Below, in pieces: positions 1-32,413 of a stretch of 32,413 nucleotides of DNA. Below the pieces are notes generated by a model. The model was given only the letters and a program-made list of their open reading frames with translations, did not search any database and had not been told where the DNA came from. The stretch is from Deltaproteobacteria bacterium. Its GTDB lineage: Bacteria > Desulfobacterota > Dissulfuribacteria > Dissulfuribacterales > QOAL01. Numbering within the stretch: position 1 is the first letter of the stretch; each line of letters starts with the position of its first letter. The stretch is taken from the NCBI GenBank assembly GCA_026992735.1, contig JALWYO010000134.1, positions 1 to 32,413 on the forward strand, written 5' to 3'. A program made the translations under genes and the position numbers.

Positions 1-78
1 CTTAGGCCCGCCTTCGTACTAGCCTTCGGCAGCACTCGGCAGGGCCTTTCATCTCGTTACTATACACGGAATGTCAGA

Positions 79-1026
79 TTAAGTCATGACTATTTCACAA
101 ATGGGTGGCCGGATAACTTCGGAATCGGTGGCCGAATTGGTCGGAATAAGGACCAGTTCCTGTTTGAAGCCTTTTTCAGCTTCCTTTTTTGCTTTTGCAA
201 TCTCTTTTTCAAGGATTGCAGGGAAGCTTTCCACTTTCTGTCTCAGTTCAGCGAGTTCATTTTCTTTCTCCTGGATTGCGGTCTCCCTCTGTTCAATCTC
301 TTTCAGAACTTTTGTCCTTTTTTCTTCCAGTTCGTTTTCAAGGGCCTGGACCTTCTGATTGTAGGTGTCTTCCTCAATTTTTCTCTTCTTGTCCCTTTCG
401 TAAATATATTCTTCCTCTTCGCGCTCTCTTTCCTTGAGCCTTTTCCTCTTGAGCTCTTCAAATTCTTCCTGGAATGCTGCTTTCTGTTTTTTCCATCGGG
501 CGGTCTCGCTTGCTATTTCTTCCTTGAGTGCCGCCTTTCTGGCCTCGAAATCCGAGATCATCCGCTGGCTTTTGGCAGATAATTCCTCTTGGAGCTCCTT
601 GGTCCGTTGGGCGATCTCCTGTTCAATCTGATGTTTTTCTTCCTGATAAGCGGCCATCAACTTCTGAAAACTTTCAGTGGCGGCTTCAATATCGTAGAGT
701 TCTTTAAGTCTTTCTTCCTGCACTGAAATGGCGCGGTTCAGCTCTTCAAGGCGTTCTGCCTGGTTGGAAAGTTTTTGAGTGAGGTCATTCAGGGTTTTTG
801 CAAGGAGGGTTCTCAAGGAGGTGACATTTTCTATCACACCTTCAACAGTAGCCTTTTTGGCGCTGGAGACAGCCTGCTTCTCCCTGAGTTTCTCTGCTTC
901 TGAACGCCATTTTTCAGCTTCGCCTGCTTCCTTGAGCTTTTTCTGATATGCATTGAAAAGCTTGGAATATTTTTCGATGAGTTCTTTTTTGGTCATGGAC
1001 GTGGTTATCTTGAAATCATCCGCCAT
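79..1026 (-). CDS. Long coiled-coil protein of unknown function
   Basis: I do not recognise this 315-residue protein as a named family. Nearly the whole chain, from about residue 15 to 285, is charged heptad-like sequence rich in Glu, Lys, Arg and Gln, with clusters such as KEREREEEEYIYERDKKRK. This predicts one long, probably dimeric, coiled coil. There is no signal peptide or membrane segment, so a cytoplasmic location is likely. Only the last 25 residues or so look non-helical (PTNSATDSEVIRPP). The ATG start is supported by an AGGAG Shine-Dalgarno about 7 bases upstream. It lies downstream of rsmG on the same strand with a 205-bp gap, so it may have its own promoter. A structural or scaffold role is possible but nothing in the sequence proves it. 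Confidence 0.8.
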   Translation of the reverse strand: MADDFKITTSMTKKELIEKYSKLFNAYQKKLKEAGEAEKWRSEAEKLREKQAVSSAKKATVEGVIENVTSLRTLLAKTLNDLTQKLSNQAERLEELNRAISVQEERLKELYDIEAATESFQKLMAAYQEEKHQIEQEIAQRTKELQEELSAKSQRMISDFEARKAALKEEIASETARWKKQKAAFQEEFEELKRKRLKEREREEEEYIYERDKKRKIEEDTYNQKVQALENELEEKRTKVLKEIEQRETAIQEKENELAELRQKVESFPAILEKEIAKAKKEAEKGFKQELVLIPTNSATDSEVIRPPICEIVMT

Positions 1027-1231
1027 TGCCCTGCTCCTATTGTTGCAATGAATTTTGAACGGTGCTGAATAGATATGCTAACGTCCTTCAGGTGAAAATC
1101 CAACCGTTTCCTGACAGAAATAAAAGAAACAATGCCGTGCCTGCTGACGGGAGAGGAACCTGTTTGAGTCGGGGCAGATACTGTCCGGGAATGCAGGCAT
1201 AACTTGTCATTCCATGAAGGACACGGCCATC

Positions 1232-1957
1232 TTAAGCCTCTGTTGTTTGCCTTTTCTTGAGAAAAATAAGAAGGCGCTGGTGTCCTTCCATGGGAAGAGA
1301 TGTGTTAATGAGGCTATAGTAGAGCCCCATGCTTTCCAGGAAGCCCCGCTGTTTGTCCAGCTCTTGTTTCCCAGCAGGCCCTTTGAGCAGAATCATGGAG
1401 CCACTGGAACACACAAAATCAAGGCCTGTTTTAACAAACCACTTGATAGAGCCGGCTGCCTGGCTGACAATCAGGTCAAAGCCGTTTGCTGGAAGGTGGT
1501 CTGGCTGTTTATCATGGGCAATACGTTTTTCTTCTATGTAGATACCATTGAGGTTTAACGAGGCGCATATGAATCTCAGGAACGAGCATTTTTTTCTGAC
1601 CGATTCTGCTAACACCATGTAGAGATCAGGGCGGATTATCTTCATGATAAGACCGGGAACGCCGGGTCCAGTGCCTATGTCCAGCACTGTCTTGGCTTCT
1701 ATGTCCATGTGAGAAAGCAGGAGCAGGGTATCCCCGAGATGCTTGATCACCTGGCCTTCCGGTTCCCTTATGCCCGTAAGGTTTATTACCTTGTTCCACT
1801 TATGAAGTTCTGTGAAATAGAATAGCAGCTTTTCGGCCGTGGCGCTGTCCAGGGATAGGCCGGACCGTTGAAACAAGGCTGCGATAAGATCAGGCAGGTT
1901 CCGGCAGCTCTTCGTTGGTAAGGTTTCCAAAGGATGAATATTTGCCCACAAAGGCAA
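1232..1957 (-). CDS. rsmG: 16S rRNA (guanine-527-N7)-methyltransferase RsmG (GidB)
   Basis: RsmG methylates N7 of G527 in 16S rRNA using S-adenosylmethionine; its loss is linked to low-level streptomycin resistance in other bacteria. The protein has the family block LHKWNKVINLTGIR near residue 52, the SAM-binding motif I VLDIGTGPGVPGL near residue 91, and HLGDTLLLL, the counterpart of the usual HxxDSL segment. The length of about 241 residues is slightly above the norm. The open frame overlaps the 3' end of dnaB by 68 bp and contains no ATG in a sensible place. The listed start is a TTG; TTG codons at about 1951 and 1930 are alternatives. Initiation inside the end of dnaB implies translational coupling. 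The family call is firm and the start is not. Confidence 0.93.
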   Translation of the reverse strand: MPLWANIHPLETLPTKSCRNLPDLIAALFQRSGLSLDSATAEKLLFYFTELHKWNKVINLTGIREPEGQVIKHLGDTLLLLSHMDIEAKTVLDIGTGPGVPGLIMKIIRPDLYMVLAESVRKKCSFLRFICASLNLNGIYIEEKRIAHDKQPDHLPANGFDLIVSQAAGSIKWFVKTGLDFVCSSGSMILLKGPAGKQELDKQRGFLESMGLYYSLINTSLPMEGHQRLLIFLKKRQTTEA

Positions 1958-3272
1958 GCATGATCGTGCCTGTTGGGCCGTTTCTCTGTTTGGCCACGAT
2001 TATTTCCGCCTTGCCCCTCAAGGGATTGTCTTCATCTCTCTTGTAGACCTCGTCCCTGTAAATGAAGGCAATCACGTCGGCATCCTGCTCAATGGCCCCT
2101 GATTCCCTGAGATCGGACATCTGGGGGCGCTTGTTGGGCCTGTCCTCCACCTTTCTGTTCAACTGGGACAGGGCGATTACCGGAACATTCAGTTCCTTGG
2201 CCATGGCCTTGAGGGACCTGGAGATTTCTGATATCTCCTGTTCACGCCGTTCCGTGCCTGCACGTCCCTGCATTAGCTGGAGATAGTCCACTATTACCAG
2301 GCCTATATCCTTGTCGCTTTTTAGCCTTCTGGCCTTGGCCCGCATTTCGAGTACGCTCAGGGCGGGTGTGTCGTCTATGAATATCGGTGACTGGGAGAGA
2401 TTGCCGGCGGCATTGATGAGCCTTGGCCAATCTTCCTTGGCCAGGAAACCGGTTCTGACCCTGTGGGCATCTACCATTGCCTCTGAACACAGCATTCTAA
2501 GGGCCAACTGCTCCATGGACATTTCCAGGGAAAATATGGCCGTGGGGATGTTGTGTTCCACTGCAGCATGCTGGGCAATGTTCAGGGCAAAGGCGGTTTT
2601 GCCCATTGAAGGCCGCCCGGCAACAATGATGAGGTCAGAAGGTTGAAAGCCAGCAGTAATCTTGTCGAGTTCCGTGAACCCTGAGGGTATGCCGGTGATG
2701 AGTTCCTTCTTTTCGTACAGATCTTCGAGCTTTTTGATACTGCCTTTCAGTATCTCCTTCAATGGGCTGAAGGATTTTTTTATTTTCGCCTGGGAAAGCT
2801 CGAAGATTGCGTGTTCAGCGCTCTCCAGGATGTCGTCTATGTCACCTGCTTCTTCATAGCAAAGCGTGGCAATCTCGGAGCTTTTCTGGATGAGCCTCCT
2901 GAGTACAGCCTTGTCCCGCACAATCCTGGCGTAGTAATCAACATTAGAGGCAACGGGTACGGTTTCCGTGAGCTCTGCAAGATATACGCTGCCGCCAACC
3001 GCCTCCAGCTTTCCATCACTGGACAGTGCATTGTGTACGGTTACCAGGTCCTGGGGCTCGTTACGTTCAAAGAGATCCACCATGGTGGCATAGATGATGG
3101 CATGTGTTTCCTTGTAAAAGTCTTCAGGATTCAGGATCTCTATGACCTTAAGCAGTGCACCGTCCTCTATCATTATGCTGCCAAGAACGCATTGCTCGGC
3201 ATCGGTATTCTGCGGGGGAAGACGGAACTCGTCCCTGCTCAGTCTCTTGACCTGGAATTGACTTACTGCCAC
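1890..3272 (-). CDS. dnaB: Replicative DNA helicase DnaB
   Basis: This is the hexameric 5'-3' helicase that unwinds DNA at the replication fork and recruits primase. At 460 residues it has the normal length. The N-terminal domain (about 15-120) opens with the typical PPQNTDAEQCVLGS segment. The RecA-like C-terminal domain carries Walker A GRPSMGKT at about 219-226, Walker B LVIVDYLQLM, and the ALSQLNRKVE and SDLRESGAIEQDAD motifs. The start is GTG, four bases after the rplI stop. No strong Shine-Dalgarno is visible, which fits translational coupling to rplI. The rplI-dnaB order is common in bacteria. No intein or insertion interrupts the ATPase motifs. Confidence 0.97.
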   Translation of the reverse strand: MAVSQFQVKRLSRDEFRLPPQNTDAEQCVLGSIMIEDGALLKVIEILNPEDFYKETHAIIYATMVDLFERNEPQDLVTVHNALSSDGKLEAVGGSVYLAELTETVPVASNVDYYARIVRDKAVLRRLIQKSSEIATLCYEEAGDIDDILESAEHAIFELSQAKIKKSFSPLKEILKGSIKKLEDLYEKKELITGIPSGFTELDKITAGFQPSDLIIVAGRPSMGKTAFALNIAQHAAVEHNIPTAIFSLEMSMEQLALRMLCSEAMVDAHRVRTGFLAKEDWPRLINAAGNLSQSPIFIDDTPALSVLEMRAKARRLKSDKDIGLVIVDYLQLMQGRAGTERREQEISEISRSLKAMAKELNVPVIALSQLNRKVEDRPNKRPQMSDLRESGAIEQDADVIAFIYRDEVYKRDEDNPLRGKAEIIVAKQRNGPTGTIMLAFVGKYSSFGNLTNEELPEPA

Positions 3273-3278
3273 TTGTTA

Positions 3279-3725
3279 TTATTCGCTGGAGACAACCTTG
3301 ACCTTTATGGTTGCAGTGACATCCGGGCTGAGCTTTACAGGGACTTCATATTCACCAAGCGCCTTGATGGGCTCATCCAGGATGATCTTTTTCCTGTCAA
3401 TTTCAAAGCCGTTTTCCCCGACTGCCTTGGCAATGTCCAGGTTTGTGACAGAACCATAGAGTTTTTCCTCTTCGCCGACTTTCACCGGGATTTCGATATC
3501 AAGGCCGGCAAGCTGGGAGGCCAGGGCTTCATATTCTTCCTTCATCTTGGCAGCCCTTTTGAGAATGGCGTCTCTCTGGCGCTCCATCTTGGCTATATTT
3601 TTTTTGTCAGCAAGAATTGCCAGGCCTTTTGGAAGAAGGTAATTCCTGGCAAAACCGTCTGCTACATTTACAATATCTCCGGCCTTGCCGACATTTTCCA
3701 AACTTTCATTCAGAATGATTTCCAT
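3279..3725 (-). CDS. rplI: 50S ribosomal protein L9
   Basis: L9 binds 23S rRNA at the base of the L1 stalk and helps maintain reading frame. The 148-residue length is standard. The N-terminal domain shows the signature GKAGDIVNVADGFARNYLLPKGLA at about residues 13-36. It is followed by the long connecting helix (about 40-75, rich in Lys, Glu and Ala) and the C-terminal domain that begins near LYGSVTNLDIAKA. The ATG is preceded by GGAGG about 12 bases upstream, which is rather long spacing. A 128-bp gap separates it from the DUF2232 gene upstream, so it may be partly independently transcribed. Confidence 0.97.
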   Translation of the reverse strand: MEIILNESLENVGKAGDIVNVADGFARNYLLPKGLAILADKKNIAKMERQRDAILKRAAKMKEEYEALASQLAGLDIEIPVKVGEEEKLYGSVTNLDIAKAVGENGFEIDRKKIILDEPIKALGEYEVPVKLSPDVTATIKVKVVSSE

Positions 3726-3749
3726 CTTTTTCGAAAACCTCCAGATAAA

Positions 3750-3771
3750 TAACGTATCATTAACGTATCAT
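3750..3771. repeat. Tandem 11-bp direct repeat upstream of rplI
   Basis: Two perfect head-to-tail copies of TAACGTATCAT lie in the AT-rich 128-bp gap between rplI and the DUF2232 gene, about 25 bp upstream of the rplI start. The location would suit a promoter element or a regulator site, but no known operator is recognised. The rest of the gap is AT-rich with no clear terminator. Confidence 0.4.
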
Positions 3772-3853
3772 TACTATTTAAATTTATTAAAAATTCTTCA
3801 AAAAGGACAGCATGGCAGTGCCTGCCGGATATCCTGGTGCATGATCCATGTCT

Positions 3854-4840
3854 TTATGGTGCAGCTTCCTTCCCGCTTTTTTCCATGCGTTTCCGGAAGT
3901 CGAACCAGTTATCCATCAGGCCTATGAACAGCACGGCAAGCAGGCCATACCACTGGATGCCGAGTAACGTGTAAACCAGCCACCTGATGTAAGCAGGTGT
4001 TCTCATGGCAACGAAGAAGAAGCGCATCACGGCAAAACCCTGCACAAGATAGAAGATGCTGATGGCTGCTACCGCGTTTCTGCCTGCAGAAGAGATGCTG
4101 TCGTCAGTATAGAGGGCCATGAATCCGGTTACAATGAATGCCCACACAAGCCATTGCGGCATTTTCCACAGCTGGAATTCCGGGCCAAGCACTCTGCATG
4201 TGTTGCGAATTTTCCCGCACAAGGATAGCACGTGGATATTTACCAGGCTGAGGAAGATAAATACGCTTCCAATGATGCCGGGGAAATAGGAGAGCATGGT
4301 CGCCTTCATCTCGTTCATGATGGCTTCCATTTCCGGTGGGAACCCGTTCCCTGCGTTTGCCTTGTATATTTCCACAGCCTTGTCAAACTCCTGGCCTACC
4401 TGTGCAGTGATCTGCTGATAAACAGCAAGCGGCCTGCCTCCTGTTGCCAGAAACATTATAGTAACGGAGAGAACCACAAGGCAGAGAGAACATGCCACAA
4501 GTGCCTCAGGAGCTGTCCTCCCAGCCCAGGTAAAAATAACGAGTATTGCAGCCACGCATATCCCCTGGGCCAATATGAGCATTTCCTCCGGCATTCCCAG
4601 CAAGACCAGCCCAATTCCACCGGCAATGAACAGTCCAGCAAGTATCCAGAGCGTTCGTCTGTAATTGCCGGATATGCTCAGAAAGCAGGCTGAAATTCCC
4701 GGAGCAATGAACTGCAGCCCCTGGCTCAGGGCTGGTATTATACAGGGCAGAATAAGCGCAGCCGCACCTATTAATTCATCCCTGGTGATAATATATCCCC
4801 GGGGTGGGAGATCAGTACTGTTTTGGGATTCCGGGTTCAC
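3854..4840 (-). CDS. DUF2232 (YybS-like) polytopic membrane protein
   Basis: This is a 328-residue integral membrane protein with about eight hydrophobic segments, including LIGAAALILPCIIPALS, YRRTLWILAGLFIAGGIGLVLLG and WYGLLAVLFIGLMDNWFDFRKR. A soluble stretch at about 145-180 (QQITAQVGQEFDKAVEIYKANAG) lies between membrane segments. The arrangement and the position between rpsR and rplI match the DUF2232/YybS family, which occurs in this place in many deltaproteobacteria and Firmicutes. Its molecular function is unknown. The start is taken as GTG, 18 bp after the rpsR stop; a later start cannot be excluded. It is read as part of the rpsF-rpsR-rplI transcript. Confidence 0.85.
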   Translation of the reverse strand: MNPESQNSTDLPPRGYIITRDELIGAAALILPCIIPALSQGLQFIAPGISACFLSISGNYRRTLWILAGLFIAGGIGLVLLGMPEEMLILAQGICVAAILVIFTWAGRTAPEALVACSLCLVVLSVTIMFLATGGRPLAVYQQITAQVGQEFDKAVEIYKANAGNGFPPEMEAIMNEMKATMLSYFPGIIGSVFIFLSLVNIHVLSLCGKIRNTCRVLGPEFQLWKMPQWLVWAFIVTGFMALYTDDSISSAGRNAVAAISIFYLVQGFAVMRFFFVAMRTPAYIRWLVYTLLGIQWYGLLAVLFIGLMDNWFDFRKRMEKSGKEAAP

Positions 4841-4858
4841 TCCATCAATGTTTAATCT

Positions 4859-5122
4859 TTAGTCTTTCAGGGCATGGCCGGAAGTAAATGGAATAAGAGC
4901 CATTATCCTGGCCTTCTTGATTGCATTGGTCAGCCTGCGCTGGTGTTTGGCACAGGTGCCTGTTACCCTTCTCGGCAGGATTTTCCCACGCTCTGTAATA
5001 AAATGTTTCAGAAGGTTTGCATCCTTGAAGTCCATAACAATCGCTTTGTCTGCACAAAAGCGGCAGATCTTCCTTCTTACGTATATTCTGCGGCGTCTAT
5101 ACCTATTCTGTGGGCGCTGCAT
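4859..5122 (-). CDS. rpsR: 30S ribosomal protein S18
   Basis: S18 binds together with S6 on the platform of the small subunit. The 87-residue protein has the basic N-terminus [21 protein letters not shown], the core [31 protein letters not shown], and the end of the family domain [11 protein letters not shown]. Two N-terminal cysteines (CRFCADK) plus TGTCAKHQ give the zinc-type C+ version of S18. The ATG directly follows the rpsF stop codon (TAAATG). A strong AAGGAGG Shine-Dalgarno lies within the last codons of rpsF, so the two genes are translationally coupled, as expected for an S6:S18 pair. Confidence 0.97.
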
Positions 5123-5527
5123 TTATTCCTCCTTTCCCTCGCTGCTGGTTTCTTCCTGGGCTTCAGCAGCCTTCTGACCCTCGTCAGCTTCTTTTGATTC
5201 AGCATATTTACCGGCGGCTTTCTCTGCATTGAATTCATCAGAGAGCTTGGTGGTGATGAACTTCATTACCCGTTCATCCAGCCTGAAATTCCTGGTAAGC
5301 TCATGAATGGTAGAGGCCTTTGCCCCGAAATCGAAGACTACATAGTAGCCATGGGTTTGCTTCTGTACCTTGTAAGCAAGTTTTCTCAATGGCCATTGGT
5401 CAATATTTATTATTTGACCGCCGTCTTCCGTTATAATACTGGAAAATTTTTCCACAGCGTCATCCCTGGCCTCATTGTTCAACTCGGGATGAAGAAGGAA
5501 CATGGTTTCATAATGGCGCAATTTCAT
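5123..5527 (-). CDS. rpsF: 30S ribosomal protein S6
   Basis: S6 forms a heterodimer with S18 on the 30S platform. The 134-residue protein starts with the family opening MKLRHYETMFLLHPEL and contains DQWPLRKLAYKVQKQTHGYYVVFDF, which matches the conserved core. From residue 105 on there is a Glu/Ala-rich acidic tail ending in EGKEE, longer than the E. coli core but common among S6 proteins. The Shine-Dalgarno is the AAAGGGGG stretch just upstream. It is the first gene of the minus-strand operon that runs through rpsR, DUF2232, rplI, dnaB and rsmG, so the promoter should lie in the divergent region shared with hsp20. Confidence 0.97.
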   Translation of the reverse strand: MKLRHYETMFLLHPELNNEARDDAVEKFSSIITEDGGQIINIDQWPLRKLAYKVQKQTHGYYVVFDFGAKASTIHELTRNFRLDERVMKFITTKLSDEFNAEKAAGKYAESKEADEGQKAAEAQEETSSEGKEE

Positions 5528-5837
5528 AAATGCCCCCTTTCGGTCTTTTCTCTGGCCCTAGTGTTCCAAAACCAGGGCAAGGAGGAGATGTAAAGCAGAT
5601 ATTTCTAACCTATAAAGCGCGCTGGAGTCAAGCTCAAACATGTCAATGCAGCAGAATTGATGTATTCGAGTCTTGCCAGAGTTTCCACTCGTACCTATTT
5701 TTCCATTAACCCGGGTTAAACATAATCCTTTCATGTCAATCGATATTTAGGGGATGAGGGGTGTGAGCCGGGTATTCCAAATTTTTCTAAAAATCATTTA
5801 ACTCATAAAAGCATGATTTTTTAAGGATGGATGAAAG
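5528..5837. promoter_or_regulatory. Divergent rpsF / hsp20 intergenic region
   Basis: These 310 bp separate two divergent transcription units and must hold both promoters. No complete consensus promoter could be assigned by eye. The region contains a perfect 14-bp palindrome, TTAACCCGGGTTAA, at 5706-5719 and a hairpin just upstream of the hsp20 ribosome binding site (listed separately). No CIRCE element was seen. No tRNA or small ORF with good support was found. Confidence 0.5.
5789..5821 (+). promoter_or_regulatory. Hairpin in the hsp20 leader, possible RNA thermometer
   Basis: AAAAATCAT (5789-5797) and ATGATTTTT (5813-5821) are perfect 9-bp inverted repeats around a 15-base loop. The stem ends one base before the AAGGA Shine-Dalgarno (5823-5827) of hsp20. 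It is AT-rich and therefore heat-labile. Small heat-shock genes often carry 5'-UTR thermometers. Here the ribosome binding site is next to the stem rather than inside it, so a weak intrinsic terminator (stem followed by T's) is an alternative reading. Confidence 0.35.
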
Positions 5838-6272
5838 ATGCCAGTAATAAAGTTGACAATTTCCAGGGAGATGCAGAGCATGAGGCGGGATTTTGAGCAG
5901 ATGATGGATGAACTTTTCCGGATACCTCAGCATCCCCTTGTATCAGGCATGGCCTGGGTGCCTGCCATGGATATATATGAAGATAAGACTTTCCTTTACG
6001 TTGTGGCAGAGATAGCCGGGGTTGATGCCGGAAGCCTGAAGCTTTCCATGGATGGGCAGCTTTTGCGTATAGCAGGCGTGAGAAAGCCTCCTGTTGCTAC
6101 CAACAGCAAGAGATTTTTCCAGATGGAGGTCGAGTACGGGCCTTTTGAAAGGATTGTACGGCTTCCCCTTGTTGTGGAATCGGAAACAGCAGATGCAAGG
6201 CTTGAGAATGGTCTTCTTCTGGTGCGTTTGCCAAAGAAGAAAGCCAGAAAGGTAACAATAGAAGTCAAGTGA
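5838..6272 (+). CDS. Small heat shock protein, Hsp20/alpha-crystallin family
   Basis: This is an ATP-independent holdase that keeps unfolding proteins soluble for later refolding or degradation. The 144-residue protein has a short N-terminal arm with MRRDFEQMMDELF. An alpha-crystallin domain follows from about residue 40 to 135 (PAMDIYEDKTFLYVVAEIAGV through the conserved A-x-x-x-N-G-L segment ADARLENGLLLVRLPK). The C-terminal tail KVTIEVK contains an I-x-V motif that may serve as the oligomerisation anchor. AAGGA lies about 10 bases before the ATG. It precedes lon by 105 bp on the same strand, so holdase and protease may be co-regulated. Confidence 0.95.
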   Translation: MPVIKLTISREMQSMRRDFEQMMDELFRIPQHPLVSGMAWVPAMDIYEDKTFLYVVAEIAGVDAGSLKLSMDGQLLRIAGVRKPPVATNSKRFFQMEVEYGPFERIVRLPLVVESETADARLENGLLLVRLPKKKARKVTIEVK

Positions 6273-6377
6273 TTACAGAAGTGAAACGTACGAGGTTTTT
6301 TTTCTGCTATTTCATGCCGTGCTTGTCCTGGATTTTGGAAATTTCAAAACGATATTTTGCAGGAGTAACAGACAATT

Positions 6378-8801
6378 ATGAATAATATAAGAAATGAAAC
6401 AGATATAAAGGCATCGGCTGAACAGGCAAGTCAGTCTAATACCATAAGAGAGTTGCCGGTACTGCCAAGCAAGGATGTGGTGTTGTTTCCACATATGGTC
6501 GTACCTTGGATAGTAGAGCCACCGCATCTTGTAAGGATGATAGACGATGCCCTTGCCGCAGACAGGACCATTGCTGTTATCAGTGTGGACGGACCAGTTG
6601 AAGATGAGGCAGAGCTGCCTGAAAAGCTTCACAGGATGGGCACCATGGGCCTGATTTTGAGGATGGCCAAAAACGAGGAAGGGCATGCGCGTCTTGTAGT
6701 TCAGGGCGTTACCCGCGTCAGGGTAAAGGAGATAACCTCTACTGCTCCGTATATTAAAGCCAAAGTTGAGGCCGTGCAGGACGAGGTCAAAGAGGGCATG
6801 GCCATGGAGGCCATGGTAGTGAACATACGCCAGGCCTTCAGCAAGGTGTTGGAACTCTCGCCGAATCTGCCCGCCGAGCTCAAGGGTGTGGTAATGAACG
6901 TTGAGGACCCTGGGGTGTTGGCTGATATAGTAATAAGCCATCTCAATATTCCCTTGTCCCAAAAACAGGAGATACTGGATGAGCTGGATGTTATGGCAAG
7001 GCTCAACAAGGCCCTCATGATACTTTCCGAACAGCTGGAAATTCTGGAGCTTGGGCACAAGATTCAAAGCCAGGTTAGGGATCAGGTTGATAAGAACCAA
7101 AGGGAATATTTTCTCAGGGAGCAGCTCAAGGCCATTAAAAAGGAACTGGGCGAGGCTGATGGCCAGCCTGACGAGGTAGAAGAATTGCGGGAAAGGCTCA
7201 AGGAAAAGGAGCTGCCGGAAGAGGCCAGGAAAGAGGCCGAGAGGGAACTGGAAAGGCTTGCCCGCATGCATCCTTCCTCTTCAGAGTATACGGTGGCCAG
7301 GACATACCTGGATTGGATACTGGAACTGCCATGGAATGATTCCACCGAAGATCATCTGGACCTGGATGAGGCTCAGAAGGTACTTGACCAGGATCATTAT
7401 GACTTGGAAAAGATAAAGAAGCGGATTGTGGAGTTCATGGCGGTCAGGAAGCTCAAACCTGATGCAAAAGGAACTATTCTTTGCTTTGTAGGTCCTCCCG
7501 GCACGGGTAAAACCTCCCTGGGAAAGAGCATTGCCAGGGCCATGGGGCGCAAGTTTCATCGTATCGCCCTAGGAGGAGTGAGAGACGAGGCAGAGATACG
7601 GGGCCATAGGCGCACGTACGTTGGCGCAATGCCTGGCAGGATTATACAGGGGCTCAGAAAGGTGGGCGTCAATAATCCAGTGATGATGCTGGATGAGGTG
7701 GACAAGATAGGCTCTGACTTCAGGGGTGATCCTGCGTCCGCCCTGCTGGAAGTCCTTGATCCTGAACAAAATTCCAAGTTCACGGATCATTATCTTGGCG
7801 TGGAATTCGATCTTTCCAATGTCATTTTTATCGCTACGGCCAACATCCTGGACACGATTCCTTCTCCTCTCCTGGACCGCATGGAAGTGCTGGAGCTGTC
7901 CGGCTATACCTTGGAGGAAAAGATCGAGATAGCAAAGAGATACCTTATCCCACGCCAGCTTGAGGCTCACGGGTTGACCAAGAAGAACCTGTCCATAGAA
8001 AAGCGTGCTCTGGTCAGAATCATAGGTGAATATACCAGGGAAGCCGGCGTAAGAAATCTGGAACGCCAGATAGGGGCTATATGCAGAGCTGTCGCAAGAA
8101 AGGTGGCGACAGGGCACCAGGAAAAGATAGTTCTCAAGGTGCGAAACCTGGAAGAATACCTCGGCAAACCTAAATATATTTCAGACGTTGCTGAGCGTAC
8201 TTCTGTGCCAGGTGTTGCCACAGGCCTTGCCTGGACACCATCTGGAGGTGATATCCTTTTCATAGAGGCCACCAGGATGCCTGGTTCGGGAAAGTTGACG
8301 CTTACAGGGCAGCTCGGTGATGTCATGAAGGAGTCTGCGCAGACTGCTCTCAGCTATATTCGTTCCAGGGCCTGCGAGCTTGGTATTCCGCAGGACATCT
8401 TTAAGACAGAGGATGTGCATATCCATGTGCCTGCAGGAGCTATACCAAAGGATGGTCCGTCTGCAGGTGTTACCATTGGTGTTGCACTGGTGTCGCTCTT
8501 TACAGGTCGACCTGTGAGGCCTGAAGTGGCCATGACTGGAGAGATCACCCTCAGGGGCCTTGTTTTGCCTGTAGGTGGTATAAAGGAAAAGGTCTTGGCG
8601 GCACACAGGGCCAAGATAAAGGAGATAATACTCCCGAAGAGAAACGCTAACGATCTTGATGAGCTGCCTGAACAGGTACACAATGCCTTGAAATTCCATC
8701 TTATTTCAAGGCTGGATGATGCGATCAGGATTGCCTTCAGGAAAAAATCCAAAAAGAAGAAGGCTAACAAGGCCAGCAGCTCCATGCTGGCCTGTACATG
8801 A
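6378..8801 (+). CDS. lon: ATP-dependent protease Lon (LonA)
   Basis: Lon unfolds and degrades damaged proteins and selected regulators in the cytoplasm. The 807-residue chain has the full LonA layout. The N-terminal substrate-recognition domain spans about 28-225 (ELPVLPSKDVVLFPHMVVP), followed by a helical linker. The AAA+ module has Walker A GPPGTGKT at about 372-379 and Walker B MMLDEVDK at about 436-443. The C-terminal protease domain has catalytic Ser695 in PKDGPSAGVTIG and Lys738 in GGIKEKVLAAH. The spacing of 43 residues equals that of E. coli Ser679/Lys722. The C-terminus is Lys-rich. The nearest GGAG is about 12 bases before the ATG, which is long spacing. A near-palindrome, TTTTGGAAATTTCAAAA, lies in the 105-bp leader. 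Confidence 0.98.
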   Translation: MNNIRNETDIKASAEQASQSNTIRELPVLPSKDVVLFPHMVVPWIVEPPHLVRMIDDALAADRTIAVISVDGPVEDEAELPEKLHRMGTMGLILRMAKNEEGHARLVVQGVTRVRVKEITSTAPYIKAKVEAVQDEVKEGMAMEAMVVNIRQAFSKVLELSPNLPAELKGVVMNVEDPGVLADIVISHLNIPLSQKQEILDELDVMARLNKALMILSEQLEILELGHKIQSQVRDQVDKNQREYFLREQLKAIKKELGEADGQPDEVEELRERLKEKELPEEARKEAERELERLARMHPSSSEYTVARTYLDWILELPWNDSTEDHLDLDEAQKVLDQDHYDLEKIKKRIVEFMAVRKLKPDAKGTILCFVGPPGTGKTSLGKSIARAMGRKFHRIALGGVRDEAEIRGHRRTYVGAMPGRIIQGLRKVGVNNPVMMLDEVDKIGSDFRGDPASALLEVLDPEQNSKFTDHYLGVEFDLSNVIFIATANILDTIPSPLLDRMEVLELSGYTLEEKIEIAKRYLIPRQLEAHGLTKKNLSIEKRALVRIIGEYTREAGVRNLERQIGAICRAVARKVATGHQEKIVLKVRNLEEYLGKPKYISDVAERTSVPGVATGLAWTPSGGDILFIEATRMPGSGKLTLTGQLGDVMKESAQTALSYIRSRACELGIPQDIFKTEDVHIHVPAGAIPKDGPSAGVTIGVALVSLFTGRPVRPEVAMTGEITLRGLVLPVGGIKEKVLAAHRAKIKEIILPKRNANDLDELPEQVHNALKFHLISRLDDAIRIAFRKKSKKKKANKASSSMLACT

Positions 8802-8806
8802 TGTAA

Positions 8807-8825
8807 TGTATCTGTTTGCAGGGCA
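8807..8825 (+). repeat. 19-bp post-stop repeat, copy after lon
   Basis: TGTATCTGTTTGCAGGGCA begins 6 bp after the lon stop codon. It matches 18 of 19 bases of the block that begins 2 bp after the greA stop codon (9628-9646). Similarity continues loosely for another 20 bp. Confidence 0.5.
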
Positions 8826-9045
8826 CTGTATCAGCCGTGTCAGCGGCCAATTGAAGATAGGAAAACTTGCATCCCTGTGTTCCTCGTAGGTTGATGCTAC
8901 CCTAATCCGGGATAATACATTTTAAACGTAAAACATGACATGACAGACCGATATTCCTAAAATCCTCTGGTTGAAATCCCGTGGATTCCTGTTATTGTTT
9001 ATCAGCGTATCTCGTTTTGTGGGATTTATAAGCTGAGAAGGAAGG

Positions 9046-9072
9046 CTGTCTGCCTGTCAGACGGTCTTTTTT
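9046..9072 (+). terminator. Rho-independent terminator upstream of greA
   Basis: CTGTCTG and CAGACGG form a 7-bp stem (one G-T pair) around CCTGT, followed after GT and C by six T's. It lies about 245 bp after lon and 80 bp before greA. It therefore insulates greA from lon read-through, or acts as an attenuator in the greA leader. Confidence 0.6.
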
Positions 9073-9152
9073 AGTGCTGTCTTCCCGGCCGGTCAGTCTA
9101 TTGGCCGTGGATGCATGGCACATATTTTTGTGAATTTTCGAGGACTTTGCGC

Positions 9153-9626
9153 ATGGAACGTACACCTTTTACACCTGAAGGATATGAACGGCTTAAGAAT
9201 GAACTGGAGCATCTGGAGCGAGTGGAACGCTACCAGGTTATAAAGGCCATAGAAGAAGCCCGTGCCCATGGGGATCTTTCTGAAAATGCCGAATATCACG
9301 CGGCCAAGGAGAGACAGGGGCAGTTAGAGGCCCGCATACAGTATTTGAGCAGTAAGCTCGCTGCAGCGGATGTGATAGATTGCAAGACACAGTCACATGA
9401 CAGGGTTGTTTTTGGCGTAAAGGTGCGCCTTGAAAATGTGGACAGCGGGGAAGAAGTGGTCTATCAGCTTGTAGGGCCGGATGAGTCAGATATAAAGGAA
9501 GGCAAGATCTCCATCATGTCACCCCTCGGCAAGGCACTTCTTGGCAAGGAAGAGGGGGACGAGGTTGAATTTCAGTCGCCTTCCGGACTCAGGACATACG
9601 AGGTCCTTGAAATATTTACAGATTAG
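9153..9626 (+). CDS. greA: Transcription elongation factor GreA
   Basis: GreA enters the RNA polymerase secondary channel and stimulates cleavage of backtracked transcripts. The chosen ATG gives 157 residues, the usual length, starting MERTPFTPEGYERLKNELEHL. The open frame extends 14 codons upstream, but those residues are not GreA-like and a GAGG motif lies before the chosen ATG. The N-terminal coiled coil includes the active-tip sequence ARAHGDLSENAEYHAAKERQ, with the acidic residues that coordinate magnesium. The C-terminal domain (about 80-157) contains YQLVGPDESDIKEGKISIMSPLGKALLGK. It is monocistronic here, because the next gene is on the opposite strand. Confidence 0.97.
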   Translation: MERTPFTPEGYERLKNELEHLERVERYQVIKAIEEARAHGDLSENAEYHAAKERQGQLEARIQYLSSKLAAADVIDCKTQSHDRVVFGVKVRLENVDSGEEVVYQLVGPDESDIKEGKISIMSPLGKALLGKEEGDEVEFQSPSGLRTYEVLEIFTD

Positions 9627-9627
9627 C

Positions 9628-9646
9628 TGTATCTGCTTGCAGGGCA
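9628..9646 (+). repeat. 19-bp post-stop repeat, copy after greA
   Basis: TGTATCTGCTTGCAGGGCA begins 2 bp after the greA stop and differs at one base from the copy after lon. A weaker relative, GTATCTGCAGGCAGG, follows the collagen-like gene near 15560. Confidence 0.5.
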
Positions 9647-9778
9647 GGGCATATGCCGCGTTGCCGTGTATTTGGCAAAGGTGATACCGTTCTGTATTTT
9701 CTGTTTTGAATCAGCTTTATCTGCTGCACCGTCCTATTTTATGTCTCAGCAGGTTGGCAGCATGTTGTTTCAGGGTAT

Positions 9779-10972
9779 TTATTCAGCGTCTTTGTTGTCT
9801 TGCCCTTCACGCTCTGCTGATTCTATTTGTACGCCTGCCTCCTTGAGAAGGGCCTCGGCAGTGCCACCATGTGATTCAGTCATTATTACCTTGTCAGGCT
9901 TGAAGGCAAGCAACCATTTGCCTATAAGGAATCCGCGTTTTCGCTCTACTTCCTTGTAGGGATTTTCTATAATCTGCCGTTCCTTAACCCTGTGTGTTAC
10001 GGGATCTATCCGTTCAATCATAAACCAGGGCGCCCGTGCAAAATGCCGAGCTACAGGTCCATCGGTTTTTTCAAGGGGTGTGATCTTTACGGTTTCCCGT
10101 GATTCCTCAAATTGGGGCCTTAGCCTGGCCATGATTACGCGGGGGAATTTTCTGATTATTTCATTTTCCAGCCTGGCCGCTACCTTCTCCGCAGCCACGT
10201 CCGACCTGGTGTTCAGCACTATGTCCATATCTACAATGAAGCGCCCGCCTGCAGTCCTGCTCAGTGTCTTTTTCACACGGATGATTGCCGGATCTGCTTC
10301 TACCAGACGTATGATTTCCCTTTCCGTGTCCCTGTCGATGGAGGCATCCAGCAGTTCTTTTATGGCCTCTATGAATAGTGCCCCGCCGGCGCGGAAGACA
10401 AATATCGCCACCAGGGCAGCAGCCCATCGGTCCACATTGAATCCAGCATAATTTGCTGCCAGACCGATTATTACAATGGTGGTTGAGAGACTGTCTGCAA
10501 GATAGTCCTTGCCATCTGCTACCAGTGCCGGTGAGCCGAGTTTTTTGCCGGCCCTGACCTGGAGCAGGCCAAACCCCAGGGAAAGCATGAGGCAAAATAC
10601 TGTGACAGGGAGTGCAATATGCACATCAGGCTGGATTACAGGCCCCAGTATGGCGCGGCGCGAGATCTCGTAGCCTGCCAGGAGTATGGCAATTGAACTT
10701 ATAAGCGTGGCCAGGGTTTCAGCCTTGTATAGGCCGTAGGGGAAAGATGGATGTTTTTTGCCGGCAACCCAGATGCCAATAAGAACTGCAAAAGAAGCCA
10801 CAACATCTGTGGCAGAATGGATGGCATCGCTCATCAGTGCCTGGCTTCCAGATATAACGCTGTAATATCCCTTTACAATCGACAGAAACAGGTTGACTGC
10901 AACAGAGAAGGCTGCCCTGATCCTGGCCCTGCGGAGCTCTGGAGGTACTGTAGGTTTATTTTTATCACTCAT
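9779..10972 (-). CDS. Cation diffusion facilitator fused to a NifX/NafY-like domain
   Basis: CDF transporters export divalent metals from the cytoplasm by proton antiport. The 397-residue protein has about six membrane segments up to residue 205. The metal-site motifs are HSATD in TM2 (His52, Asp56) and DYLAD in TM5 (Asp156, Asp160). Having Asp rather than His at the first TM5 site departs from the typical zinc arrangement and is compatible with iron or manganese transport. The usual cytoplasmic dimerisation domain covers about 210-290. Unusually, residues 296-384 (VARHFARAPWFMIERID, IIENPYK, SHGGTAEALLKEAGVQI) match the pattern of the dinitrogenase iron-molybdenum cofactor (NifX/NafY) domain. 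It stands alone between convergent greA and the divergent ferredoxin-AOR unit. Confidence 0.9.
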   Translation of the reverse strand: MSDKNKPTVPPELRRARIRAAFSVAVNLFLSIVKGYYSVISGSQALMSDAIHSATDVVASFAVLIGIWVAGKKHPSFPYGLYKAETLATLISSIAILLAGYEISRRAILGPVIQPDVHIALPVTVFCLMLSLGFGLLQVRAGKKLGSPALVADGKDYLADSLSTTIVIIGLAANYAGFNVDRWAAALVAIFVFRAGGALFIEAIKELLDASIDRDTEREIIRLVEADPAIIRVKKTLSRTAGGRFIVDMDIVLNTRSDVAAEKVAARLENEIIRKFPRVIMARLRPQFEESRETVKITPLEKTDGPVARHFARAPWFMIERIDPVTHRVKERQIIENPYKEVERKRGFLIGKWLLAFKPDKVIMTESHGGTAEALLKEAGVQIESAEREGQDNKDAE

Positions 10973-11295
10973 GGCCAGTTAAAGATAATATCATGTTTTG
11001 GTCATTTGTATATAAATTTATGCCGCTTTTTTAAAGCCTATGGGGCAGACTTTATCTATTTTAATCTTTTCAACCAGCTATGGCGGCGTTACTATGAGAT
11101 CCTGATGTATCTGTTCTCGGAATCTCGTGCCCGTCCGGTATTTCAGCATATTGCAAACAAATAATAAGGCGGTTACCGGGGACAGGTGAGCTTGAATTTT
11201 GGGCCGGTCTTGTTTAAAGGCCGCTTACAGAATGGGGATATAAACAGTAAAGCCCATTGGAACCTGTGATCAGTTACCAAATAAAGACGATTGCC
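10973..11295. other. Intergenic region between CDF and ferredoxin genes
   Basis: These 323 bp separate divergent units and should hold both promoters; none could be assigned confidently. The first 100 bp are AT-rich. From about 11170 there is GGTTACCGGGGACAGG, of a type seen in extragenic repeats, then the dispersed block at 11245-11277. The ORFs crossing this stretch look like chance frames. Confidence 0.4.
11245..11277 (+). repeat. 33-bp dispersed repeat, 11-kb copy
   Basis: A block beginning CAGTAAAGCCCATTGGAACC and ending GATCAGTTAC matches 31 of 33 bases of the reverse complement of 23891-23923. Weaker similarity extends about 25 bp further upstream (CGCTTACA and following bases). It ends 18 bp before the ferredoxin ATG, so it lies in the leader or promoter of that unit. 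Confidence 0.75.
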
Positions 11296-11742
11296 ATGAA
11301 AATACTCGCTGCCACGAAAATAGAGCGCTGCATAGGCTGCCATATCTGTTCTCTTGCCTGTGCCAGGCTTGTGCACAAACGCATATCCTGGGATACTGCC
11401 GGGATCAGGATACACAGTTCTGGTGGGCTGTCCACAGGGTTTGAGGCCATTCACTGCCTTGCATGTGAACCTGCTGCCTGTGCAGAGGTCTGTCCTACAG
11501 GTGCGCTTGGCCAGCGTAAAGGCGGTGGGGTCAGGGTGAAAAGAGAGGCATGTATCAGGTGTGGCAAGTGTGCTGATGTGTGTCCTGTAGACGCTATATT
11601 CATGGATCCGCTTGGCATTCCTTTTGTCTGCATACATTGCGGTAAATGCGTGAAATACTGTCCCCATCAGTGCCTTGAAATGATAGATGCCAGGTTCAAC
11701 AAGGGTGTCACCCGGGCAATGGCTGAGGTGGAGGCAGCTTGA
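11296..11742 (+). CDS. Polyferredoxin with four [4Fe-4S] clusters, AOR partner
   Basis: This is an electron-transfer subunit of about 148 residues. Four cysteine quartets are visible: CIGCHICSLAC, CLACEPAACAEVC, CIRCGKCADVC and CIHCGKCVKYC. All are followed by proline or a similar residue as in HycB/YdhY-type ferredoxins, giving room for four [4Fe-4S] clusters. The ATG at 11296 is preferred over the upstream TTG of the open frame, because the family sequence begins at MKILAATKIERC. Its stop codon overlaps the start of the AOR gene by one base (TGATG), so the two are translationally coupled and probably form a complex. In that complex this protein would pass electrons from the tungsten site to a soluble acceptor. 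Confidence 0.93.
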   Translation: MKILAATKIERCIGCHICSLACARLVHKRISWDTAGIRIHSSGGLSTGFEAIHCLACEPAACAEVCPTGALGQRKGGGVRVKREACIRCGKCADVCPVDAIFMDPLGIPFVCIHCGKCVKYCPHQCLEMIDARFNKGVTRAMAEVEAA

Positions 11743-13484
11743 TGAGAGACTATTTCAGAATACTTGAAGTGGATCTTTCCGCTCAGAAGGCGCAGGTTAA
11801 AAGGTTTGAGGGCAGGGACGAGGCAGCTGGCGGCAGCGGCCTGGCTGCCCTCATATTCAACGAATGCGGCCTGTTTGACAGGCCCTGGAACGATCCTGCC
11901 CAACCCCTTATATTTGCCATAGGGCCTCTTACCGGTTACTTCCCGCTGATGAGCAAGACAGTATGTGCCTTCAAGTCCCCCTATCACGATCAGTACACTG
12001 AGAGTCATGCTGGAGGGCGTTCTGCCCTCTCTTTGCGTTTTGCTGGCTATGATGCCCTGGTTATTACCGGAATGGCTGGCGAGCCCTGCTGCATAGCCAT
12101 AGGTTCCAGGAGTTTTGAAATTCGTCCAGCAGGCTTCCTTTGGGGCCTTGACGTACTCAAGTCAGGAAAGCTTCTCAGAAACATGTTCAGGTCTGCCAGT
12201 GGTCACAGGAGCATTCTGAGAATAGGCCAGGCTGGAGAGAAGCAGCTTGCAATGGCCTGCATAAATGCAGATACCTACCGTCATTTCGGCAGGCTCGGTG
12301 GTGGTGCGGTGATGGGGGCAAAAAATCTTAAGGCCATAATTATAGATGGTGATGATATTATCGCTCGCCCGGAATCAAAGGAATACACAGGGCTCTATAA
12401 AAAGGTGTTCGAAGATGTGACGGCCAAGGGCATGATGAAGAAATATCACGACCTTGGAACCCCTGCCAATATCCTTTCCCTTAACAGGCTCGAGGCACTG
12501 CCCTGGAGGAACCTGCAGGCCAGCAGCGATCCGGCAGCAGACAGTATATCGGGGGAACGCTTTGCAAGGGATGCACTGCTGAGAAACATGGCCTGTGCAG
12601 GCTGTCCTGTCGGCTGTATCCATGTGGGCTTTGTCAGGGAAAAGTTCATGGAGGATAATAGCTATACCTACAAGCAGGTTTCGTATGATTACGAGCCAAT
12701 ATTTGCCACAGGCAGCATGCTGGGAATAACGAGCTGTTTTGCAGTGCTTTCCATAATGGATGTAATGGAAAGGGTGGGCCTTGATGTCATCTCCGGCGGA
12801 GTGGCGCTGGCCTGGGCCACAGAGGCTTCTGAGAGAGGCCTTGTAGGGCCTAAACAGACCATCGTGCCACTGCGGTTTGGTGATACAGCGGCATATGAAA
12901 AGGCTGCTCTTTACCTTGGGACTGCTGCAAATGAGTTTTATGCCCTTCTTGGGAATGGAACCTTGAAGGCTGCGGCCAGGTATGGTGGCGAGGAATTTGC
13001 CTGCGTACTGGGCCAGGAAATGGCCGGTTACGCTACCGGCGAGCTTTTTTTTGCTGCCCAGTCCCTGGGCTTCCGTCATTCTCACCTGGACACAGGGGCC
13101 TATTCCTATGAGCAGAAACATGCACATGATGACGTGGAAAAAATGGTGGATTTCCTTGTGGACGATGAGGCCCCCAGGACATTCTTGACCTCAATGGTTG
13201 CCTGTCTTTTCGCCAGGGGTGTCTATACACCTCCCGTGCTGGCTGAATGCCTGGATGTTCTTGGTTACCGCTATCTTGCAGAGAATGTGGAAAAAATTGC
13301 GCTGAATATCCGGAAACTTCGCTGGCAAACGCGTTTTGCCACAGGGTTTGATCCGGATTCCATCACGATACCCAAGCGCTTTTTCAAGGTGAAGTCCTGG
13401 AAAGGGCCTGTGGATCCCGAATATCTCAAAGCTCTCAAGAAGAGCTATGGAAAGAGGCTTGAGAGTCTTATACATGAATCATAA
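11742..13484 (+). CDS. Aldehyde:ferredoxin oxidoreductase family protein (tungsten enzyme)
   Basis: AOR-family enzymes use a tungsten or molybdenum bis-pterin cofactor and one [4Fe-4S] cluster, typically to oxidise aldehydes to acids with low-potential electron transfer. The 580-residue protein shows the N-terminal pterin-binding region (HAGGRSALSLRFAGYDALVITG), the cluster motif CAGCPVGC at 285-292, and a fourth cysteine at 488 (MVACLFARG). The ATG at 11742 is preferred over the TTG one codon earlier. The C-terminal segment GFRHSHLDTGAYSYEQ differs from the classical RGGDH motif of formaldehyde and glyceraldehyde AORs. This places it in a divergent branch whose members often sit next to a polyferredoxin. 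The substrate cannot be told from sequence. Confidence 0.93.
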   Translation: MRDYFRILEVDLSAQKAQVKRFEGRDEAAGGSGLAALIFNECGLFDRPWNDPAQPLIFAIGPLTGYFPLMSKTVCAFKSPYHDQYTESHAGGRSALSLRFAGYDALVITGMAGEPCCIAIGSRSFEIRPAGFLWGLDVLKSGKLLRNMFRSASGHRSILRIGQAGEKQLAMACINADTYRHFGRLGGGAVMGAKNLKAIIIDGDDIIARPESKEYTGLYKKVFEDVTAKGMMKKYHDLGTPANILSLNRLEALPWRNLQASSDPAADSISGERFARDALLRNMACAGCPVGCIHVGFVREKFMEDNSYTYKQVSYDYEPIFATGSMLGITSCFAVLSIMDVMERVGLDVISGGVALAWATEASERGLVGPKQTIVPLRFGDTAAYEKAALYLGTAANEFYALLGNGTLKAAARYGGEEFACVLGQEMAGYATGELFFAAQSLGFRHSHLDTGAYSYEQKHAHDDVEKMVDFLVDDEAPRTFLTSMVACLFARGVYTPPVLAECLDVLGYRYLAENVEKIALNIRKLRWQTRFATGFDPDSITIPKRFFKVKSWKGPVDPEYLKALKKSYGKRLESLIHES

Positions 13485-13535
13485 CGTAAACATGCCCGGT
13501 TTTATTCCGGCAGTCTTAAAACAGCTTGTCTAAAA

Positions 13536-14633
13536 GTGAAGAAATCCATTGAAGAACAGCTGGCTTTGTACCAGCATGTCATTGACGCAGCCCCTGATAT
13601 CATCCATGTAATTTCACCAGACATGAGGATTCTTTTACAGAACAGGCGCAGTCGGGAGTTACTTCCTTCGGTCAAGGTTGGTGGTCACTGCTATACCTGT
13701 CTCCATGGCAGGGCAAGCCCCTGTGGCCACTGTTCTGTCAAGAAGGTGTTTGAAGATGGCCAGCGCCAGGAGCATGAATCTGTTATAACTGCATCAGGAC
13801 TCGGCAGGGAGATAATAGTTCATTCCACTGCTGCTCCTATTTATGATGAGGATGGCAATATGATAGGGGCCCTGGAGATCCTGCGGGATATAACCGAGCG
13901 GAAGAAGATGGAACAGGCCCTGCGTGATACTGCAAGGCGGCTTGACAGGTCTAACCAGATCAGAGAATTGCTTCTGCGCATGGTGCGTCATGATCTTGGC
14001 ACCCCGGCAGGCGCCATTTTGAATGCCACCGAATACCTTCTGGAAGATAAGGAAAGGCTCGGAGAACTTTTGGAAGATATAGAAGATATTCACCTGTGTG
14101 CCAGCCAGATATTTCGTCTTATCAGGGATGCTGACGTTTTATCCAATGTGCTTACTGCTTCGCATGTGACCTTTCAGGAGATAAATCTTTCCGATTTGCT
14201 GGCAGATGTGATCAAGAAACTGGCACCAGTCCTCAAGCAATCAGATGTCAGAATAGAAGCAGAGATCCCTGAACAGCTTGTCATTAAAGGATTGCCTATA
14301 TTGAAGACAGTATTTGAAAATATCCTGGTCAATGGCATAAAATACGGTGGTGCCGGAGGGCGTCTGGTGATCTCGGCATATAAAAGCGGCTCATGGGTTT
14401 GCATTGAGATCAAGGATTTCGGTCCAGGCATACCTGATGAATACAAGGAAAAGATCTTCCAGGAATTTGAAAGGCTGGCTGAGGATGTACCAGGTACAGG
14501 GCTTGGGCTTGCCATTGCCAGGCAGACCGTGGCCTTGCACAACGGCAGGATCAAGGTGCGCGACAACCCTGAAGGCGGAGCTGTTTTTGAGGTCTGTCTT
14601 CCTGAAGATCCGGCAGATGAAAGCAGGCATTGA
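13536..14633 (+). CDS. PAS-domain sensor histidine kinase, cytoplasmic, orphan
   Basis: This 365-residue kinase has no membrane segment. A PAS domain covers about residues 5-122. It contains a four-cysteine cluster, CYTCLHGRASPCGHC (Cys52, 55, 63, 66), typical of PAS proteins of sulfate reducers and possibly binding a metal or sensing redox. A HisKA-like dimerisation helix follows, with phospho-acceptor His152 in VRHDLGTPAGA. The ATPase domain has the N-box ENILVNGIKYGG, the G1 box DFGPGIP and the G2 box GTGLGLAIA. The start is GTG, 51 bp after the AOR stop. No response regulator is encoded in the window. Its position suggests, but does not show, that it reads a signal linked to the AOR pathway. 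Confidence 0.93.
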   Translation: MKKSIEEQLALYQHVIDAAPDIIHVISPDMRILLQNRRSRELLPSVKVGGHCYTCLHGRASPCGHCSVKKVFEDGQRQEHESVITASGLGREIIVHSTAAPIYDEDGNMIGALEILRDITERKKMEQALRDTARRLDRSNQIRELLLRMVRHDLGTPAGAILNATEYLLEDKERLGELLEDIEDIHLCASQIFRLIRDADVLSNVLTASHVTFQEINLSDLLADVIKKLAPVLKQSDVRIEAEIPEQLVIKGLPILKTVFENILVNGIKYGGAGGRLVISAYKSGSWVCIEIKDFGPGIPDEYKEKIFQEFERLAEDVPGTGLGLAIARQTVALHNGRIKVRDNPEGGAVFEVCLPEDPADESRH

Positions 14634-14898
14634 GAAAGAAAGCCCCTGGATTTTGCATAGCATCCAGATCCTACCGGCAAATGATTTGGCAGGTTCTTGT
14701 ATTATATGGAAATTTTGATATTGACAGTGATAATATGGTGGTCTACCTTCAATTTTAATAAAGGGAGCAAGAGGTATATCTATCCTTTTCGGTGAATGGC
14801 TGGAATGGATAGTGCCATATTAGCGTAAAGCTGGGCGCAGCACGTTTTACCGGGCTGCAAGGGATTTGAATCGATTTTTTTGAACTGAAGGAGGGAAA
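14634..14898. other. Intergenic region upstream of the collagen-like gene
   Basis: These 265 bp hold no supported gene. A TTGACA at about 14720 and an AT-rich stretch TTCAATTTTAATAA may form a promoter, but no correctly spaced -10 hexamer is obvious. CTGGAT/ATCCAG arms just after the kinase gene could end its transcript, though no T-run follows. AAGGAGG directly precedes the collagen-like ATG. Confidence 0.35.
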
Positions 14899-15549
14899 AT
14901 GGCGATTATTATTGCATTTGTGGCCATAGTTTTGAGCATCTTTGGTCTCCTTGCCTATCAGCAGCTTGCGTCTCTCAGAGAAGAGTTCCAGGAGCTGAAG
15001 GATGCTGTAGAATCCGGGCAGCTTAAGGGCCCAAAGGGTGATCCAGGGCCTCCTGGCAGGCAAGGGCCTCCAGGGCCAAGGGGTGAGAAGGGCGAACCTG
15101 GGCCACAGGGTCCACAGGGTGAACCAGGACAGCAGGGCCCGCCGGGTCCGAAGGGTGAACAGGGCGAGCCGGGGCCGCAAGGACCTCCAGGTGAACCAGG
15201 TCCCCAGGGTGAGCCAGGGCCGCAGGGACCTCCAGGTCCTCAGGGACCGCCGGGTGAGAAGGGCGAACCAGGTCCGCAAGGTCCCAAGGGTGAACCCGGG
15301 CCACAAGGGCCTCCGGGGCCACAAGGGCCTCCAGGCGAACCAGGTCCGAAGGGTGAGCCTGGGCCACAGGGACCTCCAGGTCCGAAGGGCGACAAGGGCG
15401 AGCCAGGGCCACAGGGTCCCCAGGGTGAGCCGGGGCCGCAAGGACCTCCAGGTCCAAAGGGTGAGAAAGGTGATCGTGGGCCAAGGGGTCCAAGAGGAGC
15501 CAAGGGCGCTGCAGGCGGTAAGGCCACCAAGAAGAAGAAGGCTGAATAG
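14899..15549 (+). CDS. Membrane-anchored bacterial collagen-like protein
   Basis: The 216-residue protein has an N-terminal hydrophobic segment (residues 2-19, [18 protein letters not shown]) that looks like an uncleaved signal anchor. A short amphipathic helix follows ([19 protein letters not shown]), which could nucleate a trimeric coiled coil. Then come exactly 55 uninterrupted Gly-X-Y triplets (residues 44-208). The tail is basic: ATKKKKAE. The triplets are dominated by [12 protein letters not shown] and GEK, with many Lys-Gly-Glu/Asp pairs, which in bacterial collagens stabilise the triple helix without hydroxyproline. A strong AAGGAGG lies 5 bases before the ATG. The anchor plus rod suggests an outward-facing fibre from the inner membrane, though the orientation is not proven. 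No partner gene is evident. Confidence 0.92.
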
Positions 15550-15627
15550 CCTGGAGTTAGTATCTGCAGGCAGGCGGTAAGTGCCTCCCAGGAGAGGCCG
15601 CTGCCTGCCTGGTTATAACAAGTTCGG

Positions 15628-15660
15628 AAAGCCGTGTTGTCATGGATGATGCGGCTTTTT
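15628..15660 (+). terminator. Bidirectional terminator between collagen-like and U32 genes
   Basis: AAAGCCG (15628-15634) and CGGCTTT (15652-15658) form a perfect 7-bp stem with a 17-base loop, followed by T's on the plus strand and A's mirrored on the minus strand. It sits between two convergent genes and can serve both. A second GC-rich inverted repeat (GGCAGGCGG near 15570 with CCGCTGCCTGCC near 15600) precedes it. Confidence 0.75.
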
Positions 15661-15669
15661 CAGTTTTTT

Positions 15670-17811
15670 CTATTCCAATGTGCCCAGCAGGTTAAAGTTC
15701 CTGCCTCGGAATCTGCGGGCCAGGGTTTTTATGGAGCCGGGCAACCTCCTTGGCAGTTTTTTCTTGCCTGGAATGAGGCTTAGATCCAGTATCCATCTGC
15801 TGATGCCTGCCTTCAGGAGCCTATCCCTGTACCCCAGGGCACTGAATGGCCTGCTGTCATAGAGCTGTCCAACATTTCCCGATTTCATCCAGAAATATTC
15901 TTCTCCTCTACCGCTTGCAACAGGAGTTTTCTGGTCATAAATCCGATGCCTGAGCCTTGATGTGAAAAGGGGAATAAATCCATAAACAGTGAAGACTATA
16001 TCTGATTTTTCTCTGGACAGTGACTGTTCCATGTTCTGGAAGTCGGTTTCCACGGAAAAATGACATGTTGATATGCCAAGTTCCCTGGCAGCTTGCACTG
16101 CCTGGTGGTTAAGGATGTTCATCTGATAAGAAGAGAAGAGACGCAGCCTTTTCCTGCCTCTGTAACCTGTGAAAAGTGCGATATGGGATAGATTTGATAT
16201 CTGGAAATTCCTGAATCCCTGTCTCATGAGAAGATCTGTCTGGTACCTCAGATGTGAGATCCGTCTTTCAAACACGATTGGCGGCAGTGCCCATATAATA
16301 CTGTTCCTGGAGATTCCAGGCGGCAGCCGCCTTGACACCATCTGAATATTTTTCGATGAGATATCAAGTATCAAGCCTGCAATATCCAGGTTGCCGATGA
16401 TTTTTACATCTGCAACGCTGTGGAGTTTCACAAACAGTTCAGCCTTGCCTGAACATGCTTTTCCTGGAGATTTATGTGTATAAGGCTGGTTGCAGACGGC
16501 GGCAATTACACGCTGGCTCCTGGCAGCGGCACCTTTCATGGCGGTTTTGTTTCCCGTTGTCTTTGTTGGGCCTCTCCCTGTGGTGGCTCTGCTATCTTTC
16601 CGTGCCAGGCTTTCCGTTTTGAAGAGCAATGCGTTTGAAATATTGCAAGATGGAGTGAATGCAGGAAAATCCATACGGATGTAATAGTTTCCATGCCCTG
16701 CTGGAGATATTTCCCTGCATGTTGCTGAAAATTGCTGATCTTTGCTGTTGAGAACGATTCTCAGCTTATCTCCGGGCTTTGGCTGCCTTGTTCCTTTGAC
16801 AATGTACCTGTCTTTGTCAACTGGTTTTATCTTTCCAAGATACATGCCTGTATTGGCTGTCCTGGTGGGCGATATGGCAGAGCCAGGATTGTCGGAAAAG
16901 AAATAACCCGTGCATACAGGCCTGCCCATGGCCTTGTCTATCAGGGACTTGGCCTGCTCCAATGTATTCCTGCTATAGTTTGGACCGGCATCCAGCAGCA
17001 TCCGGTAGGCAGCAGTCACGGCAGCCACGTAATCAGGGGGTTTAAGGCGCCCTTCTATTTTGAGTGAGGAGACACCAGCTCTGACAAGGCCCGGCACTGC
17101 ATCTATTCCGCACAGGTCGTCCATGGAGAAGAAGGTCCCCGGCACGCCTTTCCATTTGTATCTGCGCCTGCATGGCTGTACGCAGCGGCCCCTGGTGCTG
17201 GACCTTCCGCCAAAATAACTGCTGAACATGCACAAACCGGAGACTGTGAAGCACATCGCCCCGTGCACGAATACCTCCAGTTCGACATTGGCGTTCCTCG
17301 ATATGGTGGCTATCTCGTTAAGAGTCAGTTCTCTGGCAAGAACCACCCTTGAAAATCCCATTTCCCCGGCAATTTTAACACCAAGGCTGTTGTGGATAGT
17401 CATGAGGGTGCTTGCATGGAGTCTTAGGTTGGGAAAATATTTCCTGGCAATACGCCATAGGCCCAGATCCTGTATGATGAGGGCGTCAATGCCGATTTCC
17501 TCAAGGGCTGCGAGAAGACGTATGGCCTCTGGTATTTCTGCCTCCTTTACCAGGGAATTGATGGCAACAAGCAGTTTTTTCCCATGGTTGCTTGCAGATT
17601 CGGCCAGGTCTGCGATCTCGTTTGTGGTAAAGTTTCTGCCATAGGCCCTGGCGTTCAGTATCTTGGGGCCAACGTAAACGGCGTCAGCGCCGCTTTCTAT
17701 TGCCGCATGGAATGCTTCGCGGCTTCCTGCAGGTGCCAGGAGCTCCGGCCTGGCAGAGATTTTGGGCCGGGAACGCCTGCGTGTTTTCTTTCCGCGATGT
17801 TTGGCGCACAC
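15670..17811 (-). CDS. Peptidase U32 family protein (RlhA/YdcP-like)
   Basis: The N-terminal half (about 22-320) is a clear U32 domain: PELLAPAGSREAFHAAIESGADAVYVG, then the signature EVFVHGAMCFTVSGLCMFSSYFGG, then CVQPCRRRYKW with further cysteines. U32 proteins were first described as collagenase-like peptidases (PrtC). Several E. coli members (RlhA, TrhP) act in hydroxylation of rRNA or tRNA bases and may carry an Fe-S cluster. At 713 residues it is close to the long RlhA-like type with a second domain, here more divergent and basic. The start is GTG, overlapping the TAG of the HAD-like gene by one base; an AGGAGG lies 13 bases upstream. RNA modification is more likely than proteolysis, but this is family-level inference. 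Confidence 0.88.
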   Translation of the reverse strand: MCAKHRGKKTRRRSRPKISARPELLAPAGSREAFHAAIESGADAVYVGPKILNARAYGRNFTTNEIADLAESASNHGKKLLVAINSLVKEAEIPEAIRLLAALEEIGIDALIIQDLGLWRIARKYFPNLRLHASTLMTIHNSLGVKIAGEMGFSRVVLARELTLNEIATISRNANVELEVFVHGAMCFTVSGLCMFSSYFGGRSSTRGRCVQPCRRRYKWKGVPGTFFSMDDLCGIDAVPGLVRAGVSSLKIEGRLKPPDYVAAVTAAYRMLLDAGPNYSRNTLEQAKSLIDKAMGRPVCTGYFFSDNPGSAISPTRTANTGMYLGKIKPVDKDRYIVKGTRQPKPGDKLRIVLNSKDQQFSATCREISPAGHGNYYIRMDFPAFTPSCNISNALLFKTESLARKDSRATTGRGPTKTTGNKTAMKGAAARSQRVIAAVCNQPYTHKSPGKACSGKAELFVKLHSVADVKIIGNLDIAGLILDISSKNIQMVSRRLPPGISRNSIIWALPPIVFERRISHLRYQTDLLMRQGFRNFQISNLSHIALFTGYRGRKRLRLFSSYQMNILNHQAVQAARELGISTCHFSVETDFQNMEQSLSREKSDIVFTVYGFIPLFTSRLRHRIYDQKTPVASGRGEEYFWMKSGNVGQLYDSRPFSALGYRDRLLKAGISRWILDLSLIPGKKKLPRRLPGSIKTLARRFRGRNFNLLGTLE

Positions 17812-18575
17812 TACCTTGCGAGAACCTCCTCAACGGCCTTTGTGAGTTCCATGAAATCTATCTGCATCTCTTTGTCCGGATTTCTTTTCTCGTCTTTTCC
17901 GTAAGTCAGGCCGAAGTGGAGATCGATATGTATACCATGGCTGCTGCAAAACGATTCCAGGGACCACTTGGTCATGCTGCCCACGAGAAATGCGCCATTG
18001 GCGCCTCCCCAAGCAAAGTGCGGGCCATCTCCCCCGCTGTCTCCTATTATTACGATTTTGTCGAAGGGAATCTCGTGTGTGCTGGCGATCTTTTGGGTAT
18101 TTTTAGATTTATCAGTAATTTCAAGAAGCTCCAATATTTCAGCAGGGTCGTATTTTGATGGCTCGTAGCGAAAGCCGGGATGTGCAGACAGGGCGGGTAT
18201 CCCGGGCAGTAGCTTCATCCTGAATACTCTCTGAAAGAAACCTATGGAGGCGGTTGTATTTATCATGAACAGCACATTATTCTCTTTACACCACTCGATG
18301 AACTGGGGCACGCTTTTATAAGTAACGAAGTATCTCTCAAGGTAGGCGTCCATCTGCCCTGCAGAAAGAGGAGCTGGCATGAGTTTCTGCAGTTCATTTA
18401 CTGCATCGTGCAGTGTGATCCGGTTGCTTGTATATTTCCGGAATATAGAGACGAGATCGGGTTTCAACCCGGGATATGCAAAGATTATCGGGTCAAAAGG
18501 CCCCATTGGCGACAGGCATTCATTCCAGTCTGAAGAAACCATTGCCCTGTACTGTTTTTTGTTGTTGTTTTTCAT
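17811..18575 (-). CDS. HAD-like hydrolase of unknown substrate
   Basis: The 254-residue protein has the haloacid dehalogenase fold markers. Motif I is SSDWNECLSP near residue 16, with Asp as likely nucleophile (DxN in place of the usual DxD). Motif II is MINTTAS near residue 104. A Lys follows in EIPFDKIVIIGDSGGDGPH, whose GDSGGD is motif IV. A helical cap is inserted between motifs I and II (about 30-95). A phosphatase acting on a small molecule is likely. AGGAG lies 8 bases before the ATG. Its stop overlaps the start of the U32 gene, so the two are co-translated. A MITE remnant lies directly upstream and may affect its expression. Confidence 0.8.
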   Translation of the reverse strand: MKNNNKKQYRAMVSSDWNECLSPMGPFDPIIFAYPGLKPDLVSIFRKYTSNRITLHDAVNELQKLMPAPLSAGQMDAYLERYFVTYKSVPQFIEWCKENNVLFMINTTASIGFFQRVFRMKLLPGIPALSAHPGFRYEPSKYDPAEILELLEITDKSKNTQKIASTHEIPFDKIVIIGDSGGDGPHFAWGGANGAFLVGSMTKWSLESFCSSHGIHIDLHFGLTYGKDEKRNPDKEMQIDFMELTKAVEEVLAR

Positions 18576-18590
18576 GATTATGTCTCCTGT

Positions 18591-18665
18591 CCGGGATTAT
18601 CCCGGATTATCACTTCAATTGTCTGAGAAAAGTGATTTTTTAAATTATTTGCATTTTACAATACA
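18591..18665. repeat. Degraded MITE end, second copy
   Basis: From CCCGGATTAT at 18601 to about 18665 the sequence aligns with the reverse complement of the right end of the 27-kb element (27267 back to about 27202), with roughly three quarters of positions matching by eye. Just before it, CCGGGATTAT at 18591 forms a near-tandem copy of the terminal sequence. The other end of the element is not present. It fills most of the short HAD-UbiD gap. Confidence 0.6.
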
Positions 18666-18693
18666 GCAAGCGTAATGTCTCTGTAGGCATGAC

Positions 18694-20532
18694 TCAAATG
18701 ACGCCATGCAGGGATCTTCCCCTGGATGCCAGCTCGTCGATTCTCCTTGTTACTGCCGGGTCCTCAACAAGTGGCGGGGCATGATGGGGTTTTGCGCGTG
18801 CATCAATTACAAGGGTTTTTGTACAGCCCCAATGCTTGAACTCGCAGAAACTTTCAGTGCCATAGACATCGTGGGATGGATTTGACCTGGTAAATGTAAC
18901 CCACAGAAAGTTGGCCAGGTTTCTTGCAGTGAATTCCGAGTTATCACACAGGACAACCAGGGGAATAGCATCCCCCGGCAGTTTTTCACCAAGCCAATCT
19001 GTCAGTTTTTTCATGAGAGGTCTTTCTTCCCGGTAAGATGAGAAGGCAGGTCCTTCCAGGGCCATAACCCCTGGCATTGCCATCCGTGGATTTTTGAACC
19101 CGGCTATATCGAGGCCTGATGGCAATTCCCCGGCCAGGGTCCTTCTTTTCCTGCCCGCTACTGCAATTACCAGCTTGGAGCCGTGGTTTAACCTGGTGCC
19201 ACTGTAATCCAGGGTGTCCATGCTGGTCCTTGTCTGGAAGTGAAGGTCTCTTGTCCAGTCTACACGTTCGAGCACATGGATTATGAAGTCATCAACCTTG
19301 TTGATGTCCAGGTCAGGGTTGTCCTCCCGTGCAGCTATGAGAAGATACTTGGCCAGGGAGCATTGTCCAAAACCAAGCAGGGCATTGGCCAGGGTCAGAA
19401 GCTCCAGAGGTTCTCGTTCATGGTACGGCACATAACGTTCACTGCCTATGGCAAGGAGCAGCGGATGCACACCTGCTGCATCAACTGCGTGAACGGCATG
19501 TATTCCCGGGATCTCCGAAGGCACTGCCGGTGCAGTGATTTCATGTATCAGCCTTCCAAATACGGTGTCTTCCTGGGGTGGCCGTCCTACAGAAGTGAAT
19601 GGCCAGACAGCGTTATTACGATGATAGACCTTGTGAATCTTAACATATGGAAACTGGTGGACCAGGCTGTAGTAGCCGAGGTGGTCGCCAAACGGGCCTT
19701 CTGGCAAGGTAGCCTTCGGATCCACCGTTCCTGTTATGCAGAAGTCCGCATCAGTGGAGATGCAGAACCCGTCCCTGTAGCAGTATCTGAATCTTCTGCC
19801 AGCCAGCATTCCAGCGAACATTAGCTCGGATATCCCCTCAGGCAGTGGCATTACTGCTGCCAGGGTATGAGCAGGCGGCCCGCCGACAAATATGGAAACC
19901 TTGAGAGATTCGTCTTTTTTCATGGCCTTGGCATGATGCACGCCAATACCCCTGTGAAGCTGATAATGGAGACCTGCTTCCCGGTCAGGTTTGTATTGAT
20001 TCCCGGATATCTGTATCCTGTACATGCCAAGATTAGAGTGCATGATGCCGGGATTTTCAGGATCTTCCGAATAGACCTGGGGCAGGGTTATGAATGCACC
20101 GCCGTCATCGGGCCAGCCTTTTACCTGGGGCAGGGCAGAAAGCCTGATGGTGTTTTCAAGCACCGGGCCGTTACGCATCTTCATTGGCATGGCATGCAGA
20201 GCTGCCAGTGGGATTCCCTTGAGCCTCCTGATGGCCCTTATGCCTGTCAGCTGGGATACTGGGTCAGTCTTGAGACGGATGAGGCCTGTTACGCGTTTCA
20301 ACGTGTGGCGGAACATGAACCTGCATCGTTCCATAGTGCCGAAAAGGTTGCATATAGCCGGAAAGGCGGAACCTTTGACCCTTTCGAAGTATAAGGCCGG
20401 TGCCTCTGCTGCATAAGCCCTGCGCTGTATCTCCGCCATCTCAAGGTATGGCGATACCTCTTCCTTGACTCTCACCAGGTGCCCATGTATTTCAAGGTCC
20501 CTTAGGCATTCTTGTAAGTTTTTGTAGGTCAT
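18694..20532 (-). CDS. UbiD-family (prenyl-FMN) decarboxylase
   Basis: UbiD enzymes reversibly decarboxylate aromatic or unsaturated acids using prenylated FMN made by UbiX. The 612-residue protein starts MTYKNLQECLRDLEIHGHLVR. It contains ALYFERVKG, MYRIQISGNQ, and PEGPFGDHLGYYS, which corresponds to the conserved E-x-PFGExxGYY region around the catalytic glutamate. It is longer than E. coli UbiD (497), as is usual for the roughly 600-residue branch found in anaerobes and sometimes annotated in menaquinone synthesis. The ATG at 20532 is preferred over 20577 because GGAG lies 6 bases upstream. No ubiX or quinone gene is in the window, so the substrate is open. It diverges from the Tim44-like gene. 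Confidence 0.9.
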   Translation of the reverse strand: MTYKNLQECLRDLEIHGHLVRVKEEVSPYLEMAEIQRRAYAAEAPALYFERVKGSAFPAICNLFGTMERCRFMFRHTLKRVTGLIRLKTDPVSQLTGIRAIRRLKGIPLAALHAMPMKMRNGPVLENTIRLSALPQVKGWPDDGGAFITLPQVYSEDPENPGIMHSNLGMYRIQISGNQYKPDREAGLHYQLHRGIGVHHAKAMKKDESLKVSIFVGGPPAHTLAAVMPLPEGISELMFAGMLAGRRFRYCYRDGFCISTDADFCITGTVDPKATLPEGPFGDHLGYYSLVHQFPYVKIHKVYHRNNAVWPFTSVGRPPQEDTVFGRLIHEITAPAVPSEIPGIHAVHAVDAAGVHPLLLAIGSERYVPYHEREPLELLTLANALLGFGQCSLAKYLLIAAREDNPDLDINKVDDFIIHVLERVDWTRDLHFQTRTSMDTLDYSGTRLNHGSKLVIAVAGRKRRTLAGELPSGLDIAGFKNPRMAMPGVMALEGPAFSSYREERPLMKKLTDWLGEKLPGDAIPLVVLCDNSEFTARNLANFLWVTFTRSNPSHDVYGTESFCEFKHWGCTKTLVIDARAKPHHAPPLVEDPAVTRRIDELASRGRSLHGVI

Positions 20533-20743
20533 GCCTTTCTCCAGTGCCTTCTGCAAACAGATGCCCTTAATCCTCATATTGCGACTTCGTGTCTTCCGCC
20601 TTGCATATCCGGCAAGCTTGGCAATTGCAGGAATTAGATTATAGTAAGGACACTTTCCCGAAAATAAAACTGATTTAGATCATGTTTCAAGATCTTCGAT
20701 TTGGCCAACGCTGGATAACTATCCTTTTATGCGAGTAGAATAT

Positions 20744-21691
20744 ATGAACATTCATAAAATAGCAGCTCTTGTCTCCATCCTCGTTTTCTGCATCTCCATT
20801 TCAACCTTTTATGCACATAGTACTGCTGATGCGCGTGCCAGGGGAGGAGGGAGGTCGTTTGGCAGTTCACGGTCATACAGGCCTTCAACCCCTTACTCCT
20901 CTTCCCGCAGGCAATCGTCAAGTGCCAGCCGCAGCAGGTCTGGCAACAGTTTTTTGAAGGGGCTTGGCGGCGGCCTGCTTGGCGGCTTTCTTGGCTCATT
21001 GCTCTTTGGCAGCCTGGCCCATGCAGGCGGCGGTCTTTTTGGGACAGGCTTGGGGCTTTTCCAGCTTCTCATTATTGGCGGCATAGGCTACTTTATCTAC
21101 AAGAAATTCCTGGCAAGGAATGGAACCAGGAACAGGAGTCCCGGCAGTGTTAATGGTGGCAGCCAGGCTTCGGAACAGGGCTACGTTTCACCACCACCGT
21201 CACCTCCTCCTCATGGCAATTCCGGTACAATAGATGCGCCACCTCCATCCGGGGCCTCTGGATATGCTGGTAGTAATGCTGCACCGCCTCCTGTGGATGA
21301 GCAGCAGATCAAGGAGTTGGCCCAGGACATATTTTTCAAAGTCCAGGCTGCATGGATGCGCAGGGATATAGACGCTGTCAGGGATATCCTGGGGCCCGAG
21401 CTCCTGGGCCAGTACGAGGCAGAATTTCAGGACATGAAGGCCCGTGGTCTTGTAAACCGTCTTGAAAATATCGCGGTCAGGAACGTGGAGATAGTGGACC
21501 ACGGAACAGACTCCGGTTTCGAATACGTGAAGGTGAAGTTTACAGCCAATCTCCTGGATTATACTGTAGAAGAGGCTACCGGCAATGTTGTGCAGGGCAG
21601 TGACAGCGAGCCCGTGAAGTTCCAGGAGATATGGACATTTGCGCGTCCGGAAGGCTCATCCAGGTGGCAACTCTATGCCATTGAGCATTGA
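20744..21691 (+). CDS. Tim44-like domain protein, secreted or membrane-anchored
   Basis: The protein (about 315 residues) begins with a signal peptide or anchor (MNIHKIAALVSILVFCISISTFYAHS). It continues with an Arg/Ser/Gly-rich low-complexity stretch (about 30-70), then a Gly-rich hydrophobic segment (GLGGGLLGGFLGSLLFGSLA) and a membrane helix (LFQLLIIGGIGYFIYKKFL). A Pro/Gly linker leads to a C-terminal Tim44-like domain (about 185-315): QQIKELAQDIFFKVQAAWMRRDIDAVRDILGPEL to the end. Tim44 domains bind membranes; the role of bacterial versions is poorly known. ATG at 20744 is preferred because the signal sequence starts there; ATG at 20729 is in frame. It is alone on its strand here. Confidence 0.88.
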   Translation: MNIHKIAALVSILVFCISISTFYAHSTADARARGGGRSFGSSRSYRPSTPYSSSRRQSSSASRSRSGNSFLKGLGGGLLGGFLGSLLFGSLAHAGGGLFGTGLGLFQLLIIGGIGYFIYKKFLARNGTRNRSPGSVNGGSQASEQGYVSPPPSPPPHGNSGTIDAPPPSGASGYAGSNAAPPPVDEQQIKELAQDIFFKVQAAWMRRDIDAVRDILGPELLGQYEAEFQDMKARGLVNRLENIAVRNVEIVDHGTDSGFEYVKVKFTANLLDYTVEEATGNVVQGSDSEPVKFQEIWTFARPEGSSRWQLYAIEH

Positions 21692-21723
21692 TGATATGCC
21701 GGTACAGCCCTTTTTGCACAGCT

Positions 21724-21743
21724 TGCCGTTATCCCGGCATTTT
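21724..21743 (+). terminator. Weak terminator between convergent genes
   Basis: TGCCG-TTATCC-CGGCA followed by TTTT lies about 35 bp after the Tim44-like stop, between it and the convergent NapH-like gene. The stem is only 5 bp, so confidence is modest. Confidence 0.4.
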
Positions 21744-21776
21744 ACCTGGCAAGGTGTCCGTTATCTGTCGCCGGGA

Positions 21777-22775
21777 TCAGCCGGGATTTGCAAGTAATTG
21801 CATCTGGTAGATATTTTTGAGCGAATCATCTGGCACAAGGCTATGCCAGTGCCCGAAAGTTAAGGAAAGGATATAGAAAAACGCAAGGGTTAGCACTGTG
21901 CCCAGGGGTATGAGATACTTGGGCACCCTTTTTCTGCCAGGAACAAGCGAGGGGGACAGGCATTCTTTTACCGGGCAGACAGGCAGGCATTCCATGCACC
22001 CCGTGCATTCACATGTGCGGACTGTCTGCATCCTGGTGATTTTTATGGATGAAGGGCATGCGCGCTCACATTTACCGCACCCAGTGCAGGATTTTTGATC
22101 CCGGGTTATCTGTACCGGGCTTGCCAGTGCCAGGATACCAAGAAGAGCGCCGTAGGGGCAGAGATAGCGGCACCAGAAATTGCGTATGAACAGCGATGTC
22201 AAGGCAAGGAAGGCAAACACTGCCAGGGACAGAAATGATGGTTTTGTAAAGAACAGGAGCATCCTGGCATCAACAGAGATGTTGTAGGGAGAGCTGATAA
22301 ACCCTTCCACCTGTTTCAGGTTCATCTTCCACAATATGATATAGATGAAGAAACCAAGCAGCAGGTATTTCAGGCTCAACAGTCCAAGGTCTATCCACGA
22401 AGGTAAGTTTCTGATGGTGCCAAGCCGCCGCCCGATTCGTTCAAACATATTGGATACAGCGCCTACCGGGCATGTCCATGCGCAGAAACCTTTGCGCCAA
22501 AGGAGGCTGGCGATCAGAATTGCCAAAAATATGCTGAGACCTGCTGGATGAACAGGGTCCCAGTTGCCTGTCATGACAAGGCGTTTCAGGCCAAGGAGTG
22601 CACTTATCGGCAGGAATGCCTCCACTGATGGGGGCCTGGGAATGTAAATGCCGCTTCTGCCTGTTGCCCATTCGAAGAACAGGAAAAATCTCCAGCCAGT
22701 CCATATGCAGAAGACAAGATACGAAGCCTGGACAATCTGCCTGATAACAGGGATATGTTTGGGTGGGATATCCAT
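21777..22775 (-). CDS. NapH/CcoG-like membrane polyferredoxin
   Basis: The 332-residue protein has about five membrane segments and two classes of cysteine motif. Cytoplasmic-side CAWTCPVG (near 115) and CRYLCPYGALLG (near 207) are typical of the NapH/NosR/CcoG family. Two ferredoxin-type [4Fe-4S] sets lie near 230-275: CTGCGKCERACP and CECTGCMECLPVCP. It probably moves electrons between the quinone pool or cytoplasmic donors and a periplasmic partner. It lies 27 bp downstream of an exported protein of unknown function on the same strand, so the two are likely an operon. No nap, nos or cytochrome oxidase gene is nearby to identify the pathway. Confidence 0.88.
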   Translation of the reverse strand: MDIPPKHIPVIRQIVQASYLVFCIWTGWRFFLFFEWATGRSGIYIPRPPSVEAFLPISALLGLKRLVMTGNWDPVHPAGLSIFLAILIASLLWRKGFCAWTCPVGAVSNMFERIGRRLGTIRNLPSWIDLGLLSLKYLLLGFFIYIILWKMNLKQVEGFISSPYNISVDARMLLFFTKPSFLSLAVFAFLALTSLFIRNFWCRYLCPYGALLGILALASPVQITRDQKSCTGCGKCERACPSSIKITRMQTVRTCECTGCMECLPVCPVKECLSPSLVPGRKRVPKYLIPLGTVLTLAFFYILSLTFGHWHSLVPDDSLKNIYQMQLLANPG

Positions 22776-22802
22776 GTTAAGAAGTTTGCCTTTATGGAAG
22801 GA

Positions 22803-23768
22803 TTAGTTGATCCAGGCCCCTGTCAGGGCAATGATCATTTCGCCAAACCGTTTGGTTTGTCCAATGAGCCTGACAGGCAACCTGGTTCCCGGGTCCAGGA
22901 ATATGTATATGTCATCTTGCAGGCCCAGCAGAGAGAATGCCTCGTCTTTCTCCCCCTTTTTGTCCATGCTTGCAGAGGTTATGAGAAATACCAAGGGTTT
23001 TATTGTCTTTTCTATTCTGCGTTCTCCCTGCAACCCATAGGACTCGAAAGCGATCTTGAGTGGTTTGAGCTTGGCAAGATGTACTGTTACCCTGTGAAGC
23101 CTTTTTTTGCCAAAGACGCATAACTGGAAGGGAAATCTGGTTTTCCCCACGTCTATCATGGACAGCAGGTGCAATAGCACCGTAGATTCTGAAATTACAG
23201 GACATGCTTTTACTTCTTTTTGAGGGTATTTGAAAAAAGATGCATGTCTTTTGTTCCATTTGTCAGGAGGTAGGGAGAATTCTTCGGGTTTGTCAGGACG
23301 GATTTTCAGGCGGCTTACCCCGTCTTCCTGCCATCTGTATGCCTTGAGCCATGGATGGGTGCCGTTTTTTAGCCTGATTCTTTGCAGGGCAGAACCTGTT
23401 TTAGTGTTAAACCAGACATGTTGGCTATACTCAGATTGCGGAGGAATAAGGGTTGATACAGCCGTTTCCACCGAGATAATCCCCAGATCCCTGCCAGGCA
23501 GAGGGCATGGCATAAAATCCGAGACAGCGTTTTTGATGGATTTGGGACAAAATTCTCTCGAAGGTCTCAACCGTACCGATGCCGTTATCCTGCTGAAGCC
23601 CTTGCCGCCCTGAAAATAAAGTTCTTTCCATGGCAGAGTCTTGTGTGGTTTTACCTTGAGTACAGGGTTGCTGCCGGCATTTCCGGCACCTACAGCAATA
23701 TCTGTCTGAAGGCATGCAGCAGTAGCTATCAGGACAGTTGCGAATACAGCCAGTCTTGTGATGTTCAT
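22803..23768 (-). CDS. Exported protein of unknown function
   Basis: The protein of about 321 residues starts with a signal peptide (MNITRLAVFATVLIATAACLQTDIAVGAG). A Cys follows TAA, but a full lipobox is not present, so signal peptidase I cleavage after the Gly/Ala region is more likely. The mature part is beta-rich with segments such as HPWLKAYRWQEDGVSRLKI and FLDPGTRLPVRLIGQTKRFGEM. This pattern loosely resembles DUF3108-type periplasmic proteins, but I cannot confirm that. The ATG at 23768 is chosen because it begins the signal peptide; ATG at 23813 and TTG at 23822 are in frame. It is the first gene of a pair with the NapH-like protein. Confidence 0.75.
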   Translation of the reverse strand: MNITRLAVFATVLIATAACLQTDIAVGAGNAGSNPVLKVKPHKTLPWKELYFQGGKGFSRITASVRLRPSREFCPKSIKNAVSDFMPCPLPGRDLGIISVETAVSTLIPPQSEYSQHVWFNTKTGSALQRIRLKNGTHPWLKAYRWQEDGVSRLKIRPDKPEEFSLPPDKWNKRHASFFKYPQKEVKACPVISESTVLLHLLSMIDVGKTRFPFQLCVFGKKRLHRVTVHLAKLKPLKIAFESYGLQGERRIEKTIKPLVFLITSASMDKKGEKDEAFSLLGLQDDIYIFLDPGTRLPVRLIGQTKRFGEMIIALTGAWIN

Positions 23769-24248
23769 GATAGAAAATCCGCCAGCAAGGTATGTAAAAA
23801 GTTTACTGAACATTGCGGTCAAGGGAGCCTGCCAGGACGGGTATCATTATTTTGCAAGTAAGTTATCATGGGATTCAAGAAAAAGTAAAAGTAACTGATC
23901 ACAGATTCCATTGGGCTTTACTGTATATTTCCCTTTTTGTAAGCGCTCACAGTCGTACTCCCTGTACTTCAAGCGCCCGCCAACACAGCAGATGCGGAGC
24001 CCTGTGAGCGCTTACAAGTAAAAAAATGCTTTCTGTTAGGTATCATACATGTTTATTTCTTGTTACTATCCTCAATTTTTATTAATATTAACAAGAATAA
24101 CAAGATGGGCCGAAAAATTTGAATCTTCCAGCAGTTTGCATGTCGGCGCTCTCGGTCGGTCCTTGCGGACTGTGTGGCCCGCTTCGCAAGCTTGTGCTGA
24201 ACTCTAAGCAGAAAAGTCCGCATTGTTGAAAGGTTTGTATTCTATAAT
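23769..24248. other. Repeat-rich intergenic region upstream of the sphingolipid cluster
   Basis: These 480 bp separate two divergent units and carry no supported gene. Within them are a dispersed 33-bp block (23891-23923), a large hairpin with 16-bp arms (23937-24017), an AT-rich stretch (24018-24110), and 8-bp inverted arms TGCGGACT/AGTCCGCA (24164-24171 and 24215-24222). TATAAT directly abuts the aasR ATG. Confidence 0.55.
23891..24017 (-). repeat. Composite structured repeat: 33-bp block plus 16-bp-arm hairpin with MITE-like core
   Basis: Three parts are visible. Bases 23891-23923, read in reverse, match 31/33 of 11245-11277. Bases 23937-23952 and 24002-24017 are perfect 16-bp inverted repeats (TTGTAAGCGCTCACAG). 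Between and partly overlapping them, 23950-23997 matches about 40 of 48 positions of 27085-27131 inside the MITE (shared GTACTTCAAG, GCCCG, CAACA, AGCAGAT). The arms differ from those at the MITE copy while the core is kept. Confidence 0.75.
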
Positions 24249-26048
24249 ATGAAATTATCTCAAGTAGTTGCATCATCCCCTGCTAAAGGGAAAACATATT
24301 ACAAAGATACTACGAAACCAGTCAAAACGCCAACCCGCAATACTGTTTCTGTCAGGCAGGGTGATTTTAAGAACCTGGCAGAGGCCCTGGATTATGCTGC
24401 TGCCGGTCAGACTGGATACAATTTCTATTCAAGGCGTGGCAGCCTGTACCGGGCCATGCCCTATTCTGCGCTTCGTCATGAGGCCCGTATCCTGGCCAGA
24501 AAATTGCTGTATCTCAAGGTGCCCAGGGGGGCTTGCGTGGCAATTGTGGCAAACACCCACCCGGATTTCGTGCGTTTTTTCTTTGCCTGTCAGTATGCCG
24601 GGCTTGTTCCAGTGCCGCTTCCAATCGTAATGCATATAAATGGTGCAGATGCCTATGTGCAGCAGATATCCAGGTTGCTTGATATCTGCAAGGCCAGCAT
24701 GGCCGTGGCCACCAGCGAGTTTTTTAGCTACCTGGAGAGGGCTTGCGGGAGCCATGGTTTGAAATCTCCTTTTCTGGGAAAACCGGAGGATTTTGATGCA
24801 TTGCCTGAATCCAGCGCACAACTGGAACCCCTTGGGCAGAATGAGCTTGCCTATATCCAGTTCACATCCGGCAGCACCAGGTTCCCCAAGGGCGTGATGA
24901 TTACGCAGGATGCAGTGTTTAGCAATCTGGAGGCCATCACCAAATATGGGATTGATTGCCATGCAGGTGACAGGGCTGTCTCCTGGCTTCCATTTTATCA
25001 TGACATGGGTCTGGTAGGGCTGTTGCTTTCCACAATGGCCTCCCAGCTTTCTGTGGATTTTTTCAGCACAGCAGATTTTGCCATGAGACCTGGCCTGTGG
25101 CTAAAACTCATGTCGGAGAACAGGGGTACCATATCCTTCAGCCCCCCGTTCGGCTACGAGTTGGCATCCCTGCGGCTGAGGACGTCAGATGTAAATAATT
25201 ACGATCTGAGCTCGTGGCGTGTAGCTGGTGTTGGAGCAGAGATGATAAGGCCTGAATTGCTTGAGAATTTTGCAAAACGTCTTGAACCATGCGGCTTTGA
25301 TTCCAGTGCCTTTCTGCCATGTTATGGCATGGCCGAGTGCTCTCTGGCAGTGAGCTTTGCAAACCGCGGTGACGGTCTGCAGGTGGATAGGGTGGATGCA
25401 GAAAGGCTGGCTGCCGATAGGGAGGTGGTTCATCTTGATGAGCAGGTGTCAACGCATTCAGAAGGCAGGATCAAGACCTTTGTGAGATGCGGCAGGCCAT
25501 TGCCAGGGTTCGAGGTGGATATACGCGATTCCTTTGGCAAGCCGCTTCCTGTTGGCAAGCCCGGGATACTCTACGTCCGGGGGCCGAGTATCATGTCAGG
25601 ATATCTTGGTGATCAGGAGGCTGCCAGAGAGGTACTTTCTGAGGACGGCTGGCTTAATACCGGAGATATAGCATATATTTCCGGTTCGGATATAGTGATC
25701 ACCGGGCGCTCCAAGGACCTTATCATTATCAATGGCTGTAATATATGGCCCCAGGACCTGGAATACCTTGCCGAGACCCATGATCAGGTAAGGTTTGGGG
25801 ATACATGTGCATTTTCTGTAGCTGATGAATCCGGCAAGGAGAGGGCAGTGCTGGTGGTGCAGTGTAAAAAGATAGATGATGATGCAAAAAAAGCACTGTC
25901 CGACAGCATAAGGCGGCTTATTCTCAGGGAACTGGGCATAGAATGCCATGTGGTGCTGGTTCCAAAGAATACAATAGCACGCACCACGTCAGGTAAGCCT
26001 TCCAGAAGCACTACCAAGAAGACATGTCTTGAAAAAGGCTATGTCTGA
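24249..26048 (+). CDS. aasR: Fatty acyl-AMP ligase / acyl-ACP synthetase, AasR-like
   Basis: This adenylate-forming enzyme activates a fatty acid with ATP and would load it onto the dedicated ACP encoded downstream. The 599-residue protein has the A3 motif YIQFTSGSTRFPKGVMIT at about 202-219, WLPFYHDMGLVG at about 247-257 typical of the FAAL branch, LPCYGMAECSL, and NTGDIAYI. It also has the hinge GRSKDLIIINGCNIWPQDLE, and the C-terminal catalytic Lys in TTSGKPSRS (about 583). The hinge form fits FAAL rather than acyl-CoA ligase. Context with cerR, acp and spt matches the Caulobacter ceramide locus, hence the symbol by analogy. The ATG has no Shine-Dalgarno and is directly preceded by TATAAT; an in-frame stop at 24198 rules out an upstream extension. 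Confidence 0.88.
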   Translation: MKLSQVVASSPAKGKTYYKDTTKPVKTPTRNTVSVRQGDFKNLAEALDYAAAGQTGYNFYSRRGSLYRAMPYSALRHEARILARKLLYLKVPRGACVAIVANTHPDFVRFFFACQYAGLVPVPLPIVMHINGADAYVQQISRLLDICKASMAVATSEFFSYLERACGSHGLKSPFLGKPEDFDALPESSAQLEPLGQNELAYIQFTSGSTRFPKGVMITQDAVFSNLEAITKYGIDCHAGDRAVSWLPFYHDMGLVGLLLSTMASQLSVDFFSTADFAMRPGLWLKLMSENRGTISFSPPFGYELASLRLRTSDVNNYDLSSWRVAGVGAEMIRPELLENFAKRLEPCGFDSSAFLPCYGMAECSLAVSFANRGDGLQVDRVDAERLAADREVVHLDEQVSTHSEGRIKTFVRCGRPLPGFEVDIRDSFGKPLPVGKPGILYVRGPSIMSGYLGDQEAAREVLSEDGWLNTGDIAYISGSDIVITGRSKDLIIINGCNIWPQDLEYLAETHDQVRFGDTCAFSVADESGKERAVLVVQCKKIDDDAKKALSDSIRRLILRELGIECHVVLVPKNTIARTTSGKPSRSTTKKTCLEKGYV

Positions 26049-26108
26049 AAATTTTTAACATCCAAACCCGCATTTTTTGAAGCCGTTCTGCATGGGCTAC
26101 ACTGTTTT

Positions 26109-27032
26109 ATGACCAGGGTTATAGCAGTTACAGGCGCTACCGGTTTTATTGGCTCTGCCATTGTACAGAGGCTGCTTATAAACGGATTAAAAGTAAAGGC
26201 GCTTGTAAGGCCCTGTTCACGGCCTAAATGTTTCAGGCATCCGGCTGTTCTCTGGGTTGAGGGGGAACTGTCGGACAGGCGATCCCTAAAGAGGCTTGTT
26301 TCAGGTGCAGAAGCTGTAATTCATTGTGCAGGCGCAGTTCGTGGTTTCGCCAGGGAGGATTTTGATGCGGTGAATGTCTATCCTGTGCATGACCTGGTTG
26401 ACATATGCAATCATGCTCCTGGCATCTCGGCTTTTTTACTGATCTCATCACTTGCGGCCCGGCATCCTGATCTGTCTTTTTATGCCATGAGCAAACGGAA
26501 GGGCGAATCTGCCCTCAGCGCAATTAATCCGGATATACGCTGTACAGCATTCAGGCCGCCTGCGGTTTATGGGCCGGGTGACAGGGAGATCCGGCCTGTT
26601 TTAAAATTGATGAAAAGAGGCATAGCCCCGGTTATTGCCGGTCCCGGAAACCGTTTTTCCCTGCTTCACGTCCATGACCTTGCAGAGGCTGTTTTTTGCT
26701 GGTTGAATAGCAAGGTGTCCGGCGTGCATGTCTATGAGCTGCACGACGGTCTTGCAGGCGGATATTCATGGGAAGGTATTGCTGCGCTTGCCAGCCAGGC
26801 CTTGGGGAGGAGGATACTTAAGCTCCGCATACCCTTGCGTGTCCTGTCTGCTGTTGCGCTTTTCAATGTTTTCATATCCAGGTTGCATGGCACTCAGCCC
26901 ATGCTTACTCCTGGTAAGGTGAGAGAGCTTGTGCATTCGGATTGGGTTTGTGACAATAAAGCCATCTGTGAGGATACTGCGTGGAGGCCGGGTATCAGGC
27001 TGCAAGACGCTCTGAAACAGGGGCTTATATAA
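26109..27032 (+). CDS. cerR: Extended SDR oxidoreductase, CerR-like (ceramide or 3-ketosphinganine reductase)
   Basis: The 307-residue protein is an extended short-chain dehydrogenase of the NAD-dependent epimerase type. It has a nucleotide-binding motif TGATGFIGSAI at 8-18, the catalytic Ser region LISSLAA (111-117) and YxxxK as Tyr125-Lys129 in FYAMSKRKGE, followed by RPPAVYGPGDREI. By sequence alone it could be a sugar epimerase. Its place between an acyl-AMP ligase and acp-spt argues for the CerR role, reduction of the keto group in the sphingoid part, as in Caulobacter. It follows aasR by 60 bp. Its TAA stop lies in the ATAAA target duplication of a MITE, so the insertion ended exactly at the gene boundary and left the protein intact. 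Confidence 0.85.
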   Translation: MTRVIAVTGATGFIGSAIVQRLLINGLKVKALVRPCSRPKCFRHPAVLWVEGELSDRRSLKRLVSGAEAVIHCAGAVRGFAREDFDAVNVYPVHDLVDICNHAPGISAFLLISSLAARHPDLSFYAMSKRKGESALSAINPDIRCTAFRPPAVYGPGDREIRPVLKLMKRGIAPVIAGPGNRFSLLHVHDLAEAVFCWLNSKVSGVHVYELHDGLAGGYSWEGIAALASQALGRRILKLRIPLRVLSAVALFNVFISRLHGTQPMLTPGKVRELVHSDWVCDNKAICEDTAWRPGIRLQDALKQGLI

Positions 27033-27033
27033 A

Positions 27034-27267
27034 CCCGGATTATGCAGCTCGCAAGTTTGCCAAAGATGTGAGGCAGAGGGCACGCAGACGTACTTTTGTA
27101 CTTCAAGTGCCCGACAACAAAGCAGATTCGGTAAAATTGCGAGCCCCTTGCGGCTTCAAATGCCTGAGCACCTTTTGGATGAAGACACAACAGGAATAGA
27201 TGTATAGTAACTATGCAATAATTCAAATAAATTACTTTTTCCGGGCACTTGAAGTGCATAATCCGGG
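27034..27267. mobile_element. 234-bp MITE-like element between cerR and acp
   Basis: Perfect 13-bp terminal inverted repeats bound the element: CCCGGATTATGCA (27034-27046) and TGCATAATCCGGG (27255-27267). The 5 bases ATAAA occur directly outside both ends (27029-27033 and 27268-27272), a clear target-site duplication. It has no coding capacity. Inside are inner inverted arms GCTCGCAA (27047-27054) and TTGCGAGC (27137-27144) and ACTTCAAGTGCCCG at about 27100, which is inverted as CGGGCACTTGAAG next to the right end. Without it, the acp ATG would lie about 30 bp after the cerR stop. A transposase acting in trans must have mobilised it; none is in the window. Confidence 0.85.
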
Positions 27268-27300
27268 ATAAAGTAAAACGTAATGGGATAGGGGGGTGTT

Positions 27301-27552
27301 ATGAAGGCTGACAAGGAAGTCCTGGAAAAGATTATAGGCATACTGCAGCCGTTCGTTTCGGGCAGTGTAGATATAGTCCCGGGCATGGACATAGAGACAG
27401 ACCTGGCAATAGATTCCCTGAAGTCCATGGAGATACTGGCAAATCTGGAAGATACCTTTGATATATCCATTCCCATCAATGTCCTTTCCGAGGTGCGTAC
27501 TGTTGAAGACCTTGCTGTCCAGGTCCAGAAGATAATAGGAGCAGAAGGATAG
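27301..27552 (+). CDS. Acyl carrier protein of the sphingolipid cluster
   Basis: This 83-residue acidic protein has the phosphopantetheine attachment motif LAIDSLKSMEIL with Ser39. A four-helix ACP pattern continues through DISIPINVLSEVRTVEDLAVQVQKII. It is a dedicated carrier rather than the housekeeping fatty-acid ACP, judged by its position directly before spt and its divergent sequence. It would deliver the acyl group to serine palmitoyltransferase, as AcpR does in Caulobacter. A strong AGGGGGGT Shine-Dalgarno precedes the ATG. Its TAG stop overlaps the GTG start of spt by one base (TAGTG). Transcription from the aasR side must cross the MITE. Confidence 0.93.
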   Translation: MKADKEVLEKIIGILQPFVSGSVDIVPGMDIETDLAIDSLKSMEILANLEDTFDISIPINVLSEVRTVEDLAVQVQKIIGAEG

Positions 27553-28733
27553 TGGGGCTGTTCGACAAGTTTGAGAAGATTGCCGCATCCAAAAGGGACC
27601 TGGAGAGTCAGTGCCCGGCCTTTTTTAATGTGGTGATACAGGATATTATCTCCAGCACCGAGGCTTTAATAGGCGGCAGGAAGGTAATCCTTGCAGGCAC
27701 CAACAATTATCTTGGTATGCCATTGCGCAGGGAATGTATCCAGGCAGCCTGTAAGGCCCTTCAGGAGGAGGGCACCGGCACCACTGGCTCCAGGATGGCC
27801 AATGGAACCTATGCCTCACACGTGGATCTTGAGAGGGATATTTCGGATTTCCTTGGGAAATCGAATACCATTGTTTTTACTACAGGTTACAGCGCCAATC
27901 TTGCCATGTTATCCACCATGGTCGGTCCCAGGGATTTTGTGCTGCTGGATGCAGACTGTCACGCAAGCATCTATGACGGTTGTCGCCTGGGTGGCGTCCA
28001 GGTATTCCGATTCAAGCACAATGACCTGGATGACCTTGAAAAGCGGCTAAAGAGGTTGTCCAACCAGGATGCCGATGTGCTGATAGTGGTTGAGGGCCTT
28101 TACAGCATGATGGGAGACAGGGCGTCTCTGCCCGGCATAGCGGCCCTCAAGGAAGAATACGGCGCATACCTCCTGGTAGACGAGGCCCATTCCCTTGGAG
28201 TGCTCGGCGAAACAGGCAGGGGCCTGGCTCAGGAAGCCGGAGTGGAAGATGCCGTGGACTTCGTGGTTGGCACCTTCAGCAAGAGCCTTGGCTCAGTTGG
28301 GGGATTCTGCTCAAGCAATCACAGCGAGCTTGAAATCATCCGTTATACCAGCCGCCCCTATGTCTTTACTGCCTCCTCTTCACCAGCCAATATCGCTGCT
28401 GCAAAGGCTGCCCTGTCCATTATCAGGAAGGAGCCAGGGTTGAGGGAGAAGCTTTGGGACAATGCGAATTTTCTCTATTCCAGGCTGAAGGCCATGGGAT
28501 TCCACGTAGGGCCTGAGGCAAGCCCGATCATTCCGGTACGCTGCGCCAGGATACAGGAGGCCTTTGCCATGTGGAACGCCTTGCTGGAAAGGGGCGTGTA
28601 CGTGAACATGGTCCTGCCTCCCGCCACCCCGGATGGCACCGCCCTGCTCAGGTGCAGCCTTAGCGCAGCCCATACCCACAGCCAGGTAGAAAGTATAGCC
28701 GATGCATTTGAAGCCCAGCGGCCTTCAGCCTGA
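27552..28733 (+). CDS. spt: Serine palmitoyltransferase
   Basis: A PLP enzyme of the alpha-oxoamine synthase family, it condenses L-serine with an acyl thioester to 3-ketosphinganine, the first committed step of sphingolipid synthesis. The 393-residue protein has the PLP lysine Lys244 in GTFSKSLGSVGGF, a form typical of SPT rather than of BioF or Kbl (GTLGKA). It also has DEAHSLGVLG (Asp210, His213), the PLP-stacking His137 in DADCHASIYDG, and the acyl-site region GTGTTGSRMANGTY. The start is GTG, overlapping the acp stop. The upstream acp implies an acyl-ACP substrate. The soluble form (no membrane helix) matches bacterial enzymes. AONS-family alternatives are unlikely given the motif and the neighbours. 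Confidence 0.93.
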   Translation: MGLFDKFEKIAASKRDLESQCPAFFNVVIQDIISSTEALIGGRKVILAGTNNYLGMPLRRECIQAACKALQEEGTGTTGSRMANGTYASHVDLERDISDFLGKSNTIVFTTGYSANLAMLSTMVGPRDFVLLDADCHASIYDGCRLGGVQVFRFKHNDLDDLEKRLKRLSNQDADVLIVVEGLYSMMGDRASLPGIAALKEEYGAYLLVDEAHSLGVLGETGRGLAQEAGVEDAVDFVVGTFSKSLGSVGGFCSSNHSELEIIRYTSRPYVFTASSSPANIAAAKAALSIIRKEPGLREKLWDNANFLYSRLKAMGFHVGPEASPIIPVRCARIQEAFAMWNALLERGVYVNMVLPPATPDGTALLRCSLSAAHTHSQVESIADAFEAQRPSA

Positions 28734-28782
28734 GAAAGTGCCTGTCTTGTAACTTATAACTTTTGGCTGCCTGTGAGCTGCA

Positions 28783-30498
28783 ATGAAATTCATTATCAGC
28801 TTTCTCAAACGCTATCCCCTGCAGAGCATCCTGACACTTCTCGCAATGCTCGTCGCAGGGATCGCAGAGGGATTCGGCATGTCAATGCTGCTTCCCATGC
28901 TGAGCCTGTCATCGCGGGGGGAGGCGTCTGCAGGCCATGTCAAGCATGCGGCTTCCACTCTGGAACAGGCCATTATCGGCCTCTTTTCCATGCTGGGAAT
29001 GCAGCCTACCATGGGTATCCTGCTGTTCATCTTTGTCATGAGCATAGTCGTCAAGGTGGTCCTGGTGCTGCTGGCAAACAGGAAGGTGGGATATATGGTG
29101 GCCAACGTGGCAACGGACCTGCGTCTCTCCCTGTTGAAGGCCATATTCGAGAGCAGCTGGAGTTACTACATCACCCAGCCTACTGGCAATATCACCAACT
29201 CTTTTGCCACTGAGGCAACCAGGTCCTCGGAGGCCTATCTGTTCGGCATGAGGCTTATTTCTGTGCTCATGAACGCGGCGGTTTATGCAGCAGTGGCCCT
29301 TATGGTGGCGTGGAAGGCCACATTGCTGGCCGTCTTTCTGGGATCAGGCATCCTGTTTCTGTTGAGATTCATGGTAAAACAGGCCAGGGCAGCCGGTAGG
29401 GACCAGACTGTTCTCCTGAAGTCTCTCCTGTCCTTCCTGACAGATATGCTCATGTCCATCAAGCCGCTGAAGGCCATGGCCAGGGAACAGGGTATGGAGT
29501 CCCTGCTCCGCAGGAAGACCCTGGAGCTGAACAGGGCGCTTCAGAGGCAGGTCTTCAGCAAGGAGGCGCTGAGGGCCCTGCAGGAACCCCTCATCACCAT
29601 CTTTTTTGCCATTGGACTCTACGTCGCACTGGTGTTCATGGAGCTGCCTCTCTCCAATGTCCTGGTTATGGTTTACATGTTGGCCAAGATATTAAAGGCC
29701 CTGCAGAGGGCACAGAAGGAACAGCAGTCCATGGTCATTGCCGAGAGCGCATACTGGTCGATCTTGTCCAGGATAAGGGATGCGGAAGAACAGAAGGAGA
29801 AATTCCAGGGCAGACGTTTTCCAGAATTCCGCAAGGCAGTGATACTCTCAGAAATTGTGATGACTTACCGGGACAAGCCCGTGCTGAACGGGCTGGACAT
29901 GGAGGTGCTGAAGGGGTCTTTTACCGCCCTGGTAGGGCCGTCAGGGGCAGGCAAGACCACTGTGGTGGACCTGATTACCGGGCTGTTCCGGCCCCAGGAG
30001 GGCAAAGTCCTGGTGGACGGCGTGCCTCTTGATGAAATAGACCTGCGCAAGTGGCGGGAGATGATAGGCTACGTCCCCCAGGAGACCCTCTTGCTCCATG
30101 ATACCGTGCTGTTCAACATCACCCTGGGGGATGAGAGCATATCCAGGGAGGATGCCATCGATGCCCTCAGGAAGGCAGGGGCATGGGAATTCGTATCCCA
30201 GCTTCCAGAGGGGATAGACAGCGTAGTGGGAGAACGGGGAGGGCTGATCTCTGGAGGCCAGAGACAGAGGATAACCATTGCCAGGGCCTTGGCCAAGAAG
30301 CCTGCCCTGCTTATAATGGACGAGGCTACAAGCGCCCTAGACCCGGAGACAGAGCTGGAAATCTGCAAGACCCTCAGGGGCCTCAGGGAACAGGTGACCG
30401 TGCTGGCAATATCCCACCAGGAGACCATTCTCAGGGAAGCGGACAGGGCCTATGTTCTCGAAAACGGGCGGGCAAGGTTCATGAAGGGAGGGATGTGA
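28783..30498 (+). CDS. ABC exporter, fused permease-ATPase (MsbA-like), candidate sphingolipid flippase
   Basis: The 571-residue protein is a half-transporter. An N-terminal six-helix membrane domain (about 1-310) has a longer extracytoplasmic loop between helices 1 and 2 (residues 45-75). The nucleotide-binding domain carries Walker A GPSGAGKTT, the Q-loop YVPQETLLL, signature ISGGQRQR, Walker B LLIMDEATSALD and the switch His in AISHQE. It would work as a homodimer. It follows spt by 49 bp on the same strand, so export or flipping of the ceramide-type lipid across the inner membrane is a good guess, not a proof. Another lipid or glycolipid is possible. A glycosyltransferase remnant overlaps its stop codon. 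Confidence 0.92.
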   Translation: MKFIISFLKRYPLQSILTLLAMLVAGIAEGFGMSMLLPMLSLSSRGEASAGHVKHAASTLEQAIIGLFSMLGMQPTMGILLFIFVMSIVVKVVLVLLANRKVGYMVANVATDLRLSLLKAIFESSWSYYITQPTGNITNSFATEATRSSEAYLFGMRLISVLMNAAVYAAVALMVAWKATLLAVFLGSGILFLLRFMVKQARAAGRDQTVLLKSLLSFLTDMLMSIKPLKAMAREQGMESLLRRKTLELNRALQRQVFSKEALRALQEPLITIFFAIGLYVALVFMELPLSNVLVMVYMLAKILKALQRAQKEQQSMVIAESAYWSILSRIRDAEEQKEKFQGRRFPEFRKAVILSEIVMTYRDKPVLNGLDMEVLKGSFTALVGPSGAGKTTVVDLITGLFRPQEGKVLVDGVPLDEIDLRKWREMIGYVPQETLLLHDTVLFNITLGDESISREDAIDALRKAGAWEFVSQLPEGIDSVVGERGGLISGGQRQRITIARALAKKPALLIMDEATSALDPETELEICKTLRGLREQVTVLAISHQETILREADRAYVLENGRARFMKGGM

Positions 30499-30760
30499 AT
30501 TTAGGTATCTTCATCTTCAGCCTGCATGAGAAGTGGCTACAAGGCGGATTCTCACCCCTGGCAAGGGATTCGTGGAACAAGGCCACCGCGTAAGGCTTGC
30601 AGTGGTGGAGCGGGCAGCAGGTTTTGCAGTGGAAAAGGCGGTAAATGCCTATTTTGCATACTTTGAGCGTATCATGGGCAGGAAAACGGTAAATTGCCCG
30701 CATGATACGGTCCTTGTTACATCGGGCAGGTTTTATGCCGGTAAAATAGATGCAGAATGA
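30495..30760 (+). pseudogene. Broken N-terminal fragment of a GT4-type glycosyltransferase
   Basis: GTG at 30495 overlaps the TGA stop of the ABC gene, with AAGGGAGG just upstream, a good translational start. Translation gives MNLGIFIFSLHEKWLQGGFSPLAR and then runs into a stop at 30591-30593. In another frame, at the same point, comes GFVEQGHRVRLAVVERAAG. Joined by one extra G at the GGG run (30565-30567), the two pieces read LARGFVEQGHRVRLAVVE. This is the classic opening of GT4 transferases (first strand, Gly-rich loop, RGxxxxGHxV). The second frame continues to 30760 without further GT4 likeness, and the rest of the enzyme is missing. So this is a truncated, frameshifted remnant; a sequencing error could explain the frameshift but not the missing part. 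Confidence 0.55.
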
Positions 30761-30791
30761 TGTATGCGGGTGCAGTTACAGGAGATGAAAC

Positions 30792-31859
30792 ATGAATTGC
30801 GGTAATGATGATATCCCCTTTGAGAAAAAGGCATTGGAGGCAGCCATAAGGATTGCAGTTGTGGCTGCGCTTGTGGTCTGGACATACCAGATTATTCGGC
30901 CGTTTATCATGCCGGTTATCTGGGGAGCCATCCTTGCCATTGCCGTTGAGCCGTTTATTGCAATATGTTCAGAGCGGCTCCATGGAAGGCGTAAGCTGGT
31001 ATCCATTCTGTTTGCGCTTATCATTATCCTGGCGCTCATCGTGCCTGTGATAAAGCTTTCCTCGTCTTCCATTGTTGCCCTGCAGCCGGTAATCAAGAAT
31101 ATTGATAAGGTCCACATCACAATTCCTCCTCCTCCGGAAAATGTAAAGGCATGGCCTGTTATTGGCGAATATGTATCGGATTTATGGTCTCTTGCCACCA
31201 CTAATATTGCTGGACTCGTCAGGCAGTTTGAACCACAGATAAAATCTGCAGTGCTGTTTCTGCTGGGTCTTATAAGCGGCGGGGTCAAGGCTGTGCTGGT
31301 CTTCATCATCTCCATTGGTATTGCATCGGCAATCCTGGCAACGGCAGACAAGTCGACTGCAGCCATACACAGGGTGATACGGAGGTTTGCCGGTCAGAAG
31401 GCGGATGCAATCCGCAACCTCGCCACTGCCACCATCAGGGCAGTGATGCTCGGGGTTGTGGGCGTGGCAGTCATTCAATCCCTGCTTGCTGCACTTGGAA
31501 TGTTGATAGCCGGCATACCCCTTACGGGGTTGTGGGCCGTGCTGGTATTGATACTGGCAGTGCTTCAGCTTCCGCCCATACTGGTCCTGGGGCCGGTAGC
31601 CGGATGGTATTTTACAGCCACAGACAGCACAACATTTGCCGTGGTATTCCTGATATGGTGTGTAATGGTAAGCACCATTGATGGTTTTCTGAAACCCCTG
31701 TTCATGGGCCGAGGGGTGAATATCCCCATGCCGGTGATACTGCTGGGCGCCCTGGGCGGCATGATGTTTTCTGGCATAATAGGCCTGTTTATAGGCGCAG
31801 TGGTGGTTGCCATCAGTTATATACTGTTCATGGCCTGGGTCGATGAGGTTGAGGAGTGA
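30792..31859 (+). CDS. AI-2E family (UPF0118, PerM/YdiK-like) membrane transporter
   Basis: The 355-residue protein has about eight membrane segments. These include the N-terminal pair AIRIAVVAALVVWTYQIIRPFIMPVIWGAILAIAV, a periplasmic-type loop at about 95-140 (HITIPPPPENVKAWPVIGEYV), and the conserved C-terminal region ILVLGPVAGWYF through DGFLKPLFMGRGVNIPMPVILLGALGGMM. The latter is the strongest family mark. Members were named for autoinducer-2 export (TqsA), but others are sodium/proton antiporters or have no known substrate. GGAG lies 8 bases before the ATG. It follows the glycosyltransferase remnant on the same strand, so it may belong to the lipid transcript or have its own promoter. 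Confidence 0.9.
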   Translation: MNCGNDDIPFEKKALEAAIRIAVVAALVVWTYQIIRPFIMPVIWGAILAIAVEPFIAICSERLHGRRKLVSILFALIIILALIVPVIKLSSSSIVALQPVIKNIDKVHITIPPPPENVKAWPVIGEYVSDLWSLATTNIAGLVRQFEPQIKSAVLFLLGLISGGVKAVLVFIISIGIASAILATADKSTAAIHRVIRRFAGQKADAIRNLATATIRAVMLGVVGVAVIQSLLAALGMLIAGIPLTGLWAVLVLILAVLQLPPILVLGPVAGWYFTATDSTTFAVVFLIWCVMVSTIDGFLKPLFMGRGVNIPMPVILLGALGGMMFSGIIGLFIGAVVVAISYILFMAWVDEVEE

Positions 31860-31893
31860 AAACAAGGCATCCCCGAGCCGTGGGGCACTGAGG

Positions 31894-32413
31894 TTACTTC
31901 ATCCTGGAGGGATTGAACCTGATGCCTATTTCTACAGGGCCGGGGCGCAGCTCTGGAGGCAGTGGCGGCAGAGGATCGGCATCGTTTACGGCCTTCAGCA
32001 CCGATCGGTCGAATGCTGCGAATCCAGAGCGTCTCTCAAACTGCCGGCTGATTATGTGGCCATCAGCCATTATCCTGATGGAGACTATTGCCTCTATGTC
32101 TTTCTTGTTAAGCAGATCCTCCGGGAAGTGCCAGTTTTTCCGTACCTTCATCCATATTGCGCCAGCATATTGTTTTAATGTGTTGCTTGTTCCTGAGCCA
32201 GCGGCAAGGCCTGCCGATGCCGATGTGCCCTGGCTGGCGCCGGACATTACCTTTTTCTGAATGCTTGCCAGGCGTTCCTGGAGCCTCTTTTCTTCTTTTT
32301 GATTCTCTCTGACCCTTTTTTCTATATCCTTAAGGTGCTGTGAGAACCTGTTCTCTTCGCTGTTTTTTTGCTTCTGTATGGCAGTCTTTTTCCTGGCTGG
32401 CGGCTTGGAGGCC
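31894..32413 (-). CDS. TolA/TonB-like C-terminal domain protein, 5' end outside the window
   Basis: The frame stays open from its TAA stop at 31894 to the window edge, beyond the first listed ATG (32247). Upstream codons read a charged helix (NRFSQHLKDIEKRVRENQKE and KRLQERLASIQKK), as in the TolA periplasmic coiled coil. The C-terminal domain (KQYAGAIWMKVRKNWHFPEDLLNKKDIEAIVSIRI through FDRSVLKAVNDADPLPPLP) is a TonB/TolA C-terminal fold. The protein probably spans the periplasm to link the inner-membrane Tol-Pal or TonB motor to outer-membrane partners. With the N-terminus missing, TolA and TonB cannot be separated with certainty; the coiled coil favours TolA. It converges on the AI-2E gene. 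Confidence 0.85.
   Translation of the reverse strand, partial: ASKPPARKKTAIQKQKNSEENRFSQHLKDIEKRVRENQKEEKRLQERLASIQKKVMSGASQGTSASAGLAAGSGTSNTLKQYAGAIWMKVRKNWHFPEDLLNKKDIEAIVSIRIMADGHIISRQFERRSGFAAFDRSVLKAVNDADPLPPLPPELRPGPVEIGIRFNPSRMK

Follow-up and report, generated by a model that had tools for sequence, protein, structure and literature searches.

The hairpin at positions 23937-24017 of the DNA analysed here, a stretch of 32,413 nucleotides from a Deltaproteobacteria bacterium (the window), belongs to a non-autonomous transposon (MITE) whose insertion produces a target duplication of 8 bp. Taken as a whole, the findings are probably best explained by a MITE hairpin whose arms are the terminal repeats of the element, whose folded core is functional and whose ends are kept matched by copying from one arm to the other. 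The core occurs in several MITE families that differ in their ends, and its base-pairing favours one strand.

The window hairpin and its element

Perfect 16-bp arms had been noted in the preliminary description, and they are present as TTGTAAGCGCTCACAG at 23937-23952 and CTGTGAGCGCTTACAA at 24002-24017. The hairpin has a predicted folding energy of -37.4 kcal/mol (z = -5.5), which none of 200 shuffles equalled. The outermost two arm pairs are a chance extension: the AA at 24016-24017 already belongs to the target duplication, 24015 being the last base of the element. The insertion is complete, 125 bp long (23891-24015, + strand), with the hairpin as its right half, and is bounded by identical 8-bp target duplications, AAGTAAAA, at 23883-23890 and 24016-24023 (both +). 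It is a member of an IS66-like MITE family, F1, relatives of which are found at about 40 places in the genome, usually with a length of 158-160 bp. The left terminal repeat is GTAACTGATCACAGA (23891-23905, +; family form GTAACTGATCACAGG), and 12 of the 15 positions of its family consensus are the same in the right end, GTAAGCGCTCACAGG. The left terminal repeat is followed by the left tail, or spacer, as delimited by alignment with full-length copies (23906-23938, +). The 5' hairpin arm GTAAGCGCTCACAG (23939-23952, +) is an inner copy of the terminal repeat, and the 3' arm CTGTGAGCGCTTAC (24002-24015, +) is the right terminal repeat itself. Between them lies the residual conserved core (23953-24001, +), which consists of the apical GTAC hairpin, the 3' half of stem 2 and the 3' internal loop.

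Comparison with full-length copies (L002 to L020) showed that 32 nt of the 5' core, GGTGCCGCAGATGTAAGGCGGCGGGCGCGCAG, have been deleted between two CAG repeats, with the junction at 23950-23953 (+). The deletion, which reduced the element from 158 bp, takes out the 5' half of the inner stem. Our covariance model of the core, R1, gives this copy 27.5 bits, against 101.3 bits for a second copy in the window (see below). With half its core gone, the window F1 copy is probably a dead copy. The internal deletion, the 8-bp duplication and the roughly 40 further F1 copies had been overlooked in the preliminary description.

Full-length F1 elements are composed of GTAACTGATCACAGG, a tail of about 35 nt and a 109-nt hairpin with the end GCGCTTAC, and form two subfamilies distinguished by the tail. 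F1-like elements, and those of the F4 type described below, have three copies of the terminal repeat: two on the left, one outer and one inner, and a third on the right. Of the 62 scored F1/F4-type elements, 41 are flanked by 8-bp target duplications that differ at no more than one position, compared with 1 of 200 mispaired controls. F1 is thus a MITE family, being short (125-160 bp) and multi-copy, with terminal inverted repeats and a target duplication of constant length. About 10 solo left F1 ends also occur in the genome, one of them, lacking the hairpin, at 11233-11277 of the window (- strand); these are perhaps remnants after hairpin deletion. In one copy (L032, G000:C7) the palindrome runs into both flanks as far as the contig end; it is likely an assembly fold-back artefact and is still included among the 32 rows of alignment A1.

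Elements of the IS66 family have GTAA termini. F1 shares with them the 8-bp duplication and GTAA-type termini (GTAAC/GTAAG), and a genome of the same taxonomic family contains an IS66 element that ends in GTAAGCGCTT, is flanked by an 8-bp duplication and has GTAAGCGCT in common with F1. F1 is mobilised in trans, presumably by an IS66-type DDE transposase, an assignment made from its ends and duplications. The IS66 transposase domain PF03050 had no match in the host genome (98.85% complete) and was present in 8 of 41 relatives. No autonomous element with the exact F1 ends was found in the host genome, and the relative yielded only the IS66 element sharing GTAAGCGCT. Because the host has no IS66 transposase, we label F1 IS66-like rather than a proven IS66 derivative; its derivation from an IS66 type is likely.

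A folded core in several MITE families

The second element of the window, F2, is distinct from F1. It is an IS1380-type MITE of 234 bp (27034-27267, +) with the terminal repeats CCCGGATTATGCA...TGCATAATCCGGG, bounded by the 5-bp target duplication ATAAA at 27029-27033 and 27268-27272 (both +). Within it lies an intact hairpin with the conserved core (27047-27144, +), matched by R1 at 27044-27147 with 101.3 bits; the fold of the element has a z of -5.8. The earlier estimate that the cores of the two elements agree at about 40 of 48 bases came close to the 38 of 45 aligned bases measured here, and the arms of the second element are indeed different, GCTCGCAA/TTGCGAGC.

A third family, F3, has the ends CCTAAATCCTGCA and 5-bp duplications. 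Exact 5-bp duplications were found in 30 of the 48 F2/F3 rows, many elements being scored on both strands, against 0.8 expected. The 8-bp and 5-bp duplications demonstrate that the hairpin is a transposition substrate, one of the readings first offered for it. Elements of the IS1380 family have ISEcp1-like ends. The ends of F2 are those of IS1380-type elements in relatives, where they flank transposase genes: in a genome of the same taxonomic family (G249) an IS1380 transposase gene lies between CCCGGATTATGCAGCA and CCCAAATTATGCAGCTCGCAG and constitutes an autonomous partner of F2, and in two other genomes (G346 and G066) single F2-matching ends stand beside IS1380 genes. Both F2 and F3 have 5-bp duplications and are classed as IS1380-derived, F2 also by its shared ends; no transposase with ends matching F3 was found. 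The fourth family, F4 (GTATCTGC..GCAGATAC), has an 8-bp duplication and the same core. The core was also found with an additional end type, GGCYGCTSAAAAAGCC, in G220 (L294, L300, L310) and G322 (L297, L313), genomes with 26-27 covariance-model hits each. The conserved core is absent from the IS66 and IS1380 loci examined in relatives, and so does not belong to the transposon ends.

A palindrome of the REP/REPIN type, mobilised in the form of single-stranded DNA by a RAYT (Y1) transposase, would also fit a strand bias such as that described below, and Y1 transposase-domain proteins are encoded in the host genome; one ORF (L322, 1465-2004) we take to be a RAYT-like Y1 transposase gene. We consider this origin highly improbable, since the clean 8-bp and 5-bp target duplications are unlike Y1 transposition and the element ends match those of DDE-transposase elements. 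No core was found within about 1.5 kb of Y1 genes, and the core hairpin is not near L322. Membership of REP/REPIN was rejected because of the target duplications and the lack of association with a RAYT gene.

A covariation analysis of all genomic copies had been proposed in the preliminary description, with a lack of further copies, or of covariation between their arms, as the outcome that would count against it; clearly neither was seen. In the host genome, the folded core is common to the four families, with 104 hits at a model E-value, itself rough, of at most 0.1, and covariation was strong. When the four families were aligned in register, a three-stem fold of 33 predicted pairs was obtained, 22 of them with compensatory changes. 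There were 171 double-change cells on the named structure against 50 in shuffles, all such pair counts being inflated by relatedness, and the covariation score was 0.517 compared with 0.207 for shuffled and at most 0.099 for slid versions. A covariance-model search of the phylum found the core in 75 of 395 Desulfobacterota genomes and 60 of 246 genera, with up to 82 copies per genome in distant genomes. In a separate scan the named hits were all Desulfobacterota, mainly Deltaproteobacteria MAGs, plus Thermodesulfobacteria and Desulfobulbaceae. Rfam gave no match in the window at its curated score and only chance-level matches for copies from other genomes. Searches of plasmid and phage collections gave no relatives, and two stricter patterns had no match among viral contigs. 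A looser pattern met a single metagenomic viral contig (L273, IMGVR_UViG_3300006217_000030), with a diverged core inside a long palindrome at a weak 23.3 bits; this match is a hint that the core may occur outside the phylum as well.

Arm copying, strand bias and neighbouring genes

Every family has arms that either are the element's own terminal repeats or are continuous with them; the F2 arm, for example, corresponds to the inner portion of the IS1380-type end (GCAGCTCGCA). The arms therefore differ with the transposase. Within single copies, one arm has been overwritten from the other: the right arms of L007 and L031 were rewritten to their own left arms, L010 shows overwriting in the reverse direction, and L013 carries the same two-base change. 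The pattern is that left by template switching, or quasipalindrome correction. Template switching is a mechanism that maintains RNA hairpin stems by multi-base compensatory changes copied from the opposite arm (PMC8794818). The arms vary about 4-5 times as much as the unpaired core and, in the larger F1 subfamily, 3.7 times as much as the tail. One copy (L037, G000:C5:1200-3300) has a hairpin core flipped with respect to the tail, which fits loop inversion by template switching. Because arm-to-arm copying is seen in recent copies, covariation alone is no proof of selection on structure. The argument of the preliminary description, that covarying arms point to such selection, is thus not supported, since the different transposon types contribute their own terminal repeats as arms and copying between arms is visible as changes private to single copies.

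It is conceivable that the covariation is purely mutational, template switching matching any palindrome and the core being shared by MITE descent or recombination, with no selected structure at all. That reading accords with multi-base changes, private to single copies, by which either arm has been converted to match the other (L007, L010, L013, L031), with arms that are mutational hot spots, with the single loop inversion and with the prediction of such changes by a published mechanism (PMC8794818). We nevertheless regard it as rather unlikely for three reasons. Double changes also occur at inner pairs apart from the arms (25-83, 39-68, 50-58); unpaired core positions are conserved across genera (0.74 against 0.59 for the arms) while the arms turn over; and pairing is biased to one strand. 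G-T cells outnumbered A-C cells by 98 to 13 in our own set and by 91 to 26 in the phylum set. Some of the sequences behind these counts were themselves retrieved with a covariance model, a method with a slight preference for G-T. The + strand was the more stable in 30 of 32 and 29 of 32 sequences, and it folded better in all 12 families compared, whose limits were drawn by eye on the basis of ends and arms. Arm copying treats both mismatches alike and repairs G-T and A-C equally, so the G-T excess speaks for selection. One-sided changes in recent copies, F4 left out, amounted to 49 against 38 distinct events, with no clear G-T excess. Individual copies thus look neutral, as expected if most are dead on arrival and the active lineages are constrained.

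The conserved unpaired bases and the strand bias suggest that the core has a function for the element. The bias fits a single-stranded, polar form, most simply RNA. A DNA cruciform or double-stranded site bound by a protein, a reading raised early on, would suit the perfect arms, the stable hairpin and the intergenic position. It is very unlikely, because a cruciform extrudes both strands and a G-T on one is an A-C on the other, so that no strand bias would be expected, whereas a strong one is observed; the arm sequence, moreover, is not conserved. Judged from the sequences, the core is probably a strand-specific module, probably of RNA, that serves the element. Covariation exceeds chance, though template switching can also cause this, and pairing is strand-specific, tolerating G-U but not A-C. 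Scans of the elements for promoters, negative or at chance level, gave no convincing internal promoter, and no terminator was found. The hairpin may be an RNA element, as had been suggested early on.

An ORF for an AMP-binding enzyme starts at 24249, 233 bp downstream, and one for an acyl carrier protein at 27301, 33 bp beyond F2. The genes around them (AMP-binding, epimerase, ACP and aminotransferase) are consistent with a sphingolipid cluster. Both copies do lie upstream of genes of this likely cluster, as had been stated, but the implied link is a coincidence, 110 of 114 scored copies being intergenic and beside all kinds of neighbours. The scored copies showed no sense-orientation bias towards neighbouring genes. 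Gene starts, taken from ORF-based gene calls, were under-represented on the hairpin side (35 vs 64 overall, p = 0.005); for the IS66-like type in our own and related genomes, those facing the hairpin side numbered 20 vs 47 (p = 0.001), and the other side was unbiased. The position of both window copies in the likely sphingolipid cluster is what would speak for a host regulatory RNA, such as a leader or UTR, of this operon or of similar genes. More than 100 copies near all kinds of genes, with target duplications, the missing sense bias, the scarcity of gene starts on the hairpin side and the loss of half the core from the window F1 copy make this scarcely credible. We take the core to have no special part to play at the sphingolipid genes and not to regulate them. 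Elsewhere in the window, 11 overlapping repeat copies in a 9-nt register (15052-15482) lie inside the ORF 14899-15549, suggesting that it encodes a protein of short amino-acid repeats.

Proposed mechanism and known systems

The arms are inverted copies of the terminal repeat placed around a conserved folded core, and the same core is present in MITEs whose terminal repeats and duplication length differ, in this genome and across the Desulfobacterota. Overwriting of one arm from the other keeps the two arms, and with them the two transposase-facing repeats, matched. We propose that the core is retained for the folding of its + strand, most likely in RNA transcripts of active elements, and that it serves the propagation of the element itself; the hairpin would also seed the fold-back that keeps the ends matched. 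A bolder version, which we put forward tentatively, sees in the core a structured, strand-specific nucleic-acid module not described before, probably RNA, which MITEs with at least two and perhaps three unrelated transposase specificities have acquired on repeated occasions and which has been retained across the Desulfobacterota. Fold-back copying nucleated by the core might then convert a single adjacent transposon end into two matching inverted ends, thereby creating MITEs and repairing their ends.

MITEs are usually viewed as transposon ends with a meaningless filling. Here the filling is a common folded core with conserved internal loops, and elements dependent on different transposases share this strand-biased core, which reaches tens of copies in a genome over a large part of a phylum. 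If strand bias and core sharing reflect function, MITEs carry a common working part, possibly RNA, hitherto undescribed. The elements also provide a natural case in which strong covariation arises partly from arm-to-arm copying, a warning for the automated discovery of structured RNAs.

Like REP/REPIN sequences with RAYT transposases (PMC2817692), these elements are high-copy intergenic palindromes; unlike them, they have target duplications and DDE-type ends, and their core was not found beside Y1 genes. F1 resembles IS66 in its 8-bp target duplications and in its GTAAC/GTAAG ends, as in the IS66 element with GTAAGCGCTT from a genome of the same taxonomic family, but its host lacks an IS66 transposase, it has a third, internal copy of the end repeat, and the IS66 loci examined lack the core. 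F2 and F3 resemble IS1380, a family with 5-bp duplications, in their ends (CCCGGATTATGCA and CCTAAATCCTGCA) with 5-bp duplications, and F2 ends flank IS1380 transposase genes in relatives; the autonomous IS1380 copies, unlike F2, have no hairpin core. Reviewed bacterial MITEs include Correia elements, ERIC, RUP/BOX and the Coxiella QMITEs (PMC10969869). The elements described here are likewise short, non-coding, multi-copy, intergenic and foldable, with terminal inverted repeats and target duplications, but here several families, which by their terminal repeats and duplication lengths fall under different transposase types, have one conserved folded core in common. As in RNA hairpins maintained by template switching (PMC8794818), the stems are matched by multi-base changes copied across; those hairpins lie in rRNA and other RNA genes, whereas here the stems are the terminal repeats of transposons.
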